The translations under genes and the position numbers were made by a program. From positions 2,418,001 through 2,482,000 of the forward strand of contig NZ_JAPCIA010000001.1 of NCBI RefSeq assembly GCF_026107375.2: DNA of 64,000 nucleotides, given 5' to 3'. This document shows positions 1 through 64,000 of this stretch, in pieces. The notes beneath the pieces are model-generated. The model saw nothing but the letters and a program-made list of their open reading frames with translations, was not told the DNA's origin and did not search any database. Position 1 is the first letter of the stretch; each line of letters starts with the position of its first letter. Origin of the DNA: Sphingomonas sp. BT-65 (GTDB lineage Bacteria > Pseudomonadota > Alphaproteobacteria > Sphingomonadales > Sphingomonadaceae).

Positions 1-762
1 GGTCGGTTCGAACAGCAGCGCGATCCGCCCGCCATAGCGTTCGCCGGTGTTGACGTTCTCCTGCACGCCGCCGCCTTCGCGCAGCGCATCGATGAACCCG
101 CCATAGCGCGTGTAATAGCCGACCGCGCGGAGCGCGACATTGCCGCTGAGCGGCAGGTTGATCGCGCCCTTGATGTGTCCGCCGAAGCTGTCGCCATCGA
201 CGAGGTTGATGTTCGCCTCGACCTTGCCTTCGGTCCGCGCGGTGGTGGGCTGATTGGTGATATAGCGCAGCGTCCCGCCGACCGAGCCGGAGCCGAACAG
301 CGTGCCCTGCGGGCCGCGCAACGTCTCGACGCGGTTGAGATCGAACAGGTCGAGATCGGGCGTGAACAGCGACAGCGAGATCACCGATTCATCGAGATAG
401 ACGCCGACCTGCTCCTTCACGCCGGGCTGGTCGCGTGCAATCTGGCCGGCGGAGACGCCGCGCACGGCGACAGTGCTCTGCCCCGGCCCGAGATTCTGCA
501 CCGCGAGGCCGGCGATGTTGCGCGACAGGTCTTCGACGGTGGTCGCATTGGCGCGCTCGATCGACTCCTCGGTCTGCGCGTTGATCGAGAAGGGAACGTC
601 CTGCACGGTCGACGCGCGCTTGGTCGCGGTCACAACGATTTCATCCGGGGCGTCGGGATCGGTTTCCTGCGCCAATGCGGCCTGGGCGGCGACGGCGATC
701 GCGATGAACGAAGATGCGGCAAGGCACGCGCGCACGCGGCGCGCGAAACGGAGGCTAGTCAT
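1..762 (-). CDS. TonB-dependent receptor, N-terminal part
   Basis: This is an outer-membrane receptor that imports a substrate using TonB energy; only the first 254 residues lie in the window and the frame stays open at its edge. The start has a clear signal peptide (basic MTSLRFARRVRA, then a hydrophobic stretch ending in AQA-ALA-Q). A TonB box (DEIVVTATKR) follows, then the plug domain with GPGQSTVAVRGVSAG and VETLRGPQGTLFGSGSVGG. An AGGAGAGGACC Shine-Dalgarno sequence sits just before the ATG. The substrate cannot be told from this part. The layout resembles the many sphingomonad receptors annotated for siderophores, plant compounds or sugars. It lies downstream of the amt terminator, so it is probably a separate transcript. 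Confidence 0.93.
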   Translation of the reverse strand, partial: MTSLRFARRVRACLAASSFIAIAVAAQAALAQETDPDAPDEIVVTATKRASTVQDVPFSINAQTEESIERANATTVEDLSRNIAGLAVQNLGPGQSTVAVRGVSAGQIARDQPGVKEQVGVYLDESVISLSLFTPDLDLFDLNRVETLRGPQGTLFGSGSVGGTLRYITNQPTTARTEGKVEANINLVDGDSFGGHIKGAINLPLSGNVALRAVGYYTRYGGFIDALREGGGVQENVNTGERYGGRIALLFEPT

Positions 763-900
763 GGTCCTCTCCTGTTACAGGCGGCTCTGCGGCCGCATCG
801 CAGGGTATAGGGCTTGACCAGAATTGGGCCAATGCGGCCCAAAATTTTATTTCAAGCGTGTCTTCTGTGCATCTGCCGAAGTAAAATGGCGATAAACCAT

Positions 901-932
901 AAAAAAAGGGCCGGTGGACTTGCCACCGGCCC
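901..932 (-). terminator. Intrinsic terminator after amt
   Basis: A perfect 10-bp stem (GGGCCGGTGG at 908-917 with CCACCGGCCC at 923-932, loop ACTTG) is followed on the minus strand by seven T residues (907-901). It lies 58 bp after the amt stop codon and ends the glnK-amt transcript before the TonB receptor gene. Confidence 0.93.
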
Positions 933-989
933 AGTCGTCCGCAGGAGGAACGAAGTTAGGGGCCGCGCCGGAGCGCGACCCCAATCTCG

Positions 990-2465
990 TCAATAGTTGT
1001 AGGCGCGTTCGCCGTGCTCGTTGATGTCCAGACCTTCGGTCTCGACTTCCTTGCTCGGGCGAAGGCCGATCGTGTGCTTGAGCGCGAGGAACAGCACCGC
1101 GCTGACCACGCCGGTCCACAGCACGGTGGTGCCGACCGCCCAGAGCTGAGTCGTCACCTGGCCGGCCATGTCATAGGCGCCGGCCTTGGCGACGGGGGCG
1201 GTGTAGTCGATCCAGCCCTGGCCGCCGAGCGCCGGGTCGGCGACGATGCCGGTCCCGATCGCGCCGACGATGCCGCCGACCGCGTGAATGCCGAACACGT
1301 CGAGCGTATCGTCATACTTCAGCTTGTTCTTCACCGTGGTGACGAAGAAGAAGCAGATCGCCGAGGCGGCCGCGCCCAGCAGGATCGCGGTGCCGGGGTG
1401 GGCGAAGCCCGCCGCCGGGGTGATCGCGACCAGGCCGGCGACGACGCCCGAGGCGGCGCCGAGCAGCGACGGCTTCTTGTGGATGATCTGCTCGATCACT
1501 GCCCAGGTCACACCCGCCGCTGCTGTGGCGGTGAAGGTGTTGATGAAGGCCAGCGCGCCGAATGCGTTGGCTTCGAGGCCCGAGCCGGCGTTGAAGCCGA
1601 ACCAGCCGATCCACAGCAGCGAGGCGCCGATCATGGTCATGACCAGGCTGTGCGGCGGCATCGGCTCGCTCTTGTAGCCAAGGCGCGGACCGATCACGAG
1701 GCAGCCGATCAGGCCGGCGACGCCCGCATTGATGTGCACCACGGTGCCGCCCGCGAAGTCGAGCGCGCCCCAGCCCCACAGCAGGCCGGCATCCTGCGAT
1801 ACGAGGTTGCCAGCGGCATCCTTGACGATCGTGGCGTGCAGGAAGTCCGGACCCGCCCAGTACCAGACCATGTGCGCGATCGGGAAGTAGGCAAGCGTCA
1901 GCCATGCGACCACGAAGATGATCAGCGGGGTGAACTTCACGCGCTCCGCAAACGCCCCGACGATCAGCGCCGGCGTGATGCAGGCGAAGGTCATCTGGAA
2001 AATCACGAAGACATATTCGGGAAGATAGACGCCGTTCGAGAAGGTCGCCGCGAAGGTGGTCGGATCGACGCCTTTGAGGAAGACCTTGTCCAGGCCGCCG
2101 ACCAGTTGCGGGAACGGCGAGCCGGTCGAAGTGAAGGCCATCGAATAGCCCCAGGCGAACCAGACCAAGGCCGCGACGCAGACGATCGTCAGCACCTGCA
2201 TCAGCACCGAGAGCATGTTCTTGGTGCGGACCAAACCGCCGTAGAACAGCGCGAGCGCCGGGACCGACATCATCAGCACAAAGGCCGAGGCGACCAGCAT
2301 CCAGGCGACATCGCCCTTGTTCACCATCTCCGCCGTCGGCGTGAACGCGGCGGCGGCAGCAGGCGCCGCTTCGGCGACGTTGCCCGCCGCTTCCTGAGCC
2401 CAGGCAGGCAGCGCCGCGAACAGCGTGGCGCCCACGCCTGCGGCAAGTTTCAAGCCATTCTTCAT
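990..2465 (-). CDS. amtB: Ammonium transporter Amt
   Basis: An inner-membrane ammonium channel of the Amt/MEP/Rh family, 491 residues. A signal-peptide-like start (MKNGLKLAAGVGATLF...PAWAQ) is followed by roughly eleven hydrophobic segments containing typical Amt stretches such as GDVAWMLVASAFVLMM, ALFYGGLVRTKN, GGTVVHINAG and FGIHAVGGIVGA, including the pore histidines. The start chosen is the ATG at 2465 because AAGGGGG lies about 7 nt upstream of it; in-frame starts at 2480 and 2483 lack such a site. It is 14 bp downstream of glnK, the usual pairing in which GlnK binds and closes the channel when nitrogen is plentiful. Transcription is expected from the sigma-54 promoter before glnK. Confidence 0.97.
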   Translation of the reverse strand: MKNGLKLAAGVGATLFAALPAWAQEAAGNVAEAAPAAAAAFTPTAEMVNKGDVAWMLVASAFVLMMSVPALALFYGGLVRTKNMLSVLMQVLTIVCVAALVWFAWGYSMAFTSTGSPFPQLVGGLDKVFLKGVDPTTFAATFSNGVYLPEYVFVIFQMTFACITPALIVGAFAERVKFTPLIIFVVAWLTLAYFPIAHMVWYWAGPDFLHATIVKDAAGNLVSQDAGLLWGWGALDFAGGTVVHINAGVAGLIGCLVIGPRLGYKSEPMPPHSLVMTMIGASLLWIGWFGFNAGSGLEANAFGALAFINTFTATAAAGVTWAVIEQIIHKKPSLLGAASGVVAGLVAITPAAGFAHPGTAILLGAAASAICFFFVTTVKNKLKYDDTLDVFGIHAVGGIVGAIGTGIVADPALGGQGWIDYTAPVAKAGAYDMAGQVTTQLWAVGTTVLWTGVVSAVLFLALKHTIGLRPSKEVETEGLDINEHGERAYNY

Positions 2466-2479
2466 CGAAACCCCCTTCA

Positions 2480-2818
2480 TCAAAGCGCGGTCTGGTCGGT
2501 CTCGCCGGTGCGGATGCGCACCGCCTGACCGACGTCGAGCACGAAGATCTTGCCGTCGCCGATCGCGCCGGTGTTGGCCGCGGCCTGGATCGCCTCGACC
2601 ACGCGGGCGGCGAGATCGCTCGCGCAGACCACCTCGATCTTGATCTTGGGCACCATGTTGGTGCTGTATTCCGCGCCGCGGTAAATCTCGGTCTGACCCT
2701 TTTGCCGGCCGAACCCCTTCACCTCGGTCACGGTCATGCCAGCGACGCCCAGCTCGGTGAGCGCTTCGCGGACGTCATCGAGCTTGAACGGCTTGATGAT
2801 GGCGATGACGAGTTTCAT
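2480..2818 (-). CDS. glnK: Nitrogen regulatory protein P-II (GlnK)
   Basis: A 112-residue PII signalling protein, the normal family length. It starts MKLVIAIIKPFKLDDVREAL and carries the T-loop with Tyr51 (YRGAEYST), the site uridylylated by GlnD in proteobacteria, and the C-terminal signature (GDGKIFVLDVGQAVRIRTGE). PII trimers sense ATP/ADP and 2-oxoglutarate and, when unmodified, bind the Amt channel. The ATG at 2818 follows AAAGGGGGCGGA; a longer upstream frame is not supported. The adjacent amt gene argues for GlnK rather than GlnB. Confidence 0.96.
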   Translation of the reverse strand: MKLVIAIIKPFKLDDVREALTELGVAGMTVTEVKGFGRQKGQTEIYRGAEYSTNMVPKIKIEVVCASDLAARVVEAIQAAANTGAIGDGKIFVLDVGQAVRIRTGETDQTAL

Positions 2819-2852
2819 TCCGCCCCCTTTCGCAATTGACCGGAGGGCCATC

Positions 2853-2869
2853 AGCAAAGCGCGTGCCAG
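2853..2869 (-). promoter_or_regulatory. Sigma-54 (RpoN) promoter of glnK-amt
   Basis: Read on the minus strand the site is TGGCAC-GCGCT-TTGCT, with GG (2867-2866) and GC (2855-2854) exactly ten bases apart, as the -24/-12 class requires. It lies 35 bp upstream of the glnK ATG. Nitrogen-regulated sigma-54 control of glnK-amtB is well established in proteobacteria. A GCAGC-N5-GCTGC inverted repeat at 2940-2954 is a possible but weak activator (NtrC) site. Confidence 0.85.
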
Positions 2870-2961
2870 AGTCGGAAATGTGCGGATTCCGCGGGAGTCG
2901 GCGGTAAGCGCGCGGGCCACGAAGGTAAAAAATTGTGCAGCAGCGAATGGCTGCCTAATTT

Positions 2962-3165
2962 TTAGGCTGTGTTAAGCGCTTCCCGCGCAATAAGCAGATC
3001 GTCCTCGTCCAGCATCACCCGAACCGGGATCAGTGCGGCGATACTGCCCTCGACGATGCTGGACCCGGCATCGAATGCGATGGCCGCGATGCCCTCGGCC
3101 GCGAGCCGGCCGATGACGATATGCGCCTCGGGCGGCGGATAACGGCCGAGCTCGACCAGCGCCAT
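2962..3165 (-). CDS. DUF2007 small protein
   Basis: A 67-residue protein (MALVELGRYPPPEAHIVIGR...) that matches the DUF2007 family of small, presumed soluble proteins sometimes labelled putative signal-transducing proteins; no biochemical role is established. It has the family's pattern of a region that recognises short-range acidic residues near the C-terminus (RVMLDEDDLLIAREAL). Its ATG overlaps the nat stop codon (ATGA), so it is probably translated with nat and tldD. A GCCTAA-TTT-TTAGGC palindrome overlaps its stop codon and could be a weak end signal. Confidence 0.8.
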   Translation of the reverse strand: MALVELGRYPPPEAHIVIGRLAAEGIAAIAFDAGSSIVEGSIAALIPVRVMLDEDDLLIAREALNTA

Positions 3166-3998
3166 CAGCCCGCCGCCAGTGCCGGGAGATCACGGTGCAG
3201 GCGCGCGAGGAGCGCGGGCCGATCGGGGATCGCGATGCCGAAATCCGCTTCGATCACGGCGACGATTTCCTCGGGCGTCGCCAGCGTGCGCCGTTCGCTG
3301 GCGCCGCCGAGCGGGTGGAGGGCGAATTCATTGCCGCGCAGGCTCACCCGCCGCCCGGCAAGCGGGCGCGCGAGCGTGAGGCCGTGGCGGAAATGCGAGC
3401 TCGGATGGGTCGAGGTGTACCAGTTGGCCACTAGGTAATCGATCTCGTGCTGGGGCGAGAGATCGAAGCGATAGGTGGTGCGCCACGCGCTGCCGATGCG
3501 GATCTGCGCGCGCCATTCCTCGCCGTTGCGGGCGAAGCGGAAGGGCTCGTGCGGGGTCGGCTGCTCGATATCGGGGATCAGGTCGAGCACGCCGGTGGGC
3601 ACGGCGGCGCCGAAGCCCGAATCGATCAGCACGGGCCCTTCGGCCAGCTCGACGCGAAGCAGCATATGCGTGCGTGCGGTGACCGCTTCGGGGTCCATGT
3701 TCCACACCACCCGCCCCGAGAGCGGCGTGACCGCGAAGCCGAGCGCCTCGAGCATGTGGCGCAACAGCCCGTTCTGCTCGAAGCAATAGCCGCCGCGCCC
3801 GCCATGGACGAGCTTGGCCATCAGCACCTCGGCCGCAAGATCAACTGGACGATCGAGATAGGGATCGAGATTCTCGAACGGGATCGCGGCGGGATGGCGC
3901 AGGGCGATCGCGTTCAACGTCGCGCGATCCGCCGCGACCGGCCCAGACCAGCCGATCCGCGCGAAATAGGCATCGATATCGGCCGGGCGCAGCGTCAC
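3165..3998 (-). CDS. nat: Arylamine N-acetyltransferase
   Basis: A cytosolic enzyme that moves an acetyl group from acetyl-CoA to arylamines or hydrazines, 277 residues and of normal length. The cysteine-protease-like triad is visible: Cys in RGGYCFEQN, His in TARTHMLLRV and Asp in VLIDSGFG. The N-terminal HPAAIPFENLDP motif is also typical. The GTG start at 3998 overlaps the tldD stop codon (GTGA); the frame upstream of it lies inside tldD and is not expected to be used. It is the middle gene of a coupled tldD-nat-DUF2007 set. The physiological substrate is unknown. Confidence 0.93.
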   Translation of the reverse strand: MTLRPADIDAYFARIGWSGPVAADRATLNAIALRHPAAIPFENLDPYLDRPVDLAAEVLMAKLVHGGRGGYCFEQNGLLRHMLEALGFAVTPLSGRVVWNMDPEAVTARTHMLLRVELAEGPVLIDSGFGAAVPTGVLDLIPDIEQPTPHEPFRFARNGEEWRAQIRIGSAWRTTYRFDLSPQHEIDYLVANWYTSTHPSSHFRHGLTLARPLAGRRVSLRGNEFALHPLGGASERRTLATPEEIVAVIEADFGIAIPDRPALLARLHRDLPALAAG

Positions 3999-5416
3999 GC
4001 CGCGGTGCCGCCCACCGTCAGTCCCTCGACCAGCAAGGTCGGCTGGCCGACGCCCGCAGGCACGCTCTGCCCGCCCTTGCCGCACATGCCGATGCCTTCG
4101 TCCAAGGCGAAGTCATTCCCGATCCCGGTCACCTTGGTGAGGCAGGTGGGGCCGTCGCCGATCAGCGTCGCGCCCTTGATCGGCGCGCCGAGCTTGCCGT
4201 CCTCGATCCGGTAGGCCTCGGTGCAGGAGAAGACGAACTTGCCCGAGACGATGTCGACCTGCCCGCCGCCGAACGACTTTGCGAAGATGCCCTTCTTCAC
4301 CCGGCTGAGCAGCTCGGCGGGATCATCCCCTCCGGCGCGCATGAAGGTGTTGGTCATGCGTGGCATCGGCGCGTGCTGGAAGCTCTCGCGGCGGCCATTG
4401 CCGGTCGGCTCGACGCCCATCAGCCGCGCGTTGAGGCGATCCTGCATATAGCCCTTGAGGATGCCGTCCTCGATCAGCACCGTCTCGCGCGTCGGCGTGC
4501 CCTCGTCGTCGATCGAGAGCGAGCCGCGGCGGTCAAGGATCGAGCCGTCGTCGACCACGGTGACCCCCGGCGCGGCGACGCGCTCGCCGATGCGGCCCGA
4601 AAAGGCGCTGGTGCCCTTGCGGTTGAAATCGCCCTCGAGCCCATGGCCGACCGCCTCGTGCAGCAGCACGCCGGGCCAGCCGGGGCCGAGCAACACGGTC
4701 ATCTCGCCCGCTGGGGCATCGACCGCCTCGAGATTGACCAAAGCCTGTGCCAGTGCCTCGTCGATCGCGCGGTTCCACGTCTCCGGCTCGAACAGCCGGT
4801 CATAGAGCGCGCGGCCGCCGGTACCGAAGCTCCCGGTCTCGCGCCGCCCGTTCGCCTCGACCACGATCGAGACGTTGAGCCGGACGAGCGGGCGGACGTC
4901 CGTGGCGATGAAGCCGTCAGGCCGGACGATCTCGACCACGCTCCACGAACCGAGCAGGCTGACGGAGACCTGCACCACGCGCGGATCCCGGGCACGGGCG
5001 GCGGCGTCGATTGCCTGGCACAGATTGACCTTGTCCGCGAAGGGGACGAGGTCGAGCGGGTCGGCATCGGTATAGAGGTGCCGGTTGGTGCGCGGCGGCG
5101 GCGCGGCCTGCGGACCCTTGGCCGGATCGATCAGCGCCATCGTCTCGCCCGCGCGGCGGATCGCGGCCTCGCTGATCTCGTTGGCATGGGCGAAGGCGGT
5201 GGTCTCGCCGCTCACCGCGCGCAGGCCGAAGCCCGAATCGGTGTTGTACGACGCGGTCTTGAGCCGCCCATCATCGAAGCCGAACGCCTCGGACTTGCGG
5301 TACTGGAGATAGAGCTCGCCATCCTCGGCACGGCCGAGGATCGAGGCGGTCAGGCGTTGGGCGGCGTCGGCATCGAAGCCGTCGCGATAGAGGAAGCCAC
5401 GGGGATCGCTGTACAT
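3995..5416 (-). CDS. tldD: Metalloprotease TldD
   Basis: TldD forms a zinc-dependent heterodimeric peptidase with TldE/PmbA that degrades unfolded peptides and, in enterobacteria, matures modified peptides and the antitoxin CcdA. At 473 residues it has full length. The HEAVGHGLEGD segment supplies the HExxxH zinc site, and ETVLIEDGILKGYMQDR and the C-terminal GMCGKGGQ are conserved in the family. No tldE partner gene lies nearby. It is the first gene of a coupled unit with nat and DUF2007. Confidence 0.96.
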   Translation of the reverse strand: MYSDPRGFLYRDGFDADAAQRLTASILGRAEDGELYLQYRKSEAFGFDDGRLKTASYNTDSGFGLRAVSGETTAFAHANEISEAAIRRAGETMALIDPAKGPQAAPPPRTNRHLYTDADPLDLVPFADKVNLCQAIDAAARARDPRVVQVSVSLLGSWSVVEIVRPDGFIATDVRPLVRLNVSIVVEANGRRETGSFGTGGRALYDRLFEPETWNRAIDEALAQALVNLEAVDAPAGEMTVLLGPGWPGVLLHEAVGHGLEGDFNRKGTSAFSGRIGERVAAPGVTVVDDGSILDRRGSLSIDDEGTPTRETVLIEDGILKGYMQDRLNARLMGVEPTGNGRRESFQHAPMPRMTNTFMRAGGDDPAELLSRVKKGIFAKSFGGGQVDIVSGKFVFSCTEAYRIEDGKLGAPIKGATLIGDGPTCLTKVTGIGNDFALDEGIGMCGKGGQSVPAGVGQPTLLVEGLTVGGTAA

Positions 5417-5434
5417 CCTCGGAATATAGGCGGC

Positions 5435-5665
5435 CTAAGCGCTGGCACCAGCCGGATGATCGGGCAATTCTCCCTGATCCGCGCCATCGGCGGGACCGCC
5501 GACGAGCACGAAGCGGCGATCACAATAGCCGCAATCGACATAGCCGAGCTCGTCGATCTCGAGGAACACGCGCGGATGCCCGAGCGCGGCCGGGATGCCG
5601 GCCTGCGCGCCGTCGCAAGCGACGCGGCGATGGGTGACGCGGGTGACTTCGGGCGGCGCGATCAT
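5435..5665 (-). CDS. CHCC-type zinc-finger protein
   Basis: A 76-residue protein resembling the zf-CHCC family (the bacterial relatives of the complex I subunit NDUFS6). The Cys-His-Cys-Cys pattern is seen in RRVACDG, GHPRVFLEI and YVDCGYCDRRFVL. Such proteins are very common in alphaproteobacteria but lack a proven function; a link to iron-sulfur or complex I assembly is only inferred. It lies 18 bp upstream of tldD and may share its transcript. Confidence 0.82.
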   Translation of the reverse strand: MIAPPEVTRVTHRRVACDGAQAGIPAALGHPRVFLEIDELGYVDCGYCDRRFVLVGGPADGADQGELPDHPAGASA

Positions 5666-5822
5666 GCGCCGCGGTTAGCAAAGGCGCGCGGCGGCGGCAA
5701 TTGCCTCGATGCGCGCGAGGCTTCGGTCGACAATTAAGGTCCTCACAAGCATTTGACCCGTAAAAGCGCCGGAATGGACCTTCCGGCAAGCCGGGCCGGG
5801 CGCACAAGCGAAAGCATACCGC

Positions 5823-7865
5823 ATGATCGACGTCGCACTTTGCATTGCGATTGACCATAATCCCTGGCTCGTACTGGTTGCCGTCGCGATCTGCTGCGCC
5901 GGTGCCTTCGCGATCGCGCAAACCTTCGAGCGGGCGAACCAGGCCGGCGGGTGGCAGCGGTTCGGCTGGGTCGTGCTGGCCGCGATGGCCGCGGGCGCGA
6001 CGATCTGGTGCACGCATTTCGTCGCAATGCTTGCCTATCGGGCAAAAGTCCCGGTGACGCTCGACCCGGTACTGACGATCGTCTCGCTTCTCGTCGCGAT
6101 CGCGGGGACCGGAATCGGGATCGCCATCGCCACCCGGCCGGGCCGTATCTGGCCGGTTCTGGGGGGAGCGGTGTTCGGCGGTGCGATCACCAGCATGCAT
6201 TATGTCGGAATGGCCGCCTATCGCATCGATGGCATCACGCAGTGGCGCTGGGGCTATGTGTCGGTCTCGGTGCTGTGCGCGATCGGCTTTGCCGCAGCGG
6301 CATTCGCGGTCCTTCGCTCGACGAAACCCGGCCATTATCGCGCTGCGACGGGCAGCGTATTGCTGGTCACCGCGATCGCGACGCTGCACTTCATCGCCAT
6401 GACCGCGCTCCGCGTCACGCCGCTGCGGCTCGACGATTCGGCGCTCAGCCCGGATGCGATGGTGGCGCTGGCCCTCGCCACCGGGCTGGTGGGTCTGGTG
6501 GTGATCGCGGCGGGCGTGCTGGCCGCGTTCATGGACCGCCAGACCCGCAACGACGCGCTGCACAGCCTGCGCCGCATGGCGATGAGCGATCCGCTGACCG
6601 GGCTGCCCAACCGTACGCATTTCCAGCAGGCGCTCGACACCCGGCTGGCTCGCGCCCGCCACGCCGGCACCTCCTTCGCCGCGATCGCGATCGATCTCGA
6701 GCGTTTCAAGGAAGTCAACGATCTTCATGGACACAAGGCAGGCGACCAGGTGCTGGTGGCGATCGCAGGCCGGATCGAGCGCGCGATGGGAACCGCCGAC
6801 ACCGTCGCGCGGCTGGGCGGCGACGAGTTCGTCGTGCTGCGCGACATCGAGGATCGCGTCGAGCTGGTCGCCTTTGTCGAGCAGCTCGACGCGATCCTGC
6901 GCGCGCCGCTCAAGATCGGCGGATATGAGACGCGCGTCGGAGCGAGCATCGGCGTCGCGGTCTATCCCGACGATGCGCGCGAGGCCGATGTGCTGGCCAA
7001 CAACGCCGATCTCGCAATGTACCGGGCCAAGAGCATGCGCCACCTTGGCCCCTGCTACTATGACGCCGAACTCGACGAGGCGATCCGCGAACGCCGGGAA
7101 CTTGCCAACGACCTGCGCCTCGCGATTGAAGGCAACCAGCTCGACGTCCACTATCAGCTCCAGGCCTCGGTCAGCACCGGCGACATTACCGGCTATGAGG
7201 CGCTGGTACGGTGGAACCACCCGCAGCGCGGCACCATCGGCCCCTCGGTCTTCGTTCCCATCGCCGAGGAGAATGGCCTGATCCTCCAGCTCGGCGAATG
7301 GGTGCTGCGCCGCGCCTGCACCGACGCAATGCAATGGCCGCACAAGTCGCGCGTCGCGGTCAACGTGTCGCCGGTCCAGCTCGCCCATGCCGATCTGCCG
7401 CAATTGTTCCACCGCGTCATGCTGGAAACCGGATTGCCGCCGCGCCGCCTGGAGATCGAGCTGACCGAAAGCGCGATCATGGCGGACCGCGCGCGTGCGC
7501 TGCACGTGCTGCGTCAGATCAAGGCGCTGGGTGTCGGCGTCGCGCTCGATGATTTCGGGACGGGCTATTCCTCGCTCGAAACGCTGCGGGCGTTCCCGTT
7601 CGACAAGATCAAGCTCGACCAGTTCTTCGTCGCCGAGATCGAGAGCAGCCCGCAAGCGATCGCGATCATCCGCGCCGTCCTGGCGCTGGGCAAGAGCCTG
7701 TCGATCCCGATCCTGGCCGAAGGAATCGAAACCGACGACCAGCTCGACGCGCTCCGGCGGGAGGGCTGCGACGAAGTTCAGGGCTTCCTGCTCGGGCGGC
7801 CCGTTCCATCGCCGGTCGGCACTCCGGCCGAGCCGCCGCGCCAGGCTGGTTTCCGCGCCGCGTGA
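5823..7865 (+). CDS. MHYT-GGDEF-EAL cyclic di-GMP enzyme
   Basis: A 680-residue integral membrane protein for c-di-GMP turnover. Residues 1-240 hold about seven membrane spans with three MHYT-type motifs (THFVAM, SMHYVGM, LHFIAM), a proposed sensor of O2, CO or NO through bound metal. A GGDEF diguanylate cyclase domain follows with intact ARLGGDEFVVL (GGDEF near 332-336). The EAL phosphodiesterase domain has YEALVRW (EAL near 459), DDFGTGYSS and LAEGIET. Both catalytic motifs look intact. The inhibitory I-site RxxD is replaced by GTAD, so product inhibition is probably lost. It is transcribed away from the zinc-finger gene and is probably a single-gene unit. Confidence 0.95.
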   Translation: MIDVALCIAIDHNPWLVLVAVAICCAGAFAIAQTFERANQAGGWQRFGWVVLAAMAAGATIWCTHFVAMLAYRAKVPVTLDPVLTIVSLLVAIAGTGIGIAIATRPGRIWPVLGGAVFGGAITSMHYVGMAAYRIDGITQWRWGYVSVSVLCAIGFAAAAFAVLRSTKPGHYRAATGSVLLVTAIATLHFIAMTALRVTPLRLDDSALSPDAMVALALATGLVGLVVIAAGVLAAFMDRQTRNDALHSLRRMAMSDPLTGLPNRTHFQQALDTRLARARHAGTSFAAIAIDLERFKEVNDLHGHKAGDQVLVAIAGRIERAMGTADTVARLGGDEFVVLRDIEDRVELVAFVEQLDAILRAPLKIGGYETRVGASIGVAVYPDDAREADVLANNADLAMYRAKSMRHLGPCYYDAELDEAIRERRELANDLRLAIEGNQLDVHYQLQASVSTGDITGYEALVRWNHPQRGTIGPSVFVPIAEENGLILQLGEWVLRRACTDAMQWPHKSRVAVNVSPVQLAHADLPQLFHRVMLETGLPPRRLEIELTESAIMADRARALHVLRQIKALGVGVALDDFGTGYSSLETLRAFPFDKIKLDQFFVAEIESSPQAIAIIRAVLALGKSLSIPILAEGIETDDQLDALRREGCDEVQGFLLGRPVPSPVGTPAEPPRQAGFRAA

Positions 7866-7926
7866 GCGCGGTGCCGGCTGCCGGTTTCGCTTGCCAAGCC
7901 GGATCGCGAGTTCCAAGTCAGCGCGC

Positions 7927-8850
7927 ATGAGCGACGCGGCGATCGAGATTGAAGGCCTCTCCAAAACCTATGCCGGCGGCAAGCAGGCGCTCGACGATGT
8001 GAGCTTCACCGTACCGCGCGGGCAGATCTTCGGGCTGCTCGGTCCCAACGGCGCGGGCAAATCGACGCTGATCAACATCCTCGCGGGCCTCGTCAACAAG
8101 ACCGGCGGGCGCGCCAGCGTGTGGGGCTTCGACATCGACCAGCATCCGCGCAACGCCAAGCGCGCGATCGGCATCGTCAACCAGGAGATATTGTTCGACC
8201 CGTTCTTCACGCCGGTGGAGACGCTGGAGATCCAGGCGGGGCTGTACGGCGTGCCCAAGGCCGAGCGGCGCTCGATGGAGCTGCTGCGCGCGGTGCATCT
8301 GGAGGACAAGGCGCACGCCTATTCGCGCACCTTGTCCGGGGGCATGAAGCGGCGGCTGATGGTGGCCAAGGCGATGGTCCATGCGCCGCCCGTGCTGGTG
8401 CTCGACGAGCCGACCGCGGGCGTCGATATCGAGTTGCGCCAGCAGCTCTGGGCCTATGTCCGCATGCTCAACGAGCGCGGGGTAACGGTGGTGCTGACCA
8501 CCCATTATCTCGAGGAAGCCGAGGAGCTGTGCGACCGCATCGCGATCATCAACCATGGCAGGCTGATCGCCAACGAGCCGACACGCGAGCTGGTCGGCAA
8601 GACGCAGGAAAAGGCGGTCGAGGTGACGGTGGACCGCGACATCGCCGCGGTGCCCGACAATCGCTGCTTCCAGAAGATCGAGGCGAAGGGCGAGCGCACG
8701 CTGGTCATCACCTATCGCAAGGACCAGGCGAATGCCGGCGAGGTGTTGGGTGCGGTCCAGGCCGCGGGGTTCGGCATCGTCGATGTCTCGACCCGCGAGG
8801 CGGACCTGGAGGATGTTTTCCTCAGCCTGACGAGGGCATCCCATGGCTGA
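7927..8850 (+). CDS. ABC transporter ATP-binding protein
   Basis: A 307-residue ATPase of the ABC-2/drug-export type. It has Walker A (GPNGAGKST), the signature LSGGMKRRL, Walker B (VLVLDEPTAG) and the H-loop (TTHYLEEAEE), plus the C-terminal extension usual in DrrA/NodI-like exporters. A membrane permease gene would be expected next to it but none is present on either side. The 3' end overlaps nadB by 8 bp, so the two are co-translated although functionally unrelated. Substrate and partner are unknown. Confidence 0.93.
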   Translation: MSDAAIEIEGLSKTYAGGKQALDDVSFTVPRGQIFGLLGPNGAGKSTLINILAGLVNKTGGRASVWGFDIDQHPRNAKRAIGIVNQEILFDPFFTPVETLEIQAGLYGVPKAERRSMELLRAVHLEDKAHAYSRTLSGGMKRRLMVAKAMVHAPPVLVLDEPTAGVDIELRQQLWAYVRMLNERGVTVVLTTHYLEEAEELCDRIAIINHGRLIANEPTRELVGKTQEKAVEVTVDRDIAAVPDNRCFQKIEAKGERTLVITYRKDQANAGEVLGAVQAAGFGIVDVSTREADLEDVFLSLTRASHG

Positions 8851-10426
8851 GACGAGCGATGTCCTCATCGTCGGGTCGGGCGCGGCGGGGCTGACCGCGG
8901 CGATCAATCTGGCCGACCGGTTCAAGGTGACGGTGCTGGCCAAGGGCGCGCTCAACGAAGGCTCGACCGCCTGGGCACAGGGCGGAATTGCCGCGGTGCT
9001 CGAGCCTGGCGACACGTTCGAGGCGCATATCGCCGACACGATGATCGCGGGCGCGGGGCTCAACGACCGCGCCACGGTCGAGTTCGTGGTCGAGAACGCG
9101 CCCGCCGCGATCGAACGGCTGGCGAAGCTCGGCGTGCCGTTCAACGCCGATGGCGATTCGCTGCATTTGACACGCGAGGGCGGGCACAGCGCGCGCCGCA
9201 TCGTCCATGTCGACGACGCCACCGGCTGGGCGGTGCAGGAAGCACTGCTCAACGCCGCGCGCGCCAATCCCAACATCACGCTCGTGCCGGACATGGTGGC
9301 GATCGACCTCGCCACCAGCCGCCACGAGGAACGCTATTCGGGCGCGGGCAATGTGTGGGGCGTCTATGCCGTCAACCGCGCGACCGGCCATGTCGAGCTG
9401 TTCACCGCGAACGCCACGATCCTGGCAACGGGCGGCGCGGGGCGCACCTATCTCTTCTCCACTGCGCCCAAGGGGGCCACGGGCGACGGCATCGCGATGG
9501 CGTGGCGCGCCGGTTGCCGCATCTCCAACATGGAGATGATGCAGTTCCACCCGACCTGCCTCTACAATCTCGAAGTCAAGAACTTCCTGATCACCGAGGC
9601 GGTGCGCGGCGAGGGCGGGCGACTGATCAACCCGACCACCGGCAAGCGCTTCATGACCTATTACGATGCCGAGCGCATGGAGCTGGCGCCACGCGACGTG
9701 GTGGCGCGCGCGATCGATGCCGAGATCAAGCGCTACGGCCTCGACTATGTCCATCTCGACATCAGCCACATGCCGGCCGAGTTCGTGAAAGGGCATTTCC
9801 CCAACATCTACGAGAAGCTGATCGGCCTGGGCATCGACATGACCGCGGGCCCGATCCCGGTGGTGCCGGCGCAGCATTATACGTGCGGCGGGATCGTCAT
9901 CGACCTTGACGGCCGCACCGACCTGCCCGGGCTCTATGCCGCCGGCGAATGCACCGAGAGCGGGCTGCACGGCGCCAACCGCCTCGCCAGCAACTCGCTG
10001 CTCGAATGCTTCGTGTTCGGCGAGGCCGCGGCGAAGCACATCATCGCCAACTGGGACGATCTCCCCCCGGCCCCCGCGATCCGGCCGTGGGACGAAAGCC
10101 GCGTCGCCGATTCCGACGAGGAAGTGGTGATCAAGCAGAACTGGACCGAGATCCGCCGCTTCATGTGGAATTATGTGGGCATCGTGCGCACCACTAAGCG
10201 GCTCGAGCGCGCCGCGCACCGCATCAAGATGCTCAACGACGAGGTCGCCGACTATTACGGCCATTTCCGCGTGACGCCCGACCTGATCGAGCTCCGGAAC
10301 CTGCTCCAGGCGGCCGAATTGATCGTGCGATCGGCGCTCCACCGCCACGAAAGCCGCGGGCTGCACTATACGCTCGACTATCCCGAAACGGCGCGGGAAG
10401 CCGTGGACACCGTGCTAGTTCCTTGA
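8843..10426 (+). CDS. nadB: L-aspartate oxidase
   Basis: A flavoenzyme that oxidises L-aspartate to iminoaspartate, the first step of de novo NAD synthesis, feeding NadA. It is 527 residues long. The FAD-binding VGSGAAGLTAAINLADR lies at the N-terminus, with STAWAQGGIAA, the substrate-site REGGHS, and the C-terminal GANRLASNSLLE typical of the fumarate reductase/NadB family. The start ATG lies inside the end of the ABC ATPase gene. nadA and nadC are not in the window. Confidence 0.96.
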   Translation: MAETSDVLIVGSGAAGLTAAINLADRFKVTVLAKGALNEGSTAWAQGGIAAVLEPGDTFEAHIADTMIAGAGLNDRATVEFVVENAPAAIERLAKLGVPFNADGDSLHLTREGGHSARRIVHVDDATGWAVQEALLNAARANPNITLVPDMVAIDLATSRHEERYSGAGNVWGVYAVNRATGHVELFTANATILATGGAGRTYLFSTAPKGATGDGIAMAWRAGCRISNMEMMQFHPTCLYNLEVKNFLITEAVRGEGGRLINPTTGKRFMTYYDAERMELAPRDVVARAIDAEIKRYGLDYVHLDISHMPAEFVKGHFPNIYEKLIGLGIDMTAGPIPVVPAQHYTCGGIVIDLDGRTDLPGLYAAGECTESGLHGANRLASNSLLECFVFGEAAAKHIIANWDDLPPAPAIRPWDESRVADSDEEVVIKQNWTEIRRFMWNYVGIVRTTKRLERAAHRIKMLNDEVADYYGHFRVTPDLIELRNLLQAAELIVRSALHRHESRGLHYTLDYPETAREAVDTVLVP

Positions 10427-10545
10427 TTCCTTACCGCTTTGTTCACGCTTTACCGTCATATTCGCGGCATTCGTCGCAGCTTGGCATCAATGTGCTTGAA
10501 CCAGCCCGGTTCATGGAGACATAATCACATTGGGCAAGGGGCAGT

Positions 10546-11658
10546 GTGAGCGTGTTGGCAATTCAGGATTTCTCGATCGTTCAACGGGCATTGACGCTGT
10601 GCGGGCTCGCGCCCGCGCTGCTGATCGGCGCGGGGGTGCATTCGCAAGAGGTGCCGCATAACCTGGTGCCGCCGAGCTATCGCGTCACGATGAGCCTTCC
10701 GCCGGCGCCGCGGCCACTGCCGGTCGCGCCGGCGCCGGCCATGCTTCAGTCGAGTATCGCCACGCTCGCGCGCAATTTCGGCGGCGTCGTCGGGGTCTCG
10801 GTGCGCAGCCTCGACGCCGGCTGGCAGGTCGACGCCAACGGCGCGCGGCGCATGCCGCAGCAGAGTGTCTCCAAGCTGTGGGTGGCGATGACCGTGCTCG
10901 ACGCGCGCGACCGCGGCCAGCTGACGCTCGACGATCCGGTGACGCTGACGCGCGAGAACCTCACCGTCTTCCACCAGCCGATCGCCGCGCTCGTCGTGAA
11001 GGACGGCGTCTACCGCACTACGGTGCGCGAGCTGCTGCTGCGCGCGATGCAGCAGAGCGACAACACCGCCAACGACCGGCTGCTCCATCTGGTCGGCGGT
11101 CCCGAGGCGGTGCGCGCCTTCATCCGCGACAAGGGGCTGGGCGACATCCGCTTCGGCCCGGGCGAACGGTTGCTGCAGGCCGGCACCGCGGGCCTCGAAT
11201 GGAGGCCCGAATATTCGGTCGGGCGCGCATTCTATCAGGCGCGCGCGGCGCTTTCTCCGACAGTGCGGCGCGCGGCGTTCAACGCCTATGTCGCCGATCC
11301 GCCCGACGGCGCCGCGCCGGCCGCGATCGCGCTGGCGCTGGCCCGACTCAAGGCGGGGGAAGTCCTGTCCCCTTCGTCGAGCCGTTGGCTGATGACGGTG
11401 ATGGAAGCCTCGCGCACCGGCAAGTTCCGGCTGCGCGGCGCCGTCCCGCCGGGCTGGAGCTTCGGGCACAAGACCGGCACCGGCCAGAATCTGGGCGGGC
11501 GCACCGCGGGCTATAACGATGTCGGCATCCTGACCGCGCCCGACGGCAAGGCCTATTCGATCGCGGTGATGATCGGCGACACGCCGCGGACGATCAAGGA
11601 ACGCCAGGAGCTGATGCAGGCGGTGGTCGCCGCGGTCGTCGCCAATCATCAGCTGTAA
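10546..11658 (+). CDS. Class A beta-lactamase-like serine hydrolase
   Basis: A 370-residue exported protein with a hydrophobic N-terminus and a Pro/Ala-rich linker, then a penicillin-recognising fold. It has SxxK (QQSVSKLW), SDN (QQSDNTAND) and KTG (GHKTGTGQN). Counting from SDN without gaps, the class A position 166 is a Glu (GPGERLLQ), but position 170 is Gln instead of Asn. About 33 extra residues follow before the helix that precedes KTG. It may be a divergent beta-lactamase or a related serine hydrolase; resistance activity cannot be claimed. The start is GTG at 10546, preceded by AAGGGG. A 119-bp gap with no clear signal separates it from nadB. Confidence 0.85.
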   Translation: MSVLAIQDFSIVQRALTLCGLAPALLIGAGVHSQEVPHNLVPPSYRVTMSLPPAPRPLPVAPAPAMLQSSIATLARNFGGVVGVSVRSLDAGWQVDANGARRMPQQSVSKLWVAMTVLDARDRGQLTLDDPVTLTRENLTVFHQPIAALVVKDGVYRTTVRELLLRAMQQSDNTANDRLLHLVGGPEAVRAFIRDKGLGDIRFGPGERLLQAGTAGLEWRPEYSVGRAFYQARAALSPTVRRAAFNAYVADPPDGAAPAAIALALARLKAGEVLSPSSSRWLMTVMEASRTGKFRLRGAVPPGWSFGHKTGTGQNLGGRTAGYNDVGILTAPDGKAYSIAVMIGDTPRTIKERQELMQAVVAAVVANHQL

Positions 11659-11714
11659 GTTCGGGCGCAAGCTCCGGGAAGCATGGCGCGCGGGCGCGGC
11701 CTAGACGCCGCGGC

Positions 11715-12416
11715 ATGACCTCTACGCCCGCTCGCCACGACTGGCCCGCCATCGAAACCGCGCTCGATCAGGAAGGCTGGGCGGTGCTGCCCGGCCTGCT
11801 CTCCGCCAGCGCATGCACGACTCTCGCTGGGATCTATGACGCGGATGCGCCATTCCGCAGCACGGTGACGATGGCGCGGCACGGGTTCGGGCGCGGCGAA
11901 TATCGCTACTTCGCCTATCCGTTGCCGCCGCTGGTGTCGGCGCTGCGCGCCGCGGTCTATCCGCATCTCGCGGACATCGCCAACCGCTGGCACGACCGGA
12001 TGGGATTGAGCCGGCGCTTTCCCGTGGCGCATGAGGAGTTCCTGGCCGAATGCCGGGCGGGCGGGCAGACCCGTCCGACACCGCTGCTGCTGCGCTACGG
12101 CCCCGGCGACTATAACTGCCTGCATCAGGACTTGTACGGCGATCACGTCTTCCCGCTCCAGGTCGCGGTGCTGCTCTCGGCGCCCGGCGCGGACTTCGAC
12201 GGCGGCGAGCTGGTGCTGACCGAGCAGCGGCCGCGGATGCAGTCGCGCGCGGCGGTGGTGCCGCTCGGCCAGGGCGATGCAGTGGTGTTCGCCGTCAACC
12301 AGCGGCCGGTGCGCGGTGGCCGCGGCGACTATCGCGTGACGATGCGGCACGGGGTGAGCGCGGTCCGGCGCGGGCGGCGGCATACGCTCGGCATCATCTT
12401 CCACGATGCGCGTTAG
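11715..12416 (+). CDS. 2OG-Fe(II) oxygenase
   Basis: A 233-residue iron and 2-oxoglutarate dependent oxygenase of the prolyl-4-hydroxylase-like group. The iron facial triad is visible: His and Asp in LHQDLYG, and the distal His in VTMRHGVS. An Arg in the GRRHTLGIIFHDAR tail is a candidate for 2OG binding. It resembles bacterial proteins of unknown substrate that may hydroxylate a protein or repair alkylated DNA. The gene stands alone between the beta-lactamase-like gene and polA, and a two-hairpin repeat follows its stop codon. Confidence 0.86.
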   Translation: MTSTPARHDWPAIETALDQEGWAVLPGLLSASACTTLAGIYDADAPFRSTVTMARHGFGRGEYRYFAYPLPPLVSALRAAVYPHLADIANRWHDRMGLSRRFPVAHEEFLAECRAGGQTRPTPLLLRYGPGDYNCLHQDLYGDHVFPLQVAVLLSAPGADFDGGELVLTEQRPRMQSRAAVVPLGQGDAVVFAVNQRPVRGGRGDYRVTMRHGVSAVRRGRRHTLGIIFHDAR

Positions 12417-12444
12417 GTGACGATCCGGCTTTCGCCGAATCGTG

Positions 12445-12542
12445 GCGGCACCGGCCCGCTCCCCCACCCGGCCACCCAACGACAGTATTTTATGGGTGGC
12501 CGGGTGGGGGAGCGGGCCGGTGCCGCATCCGCGTGAGCGGAT
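12445..12542. repeat. Two-hairpin palindromic repeat, copy 1
   Basis: Left arm 12445-12477 and right arm 12494-12526 are perfect 33-bp reverse complements, closing a 16-nt loop (AACGACAGTATTTTAT). A second hairpin follows at once: ATCCGC-GTGA-GCGGAT at 12527-12542. An imperfect hairpin (CGGC-TTTC-GCCG centre, 12421-12442) precedes it. It fills the gap between the 2OG oxygenase gene and polA. Copies 2 and 3 share arms and loop pattern. Confidence 0.95.
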
Positions 12543-12599
12543 CCACACAAACGCCGCGAAATAGTTTGAGCCGTCCGCGGCATGGGCTATCTCCCGACC

Positions 12600-15365
12600 A
12601 TGCCCCATCTCTATCTGGTCGACGGCTCCGGCTATATCTTCCGCGCCTATCACCGGCTGCCGCCGCTCACCAACAAGCATGGCGAGCCGGTCGGCGCGGT
12701 CTATGGCTACACCACGATGCTGTGGAAGCTCGCCGACGAGCTCAACAAGGCCGACGGCCCGACGCACATGGCGGTGATCCTCGACAAGAGCGAGCACACC
12801 TTCCGCAACGATCTCTACGACCAGTACAAGGCGCACCGCCCGCCCGCGCCTGAGGATCTCGTCCCGCAATTCCCAATGATCCGCGATGCGACACGCGCCT
12901 TCAGCCTGCCGTGCATCGAGGAACTGGGCTGGGAAGCCGACGACCTGATCGCATCCTATACCAAGGCCGCGCTGGCGCAGGGTTGGTCGGTCACGATCGT
13001 CAGCTCCGACAAAGATCTGATGCAGCTGATGACCGATCCGTCGGTCGACATGCTCGACACGATGAACAACCGCCGGCTGGGGCCGGAGGCGACGTTCGAG
13101 AAGTTCGGCGTCTATCCCGACAAGCTCGGCGAGGTGCTGGCGCTGATGGGCGACAGCGTCGACAATGTGCCCGGCGTCCCCGGTGTCGGCCCCAAGACCG
13201 CGGCCAAGCTGATCGCCGAGCATGGCGATGTCGAGGCGGTGCTCGCCGCGGCGCCGTCGATGAAGCCGGGCAAGCTGCGCGACAATCTGATCGAGCATGC
13301 CGAGATGGCGCGGCTGTCGCGCAAGCTGGTCGAGCTGTCGTGCGACGTGCCGCTGCCCGATCCGCTCGAGGAACTCGAGCTCAAGGGCATCCCCGATGCG
13401 CCGCTGCGCGCGTTTCTCGAGCATCACGGCTTCAAGTCGCTGCTCGCGCGGCTGAGCTCGGCGGCGACCGTCGCCGACGCGCCGGTCGAGAGCCCCGAGC
13501 CGGTGCCGCTGCCCGAGGATCCGCCCTGCGACCACGACAATTACGAGACGGTGGTGGACGAGACCGCGCTCGATCGCTGGATCACCGTGGCGAAGCACCA
13601 GGGCTGGGTGGCGATCGACACCGAGACCACCGGCGTCGACGCGACCCGCGCCGAGCTGGTCGGGGTGAGCATGGCGCTTCATCCCAACCTCGCCTGCTAC
13701 ATCCCGATGGCGCATGGCGGCACCGACATGTTCGCCGAGAAGCCAGTCCAACTCGACCGCGACCTGGTGATCGCCAAGCTCAAGCCGTTGCTCGAAGATC
13801 CGGCGGTGCTCAAGATCGGGCACAACATCAAATACGACCTGATCGTATTGTCCCGGGTCGGGATCGACGTCGCGCCCTATGACGACACGATCGTGATGAG
13901 CTTCGACCTCGATGCGGGCCTGCATGGCCATGGCATGGACGAGCTGGCCGCGACTCACCTGTCGCACTCGTGCATCGCCTACAAGGACGTGGTCGGCGCG
14001 GGGAAGAAGCAGCTCAGCTTCAACGAGGTCGATCTCAAGGCCGCGACGCGCTATGCCGCCGAGGATGCCGACGTCACGCTGCGGCTGTGGCGCCGCTTCA
14101 AGCCGCGGCTGCCGTTCGAGGGCTCGACGCGCGTCTACGAGATGGTCGACCGGCCGCTCGCCCGGGTGATCGCCAGCATGGAGCTGGCCGGGGTCAAGGT
14201 CGATGCCGGGGTGCTGGCGAAGCTCTCCGACGACTTCTCCAAGCAGATCGCGGCGCTCGAGGAGGAGATCCACGGCCTAGCCGGATTCAAGTTCACCATC
14301 GGCAGCCCCAAGCAGCTCGGCGACGTGCTGTTCGATAAGATGGGCATCAAGGGCGGGCGCAAGGGCAAGTCGGGGGTCTATTCGACCGACGTCAACGAGC
14401 TCGAGCGGATCGCCGCGGACAAGGACTCCCCGGGTCGCGAAATGGTGGTCAAGGTGCTCGACTGGCGCCAGCTCACCAAGCTCAAATCCACCTATACCGA
14501 CGCGCTGCAGGCGCAGATCAACCCCGCGACCGGGCGCGTGCACACCAGCTACTCGCTCACCGGCGCGCAGACCGGGCGGCTTTCATCGACCGACCCCAAC
14601 CTCCAGAACATCCCGGTGCGGACCGAGGTCGGGCGGCAGATCCGCGACGCGTTCGTCGCCGAGCCGGGCAACGTCATCCTCTCGGCCGACTATTCGCAGA
14701 TCGAGCTGCGGCTTGCGGCGCACATCGCTGACGTGCCGCAGCTGCGCGAGGCATTCGAGCGCGGCGACGACATCCACAATTTGACCGCGACCGAGCTGTT
14801 CGGCGAGGTGAACCGGGATACCCGTGGCCGGGCGAAGACGATCAACTTCGCGATCCTCTACGGCATCTCGCGCTGGGGCCTCGCCGGCCGGCTCGATGTG
14901 ACGCCCGACGAGGCGCAGGCGATGATCGACCGCTATTTCGAGCGCTTCCCCGGCATCAGCCGCTACATCGCCGACACGCTCAACGACGCCAAGGCGCGCG
15001 GCTATACCGAGACACTGTTCGGCCGGAAGACGCATTTCCCGCGCCTCAAGTCGCCCAACCCCAACGAACGCGGCGGCAGCGAGCGCGCCGCGATCAACGC
15101 GCCGATCCAGGGCACCAGCGCCGACATCATCAAGCGCGCGATGGCGCGGATGGGCCCGGCGCTGCGGGACGCGGGCCTGCATGACGTCAGGATGCTGATG
15201 CAGGTGCACGACGAACTGGTGTTCGAGCTCCCCGAGCGCGATGTGGAAGCGGCGACGCCGATCATCCGTCATGTGATGGAGACGGCGGCCGAACCAGCAG
15301 TTAAGCTCACCGTGCCGCTCGGCGTCGAGATCGGCACCGGGCCGAGCTGGGGCGCGGCGCATTGA
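12600..15365 (+). CDS. polA: DNA polymerase I
   Basis: The repair and Okazaki-fragment polymerase, 921 residues from the chosen start. It contains three domains: a 5'-3' exonuclease (residues about 1-290; MPHLYLVDGSGYIFRAYH and GDSVDNVPGVPGVGPKTA), a 3'-5' proofreading exonuclease with AIDTETTG, IGHNIKYD and AAEDADVT intact, and a family A polymerase with SADYSQIELRLAAH and LMQVHDELVFE. Proofreading is therefore probably active. The ATG at 12600 begins the conserved N-terminus; an in-frame ATG at 12582 would add six residues. A two-hairpin repeat ends 57 bp upstream. Confidence 0.97.
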   Translation: MPHLYLVDGSGYIFRAYHRLPPLTNKHGEPVGAVYGYTTMLWKLADELNKADGPTHMAVILDKSEHTFRNDLYDQYKAHRPPAPEDLVPQFPMIRDATRAFSLPCIEELGWEADDLIASYTKAALAQGWSVTIVSSDKDLMQLMTDPSVDMLDTMNNRRLGPEATFEKFGVYPDKLGEVLALMGDSVDNVPGVPGVGPKTAAKLIAEHGDVEAVLAAAPSMKPGKLRDNLIEHAEMARLSRKLVELSCDVPLPDPLEELELKGIPDAPLRAFLEHHGFKSLLARLSSAATVADAPVESPEPVPLPEDPPCDHDNYETVVDETALDRWITVAKHQGWVAIDTETTGVDATRAELVGVSMALHPNLACYIPMAHGGTDMFAEKPVQLDRDLVIAKLKPLLEDPAVLKIGHNIKYDLIVLSRVGIDVAPYDDTIVMSFDLDAGLHGHGMDELAATHLSHSCIAYKDVVGAGKKQLSFNEVDLKAATRYAAEDADVTLRLWRRFKPRLPFEGSTRVYEMVDRPLARVIASMELAGVKVDAGVLAKLSDDFSKQIAALEEEIHGLAGFKFTIGSPKQLGDVLFDKMGIKGGRKGKSGVYSTDVNELERIAADKDSPGREMVVKVLDWRQLTKLKSTYTDALQAQINPATGRVHTSYSLTGAQTGRLSSTDPNLQNIPVRTEVGRQIRDAFVAEPGNVILSADYSQIELRLAAHIADVPQLREAFERGDDIHNLTATELFGEVNRDTRGRAKTINFAILYGISRWGLAGRLDVTPDEAQAMIDRYFERFPGISRYIADTLNDAKARGYTETLFGRKTHFPRLKSPNPNERGGSERAAINAPIQGTSADIIKRAMARMGPALRDAGLHDVRMLMQVHDELVFELPERDVEAATPIIRHVMETAAEPAVKLTVPLGVEIGTGPSWGAAH

Positions 15366-15462
15366 CACTGGATATTGCGTTCGTTTGGGGCGAAACCGGC
15401 TGGGACATGGGGATCGGAGAGGCTTCTCGACGCCGCCTGCAGTGCGCGGTTGAGGTCGGCGC

Positions 15463-16971
15463 GTGACCGCCGACGCGCGTCCGGCGCCTTCCGACGACAT
15501 CGCAGCACTCGCCAAGGGCGGGCGGACCAACTTCTTCGGATTCGTCCTGCGGCTCGCCGCGCGGCTGCCCTTCCTGTTCATCGCCGGGCGCCTCTACGGG
15601 CCGGAGATCGTCGGGCGGTTCGCGCTTGCGATCGTGGTGGTCGAGCTCGCGGCGCTGCTCGCGACGCTCGGCCTCAAGCGCGGGCTCGCGCAGGCGCTGG
15701 CCTCGACCGACCGGCCGCATGCGCATGTCGTGTGGGACGGCATGGTCGTCGCCTTCGTCGTGTCGATGATCGCGAGCGCGGTGCTCTTCACCTTCCCCCA
15801 GATCATGTACGCCAACAGCCAGGTCACCGGGCTGGAGGGTCTGCTGCCCGTGATCGTCTTCGCGATCGCCTGGTCCGACGTCAGCCTCGCCGCACTCGCC
15901 TATCGCGGCAATGTGAAGGCGGCGGTGACCGCGCGCGCGATCGTCGAGCCGTGGACGATCAGCATCGGCGCTTGGGTGCTCTACTATGCCTCGTCGCGCG
16001 ACGGGTTGATCATCGCCTATGTGCTGTCGATGGCCGCGGCGCTGATCGCCAGCCTGATCCCCTTCATCCGCAGCTACGGCCTGCCGCACGGCTGGTCGCC
16101 GCGAGTGACGCCATTGCTTCAGCTCGCGCGGCGCAACGTGCCGCTCGCCGGCGCCGACGCGATCGAATGGGGCACGCGCAACATCGATCGCTTCATCCTC
16201 GGCCTGCTGTTCCCGCCGGCGATCGTCGGCATCTATTACATGGCGCAGCAGGTCGCCTCGATCCCGCAGAAGCTCAAGACCAGCTTCGATCCGATCCTTG
16301 GGCCGGTGATCGCGCGCAATCTCGCCGCCGGAAACCGGGCCGCGATCGCGTATCAGGTCAAGCAGGTCGCGTTCTGGATCATCACCGCGCAGGCCGCATT
16401 GCTGCTGATGGGTGGCATCCCGGCCGAGGGCGTGATGGGCGTGGTCGGCCCGCAGTTCGTCGCGGGCGCGGGTGCCTTGTGCTTCCTGCTCGCCGCCGAG
16501 GTGCTCGCCTCGCCCGGCGCGGTCTCGGAGGCCGGCCTCGTCTATATGGCGCGGCACCGCAATCTGATGGTGTCGATGCTGCTGCTCGGCTTCCAAGCGG
16601 CGCTGAGCTTCGCACTGGTATTCCTGATGCGCGATTTCGGCTGGGACGTGAACTATCAGGCGGCCGGCCCGGCGGTGGCGTTAGCGGTGACGCTAGCGCT
16701 GGGCTCCACGATCAAATGCTGGATGCTGGCGCGGATGACCAAGGCATCGGTGTTCAGCCTGCGCCCCGGCTTCGTCGCGGCGATCATGGTGGCGGGAACC
16801 GTCGGCTGGGCGTTCACCCAGTTGCCGCATCATCTCGAATGGGTCGAGCTGTCGGTGGGCGTACCGGCGATCTTCCTCACCTATTTCGCCGTGATCGGCA
16901 AATGGGCGTTCGGCGAAGAGGACCGCAAGCTGTTCAAGAAGCTGCCCAAGGAGGGCAGCGCGGTCGCCTGA
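15463..16971 (+). CDS. Polysaccharide/lipid-linked oligosaccharide flippase
   Basis: A 502-residue inner-membrane protein with about 12-14 hydrophobic helices, of the MOP exporter type (Wzx or MurJ-like polysaccharide transport). It starts [20 protein letters not shown] and has the family's internal segment [20 protein letters not shown]. Such proteins move lipid-linked sugar units across the inner membrane for exopolysaccharide or LPS assembly. The GTG start at 15463 follows GAGGTCGGCGC. No glycosyltransferase lies next to it, but a heparinase-like gene lies 1.7 kb downstream on the other strand. Specificity is unknown. Confidence 0.87.
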
Positions 16972-16974
16972 ACC

Positions 16975-18546
16975 TCAGTGCCGGAAGTGGCGCATTCCCG
17001 TGAACACCATCGCCAGCCCTGCCTCGTCGGCCGCCGCAATGACCTCCTCGTCGCGGATCGAGCCGCCAGGCTGGATCACCGCCGTCGCCCCCGCCTCCAC
17101 CGCCGCGAGCAGGCCGTCGGCGAAGGGGAAGAAGGCGTCCGAGGCGACTGCGCTGCCGATCGTGCGCGGCTCGGCCCAGCCGGCCTTGTCGGCGGCGTCC
17201 TTCGCCTTCCATGCGGCGATGCGCGCGGATTCGAGGCGGTTCATCTGCCCCGCGCCGACACCCGCGGTGCTGCCGTCCCTGGCATAGACGATCGCGTTCG
17301 ACTTGACGTGCTTGGCGACGGTCCAGGCGAACAGGCAGTCGGCGAGCTCTTGGCTCGTCGGCGCGCGCTTGGTCACGACCTTGAGGTCGGCCTCAGCCAC
17401 CCGGCCATTGTCGCGCGACTGGACCAGCGCGCCGCCCGCGATCGTCTTGAGCATCAGCCCCGGGCGCGCCGGATCGGGGAGCGCGTCGCACACCAGCAGG
17501 CGCAGGTTCTTCTTGGCGGCGAAGATCGCCTTCGCCTCGTCGCTCGCGCCGGGGGCGACGACGACTTCGGTGAAGATCTCGCTGATCGCCTTCGCCGTTT
17601 CCGCGTCGAGCGGACGGTTGAGCGCGATGATCCCGCCGAACGCCGACACCGAGTCGCAGGCGAGCGCGGCCTTGTAGGCGTCGACCAGCGTGTCGGCGGT
17701 GGCGACGCCGCAGGGGTTGGCGTGCTTGACGATCACCACCGTCGGCGGGCCGTCGCGGAATTCGCTGACCAGCTCGAGCGCGGCGTCGGCGTCGTTATAG
17801 TTGTTGTAGCTGAGCTCCTTGCCCTGGAGCTGCTCGGCCTGCGCGATACCCGAAGCGGCCGGCCCGGCGGGCAGATAGAGCGCCGCCGCCTGGTGGGGGT
17901 TCTCGCCATAGCGCAGTTCCTCGCCACGCTTGAACACGAGCGGCAACGTGGCCGGGAAGCGCTCGCTCTGATCGGCGAAGGCAAACCACGACGCGATCGC
18001 TGCGTCATATTGCGCGGTCAGCGCATAGGCCTTGGCGGCGAAGCGGCGGCGGTCTTCCAGATCGGTCTCGCCCTTGGCGACCACGTCATAGTCGGCGGGA
18101 TCGGTGACGATCGCGACATAGGCGTGGTTCTTGGCGGCCGAGCGCACCATCGACGGGCCGCCGATATCGATATTCTCAATGATCTCGTCGCGGTCCGCGC
18201 CCTTCGCGACGGTCTGGGCGAAGGGATAGAGGTTCACCACGACCAGGTCGATCATCCCGATCGCATGCTCGCCAGCCGAAGCCACGTGCTGCGCATCGTC
18301 GCGCACCGCGAGCAGCCCGCCATGGACCACCGGGTGCAGCGTCTTGACGCGGCCGTCCATCATCTCGGGGAAACCGGTGAGGTCGGAGATGTCGCGCACT
18401 GCGAGCCCGGCATCGCGCAGCGCCTTGGCGGTGCCGCCGGTCGAGACCAGCTCGACGCCCCTGGTGGCAAGCGCCTGGCCGAGTTCGACGATGCCGGTCT
18501 TGTCGGAGACCGAGAGAAGGGCGCGCTTGATGGGGATGCTGGTCAT
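16975..18546 (-). CDS. purH: Bifunctional AICAR formyltransferase / IMP cyclohydrolase
   Basis: This enzyme performs the last two steps of purine synthesis: formylation of AICAR and ring closure to IMP. At 523 residues it has the normal length. The N-terminal cyclohydrolase domain (MGS-like fold) starts [19 protein letters not shown]. The C-terminal transformylase domain contains [31 protein letters not shown] and [12 protein letters not shown]. The gene converges with the flippase gene with 3 bp between them. It is downstream of the heparinase gene, separated from it by a two-hairpin repeat. Confidence 0.97.
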
Positions 18547-18589
18547 GGGCGGCGCTTTAGTCTGCGGAGCTTGCGCTGCAAGCCCCGAG

Positions 18590-18696
18590 TTGCGGCACCG
18601 GCCCGCTCCCCCACCCGGCCACCCAACGATAGTACCCTATGGGTGGCCGGGTGGGGGAGCGGGCCGGTGCCGCAACCGGTTCAGCTTTGCTGAACC
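18590..18696. repeat. Two-hairpin palindromic repeat, copy 2
   Basis: Arms 18590-18624 and 18641-18675 are perfect 35-bp reverse complements around a 16-nt loop (AACGATAGTACCCTAT). A second hairpin, GGTTCAGC-TTT-GCTGAACC, follows at 18678-18696. A GCTTGC-GCT-GCAAGC hairpin lies upstream at 18569-18583. The element fills the gap between the heparinase gene end and the purH start on the minus strand, so it would be in the purH leader if the genes share a transcript. Confidence 0.95.
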
Positions 18697-18702
18697 AGAA
18701 AA

Positions 18703-20451
18703 CTAACGCGCGCGGTGGAACAGCCAGGAGATGCTGGCGCCGCCCGGGGGGGACTCGCCGGTCAGCACAAGCTGCTGGGTTTCGCGCGGAATGCCGCGCC
18801 CGTCGACCCACACGCTTTCCTCGATCCCGAGCGCCGCGCCGCCCGCGCGGAACTGCCACGCCGCGCCCGAGGGCGTGCGGAGCAGCGCGCCCGCGCCGTC
18901 GGCGGTCGGCGAGATCTGCACCCCCGGATGAAGGTGGAAGCGGATCACGAAGGGGATCGGACCCGGCTTGCCCCGGCGGCCGGCGGGGATCAGGCTGTCC
19001 TCGCCGCGCACGTCACGCCCGTCGGCGCCGAGCGCGATGCGGCGGCGATGGATGACGCCGTGGCGCCGGACATAGCCGTCGTGGCTCGCCTCGATCCGGC
19101 TGGCCGTGTCGGTTTCCTGACGGCTGAGCTCCATCTCCGCAACGCCACGGCCGAGCGTGCCGTCGGGATGGATCGCGGTCGAGTTGCTGTCGCGGACCAC
19201 CAATGTCGAGTGCGCGGCGGTGGTGCGCAATCCCTCGGCGAGCCCGGCGGGAAGGCGCAGGTCCGCACCGCGTGCGCCGCCACAGCTCACGACGATGCGG
19301 TCGGGACCGTCGGAGAATTCAAAGGCGAGGGTAGAAGCGCAGCCGCCTTCCATCACGCGCGCGATCGGCGGCGGGGCGGCGTCGACGATCAGCACGGTGC
19401 GCTGCTGGGTGAGGCGCTGATAGCCCCATTCATGCGCCTGACGCAGCGGTCGGACGCGCACGCTGGTCGCCGCGACGATCTCGTCGATCCGGTCGCCACC
19501 AAGCGGCAAGCCACCCTGCCAGCTCGCGAGCCCGCGGTCGCCATGGCAGACGCCAAGCAATGCCGTGACCATCCTAGTAAGCGCACGGCTCTGCGTTTCA
19601 GGCGGATCGAGGCGGCGTGCCGCATAGGTCTCGCGCAGCAGCGTCAGCAGCATGATCGCGTCGAGCAATGCGAGCGGCGAGCGGCCGGTGATGCCGCCGT
19701 CCTCACTCACCGATCCCGCCAGCGCCCGGGCCAGACCCGCTTCGCCAAAGGCGCGGCGCGGATCGCCGCCGGGGATCATCAGCCCAGCCGCGAGCACGCC
19801 GCACCACGCCGCGATACGCGGTGCGCCGAGCGGGACGCGGTCGGCGGTGCGGTCAAGATGCCGCGCACCCCGCGCGAGCGTGTGCAGCACCTTCGAGCGA
19901 TAGACGAGATCGGTGCTGGAGAGGATCAGCGGCGCGTGTGCGGTCCAGAACAGGATGCGGCGGCCCCACAGATCCGCACGCCAGGCGGGATCGGTGACCT
20001 TGTCGGCATGGACGCCGAGCCATTTGCGCATCAGCGCCTCGGCCACCGGCGCGGCCTGTTGCCGGGTCGCGACCGTCGAGAGATCGCGCAGCCAGGCGAA
20101 GCTGTGGAAATAGTCGCCGAACGGTTTGGACCAGCCGGGCTTGGCCGGATCGAGCGTCACGACGACGTGGTTCTCGCCGCGGAAGGAGAGCTTGCCGTCG
20201 AGCAGCGCGTTGCCGCGCGCCGGATCGCCGAGAAAGGGATCGTCGGCGACCGCGATCAGCTTGAGCGGGTAGCGGCCCTTGAGCCGCAGGCCGTGGATCG
20301 GGGTGCGCCAGGTGAGACGATGGAAATGCTCGGACAGGCGATCGGCGAGCGAGAGGCCCCGGTCGCCTCCGGTCCGGATCAGCCGCTTGCCTTGCTCGAT
20401 CCCGTCGGCATTGGGCCCATCGACGGCGCGGTCGTCTTCCTGATCACTCAC
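18703..20451 (-). CDS. Heparinase II/III family protein
   Basis: A 582-residue protein with an alpha-helical toroid-like N-terminal half ([32 protein letters not shown]) and a C-terminal beta domain that includes [12 protein letters not shown] and [15 protein letters not shown], both typical of the heparinase II/III family. Members are polysaccharide lyases, but this alphaproteobacterial group has no tested substrate and no obvious signal peptide. Its ATG overlaps the rpe stop codon (ATGA). It probably forms one operon with rsmB, rpe and purH. A role in cell-surface polysaccharide turnover is inferred only. Confidence 0.88.
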
Positions 20452-21107
20452 CCCGCGCGCAACGCCCGGATATTATCAGCATAGGCGGACGGGCCGCCCT
20501 TGAACGCCGCAGTGCCGGCGACCAGCGCGTCGGCGCCCGCGGCGATGACGCGCGCCGCATTGCCCTGATCGACTCCGCCATCGACCTCGAGATCGATGTG
20601 GCGGCCGCTGGTGTCGATCTTCGCACGCAATGCCGAAATCTTCGCAAGTTGGCTCTCGATGAATTTCTGGCCGCCGAAGCCTGGGTTGACGCTCATCACC
20701 AGGATCAGGTCGATCATGTCCATGACGTGATCGACCGCGTCGATCGGCGTCGCCGGATTGAGCACCACGCCGGCGCGCTTGCCGAGGCCCTTGATCGTCT
20801 GGATCGTGCGGTGGAGATGCGGACCGCTCTCGGGATGGACCGAGAGGCAATCGGCGCCGGCATCGGCGAACGCCTGGAGCATCGGATCGACCGGCGCGAT
20901 CATCAGGTGGACGTCGAACGGCTTGGCGCTGTGCGGGCGCAGCGCCTTGATCACCGCCGGGCCGATGGTGAGGTTGGGCACGAAATGGCCGTCCATCACG
21001 TCGATATGGATCCAGTCCGCCCCCGCCTCGTCGATCGCGCGCACTTCCTCCCCCAATTTGGCGAAGTCGGCGGAGAGGATCGAGGGGGCGATGCGGACGG
21101 AAGTCAT
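20448..21107 (-). CDS. rpe: Ribulose-phosphate 3-epimerase
   Basis: Interconverts ribulose 5-phosphate and xylulose 5-phosphate in the pentose phosphate pathway. It has 219 residues and forms a TIM barrel. Metal and substrate residues appear in [30 protein letters not shown] and [13 protein letters not shown], and the phosphate-binding [11 protein letters not shown] follows. The start overlaps the rsmB stop (ATGA) and the end overlaps the heparinase start (ATGA). Confidence 0.97.
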
Positions 21108-22390
21108 ATCGGTCCTTTAACATCTCCCGAATCGCCCGCAACACGCATGAGGCGCACCATGAAAAAGCCGTCGAGGCCGCCTTGTTCCGCGAGCATGCCG
21201 GGAAGCGTGCGCAGCCAGCCGCGCGCGTGCGCGACGAGGCCCTCGGGCAGCTCGTCGGCGAGGACGCGGTCGATCGCGAATTCCGGATGCTCGGCAAGGA
21301 ATCGCTCGATCTGGCGCTCGCCCTCCTCGGGCTCGAGCGAGCAGGTGGCGTAGACCAGCAGTCCGCCGGGGCGCACCCAGCGCGCGGCGCGGGGAAGCAG
21401 CTGCGCCTGAAGCTCGGCCATCTCGGCGATCACACGCGGGCGCACGCGGTGGAGCACGTCGGGATGGCGGCGGAAGATGCCGGTGGCGCTGCACGGCGCG
21501 TCGAGCAAGACCGCGTCGGCCTCGAAGCCCGGCTCCCAGGTCAGGAGATCGGCGGTGACGATGTTGGCCGAGAGACCGGTGCGGGCCAGATTCTCGGAAA
21601 GTCGCGCCAGACGACTTTCCGAGATGTCGACCGCGGTAACCTCCCAGCCGGAGGCGGCGAGCTGGAGCGTCTTGCCGCCCGGCGCGGCGCAGAGGTCGAG
21701 CACGCGGCCGGTACCGCCGCCGATCAGGCGTGCGGGCAGCGAGGCGGCGAGATCCTGCACCCACCAATGGCCCTCGGCATAGCCGGGTAGCTCGGGGACC
21801 GACGTGTCGCCAGTAATGCGGCGATGATTGGGAAGCAGGCTTTCGCCGCCGAGCTCCGTCACATCGCTTCGCAGCGTGAGATCGAGCAGCGGCGGCGCGG
21901 CGATGGCGGCGGCCGTGGCTTGCGCGACCCGCTCGCCCCAGTTGCCTGCGATGCGGGCATGGACCTGGGCGGGGAACGACGGATACTCCGGCAACGCGGC
22001 CCCGCTGCGGTTCAGCGTGCCGAACACGCCATGGACCAGCTTGCGCGGCCCCCCGTCGACCAACGGCAGCACGGTCGAGATCGCAGCATGGGGCGGGGTA
22101 CCGAGGCGGAGCGACTGGGCGAGCGCGATGCGCAGGGCGAAGCGGGCCTTGGCATCGTCGGGCAGGCGTTGGCGGGTCGCGCTGTCGATCAGCGCGTCGA
22201 GATCGGCGAGCCAGCGCAGCACCTCGGCGGTAATGGCATGGGCCAAGCCACGGTCAGGTGGCGGCAGCCCCGCAGTGGACGCATCGAGCGCCTGCTCGAT
22301 CGCGAGACCGCGGCGCAGCACCGCATCGAGCAGACGCAGCGCAGCCCGGCGTGCGGGGACGCCGGGCGGATCGGAAGGCGGACGCGCCAA
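21104..22390 (-). CDS. rsmB: RsmB-type 16S rRNA m5C methyltransferase
   Basis: A 428-residue protein with an N-terminal NusB-like RNA-binding domain (residues about 15-150) and a C-terminal SAM-dependent methyltransferase domain. It has the SAM motif [16 protein letters not shown], the catalytic-loop [16 protein letters not shown] and the second Cys in [15 protein letters not shown]. RsmB methylates C967 of 16S rRNA in E. coli; the alphaproteobacterial protein is assigned by homology and could have a related target. It lies 3 bp downstream of htpX, so it may share its transcript. Confidence 0.92.
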
Positions 22391-22393
22391 GGC

Positions 22394-23380
22394 CTAGCCG
22401 CGCCGATTGGGATCGAGGGCGCTGCTGGAGCGGCGGGGCACCGGTTTGATGCCGAGCGCGGAAGGTCGGGTGGTTGACATAGCTGACAGATTCGAGGGGG
22501 TTTCCGGCGAGGTGTCAACCGCGGCCGGGGCACCCATTTCCTGCGCGAGGGCTTCCAGCGCAGCGATGCGGTTGCCGGTGTCGGGGTGAGTCGAGAACAG
22601 GCTGTCGCCGCCGCGGGCGAGGCCGGGGACGATGTAGAGCTGCGCGGCGGCGGGGACGCGTTCGGCGACCGGGTTGGGCACCGCCGCGGCGCCGCGGGCG
22701 AGCTTGGCCAGCGCCGAGGCGAGCGCGCGCGGGTTGCCCGAGATCTCCGCGCCGCCGCGATCGGCGCCGTACTCGCGCGTGCGGCTGATCGCCATCTGCA
22801 CGATCATCGCGGCGAAGGGCGCGACGATCACCGCGAGGATCGTGGCGAAGATCGCGCTGCGATCATTCCCGCCGCGGAAGAACATGCCGAAATTGGCGAG
22901 CATCGAGATCGCGCCGGCGATCGTCGCGACCATCGTCATGATCAGCGTGTCGCGGTTGCGGACATGGGCGAGCTCGTGCGCCATCACGCCGGCGATCTCG
23001 TCACGATCGAGGAGATTGAGCAGCCCGGTGGTCGCCGCGACCGCCGCATTCTCGGGATTGCGGCCGGTGGCGAAGGCGTTGGGGTGGGGCGAATCGATGA
23101 CGTACACTTTCGGCATCGGCAGACCCGCACGCTGCGCGAGATCCGCGACGAGCCCGTGGAATTCGGGCGCGGTGGCCGCATCGACCTGACGCGCGCCGTG
23201 CATCTTCAGCACGATCTTGTCGGCGTTCCAGTAGGTAAAGAGGTTCATCCCCACCGCGACCAGCAGCGCGATGATCATCCCGCCGCGCCCGCCGATGGTG
23301 AAACCCAATGCCATGAACAGCGCGGTCAGCGCCGCGAGCAACATGGCCGTCTTGAAACCGTTCACTTGGATATGCTCCAT
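22394..23380 (-). CDS. htpX: Zinc metalloprotease HtpX
   Basis: An inner-membrane zinc protease of the M48B family that clears misfolded membrane proteins. It has 328 residues, two N-terminal membrane spans ([34 protein letters not shown]), the HExxH site in [14 protein letters not shown], two further spans, and the third zinc ligand in SRTREYGAD. The C-terminal tail of about 50 residues is Ser/Pro-rich. No Shine-Dalgarno sequence is visible before the ATG at 23380: only CTACTAA separates it from the base of a 32-bp hairpin repeat. The real start could be further in. Confidence 0.95.
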
Positions 23381-23387
23381 TTAGTAG

Positions 23388-23482
23388 CGGTACCAGCCCG
23401 CTCCCCCACCCGGCCACCCAACGGCAGTATCATATGGGTGGCCGGGTGGGGGAGCGGGCTGGTACCGGTCGGCGAAGCCGAC
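23388..23482. repeat. Two-hairpin palindromic repeat, copy 3
   Basis: Arms 23388-23419 and 23436-23467 are perfect 32-bp reverse complements around the loop AACGGCAGTATCATAT. A second hairpin, GTCGGC-GAA-GCCGAC, follows directly at 23468-23482. Compared with copies 1 and 2 the outer part of the stem differs (GGTACCAG instead of GGCACCGG), with the matching change in the other arm. It lies in the leader of htpX. Confidence 0.95.
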
Positions 23483-23537
23483 TAACCACATCCCCAATGT
23501 GGGGGATCGAAGCCATCGCCGCAATCAGGACCGACTT

Positions 23538-23699
23538 ATGGGCAAGCGCCCCGATCACGTGAAGCCGCCCGCCTATCTCTCGAAGAGCCCGCCGGTGCCC
23601 AAGCCCGAGCCGGGGAAGAAGGCGGAGACCGATCCGCTCGGCGAGGATCCAACGCGCTACGGCGATTGGGAGCGCAAGGGGATCGCGGTCGATTTTTGA
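23538..23699 (+). CDS. DUF1674 / SDHAF4-like small protein
   Basis: A 53-residue basic, proline-rich protein ending in DPTRYGDWERKGIAVDF, the hallmark of the DUF1674 family. The mitochondrial relative (SDHAF4/Sdh8) helps assemble the flavoprotein subunit of succinate dehydrogenase; a similar role here is inferred. The ATG at 23538 follows AGGA with 8-nt spacing and gives the normal family length; an upstream in-frame start at 23499 does not. The region between it and copy 3 contains an ATCCCC-N6-GGGGAT palindrome (23490-23507) of unknown role. Confidence 0.85.
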   Translation: MGKRPDHVKPPAYLSKSPPVPKPEPGKKAETDPLGEDPTRYGDWERKGIAVDF

Positions 23700-23723
23700 G
23701 TTCGGCGATTCATATCTATCACG

Positions 23724-23816
23724 CCGTCATGCTGAACTTGTTTCAGCATCCATCGTGCCACCAGCGACCTGGTCGCGTGTGGAGAAATGGACCCTGAAAC
23801 AAGTTCAGGGCGACGG
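23724..23816. repeat. Imperfect inverted repeat between convergent genes
   Basis: Left arm 23724-23753 includes CTGAACTTGTTTCAG and right arm 23787-23816 includes its complement CTGAAACAAGTTCAG, each with extra pairing (CCGTC with GACGG, TCCAT with ATGGA) interrupted by 2-nt mismatches. It lies between the convergent DUF1674 and DUF1697 genes and could end both transcripts as a folded RNA. The internal spacer is 33 bp. It differs from the two-hairpin family. Confidence 0.85.
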
Positions 23817-23838
23817 TAGAGTATGGTGACGGAAAGGA

Positions 23839-24369
23839 TCAGAGCGCGTCGCGGATCTTGAGCACGGTGTTCCAGTTGCGCGCGGTGTTGACCGGATCGA
23901 GCTTGGCCTTGCTCATCGCCGGGTGGAGGGTCGAGCGGCCCTGGCCGTCCGGGAAATCGATATAGAGTTCGCGCCCCACGGCATGCATGCGTTCGGGACC
24001 GTCGTGGCGTTCCGCGAGGCTCGCAACCGCCGCTTTATCGACCGGGGCGCGGTGGAAGGTGACGACGACGAAACTCGGGCGTTCGCTGGTGGCTTCGGGG
24101 AAAGGGTTGGCGGCGACGATCGCTGCCATCTCCTGGGGCGAGCGCACGAAGATCTCGGACTTGAGACCAGTCTCCTTCGCCAGCGCGTCGTGAAGCTTCT
24201 TCTCGAGCGCGGCGGCGTCCTTCTCGTCGGCGGTGAACACGACATTGCCCGAGGCGAGCAATGTCTTGACGTCAGTGAAGCCCATGCTCTCGACCACGGC
24301 CTTGAGCTCAGCCGATTTGAGCTGGCGCTTGCCGAGGTTGATGCCACGCAGCAGCGCCGCCCATCTCAT
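23839..24369 (-). CDS. DUF1697 protein
   Basis: A 176-residue soluble protein with the family start [16 protein letters not shown] and the internal LLASGNVVF pattern. The function of DUF1697 is not known; it has a ferredoxin-like fold. The ATG overlaps the gpsA stop codon (ATGA), so it is the last gene of a tsaD-gpsA-DUF1697 operon. I infer no role from that position. Confidence 0.88.
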   Translation of the reverse strand: MRWAALLRGINLGKRQLKSAELKAVVESMGFTDVKTLLASGNVVFTADEKDAAALEKKLHDALAKETGLKSEIFVRSPQEMAAIVAANPFPEATSERPSFVVVTFHRAPVDKAAVASLAERHDGPERMHAVGRELYIDFPDGQGRSTLHPAMSKAKLDPVNTARNWNTVLKIRDAL

Positions 24370-25343
24370 GCGTGTTCCTCCCGGAGCGGCCGGCTGAGCA
24401 GCGCGTCCACGACCGCGCCGACCGGCGTGCCCTCGAGCAATGCGCAGACCGCTTCGGTCACCGGCATGTCCACCCCCGCCGCCTTCGCCGCCTCGCGCAG
24501 CACCGGCGCGGTGGCGGCACCCTCGGCGACGGTGCGGCGGTCGGCGAGCAGCTCGGCGGCGCTGCGGCCCTGACCAAGGCCGACGCCGAGCGAGAAATTG
24601 CGCGAATTGGTCGAGGAGCAGGTGAGCACGAGATCGCCGAGCCCCGACAGGCCCGCCAGCGTCTCGGGCCGGCCGCCGCGCGCGACCCCGAAGCGAGTCA
24701 TCTCGGCAAAGCCGCGCGCGATCAGCGCGGCACGGGCGTTGAGCCCGAGCCCCGCGCCCTCGACCACGCCGCAGGCGATGGCGAGCACGTTCTTGACCGC
24801 GCCGCCGATCTCCGCGCCGGCGACGTCGGAGGAGCCATAGGTGCGGAAAGCAGGACCCGCGAGGCGCGCGGCAAGGCGATCGCGTAAATCATCGTCCTCG
24901 CAGGCGAGCGTGACCGCGGTGGGCAGCCCCTTGGCGACCTCGTGCGCAAAGGTGGGTCCCGAGAGTACCGCCACCGGCGCGTCGGGATGCAGCTCGCGGG
25001 CGACTTCGGCGACGAGCTTCTGGGTGCCGGCCTCGATCCCCTTGGCGCAGAGTACCAGCGGGCGGCCGGCGACGGGCAGATCGGCGAGCACCGAACGCAG
25101 GAACTGGGCCGGAACGACGACCAGCAGCACTTCGGCGTCAGCGAGATCGGCGAGATCGCCGGTGGCGCGGATCGACGGAGAGAGCGGGACGCCGGGGAGG
25201 AACAGCGTATTTTCATTCGCGGCGTTGACTGACGCAACGACGTCATCCTCACGCGCCCACAGTGTAACCGGCTCGCCGCCGCGTGCCGCGACTTGGGCGA
25301 GGGCGGTACCCCAGGCGCCGCCGCCAACTACGCCGATCCTCAT
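24366..25343 (-). CDS. gpsA: Glycerol-3-phosphate dehydrogenase [NAD(P)+]
   Basis: Reduces dihydroxyacetone phosphate to sn-glycerol 3-phosphate, the backbone for phospholipids. The 325-residue protein has the NAD(P) motif [13 protein letters not shown], the conserved [23 protein letters not shown], and the catalytic Lys in [12 protein letters not shown]. It is coupled by 4-bp overlaps to tsaD before it and DUF1697 after it; tsaD-gpsA is a common alphaproteobacterial pair. Confidence 0.97.
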
Positions 25344-26365
25344 CCCTTCACCCCCGCTCCCCGGACCTTCTCCGCATCCGGATCGAGCGGCCAGCGCGGG
25401 CGCGCGGGCAGGTCGAGCGGATCGATGAGGCCGAGCGCGAACCGCTCGGCCCCGGCCCAGGCGATCATGGCGGCATTGTCGGTGCAGAGCCAGAGCGGCG
25501 GGGCGATGAACGGCAAGCCATGCTCGGCAGCGAGCGTGGTGAGCGCGGTCCGGACGGCGGTGTTGGCCGCAACCCCGCCGGCGACGACGAGCGCGGTCGC
25601 CTGCGGCGCCTTGCCGAGCGCGATGCGCGTGCGATCGACCAGGCAGTCGACCACCGCCTGCTGGAACGAGGCGGCGAGATCGGCGGCCGGGAACTTGCCG
25701 ACCTTGCGCGCAACGTCGCTTTTCAAGCCCGCGAAGGAGAAATGCGGCTCGCCCGAACCGACCAGCGGGCGGGGGAGCGGCACGGCGCGGGGGTCACCCT
25801 CCAGCGCGGCGCGTTCGACCGCGGGGCCGCCGGGAAAGCCGAGGCCGAGCAGCTTGGCGGTCTTGTCGAACGCCTCGCCCGCGGCATCGTCGATCGTGGT
25901 GGCGAGGCGGCGGTAGCGGCCGACGCCCTCGACCAGCAGCAGCTGGCAATGCCCGCCCGAGACGAGCAGCAGCAGATAGGGGAAGGCGAGGTCCGGCTCG
26001 GCAAGGCGCGGCGAGAGCGCGTGCCCCTCGAGATGGTTGACCGCGACCAGCGGCTTGTTCGCGGCATGCGCCAGCGCCTTGCCAGTGACAAGCCCAACCA
26101 TGACGCCACCGATCAGCCCGGGGCCGGCGGTGGCGGCGATCGCGTCGACATCGGCGAGGCGCACCTTCGCCTCGTCGAGCGCCGCTTCGATCAGCGGCCC
26201 CAGCGCCTCGACATGCGCGCGTGCCGCGATCTCGGGCACCACGCCGCCGAACGGGCGATGCGCCTCATCCTGCCGCGCCAGCCGGTGGGACAGGATCGTG
26301 CGATCACTGGTCACCAGCGCAGCGGCGGTTTCGTCACAACTCGATTCGAGGCCGAGGATCAGCAT
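25340..26365 (-). CDS. tsaD: tRNA N6-adenosine threonylcarbamoyltransferase
   Basis: Transfers threonylcarbamoyl to A37 of ANN-reading tRNAs, working with TsaB and TsaE. It is 341 residues long, with [17 protein letters not shown], the metal-binding HLEGH motif ([12 protein letters not shown]), and [14 protein letters not shown] of the ASKHA fold. It is the first gene in the coupled tsaD-gpsA-DUF1697 unit. A 39-bp gap separates it from the end of the DUF1801 gene. Confidence 0.97.
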
Positions 26366-26404
26366 CGCGCCGATCTAGGGAGTCGCGGTCAGCTTGTCGA
26401 AGGC

Positions 26405-26755
26405 TCAGGGATTTTGATCCTTTCTGGAAGCGAGGGCGAGCTTCTCGACGAGCGCGTCAGGGATTGGTTGGCTCGGCGAGAAGGTGACGCCGGTCTTGGT
26501 CGACTTGAGTCCGGCAGCGGCAATGTCGCCGGCATGCGACGCGATCGCGGAAGGCGATAGGTAAAGGCCGCATTGCTTACTGAAAGCGGCATAACCGGCG
26601 ACGATGGATTGTCCGATCCTGAACCCGGGCATTTTATAGGCAATGACTTCCTCGGCGTCAGGCAGCGCGTGCGCAAGTTGTGTGCGCAATCGAACCAGCA
26701 GCGGGCGAAGGGCTTCAGGAGCCTCGGCGATATAGGCATCGTGGTCAGCAACCAT
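26405..26755 (-). CDS. DUF1801 (YdhG-like) protein
   Basis: A 116-residue protein of the DUF1801 group (related to Bacillus YdhG/Fra-type proteins; some are described as iron chaperones, which is not shown for this branch). It has VIAYKMPGFRIG and AYAAFSKQCGLYLSP-like core segments with a Cys in KQCGLYL. It is the last gene of the ArsR-led operon, 9 bp after the SRPBCC gene. In other alphaproteobacteria DUF1801 genes are often found with SRPBCC and ArsR genes. Confidence 0.8.
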   Translation of the reverse strand: MVADHDAYIAEAPEALRPLLVRLRTQLAHALPDAEEVIAYKMPGFRIGQSIVAGYAAFSKQCGLYLSPSAIASHAGDIAAAGLKSTKTGVTFSPSQPIPDALVEKLALASRKDQNP

Positions 26756-26764
26756 GATCGGTGC

Positions 26765-27307
26765 TCAAGACTGGGCGAGCGATGCCGCCACCTTCGCCTC
26801 CGACTCGGCGTGTAGCGCCCAGAAGTCGCGCACCGGCTCGCCCTTGAGCAGGCCTTCGAGCACGGCGAGGTGCGAATGCCAGCCGCCGCCGAAATTGGCC
26901 ATCGGGCCGGGGCCGGTAATGCCGCTATGGGTGAGGACGAGACGGGTCTTGTCGGCACCCTCGGCGAACAGCTCGAAACGGGCGGTGCCCTCCTTGCCCT
27001 CGTCCCAGCTGATCGCGAAGACGTGCGGCGGGTCGAACTCGACCACCGTCTCGCGCCCGACCGCGCCCTTCCACTTGGCGTATTCGGCCGGATAGGGGAC
27101 GTCGTCGGCGGAGAGATTGTCATGGTCGAACACCAGCTCGACCGTTTCGCCGACGCCATGCGCATCGCTGCCGCCGGAGAACCATTGGTAGCGCAGTTCC
27201 GCCTGGGTGAGGTAGCGCCACACCGTCTCGGGCCCGGCGTCGAGGATGCGCACCATGCGCAGCGTGTCCGGGGCGAGGACTTCCATATCTGCCAGCGTGT
27301 CGGTCAT
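26765..27307 (-). CDS. SRPBCC (AHSA1-like) protein 1
   Basis: A 180-residue START/Bet v 1-fold protein of the AHSA1-like group. The pattern RILDAGPETVWRYLTQAELRYQWFSGG and the tail GWHSHLAVLEGLL are typical. These proteins bind hydrophobic ligands, but no ligand is known here. The ATG at 27307 is chosen because GGAG lies 8 nt upstream; a GTG at 27316 overlaps the previous stop (GTGA) but has no spaced ribosome-binding site. It follows a second SRPBCC gene of the same operon. Confidence 0.85.
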   Translation of the reverse strand: MTDTLADMEVLAPDTLRMVRILDAGPETVWRYLTQAELRYQWFSGGSDAHGVGETVELVFDHDNLSADDVPYPAEYAKWKGAVGRETVVEFDPPHVFAISWDEGKEGTARFELFAEGADKTRLVLTHSGITGPGPMANFGGGWHSHLAVLEGLLKGEPVRDFWALHAESEAKVAASLAQS

Positions 27308-27312
27308 CGGGG

Positions 27313-27747
27313 TCACTCCGTGATGCGGGCGAGGCCGTCGAGGATCATCGTCCAGCCGCGGCGCGTCTGGTCCTCATAGGCCGCCCATTGCGGATCCATT
27401 TCGTGGGTGAGCGTCAGCGTGCACCCGCTTGGGGTGGGCACGATTGCGATGCTGACGCGAGTCCATTCGCCTTCCTCGGCCGGATCGGCGGCGAACAGGA
27501 AGACGAGGCGGGTGGGGCGGTCGATCACCTCGAACTGCAGGCGATGGCCGGCATCGCCGCCGGGCCGCCGCTCGACGATCAGCGCGCGGCCGCCGACGCG
27601 GGCGTCGATCTCCACCGTCTGCATCTCGCCATCGGAGGTGGCGAAAAGGAAGCGGCGCGCCTGCGCGGGATCGAGCCAGGCATCGAACACGCGTTCCGGC
27701 GACGCGGCGAAGTCGCGGCGGATGGTGAGGATGACCGGCTCGCTCAT
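27313..27747 (-). CDS. SRPBCC (AHSA1-like) protein 2
   Basis: A 144-residue AHSA1-type START-fold protein beginning TIRRDFAASPERVFDAWLDP and ending GWTMILDGLARI, both family signatures. Like its neighbour it probably binds a small hydrophobic ligand. Its ATG overlaps the VOC gene stop (ATGA). Two different SRPBCC genes side by side suggest different ligands or a hetero-pair; the sequences are clearly divergent, so this is not a recent duplication. Confidence 0.87.
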   Translation of the reverse strand: MSEPVILTIRRDFAASPERVFDAWLDPAQARRFLFATSDGEMQTVEIDARVGGRALIVERRPGGDAGHRLQFEVIDRPTRLVFLFAADPAEEGEWTRVSIAIVPTPSGCTLTLTHEMDPQWAAYEDQTRRGWTMILDGLARITE

Positions 27748-28139
27748 TTGAGGTTGAGCTGCCACGAGATGCCGAACCGGTCGCTGACCCAGGCGAAGCG
27801 CGTGCTCCAGCCATAATTGTCGGGCGGCATCAGCACGCCGCCATCTTCGGACAGCGTGGCGAACAACCGCTCGAACTCGGCTTGGTCGGCGCACTCGACG
27901 AAGAAGGACCAGGAGGGGGTGAAGTCGAAGCCGTGGGTGACGAAGCTGTCGTGCACCATCACGCTCTGGCCGGCGATGGTCGCATAACCACGCAGCACGG
28001 TGCCCTCGGGGCCGGGGCCGTCGGGTCCGAACTTCTCGAGCGAATCGATGCGGCTGTCGGGTACGTGCTCGGCGTAGAAGGCGAGCGCGGCTTCCGCCTT
28101 GCTGCCCTGGAACATCAGGAACGGGGTCGCTTTGGCCAT
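27744..28139 (-). CDS. VOC family protein (PhnB-like)
   Basis: A 131-residue protein of the vicinal oxygen chelate superfamily, PhnB-like branch (MAKATPFLMFQGSKAEAALAF, then SWSFFVECADQAEFERLF and FAWVSDRFGISWQLNL). PhnB-like proteins are often annotated as glyoxalase or 3-demethylubiquinone methyltransferase-like without evidence, and the metal ligands are not clear. It lies 3 bp downstream of DUF1428 and overlaps SRPBCC 2 by 4 bp. Confidence 0.87.
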   Translation of the reverse strand: MAKATPFLMFQGSKAEAALAFYAEHVPDSRIDSLEKFGPDGPGPEGTVLRGYATIAGQSVMVHDSFVTHGFDFTPSWSFFVECADQAEFERLFATLSEDGGVLMPPDNYGWSTRFAWVSDRFGISWQLNLK

Positions 28140-28142
28140 GGC

Positions 28143-28508
28143 TCAGGCTCCCTTCTCATCGACCAGCGGCACGAATCCGCCATAGATCATGCGTTTGGGG
28201 TCCATGAGGTTCATCTCCTCGGGCACCTGCTCCATCCGCGGATCGGCAGCGACGGCCTCGTTGCCCTTGTCGCGCGCTTCCTTCGACGGCCATTCGATGA
28301 AGGAGAAGATCACAGTCTCGTCTTCCTTGGCCTGCACCGCGCGATAGAAATCGGTGACCTCGCCCTTGGGCACGTCGTCGCCCCAATTCTCGATCACGCG
28401 CAGCGCGCCATGGTCGGCGAAGATCTTCGCGACACGTTCCGCCATTGCGCGGAAGCGTTCGCGGTTCGCGGTGGGCACCGCCAGCACGAAGCCGTCGATA
28501 TAGGTCAT
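28143..28508 (-). CDS. DUF1428 protein
   Basis: A 121-residue protein of the DUF1428 family (YbaA-like; MTYIDGFVLAVPTANRERF, then FSFIEWPSKEARDKGNE and PKRMIYGGFVPL). It has a dimeric alpha-beta barrel fold related to antibiotic-biosynthesis monooxygenases; the function is not known. The ATG at 28508 follows AAAGGAGAGACGCA, a strong ribosome-binding site, and overlaps the arsR stop codon (ATGA). An upstream in-frame start lies inside arsR and is not supported. Confidence 0.9.
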   Translation of the reverse strand: MTYIDGFVLAVPTANRERFRAMAERVAKIFADHGALRVIENWGDDVPKGEVTDFYRAVQAKEDETVIFSFIEWPSKEARDKGNEAVAADPRMEQVPEEMNLMDPKRMIYGGFVPLVDEKGA

Positions 28509-28837
28509 TGCGTCTCTCCTTTGGGGGCTTCGCGAATGAGCGCCTCGAGCGCGTCGAGGCGGATGTTCCAGAAGCGCTCCCATTGGCGCAGCCACTGGTT
28601 GGCCTCGGCGAGCGGTTCGGCCTGGAGGCGACAGAGCTGGGTGCGGCCGGCCTTGCGGCGAGTGATCAGGCCGGCGCGTTCGAGCACCTGGACGTGCTTG
28701 GACGCCCCGGCGAAGCTCATCGCATAGGGCTGGGCGAGTTCGCCGATCGACTTCTCGCCGAGCGCTAGGCTGGCGAGCATGCCGCGGCGCGTGGGATCGG
28801 CGAGCGCGTGGAAGGTGGCGTCGAGTCGTTCAACCAT
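28505..28837 (-). CDS. ArsR family transcriptional repressor
   Basis: A 110-residue winged-helix repressor: ATFHALADPTRRGMLASL, then the recognition helix region MSFAGASKHVQVLERAGLI and a wing (RRKAGRTQLCRL). The two-Cys metal site of classic ArsR is absent, so the signal is not necessarily a metal. It belongs to the group commonly placed with SRPBCC (AHSA1) genes and leads the operon DUF1428-VOC-SRPBCC-SRPBCC-DUF1801. Matching operators surround its promoter and cover its start codon, so it is probably autoregulated. No Shine-Dalgarno is visible; the mRNA may be leaderless. Confidence 0.93.
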   Translation of the reverse strand: MVERLDATFHALADPTRRGMLASLALGEKSIGELAQPYAMSFAGASKHVQVLERAGLITRRKAGRTQLCRLQAEPLAEANQWLRQWERFWNIRLDALEALIREAPKGETQ

Positions 28838-28884
28838 TTGGTTGAGTTAGGACTCGCCGTGCTAATTGTCAACCGAACGGTTTA
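28830..28884 (-). promoter_or_regulatory. arsR promoter with two operator-like palindromes
   Basis: On the minus strand a -35 TTGACA (28872-28867) and a -10 TAACTC (28849-28844) are separated by 17 bp. Two palindromes of the form TCAACC-N4-GGTTGA occur: 28830-28845 (perfect, covering the ATG) and 28869-28884 (one mismatch, overlapping the -35 and the stop codon of the MBL gene). Their centres are 39 bp apart. The spacing places transcription start at about the A of the arsR ATG. Confidence 0.7.
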
Positions 28885-29553
28885 ACTTTTCGCGAGCACC
28901 GAATCGGCGACGAAGGGGTTGGTGCGGCGTTCCTGCGCGAAGGTGCTGGGCTGGCCGTGACCGGGGACGAACACCGTGTCGCCGCCGAGCGGCCAGAGCT
29001 TGCCGGTGATCGCGTCGAGCAAATCCTGATGATTGCCCATCGGGAAGTCGGTGCGGCCGATCGAGCCCTGGAACAGCACGTCGCCGACGATCGCAAGCTT
29101 CGACGGCGGGTGGTGGAACACGACATGCCCCGGCGTGTGGCCGGGGCAGTGATAGACATCGAGTATGAGGTTGCCGACGGTCACCGTGTCACCGTCCACC
29201 AGCCAGCGGTCGGGCTCGAAGATGCGACCATCGATGCCGTAGTTGCGGCCGTCGTCCTCGAGGCGGCTGATCCAGAAGCGGTCGGCCTCGTGCGGACCCT
29301 CGATGGGGACGCCGAGTTCCTTCGCCAGCGTGCCGGCCTGGCCGCAATGGTCGATATGGCCGTGGGTGATCAGCAATTTCTCGATTCTGACGCCATGCTG
29401 CTGTGCCGCCGCCTTGAGCCGGTCGAGATCGCCGCCGGGATCGGTGAAAGCGCCACGCATCGTCTGCGTGCACCAGAGCAGCGTGCTGTTCTGCTGGAGC
29501 GGCGTCACCGGCACGATCGCGGCGCGCAGCGGGGGATTGGGAGCATTGTTCAT
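28882..29553 (-). CDS. MBL-fold metallo-hydrolase (glyoxalase II-like)
   Basis: A 223-residue metallo-beta-lactamase fold hydrolase. The metal motif THGHIDHCG (HxHxDH) is intact, followed by YHCPGHTPGHVVF and IVGDVLFQGSIGRTDFPMGN. The latter is typical of the YcbL/glyoxalase II-like branch, so hydrolysis of thioesters such as S-lactoylglutathione is plausible but not proven. It ends 45 bp before the arsR start codon and is transcribed in the same direction, so its terminator region overlaps the arsR promoter. Confidence 0.9.
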   Translation of the reverse strand: MNNAPNPPLRAAIVPVTPLQQNSTLLWCTQTMRGAFTDPGGDLDRLKAAAQQHGVRIEKLLITHGHIDHCGQAGTLAKELGVPIEGPHEADRFWISRLEDDGRNYGIDGRIFEPDRWLVDGDTVTVGNLILDVYHCPGHTPGHVVFHHPPSKLAIVGDVLFQGSIGRTDFPMGNHQDLLDAITGKLWPLGGDTVFVPGHGQPSTFAQERRTNPFVADSVLAKS

Positions 29554-29632
29554 CGGCTGCGGAGATAGGCGGCCGGGAAACGAGCGGCAACAGAGGGTTG
29601 CAGGGCGGCGCGCGCGGTTGCATGCGGGCGCA

Positions 29633-32643
<3,011 letters not shown>

Positions 32644-32782
32644 GTTCAGGCGCCGCTGGTGCCGCAACCTGAACAACTAATTACGCTACGGCCAGCGGTT
32701 GTTCATCTGAAACAAGTAGAACTTCTCTTGGATTCGCGGGCGGCGATCCCATCTCCGCCTCCACCAAGACAAGGATCTCAAC

Positions 32783-32899
32783 ATGCGTGCGATGCTCAAG
32801 TCGCAGTTCCTGCGGCGTTTCCTGGCCGGCTTCTCGCTTGGCGCGATCGCAATGGTCGCGTTCAACATCGAGCAGGTCGCCGCCAGCTCGTTCTTCTGA
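32783..32899 (+). CDS. 38-residue hydrophobic peptide before msrA
   Basis: This small frame encodes 38 residues: a basic N-terminus (MRAMLKSQFLRRF) followed by a hydrophobic segment (LAGFSLGAIAMVAF) and a short tail. AAGGA with 7-nt spacing precedes the ATG, and its TGA overlaps the msrA ATG (TGATG). It may be a single-span membrane peptide or a leader coupling translation to msrA. I do not recognise a family. Confidence 0.65.
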   Translation: MRAMLKSQFLRRFLAGFSLGAIAMVAFNIEQVAASSFF

Positions 32900-33573
32900 T
32901 GCGCGCCGCCGCGCTCGGCATCGCGGGCCTCGCGAGCCTCGGCTTCATGTCCGTGGCCGGTCTCGTGCCGCCTTTGACCGCTGCGGCGGCCGAGAAGGCG
33001 GTTGCGATTCCCGCTTCCACCACCGATGTCGCGCCCGCGCCCGGCGATCAGGTCGCGGTGCTCGCGGGCGGCTGCTTCTGGGGCATGGAGGCGGTATTCG
33101 AGCAGGTGAAGGGCGTGCGCGCCGTCACCAGCGGCTATGCCGGCGGGGCGAAAACGACTGCCACCTACAGCCAGGTATCCACCGAACGCACCGGCCATGC
33201 CGAGGCGATCCGCATCGTCTATGACCCGCGCCAGGTGAGCTATGCGACGCTGCTGCGCATCTATTTTTCGGTGGCGCACGATCCCACGCAGCTCAACCGG
33301 CAGGGTCCGGACACCGGCCCGAGCTACCGTTCGGCGATCTTTCCGCAGAATCCGGGCCAGGCGCGGGTCGCGCGCGCCTATATCGAACAGCTCGGCAAGG
33401 CGGGTGCCTATGCCAAGCCGATCGTGACCAAGATCGAGCAGGGCCAGTTCCACCTCGCCGAGGCCGAGCATCAGGACTTTGCGCGGCGCAATCCCAACCA
33501 CCCCTATATCGTGCGCTGGGACAAGCCCAAGGTCGCGGCGTTCCGCGCATCCTTCCCCTCGCTCGCACGCTGA
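32899..33573 (+). CDS. msrA: Periplasmic peptide-methionine (S)-S-oxide reductase
   Basis: A 224-residue MsrA that repairs methionine-S-sulfoxide, with a signal peptide (MRAAALGIAGLASLGF...TAAAA), so it should act in the periplasm. The catalytic motif AGGCFWGMEAVFEQV is intact, followed by SGYAGG and HDPTQLNRQGPDTGPSYRSAIF. It has only the one catalytic Cys: the usual resolving Cys is absent, so an outside thiol or thioredoxin-like partner must recycle it. The start overlaps the preceding small peptide. Confidence 0.93.
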   Translation: MRAAALGIAGLASLGFMSVAGLVPPLTAAAAEKAVAIPASTTDVAPAPGDQVAVLAGGCFWGMEAVFEQVKGVRAVTSGYAGGAKTTATYSQVSTERTGHAEAIRIVYDPRQVSYATLLRIYFSVAHDPTQLNRQGPDTGPSYRSAIFPQNPGQARVARAYIEQLGKAGAYAKPIVTKIEQGQFHLAEAEHQDFARRNPNHPYIVRWDKPKVAAFRASFPSLAR

Positions 33574-33685
33574 ACACGGCCAGCCGGGCATCGCGCACGA
33601 CCGGCCGCCGACTCCCCGGCACGCCGTTCAGCCACGCGTCGGCAAGGCTTCCGCACAATCGGCCTGCTTCGAAAGGAGGCAGGTC

Positions 33686-33961
33686 ATGCGTATTTCCCAT
33701 GCCGTGATTCCCGCCGCGCTCGTTGCCGCGGCCCTCGCGCCAGCGGCACTGGCGCAATCGTCCAACACCAGCTCGAACAGCTCGTCCAATAACGGCGTGG
33801 TGCGCGAGCGAATCGTCGACAGCTATTGCGACCGCGGCGGTTGCGAGCGTTCCGTCGTGCGCCGCACCTATCGCGACGACGGACGCGACCGCCGCTGGCG
33901 CGCCGCGCGCGAGGGGCGCTACGAATCCCGGCGCTGGCGTGACGATGACGACGACGATTGA
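33686..33961 (+). CDS. Small secreted protein with acidic tail
   Basis: A 91-residue protein with a clear signal peptide (MRISHAVIPAALVAAALAPAALA-Q). The mature part starts Ser/Asn-rich (SSNTSSNSSSNN), has two Cys in DSYCDRGGCERS, then a very basic Arg/Asp stretch and ends in six Asp. AAAGGAGGCAGGTC gives a near-perfect ribosome-binding site. I do not recognise the family; the charge and the Cys pair suggest an envelope or cell-surface protein. It is not clearly in an operon with msrA, which lies 112 bp upstream. Confidence 0.85.
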   Translation: MRISHAVIPAALVAAALAPAALAQSSNTSSNSSSNNGVVRERIVDSYCDRGGCERSVVRRTYRDDGRDRRWRAAREGRYESRRWRDDDDDD

Positions 33962-33965
33962 GGCG

Positions 33966-34388
33966 TCAGACGATCCCCAGCTCGGCGAGCTTTCCCGCCA
34001 GCTCGGGCGGAAGTGACGCCGTGTCGCCGGTGCCGAGATCGGCCGGCGCGTCCTTGCCCTCGAGATAGCGCCAGCCCTGGTGCGCCCGCTTGGGGCGCGG
34101 CTGCACCAGGATCAGCTCGGGCGCGAGGTGGATCGCAACCCGTCCGCCCTCGGCTTCACCGAACTTCAGGATCGGCGAGCGCCCGACGAGCTGGTGCTTG
34201 ATGATCCAGAACAGCGAGCCGTCATCGCCGGTTTCGGGAGCGATCTCCGCGTGGCGCTTGGGCAGATAGCGCGTCGTCAGGAACGCGGTCGGGCCGTGCG
34301 CAGCGCGCAGCGCGAGCCGCTCGCGCAGATAATCGATGCTGTCGCAGCCATAGGCGACCTTGGTAAGATGAAGCGGCACGCTTCCCAT
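33966..34388 (-). CDS. DUF1489 family protein
   Basis: A 140-residue soluble protein with the family's LHLTKVAYGCDSIDYLRERL, RYLPKRHAEI and SLFWIIKHQLVGRSPIL segments. The role is unknown; the family is largely confined to alphaproteobacteria. The ATG at 34388 gives the conserved length; a longer frame starts in the mgtE end region. It follows mgtE by 22 bp and converges with the small secreted protein gene, leaving 4 bp between stops. Confidence 0.88.
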   Translation of the reverse strand: MGSVPLHLTKVAYGCDSIDYLRERLALRAAHGPTAFLTTRYLPKRHAEIAPETGDDGSLFWIIKHQLVGRSPILKFGEAEGGRVAIHLAPELILVQPRPKRAHQGWRYLEGKDAPADLGTGDTASLPPELAGKLAELGIV

Positions 34389-34410
34389 CTGGGCGCAAGC
34401 CGCGCGCGGT

Positions 34411-35799
34411 TCAACCGGCAAGCCCGCTCGCGCTGGCGAGGCCGAGGAAGACGAGGAAGCCCATCGAGTCGGTGATCATCGTCACGAACACTGATGATGC
34501 GACCGCGGGATCGGCGCGCAGGCGCTGCAGCGTCAGCGGCACGAGCACGCCCGCACAGCCGGCGAGGACGATGTTGGCGAGCATCGCGGTGGCGATCACG
34601 CCGCCGAGCGCCGCGTTCTGGAAGACCAGGCCGACGCCGCTCCCCAGCACCGCGGCGATGGTGAGGCCGTTGAGCAACGCGACCTGGATCTCGCGCCGGA
34701 TCGCGCGCCAGGTGTTGGACTGGGTGAGCTGGTTGGTCGCGAGCGCGCGCACCGTCACCGCCATCGTCTGGGTCCCGGCATTGCCGCCGACGCCGGCGAC
34801 GATCGGCATCAGCGCGGCGAGTGTCACCATCTTGGCGATCGTCCCCTCGAACAGCCCGATGATCGTCGCCGCGACCATCGCCGTGCCAAGATTGGCGATC
34901 AGCCAGCGCACGCGCACCTTGTACGAATCGACCACGGGCTCGTTGATGTCGCCTTCGCCCGCACCCGACAGCAGCAGCGCGTCCTCGCCCGCTTCCTCGG
35001 AGATGATGTGGACGACGTCGTCGACGGTGATCATGCCGACGAGGCGGCCATTGTCATCGACCACCGCGGCCGAGATCAGCGCGTATTTCTGGAAGATCAG
35101 CGCGACCTCTTCCTGGTCCATCGCCACCGGGATCAGCGTCTGCTCGCGCTTCATGACGTCACCCATCGCCACCGCGCGCGGGGTACGCAGGATCCAGGAG
35201 AGCGCGCAGGTGCCGACCGGCTTGTGCGCGGGATCGACGACGAAAATCTCCCAGAAATCGGTCGCCAGCTCCTCCTCGCCGCGCAGGTAATCGAGCACGT
35301 CGCCGACGCTCCAATGCTCGGGCACCGCGATCAGCTCGCGCTGCATCAGGCGGCCGGCGGATTCCTCGGGATAGGAGAGCGCTTCCTCGATCGCGGCGCG
35401 ATCATCGGGGTCGAGAGCACGCAGCACCGCGCGCTGGTCCTCTTCCTCCATGTCCTCGATGATCGCGACGGCGTCGTCGGTATCGAGCTCGGCGGCGATG
35501 TCGGCGACCTCGTGCGGGTCGAGCGCGTCGATCAGCTCGTCGCGCACCCAATCGTTCATCTCGGCGAGCACGTCGCCGTCGATCAGGCCGGAGATGGCGG
35601 CGGCGAGCGCGTGGCGCTGGTCGGCCGGGGTCAGCTCGACGAGATCGGCGATGTCGGCAGGGTGGAGCGGCTCGACCTTCTCGCGCGCGGCCTCGACCTC
35701 GCCGCTGTCGACCAGGTCGAGTACGGTGCGGACGAATTCCGGGCTCAGATGATCGTGCGAGTCGCGCGCGGTTTCGGTGGTGTCGGTCTCGTCGGTCAT
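34411..35799 (-). CDS. mgtE: Magnesium transporter MgtE
   Basis: A 462-residue Mg2+ channel. It has an N-terminal acidic superhelical domain (residues about 15-140, LHPADIADLVEL and ALDPDDRAAIEEAL), two CBS domains (about 150-270) and five C-terminal membrane spans from ANLGTAMVAATIIGLFEG, including the pore segment GVGGNAGTQ and GCAGVLVPLTL. The cytosolic domains sense Mg2+ and gate the pore. It is transcribed away from the cyclophilin gene across a 166-bp gap in which I saw no riboswitch. Confidence 0.95.
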   Translation of the reverse strand: MTDETDTTETARDSHDHLSPEFVRTVLDLVDSGEVEAAREKVEPLHPADIADLVELTPADQRHALAAAISGLIDGDVLAEMNDWVRDELIDALDPHEVADIAAELDTDDAVAIIEDMEEEDQRAVLRALDPDDRAAIEEALSYPEESAGRLMQRELIAVPEHWSVGDVLDYLRGEEELATDFWEIFVVDPAHKPVGTCALSWILRTPRAVAMGDVMKREQTLIPVAMDQEEVALIFQKYALISAAVVDDNGRLVGMITVDDVVHIISEEAGEDALLLSGAGEGDINEPVVDSYKVRVRWLIANLGTAMVAATIIGLFEGTIAKMVTLAALMPIVAGVGGNAGTQTMAVTVRALATNQLTQSNTWRAIRREIQVALLNGLTIAAVLGSGVGLVFQNAALGGVIATAMLANIVLAGCAGVLVPLTLQRLRADPAVASSVFVTMITDSMGFLVFLGLASASGLAG

Positions 35800-35965
35800 C
35801 GAGCCTTCCCCTGTCCGGCGCCCCGCTTCCCTCTAACGCGCTCGAATCGCGCTGCCAATGCGGGCGGGTGCCGCTTTTTCAAACCTGCGTTACCCGATTT
35901 GCAACCGGGCGCACACATGCCTAGGTGGCGCGCGACATCGAATTGTTTTTGGAGTTGCAGTTCAA

Positions 35966-36424
35966 ATGGCCGACCTCCCCACCCGTCTCGTGATGACCCT
36001 CGACGCCGGCGACGTGCATATCAAGCTGCGTCCCGACCTCGCGCCCAAGCATGTCGAGCGGATCGCCAAGCTCGCCGACAGTGGTTTCTATGACGGCGTC
36101 GTGTTCCATCGCGTGATCGACGGGTTCATGGCGCAGGGCGGCGACCCCACCGGCACCGGCATGAGCGGATCGAAGGAGCCCAACCTTCCCGCCGAGTTCA
36201 GCCGCGAGCCGCATGTCCGCGGCGTGTGCTCGATGGCGCGCACCAACGATCCCAACAGCGCCAATTCGCAGTTCTTCATCTGCCTCGACGACGCGACCTT
36301 CCTCGACGGCCAGTACACCGTGTGGGGCGAGGTGATCGAGGGCATGGAGCATGTCGACGCGCTCCCCAAGGGCGAGCCGCCGCGCAACCCCGGCAAGATC
36401 GTCAAGGCGCGCAGCGAAGCCTGA
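35966..36424 (+). CDS. Peptidyl-prolyl cis-trans isomerase (cyclophilin type)
   Basis: A 152-residue cyclophilin without signal peptide, hence cytosolic (PpiB-like). Catalytic and binding residues are in GVVFHRVIDGFMAQGGDPTGTG and ANSQFFICLDDATFLDGQYTVWGEV. The ATG at 35966 is preceded by GGAGTTGCAGTTCAA. It is followed closely by lolA (42 bp), and the pair probably forms one transcript that ends at the 37.2-kb terminator. Confidence 0.94.
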   Translation: MADLPTRLVMTLDAGDVHIKLRPDLAPKHVERIAKLADSGFYDGVVFHRVIDGFMAQGGDPTGTGMSGSKEPNLPAEFSREPHVRGVCSMARTNDPNSANSQFFICLDDATFLDGQYTVWGEVIEGMEHVDALPKGEPPRNPGKIVKARSEA

Positions 36425-36466
36425 CGGTTCACGACGGGTTCAAGGCGGAACCGACAGGGGATGGAT

Positions 36467-37099
36467 ATGTTTGGCAAACCCATGACTATCCGTCCCTTGG
36501 CGGTTCTCGCCGCGGTCGCCCTTCCGCTCGTCCTGCCCGCCGCTGCCCAGCAGCCGGGCACGCTCGCGCAGGTGCAGCAGCATCTCCAGGCGGCGCAGAC
36601 CATGACCGCGGCGTTCGCGCAGACCGACCGCGCGGGCAAGACGCTCAATGGCACGCTCACGCTCAAGAAGCCCGGCAAGGTCCGCTTCCAGTATCAGAAG
36701 GGCGTGCCGCTGCTGATCGTCGGCGACGGCAACGCGCTGTGGTTCATCGACTATTCGGTGCGCCAGGTATCGCGCTGGCCGGTCAGGGATTCGCCGCTCG
36801 GCGTCCTGCTCGATCCCAGCCGCGACGTCTCGCGCTACGCCAAGGTTGTTCCGACCGGCAATCCGCAAGTGGTGAGCATCGAGGCGCACGATCCCAAGCG
36901 GCCCGAATTCGGGCGGCTGACGATGGTCTTCGCGCGCAATGCGTCGGCGCCCGGGGGGCTCATGCTCCAGGGCTGGGTGGCGCTCGATTCCCAGAACAAC
37001 CGCACGACGGTGCGCTTGTCGAACCAGCGCTTCAACGTGCCGGTGAGCGACGGAGCGTTCCGCTGGAACGATCCGCGGAGGAGCGGCGGCCGCCGCTGA
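36467..37099 (+). CDS. lolA: Outer-membrane lipoprotein carrier protein LolA
   Basis: A periplasmic chaperone that ferries lipoproteins from the LolCDE transporter to the outer membrane. It has 210 residues from the chosen start, a signal peptide (MTIRPLAVLAAVALPLVLPAAA-Q) and the half-barrel core with AAFAQTDRAGKTLNGTLTL, KPGKVRFQYQ and DGNALWFIDY. The ATG at 36467 has AGGGG with 6-nt spacing; ATG at 36461 (too close to it) and at 36482 are alternatives. An ABM-domain gene and xth follow after the terminator. Confidence 0.9.
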   Translation: MFGKPMTIRPLAVLAAVALPLVLPAAAQQPGTLAQVQQHLQAAQTMTAAFAQTDRAGKTLNGTLTLKKPGKVRFQYQKGVPLLIVGDGNALWFIDYSVRQVSRWPVRDSPLGVLLDPSRDVSRYAKVVPTGNPQVVSIEAHDPKRPEFGRLTMVFARNASAPGGLMLQGWVALDSQNNRTTVRLSNQRFNVPVSDGAFRWNDPRRSGGRR

Positions 37100-37237
37100 C
37101 ACGCGTATTCATCCTGGCGACAGCTTTCGGCCGCTAACACCGATCGTGCGGACGGGGCTTTCGGGATTTTTCCCCCTGTTGCCCGAGCTGGTCCTGTCCC
37201 GCCTGCGTGACGAACGCCAGGTCGGCCCTCGCTCCAT

Positions 37238-37260
37238 GCCCCCGGAGCGGGGGCCTTTCC
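37238..37260 (+). terminator. Intrinsic terminator downstream of lolA
   Basis: A 7-bp GC stem, GCCCCCG (37238-37244) with CGGGGGC (37248-37254) and a GAG loop, is followed by CTTTCC. It lies 138 bp after lolA. The long spacing leaves room for a small RNA (see findings). Confidence 0.8.
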
Positions 37261-37325
37261 GTTCGTGCCCCCGCCATTGTCCGCATTCTCCTGAGCTGTC
37301 ATGGATCCTTCCAGAGGAGATGCAG

Positions 37326-37652
37326 GTGATCGAACGGGTCTGGCGCGGTCGCGTTTCGGATGATCATGCCGAGGCCTATCGGGATTTCCTGCGCGACCGG
37401 TTCCTCCCCGCCGCCCATCGGATTCCAGGCTATCTCGGCGCGCGCGTATCACGCCGGCGCGTCGGTGACCGATGGGAGTTCATGACGATCACCCAGTTCG
37501 AGTCGCTGGATTCGATCCGCGCCTTTGCAGGGGATGATCTTGAACGCGCGCATGTGGCGCCCGAGGCGCGTGCGCTGTTGGCGGAGTGGGACGAGCTTGT
37601 CGCGCATTTCGAGCCGGTCTTCGAAGACCGGCCGGAGCGATCCTCGGATTGA
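37326..37652 (+). CDS. Antibiotic biosynthesis monooxygenase (ABM) domain protein
   Basis: A 108-residue protein with a dimeric ferredoxin-like ABM fold pattern (VIERVWRGRVSDDHAEAYRDFL, then RRRVGDRWEFMTITQFESLDSIRAFAG). The family ranges from quinol monooxygenases to heme-degrading enzymes; the exact role here is unknown. AGAGGAG sits 6 nt before the GTG at 37326 and abuts an ATG at 37320, so GTG is preferred. It is 54 bp upstream of xth. Confidence 0.83.
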   Translation: MIERVWRGRVSDDHAEAYRDFLRDRFLPAAHRIPGYLGARVSRRRVGDRWEFMTITQFESLDSIRAFAGDDLERAHVAPEARALLAEWDELVAHFEPVFEDRPERSSD

Positions 37653-37706
37653 ACGCGAACGCATAGCCACTGGTGCGCGCGCATCGCTGACTCTACATCG
37701 CGAGCG

Positions 37707-38492
37707 ATGAAGATCGCGTCCTGGAACATCAACTCCGTCCGCTTCCGCATGGAGATCGTCGAGAAATTCCTCCGCGAGGAGGCGCCCGATATCTTGTGCC
37801 TGCAGGAAACCAAGGTGATCGACGGGGATTTCCCCCACGCCCCGCTGCGCGCGCTGGGCTATGATCACATCATCATCCACGGCCAGCGCATGCATCACGG
37901 CGTCGCGATCGTCAGCCGCGTGCCGGTGACCGAGGACGACCGGCTCGACTGGCAGGCCAATGGCGAGGCACGGCATGTCGGGGTGCGCCTGGCGAACGGC
38001 GTGCGGCTCGAGAATGTCTATGTGCCGGCCGGCGGCGACATTCCCGACCGCAACGTGAACCCCAAATTCGGGCAGAAGCTCGATTTCGTCGAGCGAATGA
38101 CGCGCTGGTCCGAAGGGCTCGGCGATCTGCCGGTGATCCTGACCGGCGACTTCAACATCGCCCCGCTCGAATGCGACGTGTGGAGCCACAAGCAGCTGCT
38201 CGACGTGGTCAGTCACACGCCGATCGAGGTCGCGGCGCTCGCACGGCTGCAGGCGGCGAACGACTGGGTCGATCTCGGCCGCACGTTCATCCCCGCGCCG
38301 GAGCGTTGCTTTACCTGGTGGAGCTATCGCGCCAAGGACTGGGCGGCATCCGACCGCGGGCGGCGGCTCGACCATATGTGGGCGAGCAAGGATGTGGCCG
38401 CCAAGGCGACCGCGCACCGCGTGTGCGAACCGTGCCGCGGCTGGCTCAAGCCGTCGGATCACGTACCGATCATCACCGAGTTCGACTTTTGA
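37707..38492 (+). CDS. xth: Exodeoxyribonuclease III
   Basis: An AP endonuclease/3'-5' exonuclease for base-excision repair, 261 residues. It has [20 protein letters not shown] (metal Glu), [10 protein letters not shown], and the catalytic His region [16 protein letters not shown]. All catalytic residues appear present. Its TGA overlaps the TTG start of ribA. Confidence 0.96.
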
Positions 38493-39547
38493 GCGATCCA
38501 CGCGCCGCCGCTCGCGCGATCGACGCGCTGCGCCGGGGATGGCCGATCGCGATCCGTGGCGCGGCGGGCACACTGTCCCTGCTCGCGATCGAGACCGCGG
38601 ATGCCGCGCGGCTTGCCGAATTCGACCCCGCCGGAACCGCGCCGGTGCTGCTTTCGGCCGGACGCGCCGCGACGCTCAAGCTCGCCAACCAGCGCGATGC
38701 CGCGACGCCCGACGCGCCGGTGCTCGTCGAACGCGCACCGTGGCTCGATTTCGACGGCGCGGTGGCGCTCGCCGATCCGCAGCTCGACCTTGCCACGCCG
38801 TTCAAGGGGCCGTTCCGTGCGGTCCCGGTGCCGACTCCCGATGCTGCGGCGGCGGCGCTGCGGCTGGCGCGGATCGCGGGTCTGCTCCCCGCTTTCTTCG
38901 CGCGCCAGGACGAGGCCGGGGAGGCAATCACCCCTGCGGATATCGACGCGCATGAGGATCCCGCGCGGCTGCGCATCGTCACCCGCGCGCGCCTGCCGGT
39001 GGCTGGGGCAGAGAACGCCGAGATCGTCGCCTTCCGCACCCCGGAGTCGCCCGACGAGCATGTCGCGCTTCTGATCGGCCAGCCGACCGGCGCGCCACCG
39101 CTGGTGCGCCTGCATAGCGAGTGCCTGACCGGCGATGTGCTCGGCAGCCTCAAATGCGATTGCGGGCCGCAGCTGCACGCCGCGATCCACGCCATTGCCG
39201 AGAGCGGCTGGGGCATCCTGCTCTATCTGCGGCAGGAGGGGCGCGGGATCGGGCTGATCAATAAACTGCGCGCCTATGCGCTGCAGGATCAAGGGTTCGA
39301 CACGGTCGACGCCAACACCCGGCTGGGGTTCGCGGTCGATGCGCGCGACTTCGGCGTCGCGGGGCGGATGCTCAAACTGCTGGGTCAGGATCGCATCCGG
39401 CTGCTGACCAACAACCCCGAGAAGGTCGCGGGGCTCGAAGCCGCGGGAATCGCGGTTGCCGAACGCGTGCCGCACAAACTGCCGCCCAACCCGCACAATG
39501 AACGCTATCTCGCGACCAAACGCGACCGCACTGGACACCAGCTCTAG
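38489..39547 (+). CDS. ribA: GTP cyclohydrolase II with N-terminal extension
   Basis: Catalyses the first committed step of riboflavin synthesis, opening GTP. The C-terminal 200 residues hold the core: [21 protein letters not shown] with the zinc Cys triad, [11 protein letters not shown] and [11 protein letters not shown]. About 140 extra N-terminal residues lack the DHBP synthase motifs but keep a weak RibB-like shape, as in some other alphaproteobacterial RibA proteins. The inferred start is TTG at 38489, overlapping the xth stop (TTGA). ribB, ribD and ribE are not in the window. Confidence 0.92.
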
Positions 39548-39978
39548 TGCGCTACTACCTCGACGCCGAGTTCAACGGGTTCGGCGGACCGTTGATCGCG
39601 CTCGCGCTGGCGCCCGAGGATGGCAGCGCTCCCTTCTACGCCGCGCTGCCTTGCCCCGATCCGACCCCTTGGGTGGCGGCGCACGTCCTACCCGTACTGG
39701 GCACCGAGCCGATCGCGCGCGCGGCGTTTGGCCAGGCCATGACTGCCTATCTCGCCGGCGACCCCGATCCGGTGCTGATCGCCGACTGGCCCGAGGATAT
39801 CGCCCACGCTGCGATGGCGCTGATCGCGCGGCCGGGATACCGGCATCCAATCGCACGCATCACCTTCGAGCTGTGCGACGCACCGGGCTTCGACGCCGCG
39901 GTAACGAGCGCTGTACCGCACAATGCGCTCGAGGATGCCATCGCGCTGCGCGAATTCATGCTCACGCGCGGCTGCTAG
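39547..39978 (+). CDS. 3'-5' exoribonuclease, Rv2179c-like
   Basis: A 143-residue RNase H-fold exonuclease of the Rv2179c type: the DxE pair is in MRYYLDAEFNGFGG and the HxxxxD pair in AVPHNALEDAIALREF. Rv2179c is a mycobacterial exoribonuclease with the same DEDDh layout. The GTG start overlaps the ribA stop (TAGTG), so it is translated with xth and ribA. Its TAG stop overlaps the HAD gene stop on the opposite strand. Confidence 0.83.
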   Translation: MRYYLDAEFNGFGGPLIALALAPEDGSAPFYAALPCPDPTPWVAAHVLPVLGTEPIARAAFGQAMTAYLAGDPDPVLIADWPEDIAHAAMALIARPGYRHPIARITFELCDAPGFDAAVTSAVPHNALEDAIALREFMLTRGC

Positions 39979-40649
39979 GCGAGCAGCCGGGCAACCTCGC
40001 CGAAATCATGGGCGATGTCGTGGACGCCGATCGCACGCAGCCGCTCGTCATGCCCGACGCCGCAATGGCTGCCCGCGCAAAGCCCGATGACATGCGCGCC
40101 CGAGGCGACCGCGCCGGTGGCGCCGACCGGCGAATCCTCGAGGATCGCGCAGCGCGCGATGTCGACGCCGAGCGCATCCGCGGCATGGAGATAGACGTCC
40201 GGCGCAGGCTTGCCGCGCTGCACATGCTCGCGGCCACTGAAGATCTTGTCGCCAAACGCGTCGCGGATGCCGAGATGGTCGAGATGCGTGGTGATCCACT
40301 CAGTCGAACTCGACGAGGCGATTGCGCGGGGCAATGACTCGGGCAGCGCGTGGATGAACGCGATCGCGCCGGCAACCGCGGCGATCCCCTCGGCAAGCGC
40401 GCGGGCGTTCTCGGCCTCGCGCGCGGGATAATAATCCTCGGGCAGCGGACGCTCGATCCAGCGCTCGATCGCCTCGATAAAGTCGGTACCCGCCAGCCCC
40501 ATGAAGTTCGCCATCGAGTCTTCGGGCGTGGTGGGATGGCCGATCGAGGTCAGATATTCGGCGATGTGGCGGTTGCCGTCATATTCGCTTTCGAGCAGCA
40601 CGCCGTCGAAATCGAAGATCAGCGCATCGAAGCGGATCGCGAGGCTCAT
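39975..40649 (-). CDS. HAD family phosphatase
   Basis: A 224-residue haloacid dehalogenase-like phosphatase, beta-phosphoglucomutase/YfnB-like group. The nucleophile motif DFDGVLLESE, the Thr/Ser-region ASSSSTEWI, and EDSPVGATGAVASG with the metal Asp are present. The substrate is unknown. Its ATG overlaps the yggS stop (ATGA), and its stop overlaps that of the exoribonuclease gene on the other strand. Confidence 0.9.
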   Translation of the reverse strand: MSLAIRFDALIFDFDGVLLESEYDGNRHIAEYLTSIGHPTTPEDSMANFMGLAGTDFIEAIERWIERPLPEDYYPAREAENARALAEGIAAVAGAIAFIHALPESLPRAIASSSSTEWITTHLDHLGIRDAFGDKIFSGREHVQRGKPAPDVYLHAADALGVDIARCAILEDSPVGATGAVASGAHVIGLCAGSHCGVGHDERLRAIGVHDIAHDFGEVARLLA

Positions 40650-41314
40650 GCGCGCGCTCCGAACAGCGCAGTCCCGACACGGACATGCGTCGCGCCGATC
40701 GTCACCGCGGTCTCGAAATCGTCCGACATGCCCATGCTGAGACCGGCGAGGCCATTGTCGCGCGCGAGTTTGGCCAGCAATGCGAAATAGGGTGCTGCCT
40801 CGACCCTGAGCGGCGGGACGGCCATCAGGCCGGCGAGCGGAAGGGCCGCGGCGCGCGCTTCGGCGAGCAACGCCGGCAGATCGGCGGCCGCGCATCCGCC
40901 CTTTTGCGGCTCATTGCCGATATTGACCTGGATGAAGCAGGGCGGGCGGCGATCGGCCTTGTCCATCGCCCTGGCCAGCGCCGCGACCAGCGACGGGCGA
41001 TCGACCGAGTGGATCGCGTCGAACAGCGCCACCGCATCCTCGGCCTTGTTCGACTGAAGCTGGCCGACGAGGTGGAGTTCGACTCCGACCGTTTCCTCAC
41101 GCAGCGCGGGCCATTTCGCTGCCGCCTCCTGCACACGATTCTCGCCGAACGCGCGCTGGCCCGCCGCGATCAGGGGCCGGATCGCGTCCGCCTCGTGCGT
41201 CTTCGAGATGGCGATGAGTGTGATATCGCCGGAATCGCGAGCGGCGATCTTCGCAGCGCGGGCGATTCGTTGGTGGATGGCGGAGAGGCGCGAGTCGGCG
41301 GTGTCGAATGACAT
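40646..41314 (-). CDS. yggS: YggS-type PLP homeostasis protein
   Basis: A 222-residue PLP-binding protein of the YggS/PROSC (PLPBP) family that keeps free PLP and amino acid pools balanced. The PLP Lys is in LIAISKTHEADAI, followed by RAFGENRVQEAAAKW, HLVGQLQSNKAEDAV and SMGMSDDFETAV. No Arg-type racemase domain is present. It shares its divergent 22-bp intergenic gap with the thiE-like gene, so both promoters must lie inside coding DNA. Confidence 0.94.
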   Translation of the reverse strand: MSFDTADSRLSAIHQRIARAAKIAARDSGDITLIAISKTHEADAIRPLIAAGQRAFGENRVQEAAAKWPALREETVGVELHLVGQLQSNKAEDAVALFDAIHSVDRPSLVAALARAMDKADRRPPCFIQVNIGNEPQKGGCAAADLPALLAEARAAALPLAGLMAVPPLRVEAAPYFALLAKLARDNGLAGLSMGMSDDFETAVTIGATHVRVGTALFGARA

Positions 41315-41336
41315 GCGCGCGGCTATAGGAGGGGCG

Positions 41337-41894
41337 ATGCGCCGCCGCCACCCCTCCCGCACCCGCGAACTGCCGCGCCGCTGGCTGATGACCGATCCGC
41401 GCATGGGCGACGCGCTGTGGGATGCACTGGCGGCGCTGCCGCGCGGGTCGGGCGTGATCCTGCGGCACTATGCGTTGGGCAGCGAGGCGCGCCGGGCGCT
41501 GTTTGCGAGGGTCCGGGACATCGCCCGGCGCCGGGGCTTCATTCTCGTGGTTGGGGGACGCGAAATGCCCGGAGGCCGTGGCACTGCAAGTCATGGCCGG
41601 CACCGTGGCGCGCGCACCGCCCCCGCACATTCGCGCCGTGAAGCGATCACCGCGATCCGCGCCGGGGCGGAGCTGCTGTTCGTGTCTCCAGTCCACCCGA
41701 CTCGCTCGCACCCGGGCGCCCGCGCCTTGGGGGCGGTGCGGCTCGGACTGATGATTCGCGACCTCGGCGTGCCGGTGATCGCGCTCGGCGGCATGGACGA
41801 ACGGCGCTGGCGTGCGCTCAGGCCGCTAGACGTTCATGGATGGGCGGGAATCGACGCGTGGATGCGTCAGAAACGGATCGCGGTGCCGACATAG
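41337..41894 (+). CDS. Thiamine phosphate synthase-like protein (ThiE/TenI)
   Basis: A 185-residue TIM-barrel protein similar to ThiE/TenI: RELPRRWLMTDPRMGD, GVILRHYALGSEARR, AHSRREAITAIRAGAELLFVSPVHPT and VPVIALGGMDERRWRAL. It is shorter than typical ThiE (about 210) and keeps only part of the pyrimidine pyrophosphate site, so a TenI-like or divergent role is possible. AGGAGGGGCG precedes the ATG at 41337. Its 3' end overlaps the next minus-strand gene by 28 bp. Confidence 0.78.
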   Translation: MRRRHPSRTRELPRRWLMTDPRMGDALWDALAALPRGSGVILRHYALGSEARRALFARVRDIARRRGFILVVGGREMPGGRGTASHGRHRGARTAPAHSRREAITAIRAGAELLFVSPVHPTRSHPGARALGAVRLGLMIRDLGVPVIALGGMDERRWRALRPLDVHGWAGIDAWMRQKRIAVPT

Positions 41895-42589
41895 ACCGCC
41901 TGGCTGTCGCGCCGGTTGTCGGTCAGCTGCGGCAGGCGGTTCTCTTCGGACTTGTAGCGCACGCCCGCGGTGAGATCGAGGTTGCGGGTCAGCGAATAGG
42001 AGCCGCCGACATCGATCGAATAGTTGGGATCGGCGGCGATCAGGCGCGGCGTTCCCTCGAGCGGACGCTCGGTCGCGGCCTTGATCCGGCCCGAGGCGCG
42101 CTTGCCGGTATAGGTGACGCCCAGATCGAGCGCCTCGCGGCTGCCCGGCTGGCCGGCCAGGTCGAGCTTCGAGAGATCGCCCGAGATGGCGAAGCGCTTC
42201 CAGCCCACCGACACGCCAAGATTATAGGCGATCGGCTGCAGCGTGACCGAGGCGGGCGCCGCGGCGCCGAGATCGGCGACCGCCGCGATCGGCCGCGGGT
42301 TGCGCGCGCGCACCGCGACGGTGACGCTGCGGCTGGCCGACCTTGCTGAATCGGCCGGGGTGAAGCGGAAGCCGCTGCCCGACAGCCCGGCGCGGGCAAG
42401 CGCCGCGGCGAGCTTGGGATCGGCCGCAGCGGGGGTGAAGGTGCCGATGCTGGCGATCGAAACCGCGCGTTTCTGCGCGATTCGCTGCTGCTGGGGTGTG
42501 GTCTGGGCAAGAAGCGCGGGCGCGACGACGAGGCCGGCTGCGCCCAGCGCGCCGATCCCGATGCCAGTCGTGAGTCGCCGAACGCTCAT
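41867..42589 (-). CDS. Predicted outer-membrane beta-barrel protein
   Basis: A 240-residue exported protein with a signal peptide (MSVRRLTTGIGIGALGAAGLVV...LLAQ). After a linker, alternating strands end in YVGTAIRF, a C-terminal Phe as in many outer-membrane barrels. The second half has paired stretches (SYSLTRNLDLTAGVRYKSEEN) typical of OM porin-like strands. I do not recognise a named family. The ATG at 42589 follows AGGGGTTGAA; longer upstream frames are not supported. It overlaps the thiE-like gene end. Confidence 0.75.
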   Translation of the reverse strand: MSVRRLTTGIGIGALGAAGLVVAPALLAQTTPQQQRIAQKRAVSIASIGTFTPAAADPKLAAALARAGLSGSGFRFTPADSARSASRSVTVAVRARNPRPIAAVADLGAAAPASVTLQPIAYNLGVSVGWKRFAISGDLSKLDLAGQPGSREALDLGVTYTGKRASGRIKAATERPLEGTPRLIAADPNYSIDVGGSYSLTRNLDLTAGVRYKSEENRLPQLTDNRRDSQAVYVGTAIRF

Positions 42590-42695
42590 TTCAACCCCTA
42601 CCGTGCCTAGCCGCCTACCATGATTCGGCCGCAATGTTCCACCGGCGGAATCGCTTTTTACTCCGACTGTTGCACAAGGCGCACAGCGCCAACGC

Positions 42696-42723
42696 TTGCG
42701 GCGGACGCATGACCATCTATAGA
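42696..42723 (+). promoter_or_regulatory. Sigma-70-like promoter of DUF3576-leuS operon
   Basis: TTGCGG (42696-42701) and TATAGA (42718-42723) are separated by 16 bp and lie 38 bp upstream of the DUF3576 ATG, in the divergent 172-bp gap. The expected start point is near 42730. Confidence 0.6.
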
Positions 42724-42761
42724 TGCTCGCGATCCATAGAGTTTCCCATAGGAAGATGCCG

Positions 42762-43211
42762 ATGAACCGCCTGTTGCGCACCGCGATCCTGGGCAGCGTT
42801 GCCCTGAGCATGACGGCGTCGCTCGCCGCGTGCGGCCGCGGCGGGGACCGTCCGCGCGCGGATCTCGCCGCGTCGAAGGTGACGACGATCGGCGTCAACG
42901 CCTATCTGTGGCGCGCGTCGCTCGACACCATCTCGTTCATGCCGATCGTGCAGACCGATTCGAACGGCGGCGTGATCGTCACCGACTGGTATGTGAACCC
43001 GAACCTGCAGACCGAGCGGATGAAGGTGACGATCGCCATCCTCGACCAGGATCTGCGCGCCGACGCACTCCGCGTCGCCGCGGTGCGGCAGGTCAACCGG
43101 AACGGCCAGTGGGTGGATTCCCCGGTCGAAGCGGCGACCGTGCAGAAGCTCGAGGACATCATCCTCACGCGCGCACGCGACCTGCGCCGCGCCGCGATCG
43201 TCGGGGATTGA
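42762..43211 (+). CDS. DUF3576 lipoprotein
   Basis: A 149-residue lipoprotein with the lipobox LAAC ([15 protein letters not shown]). The body [24 protein letters not shown] pattern and [17 protein letters not shown] are typical of DUF3576, a family that precedes leuS in many alphaproteobacteria. Its function is unknown; the position next to lptE suggests the envelope. The ATG at 42762 has AGGA at the right distance; ATG at 42756 lies too close to it. Confidence 0.9.
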
Positions 43212-43255
43212 AAGCGGGCGGGACGGCCCGCTGCTACGGAAATGAAGGAACAAAC

Positions 43256-45760
43256 GTGTCGCGGTTCAACGCGCTGAAAGCCGATTCCGCGTGGCAGAAG
43301 CTGTGGGAAGAACGCCGCACCTTCGCCGCGGACGATCATTCGCCCAAGCCCAAGTCCTATGTGCTCGAGATGTTCCCTTATCCCTCGGGGCGCATCCATA
43401 TGGGGCATGTCCGCAACTATACGATGGGCGACGTGCTGACGCGCTATCGGCGGATGCGCGGCATGGAGGTGCTCCACCCGATGGGCTGGGACGCGTTCGG
43501 CATGCCGGCCGAGAATGCCGCGATGGAGAAGAAGGTCCACCCCGGCGCCTGGACGCGCGAGAATATCGCGACGATGCGCGCGCAGCTGAAGCGCCTCGGC
43601 CTAGCGATCGACTGGAGCCGCGAGCTGGCGACGTGCGAGCCCGATTATTACGGGCACGAGCAGGCACTGTTCCTCGATCTGTTTGAAAACGGCCTGGTCT
43701 ATCGCAAGGAATCGACGGTCAACTGGGACCCGGTCGACATGACCGTGCTCGCCAACGAGCAGGTGATCGACGGCCGCGGCTGGCGCTCGGGCGCGCTGGT
43801 CGAGAAGAAGAAGCTGAACCAGTGGTTCCTCAGGATCACCGACTTCGCCGACGAGCTGCTGACGGGCTTGGACGGCCTCGACAAATGGCCGGACAAGGTG
43901 CGGCTGATGCAGGAGAACTGGATCGGCAAGTCCGAGGGCCTGCAGTTCCGGTTCAAGCTTTCCGACGGCGAGGAGGTGGAGGTGTTCACCACCCGCCCCG
44001 ACACGATCTTCGGATCGAGCTTCGTGGCGATCGCTGCGGATCATCCGATCGCAAAGGCGCTGGCCGAGAAGGAGCCGGCGGTCGCGGCGTTCGTCGCCCA
44101 GTGCAAGCTCGGCGGCACCACCGCGGCCGAGCTGGAGACACAGGAGAAGCTCGGCTTCGACACCGGCATCCGTGCGATCCATCCCTTTGATCCCGCTTGG
44201 GAATTGCCGGTCTATATCGCGAATTTCGTGCTGATGGACTATGGCACCGGCGCGGTGTTCGGCGTGCCGGCGCACGACCAGCGCGACTTCGAATTCGCGA
44301 CCAAATACGGGCTGCCGATCCGCCGCGTCGTCTCCGACGGCGACAAGACCGCGCCCGAATTCGGCGATTCAGAGGCGTATAGCGGCCCCGGCACGCTGGT
44401 GAACTCGCACTTCCTCGACGGGATGGACGTGCCCGACGCCAAGCGCGAGGTGATCACCTGCGCGGAGGCTGGCGGCTGGGGCACGGGCACCACCGTCTGG
44501 CGGCTGCGCGACTGGGGCGTCTCACGCCAGCGCTATTGGGGCACGCCGATCCCGATCATCCATTGCGAGAGCTGCGGCGTGGTCCCCGCGCCACGCGAGT
44601 CGCTGCCGATCGTGCTGCCAGAGGACGTCTCGTTCGACATCCCCGGCAACCCGCTCGACCGGCATCCGAGCTGGCGCCAGGTCGACTGCCCGAGCTGCGG
44701 CAAGCCGGCGCGGCGCGAGACCGATACGCTCGACACCTTCGTCGATTCGAGCTGGTATTTCATCCGCTTCGCCAGCCAGCCCGGCGACAAGCCGTTCGAC
44801 CGCGCGATCGCCGAGCAGTGGCTGCCGGTGAACCAATATATCGGCGGGGTCGAGCATGCGATCCTGCACCTGCTCTACGCCCGTTTCTGGACCCGCGCGC
44901 TCAAGCACATCGGCATGATCGACGTCGCCGAGCCGTTCGCCGGGCTGTTCACCCAGGGCATGGTGACTCATGAGACCTATAAGGCCGCGGACGGCCGCTG
45001 GCTGTCGCCGGGCGAAGTGGCGCGCAAGGGCGAGATCTGGGTCGAGGCATCGAATGACGCGCCGGTGACCACCGGTCGCATCGAGAAGATGTCCAAGTCC
45101 AAGAAGAACACCGTCGATCCCGAGCCGATCGTTGACCAATATGGCGCCGACGCGGTGCGCTGGTTCGTGCTGTCGGACTCGCCGCCCGAGCGCGACCTCG
45201 AGTGGACCGAGAACGGGATCGAAGGCGCATGGCGCTTCGTCCAGCGGCTGTGGCGCCTGTTCGACGGGCTCGGGACCTGGGAGGGCGAGGACAAGCCGCT
45301 CGACCGCAAGCTGCACCAGACCATCGCCGGGGTCGCCGCCGACATCGAATCGCTACAGTTCAACAAGGCGGTGGCCAAGCTCTATGAGCTGGTAAACGCG
45401 ATCGAAAAGGCCCCGCCCAGCGCGTCGCGCGCCGAGGCGATCCGCACGATCATCCTGCTCGCCGCGCCGATGACCCCGCACCTCGCCGAGGAAGCCTGGG
45501 CGGCGATGGGCAATGACGGCCTGATCGCCGACGCCGAATGGCCGCAGGTCGACCCGGCACTGCTGATCGAGGACGAGGTGACGATCGCGCTCCAGGTCAA
45601 CGGCAAGCTGCGCGACACGGTGAAGGCGGCGAAGGGCGAAGCGAAGGACGCGCTGGAGGCGATGGCCTTGGCAAATCCCAATGTGCAGCGCATTCTGGAC
45701 GGCGCGTCCCCCCGAAAGGTGATCGTGGTGCCCGACCGTCTGGTGAACATCGTCGCATGA
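43256..45760 (+). CDS. leuS: Leucine--tRNA ligase
   Basis: Charges tRNA-Leu. The 834-residue class I synthetase has HIGH ([11 protein letters not shown]), the editing CP1 domain ([36 protein letters not shown]) and KMSKS ([12 protein letters not shown]). The zinc-binding CxxC pairs are seen ([15 protein letters not shown]). The GTG start at 43256 follows AAGGA. It is followed by lptE in an ATGA overlap. Confidence 0.98.
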
Positions 45761-46269
45761 GGCTCGCTGCGGCCCTGCTCGCGCTTGCCGCGCTTGCGCC
45801 CGCACTCGGCGGCTGCGGCCTGCGCCCGCTCTATGGCGGCGGCGTGGGCGGGCCGGTGCAGACGATGCTCTCGGGGATCGAGGTCGCGCCGATCGAGGGC
45901 GAATCGGGCTGGCTCGTCTCCAATGCGGTGCGCGACCGGATCGAAGCGACGCGCAGCGGCACGCCGGCCTATCGCCTCGAGATCAAGCTCGACGACCGCA
46001 TCGAGGGCCTGGGCGTGCGCCGCGACGACGTGGTGACGCGCGAACGCCGCACCTTGCGTGCGCGCTATCAGCTGATCGAACTCGCCACCGGGCAGACCGT
46101 GCTCGACGCGACCGCAGGTTCGGACGCCGGGATCGACGTCGCCGGCTCCGAATATGCGACGATCGCCGCGGAGAAGAGTGCGCTCGAACGGCTTTCGGGC
46201 ATCGTCGCCGACCAGATCGTCGCGCGCCTCGCCCGCTACGCGCGCTCGACCGAAACCAAGGGCCAATGA
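45757..46269 (+). CDS. lptE: LPS assembly lipoprotein LptE
   Basis: A 170-residue outer-membrane lipoprotein (lipobox LGGCG) that plugs LptD and inserts LPS in the outer leaflet. The sequence matches alphaproteobacterial LptE (RPLYGGG...[24 protein letters not shown]). It lies between leuS and holA with 4-bp overlaps on both sides, the usual alphaproteobacterial arrangement. Confidence 0.92.
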
Positions 46270-47288
46270 AGGCGAGCGAAGCGCAGATCCGCGCACGGCT
46301 GGACAAGCCGGGCCCGGATATCCGCTTGTACCTGCTCTATGGCCCCGATGAAGCCGGCGCCAACGACCTTGCCGCGCGGCTCGGCCGGGCGATGGGAGCC
46401 GAGGCCGAACGGATCGATATCGAGGGATCATCGCTCAAGGGAAATGCCGGGCGGATCGCCGAGGAAGCGGCATCGCTCTCGCTGTTCGGCGGAGCGCGCT
46501 ACATCCGCGTCAACGGGATCGACGACGATTCGACCGAGGCGGTGCGGCTGCTTCTCGACGCGGAAGTCGCGGGCAACCCGGTCGTCGCCGTGGGCGGCGG
46601 CCTCAAGGGCACCGGGCGGCTGCTCAAGCTGGTGCTCGCGGCGCCCGCGGCGATGGCGCACGCCTGCTATATCCCCGATGCGCGCAGCGCCGCGCAGCTT
46701 GCCGCGGGAATCGCGCGCGAGAACGGCCTGCGGCTGGTCAACGGCGCGGCCGAGCGGCTCGCGGCGCTGTCGGGCGGCGACCGCGCGGTGCTGGCGCGCG
46801 AGATCGAGAAGCTCTCAATCTATCTCGACGCCGCGCCGGACCGGCCGCGCGAGGCCGGGATCGCGGCGCTCGAGGAAATCGGCGCCGACCTCGGCGAGGC
46901 CGAGATGCACAACGCGATCGAGGCCGTGGTCGAGGGACGCGCGGCCGAGATCGGGGTCGAGCTCGCCCGGCTCGAACACGCCGGGGTCTCGGCGATCCCG
47001 CTGCTGCGCCAGCTGGTACGACGGCTGATGAGCCTCGCCGAGATGCGCGCCGATATCGACCGCGGCGCCTCTCCCGACGAAGTGGTCAAGAAATACCGCG
47101 TGTTCTTCAAGGAAGAGATGAGCACCAAGATCGCGCTGCGCCGCTGGACCAGCCCAATGCTGGCCCGCGCCGTCGAGCGCGTGCGCGAGGCCGAGCGTGG
47201 CATGACCCGCGCGGGCGGCAATGCGGGGCAGGTAATCGCCGACGAGGCGTTGGCGACGCTGGCGCGGGCGGCGGCGCGGGCGCGGTGA
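46266..47288 (+). CDS. holA: DNA polymerase III subunit delta
   Basis: The clamp-loader subunit that opens the beta ring, 340 residues. It shows the HolA core (IRLYLLYGPDEAGANDLAARLG, then SLFGGARYIRVNGI and NAIEAVVEGRAAEIGVELARL). It follows lptE by a 4-bp overlap and ends with a GTGA overlap into the next gene. Confidence 0.94.
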   Translation: MKASEAQIRARLDKPGPDIRLYLLYGPDEAGANDLAARLGRAMGAEAERIDIEGSSLKGNAGRIAEEAASLSLFGGARYIRVNGIDDDSTEAVRLLLDAEVAGNPVVAVGGGLKGTGRLLKLVLAAPAAMAHACYIPDARSAAQLAAGIARENGLRLVNGAAERLAALSGGDRAVLAREIEKLSIYLDAAPDRPREAGIAALEEIGADLGEAEMHNAIEAVVEGRAAEIGVELARLEHAGVSAIPLLRQLVRRLMSLAEMRADIDRGASPDEVVKKYRVFFKEEMSTKIALRRWTSPMLARAVERVREAERGMTRAGGNAGQVIADEALATLARAAARAR

Positions 47289-48145
47289 TCGTAATGCGGA
47301 TCGCGGCGGCAATCCTGATGCTCGCTCCGCCCGCTTTCGCGCAATCCACGCCACAAGCCGGCGACACCTATGAGATCACTCGAAGCTATCAGACCACATC
47401 GGAGACGAGCGAGGGCGGTTCCAGCAGCTCGCGCGGCCACACGGCCATCGTCGAGCGCGTGGTCGCGACGCATGGCGACGGCATCGAACTGGAATATGAC
47501 CTGCCGCCGAGCGCCACCGCCGAGGATCGAGCACGCGAATGGCAGTTCCCGGTGAGAGTCCTGAAACCGGCGAGTGGCCCCGTCCAACTGCGCAATCGGC
47601 TGGAAATCGAAGCGCGGATCGCGGTTTGGCTGAAAGCCACCGGTCTGACCCGCGCTGATTGCGGCCGTTGGATCTTCACCTGGAACGCGTTCCGCATCGA
47701 ATGCGATCCGGAAGCGGCGCTGACCACGATCGAGAGCTATGATCTGCGGTCGATCGCACTGCACGAAGGCGCGTCGTATCAGGAGCCGGGAACGCTCGGG
47801 CCAGGAACGCTGACCCGAACGGCAAGCGGGCCGGATGGCGCCACCTTTACCGCGACGCTTCAGATCGACCCCGATGCCGTACGGCGCAGCCGCGCCGAAT
47901 CCGACCGGGTAGTCGGCGAGATCACCAGAACGCCAGTGACACTGGACGCCGCGTTGCAAAAGCGTGCGCAGGAGCAGGTTTCGGGGACAGTTTCCGTGAC
48001 GCTCGAGACCGATACGACCGGTGGGCTTCGGCGGCGCACCACCATCACCACGCTGGAAACCAAACGCGTCAATGGCGAGACGGAGCGCGAGACACGGACC
48101 GAGATCACCGAACGGCGGAAGATCGCGGTCCTCAGCGGCGGGTAG
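47285..48145 (+). CDS. Hypothetical exported protein after holA
   Basis: A 286-residue protein with a signal peptide (MRIAAAILMLAPPAFA-Q). The mature part is rich in Thr, Glu and Arg and has alternating strands; two Cys (RADCGRW, FRIECDP) could form a disulfide. I do not recognise the family. The GTG at 47285 overlaps the holA stop; an ATG at 47294 lies three codons further. It converges with parB across 94 bp. Confidence 0.75.
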   Translation: MIVMRIAAAILMLAPPAFAQSTPQAGDTYEITRSYQTTSETSEGGSSSSRGHTAIVERVVATHGDGIELEYDLPPSATAEDRAREWQFPVRVLKPASGPVQLRNRLEIEARIAVWLKATGLTRADCGRWIFTWNAFRIECDPEAALTTIESYDLRSIALHEGASYQEPGTLGPGTLTRTASGPDGATFTATLQIDPDAVRRSRAESDRVVGEITRTPVTLDAALQKRAQEQVSGTVSVTLETDTTGGLRRRTTITTLETKRVNGETERETRTEITERRKIAVLSGG

Positions 48146-48239
48146 CGCTAAGCTGCCTTGCTACACCAAGCCGGACCGGTTCTCGACGGACATTAGACTG
48201 ATGCGTCAGCCAAGAAATGCAATCAAGTCACTGACTTTA

Positions 48240-49157
48240 TTATATTTTCTCGCCCGTCAGCCGCTGGCAGACCATGTCGAGCTGGTCGAGCGTCGAATAG
48301 GCCAACGTCACCGTCCCGCCCTTCTCACCATAGCTGATGCGGACGTTGAGGCCGAGCACATCGCCGAGCTGGCGTTCCAGCGCGGCAATGTCCGCATTGG
48401 GACCGAGATCGGCGGTGGCACTCGCCCTCCCCGCCGCCCGCGGCTTCGCCTCGCGCGCGAGCTTCTCGGTCTCGCGCACCGACAGGTCGCGGTCGATCAC
48501 GATGCGGGCGAGCTTCTCGGGATCGGGTGCGCCGATCAGCGCGCGGGCATGGCCCATCGTCAGCTCGCCCTCGACGACATGCTGGCGCACGCTCTGCGGC
48601 AGATCGAGCAGGCGCAGCAAATTGGCGATGTGGCTGCGCGACTTGTGGACGATCCGCGCGAGCACCTCCTGGGTGTGCCCGAACTGGCCGATCAGCTTGG
48701 CATAGGCTTCGGCCTCCTCGATCGCGTTGAGGTCCTCCCGCTGGATATTCTCGATGATCGCGATCTCGAGCGTCTCGGCCTCGTCGAGGTCGCGGACGAT
48801 CACCGGCACCTCGTGCAGCCGTGCGCGCTGCGCCGCACGCCAGCGGCGCTCGCCGGCGACGATCTGATATTCCTTGCCATGCGGGCGCACGACGATCGGC
48901 TGGATCAGCCCGCGCGCGGCGATCGACTTGGCGAGCTCGTCGAGCGCGTCCTCGTCGAAATGCCGGCGCGGCTGCTCGGGGTGCGGTTTCAGCGAGCTGA
49001 CGGGAAGCATGCGCACGCCAACCGAGGGCTCGGCGCCGGGGCGGATCGGCTCCTCGCGCTCGACATCGCCGAGCAGTGCGCTGAGGCCGCGGCCGAGGCC
49101 GGGCTTGGGCTTGCGCAGCGGGGTTACGGAGCCGGTGGATGGGGTTTCGTCGGTCAT
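48240..49157 (-). CDS. parB: Chromosome partitioning protein ParB
   Basis: A 305-residue CTP-dependent DNA clamp that loads at parS and spreads. It has the ParA-activating N-terminus (GLGRGLSALLGD), the CTP-binding GERRWRAAQRA, the helix-turn-helix (VHKSRSHIANLLRLLDLP, then EGELTMGHARAL) and a C-terminal dimerisation tail. The ATG at 49157 overlaps the parA stop (ATGA); the longer upstream frame lies in parA. parS sites lie 0.8-3.3 kb away. Confidence 0.96.
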   Translation of the reverse strand: MTDETPSTGSVTPLRKPKPGLGRGLSALLGDVEREEPIRPGAEPSVGVRMLPVSSLKPHPEQPRRHFDEDALDELAKSIAARGLIQPIVVRPHGKEYQIVAGERRWRAAQRARLHEVPVIVRDLDEAETLEIAIIENIQREDLNAIEEAEAYAKLIGQFGHTQEVLARIVHKSRSHIANLLRLLDLPQSVRQHVVEGELTMGHARALIGAPDPEKLARIVIDRDLSVRETEKLAREAKPRAAGRASATADLGPNADIAALERQLGDVLGLNVRISYGEKGGTVTLAYSTLDQLDMVCQRLTGEKI

Positions 49158-49933
49158 GCGGCCTTCCTCAGCCTGGGCAGGCGATCGATCACTTCTCGGG
49201 CGAGCGCGATATAGGCCTCGGACCCGGCGCAGCGATAATCGTAGATCAGCGCGGGCAGGCCATGGCTCGGCGCTTCGGAGAGGCGGACGTTGCGCGGGAT
49301 CACCGTATCGAACACGACGCGCCCGAGCACCGCGCGTACGTCGTCGGAGACCTGGTCGGTCAGGCGGTTGCGCCGATCGTACATGGTGAGCACGACGCCG
49401 AGGATCGACAGGCCGGGATTGAAGCGGCTGCGGATGCGTTCGACGGTGCTGAGCAGCTGGCTCAACCCCTCGAGCGCGAAGAACTCGCACTGCAGCGGCA
49501 CGAGCAGTGCGTCCGACGCCACCATCGCGTTGATCGTCAGCAGGCCGAGTGACGGCGGGCAGTCCATCAGGACGACGTCCCAGCGCTGCTCGCTGCGGTC
49601 GATCGCGGTGTCGAGGCGATGCGTGCGCGCGTCGAACTCGATCAGCTCGATTTCCGCACCTGACAGGTCGACCGTCGCCGGGACGATGTCGAGGCCGGGC
49701 ACTCGCGTGGCGACCACAGTCTCCTCCAGCGTAGCGTCGCCGACGAGCAGGTCGTAGGTCGAGCGCTCGCGATCTGCCCGATTGATGCCAAGTCCGGTCG
49801 AGCAATTGCCCTGCGGGTCGAGATCGAGGAGCAGCACACGCTGCCCGGTCGCGGCGAGCGCAGTGCCGACATTGATCGCGCTCGTGGTCTTGCCGACCCC
49901 GCCCTTCTGGTTCGCGATGGCAATGCAGATCAT
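49154..49933 (-). CDS. parA: Chromosome partitioning ATPase ParA
   Basis: A 259-residue Walker-type ATPase that forms a gradient on the nucleoid and pulls ParB-parS complexes apart. The deviant Walker A motif is NQKGGVGKTT, and DLDPQGNCSTGLG, LMDCPPSLGLLT and VLTMYDRRNRL follow. It overlaps rsmG by 4 bp. Confidence 0.97.
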   Translation of the reverse strand: MICIAIANQKGGVGKTTSAINVGTALAATGQRVLLLDLDPQGNCSTGLGINRADRERSTYDLLVGDATLEETVVATRVPGLDIVPATVDLSGAEIELIEFDARTHRLDTAIDRSEQRWDVVLMDCPPSLGLLTINAMVASDALLVPLQCEFFALEGLSQLLSTVERIRSRFNPGLSILGVVLTMYDRRNRLTDQVSDDVRAVLGRVVFDTVIPRNVRLSEAPSHGLPALIYDYRCAGSEAYIALAREVIDRLPRLRKAA

Positions 49934-50538
49934 CTCGGGCGGACCTCCCTGGCGACGACGATGAGTGAATCGGGAGCCGTGATGCTCGGTTCCACGTGGA
50001 ACGAACCATGCCATTTGCGGCGTGCCTCTTCCACCTCCGATTGCGCGTTTCGTCCCTTTGGCAGCACCCAGACTGTGGAAGACGTGGATCGATGCGCGGC
50101 GACGCGGAACAGCGCGTCGAGCGACGCGACGGCGCGCGCCGAGATCACCGCGGCGGGTCCGGCTGTGCGCTCGATCTTGGCAGTGTGGATCGAGACATTG
50201 GGAAGCTCCAGTTCGGCCGTGACGCGCGCGAGGAAATCGGTGCGGAGCTTGCGCGGCTCGACCAGCTCCACCGGCTCCTCGCGCAGCAGGGCAATGACCA
50301 TCCCCGGTAACCCCGCGCCGCTGCCGATATCGAGCCATAGCCCCTCATCCGGCGCCGCGCCCAGCAGCTGCGCCGAATCGACGATATGGCGCGCCCAGAT
50401 CTGCTCCAGTGTCGACGACGCGATCAGATTCTGCCGCGCCGCCTCCTCACCGAGAAGCGAGACGAAGGCTGCCAGTCGTGTTTCACGTGAAACACCATAG
50501 CGATCACGCATCCACGTCCTGGCTTCATCCTCGGTCAC
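49930..50538 (-). CDS. rsmG: 16S rRNA m7G527 methyltransferase RsmG
   Basis: Methylates G527 of 16S rRNA (old name GidB), 202 residues. The SAM site is [18 protein letters not shown] and [14 protein letters not shown]. The GTG start at 50538 overlaps the mnmG stop (GTGA). Two parS palindromes are embedded in this coding sequence, one encoding GVSRET near the N-terminus, the other FHVEP near the C-terminus. Confidence 0.95.
49989..50002. other. parS-type palindrome (GTTCCACGTGGAAC)
   Basis: A perfect 14-bp palindrome of the TTCCACGTGGAA class, a known parS core in proteobacteria. It lies in the 3' part of rsmG, just upstream of parA. Confidence 0.75.
50479..50494. other. parS site (TGTTTCACGTGAAACA)
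   Basis: A perfect match to the 16-bp universal parS consensus TGTTNCACGTGAAACA. It lies in the 5' part of rsmG, 1.3 kb from the parB start. Confidence 0.93.
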
Positions 50539-52370
50539 GCGGCGCGCCGGACATGGAGCATGATCGCGGTGAGCGCGGCGGGGGTGATCCCGCGCACGCG
50601 CGACGCGTCGCCGATCGTCGCCGGGCGTGCCGCGGAGAGTCGCTCGACCATCTCGTTGGAGAGGCCGGGGATCGCGGCATAGTCGAGCGACAGGGCGATC
50701 GGCGTGCCGTCTGCACGCGACATCGCCGCCTGCTCCGCCGCCTGGCGCTCGAGATAGGGCGCGTAGCGGGCATCCTCGACTAACTCAGCGAGCAGGTCGG
50801 GCTCGGCGTCGCCTAGGTCGATGCCAAGATGCGCGGTGCTGACACCGGGGAAACGCAGCCACTCGAAGGAGCTGCGGCGGGCACCGTCTTGCGACACGGG
50901 GGCGCCGGCCTGGCCCAGCTCATGCGCGGTGCGCGGCGTCGCGAAGGCAGCATCGAGCTCAGCGCGGGCGGTCCGGCGGCGGTCGAGATGGGCGCGGCGC
51001 TCCTCGCCGATACAGCCCGCGGCCTCGCCGATCGCGCCGAGCCGGGTCTCGGCATTGTCGGCGCGCAACCGTAGCCGGTATTCGGCGCGCGCGGTGAGCA
51101 TGCGATAGGGTTCTGTGACGCCTTGCAGCGTCAGGTCATCGATCATCACGCCGATATAGCTGAGCTCGCGGGGAAGAAGCATCGGCGCATGATCTAGCGA
51201 CAGCGCCGCGGCATTCACCCCCGCGACCAGCCCCTGCGCCGCCGCCTCTTCATAGCCGGTGGTGCCGTTGATCTGGCCGGCGCAGAACAATCCCGCCACG
51301 TCGCGGCTTTCCAACGTCACCGAAAGCGCGCGCGGATCGACATGATCATATTCGACCGCATAGCCGGGGGTAACGATCACAGCGCGTTCGAGACCCGGGA
51401 TGGACGCGATCATCGCCTCCTGGATATCGCTCGGCAATGAGGTTGACAGGCCGTTGGGATAGACCAGATTTGTGTCGAGTCCCTCGGGCTCGAGGAAAAT
51501 CTGGTGCCCGTCGCGGTCGCCGAAGCGGAAGATCTTGTCCTCGATCGAAGGGCAGTAACGCGGCCCGCCGGCCTCGATCGCACCGCTGAACAGCGGCGAG
51601 CGGTCGAGCCCGCCGCGGATGATCTCGTGCGTATCGAGCGTGGTGCGGGTGATCGCGCAGGCGAGCTGGGGCAAGCGCGGCGCCCGCGTGAGCGGCGACA
51701 TTCGCCATGGCTCGGAGTCCGAGGGCTGCTCCTCGAGCCGGCCCCAGTCGATACTGCGTCCGTCGAGGCGCGGCGGCGTTCCGGTCTTGAGCCGGGTGAC
51801 GGGGAGTCCGAGGTCGTGGAGCTGCAAGCCGAGCGCTGTCGCCGCGCGCTCACCGATCCGCCCACCCGTCTCGCGCTCCTCCCCCCGGAAGATGCGGCCG
51901 CCGAGGAAGGTGCCGCTGGCCAGCACGACCGCATCGCACACGAGCAGCTCGCCGCCGTCGAGCTGGATGCCGGCTACCCTGCCCTGCTCGATAACGAGGC
52001 CCACCGCCTCACCCGCGACAATCTCTAGACCGCTTTGTGCCGTGAGCATCTCTTGGATCGAGGTCGCATAGAGCTTGCGATCCGCCTGAACACGCGGACC
52101 CTGCACTGCGGGGCCCTTGGAGCGGTTGAGCAGGCGGTAATGGATCGCGGCGCGATCGGACGCACGTGCGATCAGCCCGTCGAGCGCATCGACTTCGCGC
52201 ACGAGATGGCCCTTGCCGAGGCCACCGATTGCCGGGTTGCACGACATCACGCCAAGAGTGGCCGGATCGAAGGTGACCAATGCGGTGCGCGCACCGCAAC
52301 GCGCAGCCGCTGCCGCCGCTTCGGTGCCAGCGTGCCCGCCGCCGATCACGATCACATCCCATGTCCGCAT
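50535..52370 (-). CDS. mnmG: tRNA uridine-34 cmnm5 enzyme MnmG (GidA)
   Basis: The FAD enzyme that works with MnmE to make the 5-carboxymethylaminomethyl group on U34 of several tRNAs, 611 residues. It has [40 protein letters not shown], and [21 protein letters not shown]. The ATG at 52370 is preferred; a TTG at 52379 would add three residues. It is 54 bp after mnmE, a gap that holds a parS-type site. Confidence 0.97.
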
Positions 52371-52409
52371 GGCGGTCAAATAGCGAGGCGACCCCTCGGG
52401 GTCAAAAGC

Positions 52410-52423
52410 GTTCCACGTGGAAC
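52410..52423. other. parS-type palindrome between mnmE and mnmG
   Basis: The 14-bp palindrome GTTCCACGTGGAAC lies 1 bp after the mnmE stop codon and 40 bp before the mnmG start. It shares its core with the site in rsmG. Confidence 0.8.
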
Positions 52424-52424
52424 A

Positions 52425-53735
52425 TCATTTGCCGATGCAGAAGCGGCTGAATAGCGTGTCGAGCATCGATTCCACATCTGCCGCACCGGTGATTCGGTCG
52501 AATGCCCGCAGCGCGCGCCGCAAGTCTTCCGCGATCAGCAGCGCATCGTCGCCGGCAGCAGCGCTCCGCACGCCATCGACGGCAATCGCGACGAGATCAC
52601 GCTGCCGGCGATTGAGCGGGACCGCATCGCTCGCCGGGAGCATATCGCGAGCGATCGAATCGATCGCTTGCCAGAGCATGGCCATGCCCTCCCCGCTCTT
52701 CGCTGAGACGGAAAGGCGACCGGCAGGAGGCTCGCCGCGATCCGCCGCATCGGCACGCCCGTGAAGCGTGAGGTGCGGGCGTGTGACGATCTCGGGTGGC
52801 GGCGGCTGATCATCGAGCCACAGCACCAAGTCCGCCTCTGCCAGCGATTGCTGGGCGCGATCGATGCCGATCTGCTCAACGATATCCGCCGGCGCATCGT
52901 GAAGGCCGGCGGTGTCGGTCAGCAGATAGGCGATGCCGTCGCGCAAGACCGGCGCCTCGATCCGGTCGCGCGTGGTCCCCGCCAGCGGCGAGACGATCGC
53001 GGCCTCCCGCTGGACGAGCGCGTTGAGCAAGGTGGATTTGCCGACATTGGGCGATCCGGCGAGGACGACACGGATGCCATCGTGCAGACGCTCGACCGCC
53101 GGCTGGGCCAGGACGAGCTCGATCTCTTCGACCAGCGCCCCGGCATTACGGCGCACCCGCTCAAGCGACTCCTCTTCGGCCGCCACGTCGGCTTCGTCGG
53201 CATGATCGAGCGAGGCCTCGACCGCCGCGGAGAGTTGCAGGGTACGCGCCGCCCACTCCTCGATCCGGCGGCGGATGCCTCCCTCGGCAGCGCGCAGCGC
53301 GGCGCGGCGTTGCGCCTCGGTCTCCGCGGCGAGCAGGTCGGCGAGGCCCTCCGCCTCGGTCAAATCGATCCGGCCATTGGCGAGCGCGCGGCGTGTGAAC
53401 TCGCCCGGCTCGGCGCCGCGCAGTCCGGGCATCGCGTCGAGCGCGGCCTCGACCGCGCGGACCACGGCGCGACCGCCATGGAGATGCAGCTCGGCCAGAT
53501 CCTCGCCAGTCGCGGTGTGCGGGCCGGGGAAGATCAGCACCAGCGCCCGGTCAAGATGAGAGTTCCCATCACGCAACGTACGCAGCGATGCCTGCCGCGG
53601 CGCCGGCAACGCTCCCGCCAAACGCTTCACCGCGGGAAAGGCATCGGGCCCCGAAATTCGAACAACCGCAATCGCGGCCGGCGGCTGGCCGCTCGACAAG
53701 GCGAAGATCGTGTGGGCAAAGCTCGTGTCGGTCAC
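52425..53735 (-). CDS. mnmE: tRNA modification GTPase MnmE
   Basis: A 436-residue dimeric GTPase that partners MnmG. It has the N-terminal tetrahydrofolate-binding domain (FAHTIFALSSGQPPAAIAVVRISG), the G1 motif GSPNVGKST, the G3 motif DTAGLHD, and the invariant C-terminal FCIGK. The GTG start at 53735 overlaps the stop of the DUF6489 gene (GTGA). A longer in-frame extension upstream lies within that gene. Confidence 0.97.
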   Translation of the reverse strand: MTDTSFAHTIFALSSGQPPAAIAVVRISGPDAFPAVKRLAGALPAPRQASLRTLRDGNSHLDRALVLIFPGPHTATGEDLAELHLHGGRAVVRAVEAALDAMPGLRGAEPGEFTRRALANGRIDLTEAEGLADLLAAETEAQRRAALRAAEGGIRRRIEEWAARTLQLSAAVEASLDHADEADVAAEEESLERVRRNAGALVEEIELVLAQPAVERLHDGIRVVLAGSPNVGKSTLLNALVQREAAIVSPLAGTTRDRIEAPVLRDGIAYLLTDTAGLHDAPADIVEQIGIDRAQQSLAEADLVLWLDDQPPPPEIVTRPHLTLHGRADAADRGEPPAGRLSVSAKSGEGMAMLWQAIDSIARDMLPASDAVPLNRRQRDLVAIAVDGVRSAAAGDDALLIAEDLRRALRAFDRITGAADVESMLDTLFSRFCIGK

Positions 53736-53971
53736 TCGGCGCCGCTGCGTTTGCCCATATCGAACATGCCGCGCCAGAAATTCATCCCGGCCTCGCCCAT
53801 CGGCATCCAGCCCTTCATCATCGTCTCGATCATCTCGGGATTGACCATCCCCTTGTCCATCGAATCGAGCAGCATCTTGATGTAATGATCGTGGACCGGC
53901 GTGAAATCGGGCAGCCCCATCGTGCGGCGCGCTTCCTCCGGGGTGCAATCGATCTCGACATTGATCTTCAT
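53732..53971 (-). CDS. Small DUF6489-type protein
   Basis: A 79-residue protein (MKINVEIDCTPEEARRTMGL, then EMIETMMKGWMPMGEAGMNF) that resembles the DUF6489 family of alphaproteobacteria; function unknown. It is Met-rich in the C-terminal half. The ATG at 53971 follows GGAGAACAGCCG. Overlap with mnmE suggests co-translation, and it appears to be the first gene of the mnmE-mnmG-rsmG-parA-parB group. Confidence 0.75.
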   Translation of the reverse strand: MKINVEIDCTPEEARRTMGLPDFTPVHDHYIKMLLDSMDKGMVNPEMIETMMKGWMPMGEAGMNFWRGMFDMGKRSGAE

Positions 53972-54039
53972 CGGCTGTTCTCCACTTGAGCCGCCAAGCC
54001 CTATTGAGCCCGAACCCCGCCCTGCCCTACGCTGCGACC

Positions 54040-54504
54040 ATGTATGCGCGCGACCATGCCCTGATCGCAACGCCCATCGGTTCGATCCGGATCGAAGGCG
54101 GCGAGACCAGTGTTCTCCGCATCCAGCTCGGCGCCGACGGAGACACGCGACACGGTACGGCTTCGGCCGTGCGCGCCGTGGCGGATCAGCTCGAGGCCTA
54201 TTTCGCTGGCGAACTCAAGGACTTCACCGTTGCGCTTCCGCCCGTGAAATCGCCGCGCGGTGAAGCATTGCGCGATGGCCTGATCGCCGTCGCCTACGGC
54301 CAATCGATGAGCTATGGCGAGCTCGCGCGCCGGCTAGACTCAGGACCGCGCGCGATCGGCCAGCTCTGCGCGCGCAACGCCTTCCCGATCATCGTCCCGT
54401 GCCACCGCATTCTGGCGGCCGGCGGTGCGCTCGGCGCCTATACGGCGGGCGAAGGCCCCGCGACCAAGCAATGGCTGCTCGATCACGAGCAGCGCCACCT
54501 TTGA
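54040..54504 (+). CDS. ogt: Methylated-DNA-protein-cysteine methyltransferase
   Basis: A 154-residue suicide repair protein that removes O6-alkyl groups from guanine. The acceptor Cys is in IIVPCHRIL, with YGELARRLDSGPRAIGQLCARN, the DNA-binding helix and the Asn hinge before it. The ATG at 54040 gives the conserved N-terminus; longer frames exist. It is divergent from the DUF6489-mnmE operon across 68 bp and 11 bp upstream of the dienelactone hydrolase gene. Confidence 0.93.
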   Translation: MYARDHALIATPIGSIRIEGGETSVLRIQLGADGDTRHGTASAVRAVADQLEAYFAGELKDFTVALPPVKSPRGEALRDGLIAVAYGQSMSYGELARRLDSGPRAIGQLCARNAFPIIVPCHRILAAGGALGAYTAGEGPATKQWLLDHEQRHL

Positions 54505-54515
54505 CGGAGAGCGAT

Positions 54516-55208
54516 ATGGCGACGATCACGATCGAGAGTCTCGACGGCAGCGGCAGCTTCCAGGCCTATCGCGCCGACCCCGACGGCAGCCCGCGCGGCG
54601 CGATCGTCGTGATCCAGGAAGTATTCGGCATCAATCCCGGCATTCGGCGGAAGTGCGATGCGCTAGCAGCAAAAGGCTATACTGCCTTCGCCCCCGACCT
54701 GTTCTGGCGGATCGAACCGGGCATCGAGCTCGATCCCGATATTCCCGAACAGCTGCAGCGCGGACTCGACCTGTTCGGTCAGTTCGACCAGGACAAGGGC
54801 ATCGCGGATATCGAAGCGACGATCCGCGCCGCCCGCGCCGCAACCGGCGGCAAGGTCGGTGTGGTCGGCTACTGCCTGGGCGGCCGCCTCGCCTATATGA
54901 CCGCAGCGCGGACCGATTCCGATGCAAGTGTCGGCTATTATGCTGTCGGGATCGACGGCCTGCTCAGCGAGAAGCATGGCATCGCCAATCCACTGATGCT
55001 GCACATCGCCGGCGACGACGGCTTCGTCTCGAAAGAGGTTCAGGCGAAGATGCACGAAGGGCTGGACGATCACCCCAGGGTAACGCTGCACGACTATCCC
55101 GGCGAGGATCACGGCTTTGCGACCGAGATGGGCAAGCGGCGATCGGAGGAAGCGGCCCAGCTCGCCGACAGCCGGACCGAGGCGTTCTTCGCCACGCATA
55201 TCGGCTGA
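54516..55208 (+). CDS. Dienelactone hydrolase family protein
   Basis: A 230-residue alpha/beta hydrolase. The Cys nucleophile lies in GYCLGGRLAY, the acid in GDDGFVS, and the His in GEDHGFATE; the supporting Glu is in VIQEVFGINPGI. Such enzymes hydrolyse dienelactone in aromatic degradation, but most genomic copies have unknown esters as substrates and no degradation genes lie here. ACGGAGAGCGAT precedes the ATG. Confidence 0.9.
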   Translation: MATITIESLDGSGSFQAYRADPDGSPRGAIVVIQEVFGINPGIRRKCDALAAKGYTAFAPDLFWRIEPGIELDPDIPEQLQRGLDLFGQFDQDKGIADIEATIRAARAATGGKVGVVGYCLGGRLAYMTAARTDSDASVGYYAVGIDGLLSEKHGIANPLMLHIAGDDGFVSKEVQAKMHEGLDDHPRVTLHDYPGEDHGFATEMGKRRSEEAAQLADSRTEAFFATHIG

Positions 55209-55217
55209 CTCGAAAAA

Positions 55218-55250
55218 GGCGGCGCCCGGTCCGGACGCCGCCCGTTTCTT
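55218..55250. terminator. Bidirectional terminator between DLH and terC genes
   Basis: GGCGGCG (55218-55224) pairs with CGCCGCC (55236-55242). CGTTTCTTTT follows on the plus strand and a run of five T follows on the minus strand (complement of 55213-55217). It can end both convergent genes. Confidence 0.88.
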
Positions 55251-55265
55251 TTCCAGATCAAATGC

Positions 55266-55943
55266 TTAGCTGAACAGCCGCAGGATCCCGACCTGGTGAT
55301 CGACGACACCGTCATAGATCATCTTGGCGGCAACATAGAGGATCACCAGCAGGCCGACCCACGCGATCCAGCGATAGCGTTCGATGTACTTGGCGATGAT
55401 GTTCGCCGCGATGCCCATCAGCGCGACCGCGATGACCAGGCCGACCATCAGGATGCCCGGATGATCGCGCGCCGCACCGGCGACCGCAAGGACATTGTCG
55501 AGGCTCATCGAGACATCGGCGACGGCAACCGCCCAGGCTGCGCCGGCAAAGCTCTTGGCGGACTTGAGGCCTGAACGCTCGTCGCCCTCGATCTCGGGCG
55601 ATCCCGCGCTCTCTCCGGCATGGCCGATCTCGCGGTACATCTTCCATGCCACCCACAGCAGCAGCACGCCACCGGCGAAGACGAGGCCGATCACCTGGAG
55701 CAGCTGAGTCACCACCAATGCGAAGGCGATACGCAGCACCAGCGCGGCGATGATGCCGATCAGGATCACCTTCTTGCGCTGGTCGGGAGTCAGCCCCGCG
55801 GCGAGCGCGCCAATCACGATCGCATTGTCGCCGGCCAGCACGATATCGATCAGGATCACCTGACCGAAGGCGAACCAGGCCGAAGCGCTGCCCGAAAACA
55901 GCCCCGCAAAATCGTGGACGATGTGCCCCCACAGTTCGGACAT
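55266..55943 (-). CDS. TerC family membrane protein
   Basis: A 225-residue TerC/Alx-type protein with about seven hydrophobic helices and the metal-site pattern DIVLAGDNAIVIG and VADVSMSLDNVLAVAG, both with the conserved Asp/Asn. Members export metals (Mn2+ in some species) or load exoenzymes. The tellurite-resistance partners are absent, so a tellurite role is not suggested. The ATG at 55943 follows AAGGGGAAGC. Confidence 0.9.
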   Translation of the reverse strand: MSELWGHIVHDFAGLFSGSASAWFAFGQVILIDIVLAGDNAIVIGALAAGLTPDQRKKVILIGIIAALVLRIAFALVVTQLLQVIGLVFAGGVLLLWVAWKMYREIGHAGESAGSPEIEGDERSGLKSAKSFAGAAWAVAVADVSMSLDNVLAVAGAARDHPGILMVGLVIAVALMGIAANIIAKYIERYRWIAWVGLLVILYVAAKMIYDGVVDHQVGILRLFS

Positions 55944-56057
55944 TGCTTCCCCTTTTCGTTGCCTTCCGCCAAAGCGGGTTGGGCGATGCGGGTCAAGTGC
56001 GACGAGGAAAACACGGGCGAGAAAGGATTGTTGCGAACCTATAGACAACAATCCGCC

Positions 56058-56157
56058 GTCACCCCGGCCTTGTGCCGGGATCCACGATATATCAAGCGAG
56101 GAGCAAGAGGCTCCCGCGCATCGCGTGCGGTGCGGTGGACCCCGGCACGAGGTGACG
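56058..56157. repeat. Degenerate palindromic repeat downstream of rho
   Basis: Left arm 56058-56085 (GTCACCCCGGCCTTGTGCCG start) pairs with right arm 56135-56157 (GTGGACCCCGGCACGAGGTG start) except for a 5-bp CCGGC gap in the right arm and one mismatch. Spacer about 49 bp. The pattern is common in sphingomonad intergenic regions. It lies in the gap between terC and rho and may act as the rho-operon end signal. The two-hairpin family has different arms. Confidence 0.8.
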
Positions 56158-56166
56158 AACTCGGCG

Positions 56167-57423
<1,257 letters not shown>

Positions 57424-57573
57424 GGGGGAGTCCGTGTGGCGATCGCTGGAATGGTTTTCGGGCGTTGGGACGCGCGGGCGATGGCTTGAGGAAAAAGGAA
57501 GGACGCCGGGCCGCCGCCAGGACGGCGACGCGACAGGCGCGGCTTAGGTTTCGAGCCGATTCAAGTCAAGCGG

Positions 57574-58029
57574 TCAGAAGGGGCGGACCACCGCAAGAAT
57601 AACGATCAGCGCGACGAAGATCGCGGGAAGTTCGTTGAGCATGCGCAACCGCCGCGGGCTGAGATTGCCCTTACCCTCAGCGAGCCGCTTCGAATAGCTC
57701 ACCGCCCAGCCGTGATAACCCGAGAGCAGGATCACCAGCAGCAGCTTGGCATGAAGCCAGCCGAGATTCGGCGCACCCTCGAACAAGCCGAGATTGGCCG
57801 CGAGCGCGATGCCGAGGATCCACACCACCGCCATCGACGGCACCAGGATCACGCGGCGCAGCTTCGCTTCGCGATCAGCCCAGGCTTTGGCCTGAATGGG
57901 ATCGCCGAGCGCTTCCTGATGATGGACCAGGTAGCGCGGCAGGATGAACAGCCCAGCCATCCAGAAGATGACGAAGATGATGTGCGCCGCTTTGACCCAC
58001 AGCCAGGCCGCGCCCAGAAATCCTGTCAC
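57574..58029 (-). CDS. hemJ: Protoporphyrinogen oxidase HemJ
   Basis: A 151-residue membrane enzyme for the last porphyrin oxidation step, in alphaproteobacteria that lack HemY/HemG. It has about four helices (WVKAAHIIFVIFWMAGLFIL, then VPSMAVVWILGIALAANLGL), and its conserved His and the Lys in HAKLLLVILLSGYHGW match HemJ. The GTG start at 58029 overlaps the hemE stop (GTGA), linking both heme steps. Confidence 0.92.
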   Translation of the reverse strand: MTGFLGAAWLWVKAAHIIFVIFWMAGLFILPRYLVHHQEALGDPIQAKAWADREAKLRRVILVPSMAVVWILGIALAANLGLFEGAPNLGWLHAKLLLVILLSGYHGWAVSYSKRLAEGKGNLSPRRLRMLNELPAIFVALIVILAVVRPF

Positions 58030-59066
58030 TTGGCTGTCCCCCGCACGATTCCGACCAGCTGCTCGACATGGGCGATCGGCGTGTCCGGCAGGATGCCGTG
58101 CCCCAGGTTAAAGATATGGGGGCGATCGGCGAAGGCATCAAGGATGCGCCGCCCGGCCGCCTCGAGCTCCGCACCGCCAGCGATCAGCGCCAGCGGATCG
58201 AGATTGCCCTGCACCGGCATGCCGGCGGGCAGCATCGCGTTCGCCCAGGTGGGATCGACCGTCTCGTCGAGCCCGAGCGCATCCACGCCGGTCTCGCGCG
58301 CATAGGCGATGAGCTTGCCGCCCGCGCCCTTGGGGAAGCCGATGATCTTCACCTGCGGGCAGCGCGCGCGCAGCCCGGCGACGATCGCGGCGTTGGGGGC
58401 GATCACCCAGCGCTCGAACTGCGCGGGTGACAAGGAGCCGGCCCAGCTGTCGAACAACTGCACCGCATCGACCCCGGCTTCGACCTGCTTGGCGAGATAG
58501 TCGACCGACATCGCCACGATCGCGTCGATGATCGCCTGGAATGCGGCCGGATCGGCATAGGCCATGCGGCGCGTTTCGGACTGATCGCGGCTGCCCTGCC
58601 CGGCGACCATGTAGGTGGCGTTGGTCCAGGGGCTGCCTGCGAAGCCCAGGAAGGTGGTTTCAGGCGGCAAGGCTGCTGCGACACGCCGAACGGTCCCGTA
58701 CACCGGATTCAGCCGCTCAGGGGTCGCTGTGAGGCTTTCCAGCGCATGATCGACCAGCCTGGGCGCCAGCCGCGGACCCTCACCCGTTTCGAACCACAGA
58801 TCCTGTCCCAGTGCATGCGGGACGACGAGGATGTCGGAGAACAGGATCGCGCCATCGAAGCCGAAGCGGCGGATCGGCTGGAGCGTGACCTCGGCCGCGG
58901 CGTCGCTGTCGTTGACCAGCTCGAGGAACCCGCCCTTCTCGGCTCGCAGCGCGCGATATTCGGGGAGATAGCGCCCTGCCTGACGCATGAGCCACATCGG
59001 CGGGGCATCGACGCGCTTCCCTGAAAGCACATCGAGCAACGGCTTGGATTTCGAAAGGCCGGTCAT
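58026..59066 (-). CDS. hemE: Uroporphyrinogen decarboxylase
   Basis: Converts uroporphyrinogen III to coproporphyrinogen III in heme synthesis, 346 residues. It has PPMWLMRQAGRYLPEYRALR, FSDILVVPHALGQ and FNLGHGILPDTP. The ATG at 59066 is chosen; a TTG at 59078 is an alternative. The gene is next to the candidate oriC, as in Caulobacter and other alphaproteobacteria. Confidence 0.97.
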   Translation of the reverse strand: MTGLSKSKPLLDVLSGKRVDAPPMWLMRQAGRYLPEYRALRAEKGGFLELVNDSDAAAEVTLQPIRRFGFDGAILFSDILVVPHALGQDLWFETGEGPRLAPRLVDHALESLTATPERLNPVYGTVRRVAAALPPETTFLGFAGSPWTNATYMVAGQGSRDQSETRRMAYADPAAFQAIIDAIVAMSVDYLAKQVEAGVDAVQLFDSWAGSLSPAQFERWVIAPNAAIVAGLRARCPQVKIIGFPKGAGGKLIAYARETGVDALGLDETVDPTWANAMLPAGMPVQGNLDPLALIAGGAELEAAGRRILDAFADRPHIFNLGHGILPDTPIAHVEQLVGIVRGTAK

Positions 59067-59375
59067 TCCATCTTTCAAAGGAAGAAAAGAATCTAAATAG
59101 GATGTAGTTGTGCGTTGGTGCGTGGATCGCGGGGCTTAGGCGTTCGTGCCGGTTCTGCCAACAGATTGACGCCGCGAACGCCCGCGATTCCCTGCAGAGT
59201 CGCGCGGCTTGTCCACATACCTCACAGGCTGTGCGCGCATCCGCGCCCATGTGCAACGCATTGTGGACGACGCGGCCGGAGCGGGGAGTGATCGGCCCGC
59301 TTGGCGCGCCCTTTGCGTTGCGCTAGCGATTTTGCGCATGTTTTCCACAGATCCGTCCAGCCCGGTGCGCAACCG
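59067..59375. other. Candidate chromosomal origin (oriC)
   Basis: This 309-bp gap between divergent hemE and ppsR is the longest without genes in the window. It holds TTGTCCACA (59209-59217) and TTTTCCACA (59341-59349), each one mismatch from the DnaA box TTATCCACA, plus a weaker minus-strand TCGTCCACA (59262-59270). An AT-rich tract (59071-59110, about 70% AT) could be the unwinding element. The hemE-ppsR position and the parABS cluster 9 kb away are what other alphaproteobacterial origins show. Confidence 0.6.
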
Positions 59376-60203
59376 GTGAAGCTCCACCTCCATCTCCTCT
59401 CGGATTCGACCGGCGAGACGCTGGAGAATATCGCCAAGGCGGCGCTCGCGCAGTTCGACGATGTCGAGGTGCTGCGCCATTTCTGGCCGATGGTGCGCAG
59501 CGAGACGCACCTCGAGCGCATCCTGAACGAGATCGCGCAGAATCCCGGACTGGTCTTGTTCACGCTGGTCAATCCCGAGATCCGCCGCACGCTCGAAGCG
59601 CGCTGCCGCGCGATCGGGCTGCCCGCGGTGGCGCCGCTCGATCCGGTCAACCACGCGCTGTCGAGCATGCTGGGGCAGGAGATGAAGGCACGGCCGGGGC
59701 GGCAGCACACGCTCGATGCCGCCTATTTCGCGCGCGTCGATGCGATCCAGTTCACCATCGCGCATGACGACGGGGTTAATTGGGAAAATTGGGAAGAGGC
59801 GGACCTCGTTCTCGCCGGGGTCTCGCGCACCTCGAAGACGCCGACCTCGATCTATCTCGCCAACCGTGGCTACAAGGTCGCGAACATCCCGATCGTGCCC
59901 GAATCCCCGCCGCCCGGCACGCTGTTCGCGCTCAAGCATCCGATGGTCGTCGGGCTGACCACCAGCCCAGAGCGGCTGATCCAGGTGCGGCGCAACCGGC
60001 TGCTCTCGCTCAACCAGCAGGATGAGACCTCCTATGTCGAGCAGGAGGCGGTGCAGCGCGAGGTTGCTTATGCGCGGCGCATGTTCGCGGACAATGGCTG
60101 GCCGGTGATCGACGTGACGCGTCGCTCGATCGAGGAGACCGCGGCGGCGATTATCACTTTGTGCAACGAACGGGCGAGCGGGACAGGAGCGCAAGACGCA
60201 TGA
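59376..60203 (+). CDS. ppsR: Pyruvate, phosphate dikinase / PEP synthase regulatory protein
   Basis: A 275-residue bifunctional kinase/phosphorylase of the DUF299 family that controls PEP synthase or pyruvate, phosphate dikinase by threonine phosphorylation. The P-loop GVSRTSKTPTS and the flanking IYLANRGYKVANIPIVPESP are typical. The GTG start at 59376 begins the conserved N-terminus LHLHLLSDSTGETLE. Its 3' end overlaps maf (ATGA). Confidence 0.92.
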   Translation: MKLHLHLLSDSTGETLENIAKAALAQFDDVEVLRHFWPMVRSETHLERILNEIAQNPGLVLFTLVNPEIRRTLEARCRAIGLPAVAPLDPVNHALSSMLGQEMKARPGRQHTLDAAYFARVDAIQFTIAHDDGVNWENWEEADLVLAGVSRTSKTPTSIYLANRGYKVANIPIVPESPPPGTLFALKHPMVVGLTTSPERLIQVRRNRLLSLNQQDETSYVEQEAVQREVAYARRMFADNGWPVIDVTRRSIEETAAAIITLCNERASGTGAQDA

Positions 60204-60787
60204 TCGTGCTCGCCTCCACCAGCGCGTCGCGCCGCGCGATGTTGACCGCCGCGGGGGTGCCGCACGAGGCGCTCGCCGCGCATGTCGACGAGGATGCCGC
60301 AAAGGCCGGGCTCGCCGGCGCCGCGCCGCGCGACCTCGCCGATGCGCTGGCTGAGCTCAAGGCGCTCAAGGTGAGCCAGCGTGTGCCCGGCACCTTGGTG
60401 CTAGGTTGCGACTCGGTGGTGGCGATCGAGGACGGCAGCTTGCTCGACAAGCCGGCCGACCGCACCGACGCCGAGAAGCATCTGCGCCTGCTCTCGGGCA
60501 AGCGCCACGATCTCTACAGCGCCGCGGTGATCGCCGAGAATGGCCGTCCGGTATGGCGCCATGTCGATCGCGCGCGATTGCTGGTGCGGCCGCTCTCTGA
60601 CAGGTTCATTGCCGAATATCTCGATGCCGAATGGCCGGCGATCGCCGGCTGCGTCGGCTGCTACCGGGTCGAGGGCCCCGGCGTGCAGCTGTTCGCGCGG
60701 ATGGAGGGGAGCCATTATACGATCCTCGGCATGCCGCTGCTCAACATCCTCGACTATCTGCGCACAAGGGGCGTGCTGACGTCATGA
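60200..60787 (+). CDS. maf: Maf family nucleotide pyrophosphatase
   Basis: A 195-residue Maf/Ham1-like nucleotide pyrophosphatase that clears modified or non-canonical nucleotides. It has VLASTSASRRAML, GCDSVVAIEDG and GCYRVEGPGVQL. Maf and YceF are the two E. coli paralogs; this one is assigned to the family only. The start and stop both overlap neighbours. Confidence 0.93.
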   Translation: MIVLASTSASRRAMLTAAGVPHEALAAHVDEDAAKAGLAGAAPRDLADALAELKALKVSQRVPGTLVLGCDSVVAIEDGSLLDKPADRTDAEKHLRLLSGKRHDLYSAAVIAENGRPVWRHVDRARLLVRPLSDRFIAEYLDAEWPAIAGCVGCYRVEGPGVQLFARMEGSHYTILGMPLLNILDYLRTRGVLTS

Positions 60788-61608
60788 CGACACCCGATGC
60801 TCCCCCATATGCGGAAGTGATCGGTGATCCGATCGCCCAGTCCAAGTCGCCGGTGATTCACGGCTTCTGGCTGGAGAAGCTCGGGCTCGACGCCGCCTAT
60901 CGCAAAACCCATGTCACCGCCGAGGGGCTGGGCGATTTCTTCGACTCGCGCCGCGACGATCCTGCCTGGCGCGGGTGCAACATCACCGTGCCGCACAAGG
61001 TCGCGGCGCTCGACCATGTCCCCGATCCCGGCGGCGTGCGCGCGACGATCGGCGCGATCAACACCGTGTTCCGCGGGGCGGACGGCGCGCTGATCGGCAC
61101 CAACACCGATGCCGCCGGCTTCTACGCCCCGATCGCCGAGTTCGACCTTGAGGGCGCGCCGGTCGCGGTGGTCGGTGCGGGCGGCGCGGCGCGGGCGGTT
61201 CTGTTCGCGCTGGCGCGTGCGGGGGTCGAGCGGGTGACGATCCTCAACCGCTCGCCATTGAAGGCGATGGGGCTGCTGTCGCTGTTCGGGCTCAAGGGCG
61301 ATGCGGTGCCGCTCGACGCGCCGATCCCACCGGTGGCGCTGCTGGTGAATGCGAGCTCGCTCGGCATGGCCGGCCAGCCGTCGCTCGACCTCGATTTGGC
61401 AAATTTGCCAGACGACGCGGTGGTCTATGACGCGGTCTATGCTCCGCTAGAGACCGGGCTGCTCACCGCGGCGCGCGCGCGCGAGCTCGAGACGGTCGAC
61501 GGGCTCGAAATGCTGATCGGCCAGGCCGCGCTCGCCTTCGAGCTGTTCTTCGGCAAGCCCGCGCCGCGCGAGCACGACACCGAGCTGCGCACGCGCCTGA
61601 CTCGATGA
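60784..61608 (+). CDS. aroE: Shikimate dehydrogenase
   Basis: Reduces 3-dehydroshikimate with NADPH in aromatic amino acid synthesis, 274 residues. It has IGDPIAQSKSPVIHGFWLE, CNITVPHKVAAL with the catalytic Lys, and VAVVGAGGAARAVLFALAR. The gene is coupled to maf and coaE by ATGA overlaps, the usual alphaproteobacterial set. Confidence 0.97.
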   Translation: MTTPDAPPYAEVIGDPIAQSKSPVIHGFWLEKLGLDAAYRKTHVTAEGLGDFFDSRRDDPAWRGCNITVPHKVAALDHVPDPGGVRATIGAINTVFRGADGALIGTNTDAAGFYAPIAEFDLEGAPVAVVGAGGAARAVLFALARAGVERVTILNRSPLKAMGLLSLFGLKGDAVPLDAPIPPVALLVNASSLGMAGQPSLDLDLANLPDDAVVYDAVYAPLETGLLTAARARELETVDGLEMLIGQAALAFELFFGKPAPREHDTELRTRLTR

Positions 61609-62198
61609 TCATCCTCGGCCTCACCGGATCGATCGGCATGGGCAAGTCGACCGTCGCGGCGATGTTCGCCGGCGAAGGCGTGCCGGTGTTCGACGCCGAT
61701 GCCGAGGTCCACAAGCTGCAAGGGCCGGGCGGGCGGCTGGTCGCCGCGATCGAGACGGCGTTTCCCGACACGACCGGAGCCGAGGGCGTCAACCGCACCG
61801 CATTGGGCGAAGCGGTGTTCGGCAATCCGCAAGCGTTCAAGCGGCTGGAGGCAATCGTCCACCCCGCGGTGGCGGCGGAACGGCAGCGCTTTCTTGAGGC
61901 GAATCGCGAGCGGCCGCTGGTGGTGCTCGACATCCCGTTGCTGTTCGAGGCTGGCGGCTGGCGCGAGGTCGACAAGATCGCCGTGGTCTCCGCGCCGGCG
62001 CAGGTGCAGCGCGCGCGCGTCCTCGCCCGGCCGGGCATGACGGTCGCGCGCTTCGAGTCGATCCTGGCCAGGCAAATGCCCGATGCGGAGAAGCGCGAGC
62101 GTGCCGATTTCGTGATTCCGACGGGCGGTTCGCTAGCCGAGACGCGTGAAGCGGTACGCACTGTGATCGCTTGCCTAGCGGGCGCGGAAGGCCGATAA
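61605..62198 (+). CDS. coaE: Dephospho-CoA kinase
   Basis: The final CoA-synthesis enzyme, 197 residues, phosphorylating dephospho-CoA. It has the P-loop LTGSIGMGKSTVAAMF, VPVFDADAEVHKL and PLLFEAGGWREVDKI. The start overlaps aroE. Confidence 0.96.
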   Translation: MIILGLTGSIGMGKSTVAAMFAGEGVPVFDADAEVHKLQGPGGRLVAAIETAFPDTTGAEGVNRTALGEAVFGNPQAFKRLEAIVHPAVAAERQRFLEANRERPLVVLDIPLLFEAGGWREVDKIAVVSAPAQVQRARVLARPGMTVARFESILARQMPDAEKRERADFVIPTGGSLAETREAVRTVIACLAGAEGR

Positions 62199-62205
62199 TC
62201 GCGCG

Positions 62206-62895
62206 ATGCGGGAAATCGTTTTCGATACCGAAACGACCGGGCTCAGCTTCAATGCAGGGCACCGGCTGGTGGAGATCGGCTGTGTCGAGCTGGTCAATCG
62301 CGTGCCGACCGGGCGCAGCTTCCATCGCTACCTCAACCCCGATCGCGACATGCCGGCCGAGGCGTTCGCGGTGCACGGCCTGTCCGCGGCGTTCCTCGCC
62401 GACAAGCCGCGCTTCTCCGAGGTCTGCGACGAGCTGATCGCGTTTCTCGGCGATTGCCCGCTGATCGCGCACAACGCGATGTTCGACTTCGGCTTCATCA
62501 ACGGCGAGCTCGGCGCATGCCAGCGGCCGCTGCTCCAGGTCGAGCGCATCGTCGACACGCTGACGCTGGCGCGCGCGCGGCATCCGGGCGCCAAGCACAC
62601 GCTCGACGCGCTGTGCGTGCGCTACGGCATCGACCTTAGCGCGCGCGAGCTGCACGGCGCGCTGCTCGACGCGCAGCTGCTCGCGCAAGTGTTCATTGAG
62701 CTCACCGGCGGGCGCCAGATCACGCTTGGCCTCGCGGTCGAGGCCGCCGCGCGCGAGCGGGTCGAGATCGCGGCGGTACGGAGCAATGCCCGTCCGGCGC
62801 GCGTTTTCGCACCGAGCGATGAAGAACTGGCCCGCCATTCGGCGTTCATGGCCGGGTTCGAGGAGCCTTTATGGGGCACGCCGGCGTCCGGTTGA
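62206..62895 (+). CDS. dnaQ: DNA polymerase III subunit epsilon
   Basis: The 3'-5' proofreading exonuclease of the replicative polymerase, 229 residues. The DEDDh motifs are present: IVFDTETTGLS, HNAMFDFGFIN and ARELHGALLDAQLLAQV. The C-terminal tail carries the alpha-binding region. It is 7 bp downstream of coaE. Confidence 0.95.
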   Translation: MREIVFDTETTGLSFNAGHRLVEIGCVELVNRVPTGRSFHRYLNPDRDMPAEAFAVHGLSAAFLADKPRFSEVCDELIAFLGDCPLIAHNAMFDFGFINGELGACQRPLLQVERIVDTLTLARARHPGAKHTLDALCVRYGIDLSARELHGALLDAQLLAQVFIELTGGRQITLGLAVEAAARERVEIAAVRSNARPARVFAPSDEELARHSAFMAGFEEPLWGTPASG

Positions 62896-62944
62896 CGGTC
62901 GCCAGGCGCGTTCCTAGGTGCTCCTCATATTGACGGAGGAAGTT

Positions 62945-63523
62945 ATGGATATCCGGGTTTCGGGTCATCGGGTCGATACGGGCAATGCCATCCGGCAGCA
63001 CGTGGAAGACCGGCTCCAGGGTATCGCCGACAAATATTTCTCCCGCGCAATTTCGGCCCAGGCGACCTTCGGCAAGGGGCCGCACGACTATGGCTTCACC
63101 TGCGACATCGTGGCGCATGTGATGCAGGGCCTGGTGCTCAAGGGTTCGCACGCCGCACAAGAAGCGCATCTCGCCTTCGACGGTGCCGCCGACAAGATCG
63201 AGAAGCAGCTGCGCCGCTACGTCCGGCGGCTCAAGGACCGCAACAACGGCCATGCCCAGGCGGCGCTCGAGGCGGCCTATGACGCCGGCTACACCGTCTT
63301 CCAGATCGGCGACGAGGAGGAAGAGGTCGCGGACGCGCCGCCGGTTATCGCCGAGACCCGGGTCGACGTGCCCGACGCCAGCGTGTCCGACGCGGTGATG
63401 ATGCTCGACCTGCGCAACACCAACGCGCTGCTGTTCAAGAACACCGGCACCGGCAACTACAATATGGTGTATCGCCGCGCGGACGGCACGATCGGCTGGG
63501 TCGAGCCCAACCGGGCCGCCTGA
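62945..63523 (+). CDS. hpf: Ribosome hibernation promoting factor (long HPF)
   Basis: A 192-residue long-form HPF that dimerises 70S ribosomes into inactive 100S particles. The N-terminal RaiA-like domain (MDIRVSGHRVDTGNAIRQHV, then RRYVRRLKDR) and the C-terminal dimer domain (LDLRNTNALLFKNTGTGNYN) are both present. GGAGG precedes the ATG. In many proteobacteria hpf sits between rpoN and ptsN; rpoN is not in the window. Confidence 0.95.
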   Translation: MDIRVSGHRVDTGNAIRQHVEDRLQGIADKYFSRAISAQATFGKGPHDYGFTCDIVAHVMQGLVLKGSHAAQEAHLAFDGAADKIEKQLRRYVRRLKDRNNGHAQAALEAAYDAGYTVFQIGDEEEEVADAPPVIAETRVDVPDASVSDAVMMLDLRNTNALLFKNTGTGNYNMVYRRADGTIGWVEPNRAA

Positions 63524-63533
63524 TCGACGCGCG

Positions 63534-64000
63534 ATGAACGATCTGAGCGATCTGTTGAAACCCGAAGCGGTGCGTTCGGGAACCGCGGCGGGCAGCAAGA
63601 AGAAACTCTTCGCCCTGCTCGGCGAGGTCGCGGACGCGGCCTATTCGCTCGACGCCACCGCGGTCACCGAGCGGCTGAGCGAGCGCGAAAAGCTCGGCTC
63701 GACCGGGTTCGGCGGGGGCATCGCGATTCCGCACGGCAAGATGCCGGGCCTCACCGGGGTGTGCGGGCTGTTCGTGCGGCTCGACAAGCCGCTCGACTTC
63801 GCCTCGGTCGACGATCTGCCGGTCGACCTGGTGTTCGCTTTGCTCTCGCCGCCCGACGCGGGGGGCGAGCATCTGAAGGCGCTCGCGCGGGTCTCGCGGC
63901 GGCTGCGTGACCGCGCCTTCATCGCCAAGCTGCGCGGTGCCGCGTCTGCCGACGCGCTCTACGCATTGCTCGCAGGGACCGAGACGCGTGACGCCGCCGC
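63534..64000 (+). CDS. ptsN: PTS IIA-like nitrogen regulatory protein PtsN, 3'-partial
   Basis: The nitrogen-PTS phosphate acceptor. About 155 residues are visible and the frame runs to the window edge, close to the normal end. The phosphorylated His lies in GGGIAIPHGKMPG. Further conserved segments are EREKLGSTGFG and VDLVFALLSPPDAGGEHLKALARV. The ATG at 63534 is 10 bp after hpf. Confidence 0.94.
   Translation, partial: MNDLSDLLKPEAVRSGTAAGSKKKLFALLGEVADAAYSLDATAVTERLSEREKLGSTGFGGGIAIPHGKMPGLTGVCGLFVRLDKPLDFASVDDLPVDLVFALLSPPDAGGEHLKALARVSRRLRDRAFIAKLRGAASADALYALLAGTETRDAA

Follow-up and report, generated by a model that had tools for sequence, protein, structure and literature searches.

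Three perfect hairpins of a Sphingomonas genome as probable copies of a non-autonomous mobile element of Alphaproteobacteria

The window, meaning the whole stretch of 64,000 nucleotides of Sphingomonas sp. BT-65 DNA that was analysed, contains three long hairpins that are probably copies of a non-autonomous mobile element of Alphaproteobacteria, a MITE without a transposase. Mobility was among the possibilities raised by the original prediction for these repeats, and is supported by patchy copy number, by empty sites, by insertion sequence (IS) ends in relatives, and by target duplications in part of those relatives. The window copies would be family members with worn ends, and the mover was presumably an IS12528/IS1031-type transposase that has since been lost from the genome.

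Arrangement of the hairpins in the window

An inverted-repeat listing (arms of at least 18 nt, at most 150 nt apart) gave 22 repeats in the window, and only these three have 100% complementarity. All features are given without strand. In copy 1, the big hairpin has perfect arms of 34 bp (12445-12478 and 12493-12526) around a 14-nt loop (12479-12492, from the same listing), and is followed by the right small hairpin ATCCGC GTGA GCGGAT at 12527-12542. Copy 2 has perfect arms of 37 bp (18589-18625 and 18640-18676), a 14-nt loop (18626-18639), and the right small hairpin GGTTCAGC TTT GCTGAACC at 18678-18696, while the perfect 33-bp arms of copy 3 (23388-23420 and 23435-23467) enclose a 14-nt loop (23421-23434) and lead into GTCGGC GAA GCCGAC at 23468-23482, then TAA. 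Perfect arms of 32-35 bp with a 16-nt loop had been predicted; the perfect arms and their places hold for all three copies, with lengths corrected to 33-37 bp, and the spacing becomes 14 nt once the outermost two bases of the 16-nt loop, which can pair with each other, are counted with the arms. The right small hairpins are all present as predicted.

Small hairpins also lie to the left of copies 1 and 2, namely ACGATCCGGC..GCCGAATCGT at 12420-12443 and GGAGCTTGC GCT GCAAGCCCC at 18566-18586, each with one internal mismatch; these imperfect structures had been overlooked. The stop codon of the gene upstream of copy 1 (called at 11715-12416) is 3 nt before the left small hairpin. At 18696-18708, copy 2 may retain a worn right end, CAGAAAAC abutting TAACG, which can be compared with the type-A ends described below, GAAACAGACTC abutting TA. 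No Rfam family matched the window at gathering score.

Size and distribution of the family

A single pattern search of the genome, allowing at most 3 mismatches, returned 25 sites and a reversed control none, such that a family of only three copies can be set aside. Among 151 congeners, 81 carry the family, with up to about 55 copies each, copy number is strongly uneven inside this one genus (reversed control, again 0), and variants of the core are specific to lineages. When 385 genomes of Alphaproteobacteria were sampled, 22 of them, belonging to 13 families, had both arms; three plasmid records of sphingomonads include the element, and phages gave no match to it. Only 1 of 149 placed elements is inside a gene. 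The big palindrome typically has arms of about 33 bp and a loop of mostly 14-21 nt. The first 180 arm hits to be sorted comprised 147 paired hairpins and 33 unpaired arms, a tally in which the same locus in two collections is counted twice. Four core strings had no match in the literature searched, and a topical search of it turned up nothing recognised as this hairpin family, a result that applies to the papers searched.

The idea that the big arms mark the two boundaries of an autonomous transposon was rejected, as the unpaired arm hits looked degenerate, truncated, or placed at contig ends. Where pairs of hairpins are 2.4 kb apart, in congeners G033 and G091, the enclosed genes are ordinary-looking and unrelated, as judged by their N-termini. 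A shared neighbour gene was also rejected, with no common partner recognised by eye in the clusters inspected; these corresponded to a seemingly gene-transfer-agent- or prophage-like region of IMG/VR contigs, or to out-of-frame readings.

Ends of the element and the candidate transposase

Full-length relatives, meaning those that retain the big hairpin and the two ends, are 132-165 bp long. Each end consists of a terminal repeat next to TNA (TNA, GAGNNNGTTTG on the left and CAAACNNNCTC, TNA on the right), and between the repeats the big hairpin is flanked by a small hairpin on either side. Ends of this form (type B) are identical at 17 of 17 bases to those of an IS of Polymorphobacter p29362-3 and an IS of congener G039, and match at 17 of 20 bases an element annotated as IS12528 on Gluconobacter pGOX2. 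Three full-length transposases score above the cut-off for NF033580 (IS5 family). The matching ISs duplicate TNA as well, in seven of the eight cases whose ends could be read, and a passage of PMC12016507 describes TNA duplications made by IS1031-subgroup elements. The terminal repeats common to autonomous ISs are seen in the full-length relatives and were not seen in the worn ends in the window. In addition, the exact terminus CAAACN3CTC occurs in 23 of 412 flanks, compared with 1.0 after shuffling and never more than 3 across 10 rounds.

Target duplications are found in part of the family. Eleven type-B copies, the best preserved, were selected by eye for good ends and had their duplications re-measured by script, and 8 of them have an identical 3-bp duplication on either side; five weaker-ended copies, none with a matching duplication, bring the figure to 8/16. 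An automatically assembled set with both ends has identical triplets in 6/11, a level that permutation reaches in 79/2000 rounds. The second end type, GAGTCTGTTTCAGC (type A), is flanked on both sides by the same dinucleotide in 4 of 6 copies, corresponding to a 2-bp duplication. Two deletion derivatives, of 31 bp and 56 bp, have both ends but no big hairpin. Against the MITE explanation, most copies, including all three in the window, lack a clean TIR, and target duplication is irregular across copies.

An IS5-family DDE transposase of the IS12528/IS1031 type would act in trans, cutting at the GAG ends and inserting the element. Insertion would be expected to duplicate TNA where the ends are of type B, and two bases, for instance TA, where they are of type A. 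An IS12528-like transposase had no match in the element's own genome at E<=1e-20, and partners of this type are present in some congeners and on plasmids. Relatives at 75% identity or more occur in seven congeners, two of which (G002 and G039) are without the hairpin. By hand tally, copy number does not follow the presence of the transposase, which is found in 5 of 20 genomes with at least 10 forward arm hits and in 29/151 overall, and the big hairpin is not carried by the ISs that were read. Two other sources were rejected: IS427-type ISs (PF13340 hits, CTAGG-type ends) have different ends, and PF01609, looked for in eight genomes, is absent from four high-copy ones; neither PF13340 nor PF01609 was found in high-copy genomes G110, G075, G119, and G050.

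The distribution of ends also bears on a different explanation, whereby the big hairpin (about 82 bp) is a mobile or functional module of its own. Several unrelated MITE families would take it up, by its own entry or by capture, and as carriers would contribute the IS5-type ends. The core is nearly constant over 13 families, while the outer stem, small hairpins, and ends vary by lineage; the same core is found with more than one end type, with two end types in one genus; and in many copies one or both of the small hairpins are missing. However, the small hairpins are part of the element. Copy 3 and its small hairpin are together missing at the orthologous site in congeners G026, G015, G030, and G010, meaning that the insertion brought the small hairpin along. 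Moreover, 18 of the 19 exact TTCAGC..GCTGAA hairpins in the genome adjoin an intact or altered big hairpin, ten of them forming five pairs 64-105 bp apart, and a single site (C1:2775567) has no neighbouring big hairpin. A separate module is considered unlikely.

Apparent constraint on the hairpin and its possible roles

The RNA folding energies of copies 1, 2, and 3 are -116.4, -121.7, and -92.9 kcal/mol (z = -12.1, -15.4, and -12.4), and none of 200 shuffles folds as well as the window copies. The predicted change of both arms, from GGCACCGG/CCGGTGCC to GGTACCAG/CTGGTACC, is present, and the alignment of 18 of the 25 copies in the genome gives 15 cells with both-side changes against 4.6 in shuffles, with 0/500 shuffles as high. 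All 67 compensated arm changes are at non-C positions of the core, and none at its 17 C positions, so the G-runs of the core seem to be constrained beyond pairing. As these C/G runs are kept beyond pairing, the big hairpin may be a protein target, as had been suggested.

The same data can be read as a host-kept RNA or DNA structure, either a stabiliser or processing site at mRNA 3' ends, or a G-quadruplex or protein-binding site. Consistent with such a structure, the G/C runs are invariant across compensated changes, and some orthologous copies show both-arm changes. Adjacent stop codons are within 60 nt in 144/166 cases and adjacent starts in 57/130, and flanking gene pairs are convergent in 35 cases and divergent in 17, these adjacency and orientation figures being raw counts with no genomic baseline. 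Selection at the RNA level is expected to favour G-U pairs, yet mismatches confined to one arm, read on the strand presumed to be transcribed, include 34 G-U and 42 A-C, giving no sign of RNA-level maintenance of pairing and no positive evidence for the predicted RNA stabiliser. In addition, presence is patchy, with empty sites in congeners, and an intrinsic terminator was rejected, as no U-tract follows the hairpin and the flank beyond the small hairpins is A-rich. A host-kept structure is distinctly improbable as an explanation of the family.

For the mobile element favoured here, perfect pairing may come partly from the copying of a perfect template and from palindrome correction, rather than from selection on each copy. 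In two cases the loops are inverted between orthologous copies, and the copy 2 orthologue in congener G026 has a loop unrelated to that of the window copy, and GCTTCAGC..GCTGAAGC as its right small hairpin. Following insertion, the palindrome could be re-perfected and the loop inverted, probably by template switching in replication. A speculative and rather doubtful extension is that the big hairpin represents a structural cassette that is shared by several IS5-type MITE families and aids their spread; here, the 23-bp core CCCNCNCCCCCNCCCGRCCNCCC could form a G-quadruplex on either strand, template switching would restore pairing, the loop would be invertible, and only copies with intact G-runs would found new lineages.

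An IS5-type origin is proposed for perfect hairpins of many Alphaproteobacteria, often found at contig ends. Since the divergence between its orthologous copies is known, the family offers a natural system in which to study how bacteria correct palindromes and invert loops, and also to test whether a conserved G-run hairpin in a MITE alters mobility.

Comparison with known systems

REP and REPIN sequences with RAYT are extragenic palindromes, as is the hairpin element, which differs from them in its ends, in its conserved 23-bp G-run core, and in the lack of a Y1 transposase in the genome. Spread as a REP/REPIN by a REP-associated tyrosine (Y1) transposase, suggested by small palindromes in opposite orientation with a spacer between them and by a PF01797 protein in 2 of 20 high-copy genomes (G033 and G132), is very improbable, as the predicted TnpA-REP/RAYT gave no PF01797 match in the element's own genome, nor in G110, G075, and G030, the congeners with the most copies (16/151 congeners have one), and full-length copies have IS5-type ends.

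The CIR repeats of Caulobacter and Brucella, as described in the review PMC2229807, likewise lie between genes of Alphaproteobacteria and include long inverted repeats, and they contain conserved GANTC sites. Identity with CIR and its CcrM sites was rejected, as GANTC is not enriched in the element flanks, the only part counted (58 versus 78 in shuffles). The ERIC, RUP, and Correia-type MITEs, again as described in PMC2229807, are similarly 100-200 bp long, mostly intergenic, multicopy, hairpin-forming, and without their own transposase; by that description, the hairpin element is set apart by its three hairpins, perfect interior palindrome, and IS5/IS1031-type ends.

Relative to IS12528 and the IS1031 subgroup of the IS5 family, the hairpin element is much shorter (about 132-165 bp rather than about 900 bp), lacks a gene for a transposase, and includes a big G-run hairpin that is absent from the ISs. 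It shares with them the terminal repeat GAGNNN[GT]TTTG followed by RRAAT and, in part of its copies, the duplication of TNA.

Structure and surroundings of the hairpins

The hairpins most likely represent a MITE family with IS5/IS1031-type ends, of which the three large hairpins of the window (copies 1 to 3, at approximately 12445-12526, 18589-18676 and 23388-23467) would be worn members; we infer their membership from the shared core, because all three lack a clean terminal repeat. Elsewhere in the BT-65 genome a terminal repeat is still visible, at the right end of L024 (16/20 to IS12528) and the left end of L006 (15/20). The inverted-repeat listing gives three perfect palindromes in the window, with 33-37 bp per arm and 14 nt separating the arms, and their RNA folding energies are lower than those of dinucleotide shuffles by 12 to 15 standard deviations. 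A small hairpin follows each, as the original prediction had it, here after 0-1 nt, but an imperfect small hairpin on the left of copies 1 and 2 was overlooked.

By our own gene calling, the genes flanking copy 1 are called up to 12416 and from 12582 onwards (the latter presumably DNA polymerase I-like, judged by its N-terminus); copy 2 is between two minus-strand genes, and copy 3 between divergent genes. The orthologous site of four other genomes (G026, G015, G030 and G010) lacks copy 3 together with its small hairpin. Copy 2 is present in G026 and apparently a short remnant in G015, with an empty or deleted site in G030. A separate inverted pair at 23724-23816 of the window, CCGTCATGCTGAACTTGTTTCAGCATCC...CCTGAAACAAGTTCAGGGCGACGG, resembles two CGTC-tagged REPs placed face to face, a tag class named in PMC3733652.

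Element ends and target duplications

Flanks of the hairpins are enriched for TTCAGC/GCTGAA, ATGCGC/GCGCAT, CAAACA and ACTCTA, and the exact terminus CAAACN3CTC is found in 23 of 412 flanks versus 1.0 in shuffles (59 versus 16.5 with one mismatch). In the congener G030, a decayed IS5-type IS starts TAA|GAGACCGTTTGAGAATG, and IS relatives from plasmids and congeners have a terminal repeat of the same kind with TNA duplications; according to PMC12016507, TNA is the insertion site of IS1031-subgroup elements and is duplicated on insertion. These IS duplications match on both sides at L405, L408, L409 (transposase annotated IS12528), L410, L432, L433 and L434, and are mismatched at L406; no ends were obtained for L407, and the more distant transposases measured (relatives at E<=1e-20) have other ends or none recognised. 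Among full-length hairpin elements, that of G201 has an end identical at 17/17 bases to the IS-type end, and that of G033 an end matching IS12528 at 17/20.

Of 19 loci fetched for their ends, 10 have two type-B ends (IS5-family terminal repeats, for which a TNA duplication is predicted), one is type-A (the second end type, with a predicted 2-bp duplication), one was not parsed, and seven are without two clear ends. With L249, the type-B set comprises 11 copies, and an identical triplet lies on both sides in eight (L417, L418 and L427 differ); all five copies with weaker ends (L046, L169, L024, L115 and L120) differ, giving 8/16 overall. For the automatically selected both-ends set the figure is 6/11, reached in 79 of 2000 permutations. 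The second end type, GAGTCTGTTTCAGC, is present in 5 of the 151 genomes, at 7 sites in total. Five usable sites and L429 make up the type-A set, L453 (right end unrecognisable) and L458 (cut by a contig end) being left out; the same dinucleotide flanks both sides in 4/6 (L454 and L456 differ), and two of the six (L455 and L457) have lost the large hairpin and kept both ends.

Family size and placement

The original prediction had weighed the case of three copies genome-wide and no more; 25 sites in the BT-65 genome lie within three mismatches of the stem-loop pattern (reversed control 0), and additional copies were recovered by small-hairpin or arm searches. In the genus, the 23-bp arm core (<=2 mismatches) is found in 81/151 genomes (reversed control 0), with anything from none to as many as 55 forward and 61 reverse matches per genome. 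At class level the core matches 27/385 genomes, 22 on both strands, in 13 families by hand count, the reversed control giving one match (G228). At phylum level 11/398 genomes match, the reversed control matching two (G631 and G644), and the two matches outside the class (G596 and G636) are each a single unpaired arm. Carriers named among the matches listed include Sphingomonas, Hephaestia, Erythrobacter, Qipengyuania, Roseospira, Tistlia and Neoroseomonas. The hairpin is also present in three plasmid records, with no match in phage records. A perfect copy (L095) occurs in CP051228.1, titled Mesoflavibacter sp. MAG, a name from outside this phylum; the record's G+C content of 64% suggests a mislabelled metagenome assembly.

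Large hairpins sit at contig ends of the BT-65 assembly (C1 start, C3 end and C4 start) and at those of many other loci; thus, assemblies apparently tend to break at such hairpins, and true copy numbers are probably higher than those counted. At L268 (BT-65 contig C3, 24267-24345) the large hairpin is without its centre, leaving a shorter palindrome flanked by two small hairpins. Palindromic repeats of other kinds, around GATGCTTCGCATCG and CCGCGCTGTTCAGGCCATGCCGGGGGCATGGCC, lie at similar places within the left arm (L256, L258, L037, L164, L026, L050 and L394), as if they targeted it.

Placement was assigned for 149 of 172 elements, the rest being too close to the locus end or without a gene call: the neighbouring genes are co-directional for 96, convergent for 35 and divergent for 17, and one element is inside a gene. 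Stop codons of neighbouring genes are no more than 60 nt away in 144/166 cases and starts in 57/130. TAG stops are commoner beside elements (47/152) than in control genes (117/663), possibly because type-A ends supply TAG.

Candidate mobilisers

The original prediction proposed looking for a REP-associated tyrosine transposase (TnpA-REP) in the same genome, and no Y1 transposase was found there. Nor does that genome have a relative of the IS transposase (E<=1e-20); such relatives occur in 29/151 congeners, with identity of at least 75% in seven, and with a distribution that does not follow hairpin copy number, and neither PF13340 nor PF01609 was found in four high-copy genomes. The simplest reading is that an autonomous partner was lost after a burst, while a different mobiliser is possible.

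Arm pairing and loop inversion

The predicted co-variation of the arms holds in an alignment of 18 BT-65 copies, where pairing is present in 98.3% of cells and both sides have changed in four pairs, with 15 both-side cell changes versus 4.6 in shuffles (0/500 as high); the alignment is biased somewhat towards pairing by the omission of 7/25 copies, namely L019 and L025 (contig-end cuts), L006, L016 and L023 (arm indel), L018 (degenerate), and L014, whose one-arm mismatch the script pattern missed.

Orthologous copies, compared in whichever orientation matched better, are split. In a gene-transfer-agent-like cluster, pairwise comparison of L083, L151 and L157 gives 2 to 4 both-arm and no one-arm changes, and that of L147, L150 and L008 gives 1 to 3 changes in both arms and 0 to 1 in a single arm, whereas L158 differs from the latter three by five one-arm changes. 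L031/L089 show six one-arm and no both-arm changes, and L105/L188 two of each. A single one-arm and no both-arm change separates L069/L098 (old mismatches retained), L167/L189, and copy 2 from its G026 orthologue; L151/L160 have no arm changes, and L057/L134 are degenerate. Pairing is therefore restored at certain sites and not at others. The cluster, putatively gene-transfer-agent- or prophage-like, is conserved and holds several intergenic copies (L083/L141, L147, L150, L151, L157, L158 and L160 from IMG/VR; L008 from BT-65), at sites occupied or emptied depending on species.

The earlier suggestion of a mobile REP-like element stands as to mobility, given the IS5-type ends of relatives and the empty sites of copy 3. 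That of an RNA stabiliser found no positive evidence: selection on RNA-level pairing would favour G-U, yet one-arm mismatches show no G-U excess (34 G-U versus 42 A-C) in elements between co-directional genes, read on the presumed transcript strand with transcription assumed.

At one site L147 and L150 agree in their flanks and in both small hairpins, and their loops are reverse complements bar one base; at a second site, the L151 loop has the opposite orientation to those of L083 and L157, with 2 to 3 differences in 16. Such inversion could arise by template switching or intramolecular recombination at the palindrome. Copy 2 and its G026 orthologue differ by one base in the arms and hardly at all in the left flank, and their loops are unrelated. 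Across species loop length varies, mostly 14-21 nt, and a GTATCCT-like core is frequent in either orientation.

Apparent constraint on the C/G runs of the core

From the genus and class lists, a subset of 60 variant-arm places was fetched and both arms obtained for 55; the 67 compensated arm changes, some of which recur across lineages by common descent and so do not count as independent, are confined to positions 4, 6, 12, 16, 17 and 20 of CCCGCTCCCCCACCCGGCCACCC, with none at its 17 C positions. Of 30 one-arm changes, 18 are at C positions. Thus, decay reaches the C positions as well, whereas the paired variants in the sample leave them untouched. The G strand of the core, GGG-n-GGyC-GGG-n-GGGGG-n-G-n-GGG, is by its sequence a possible G-quadruplex, and sequence-specific protein recognition would also explain the constraint. 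As far as the literature searched shows, the probable MITE family is new, and its surprising part is the constrained G-run palindrome inside it.
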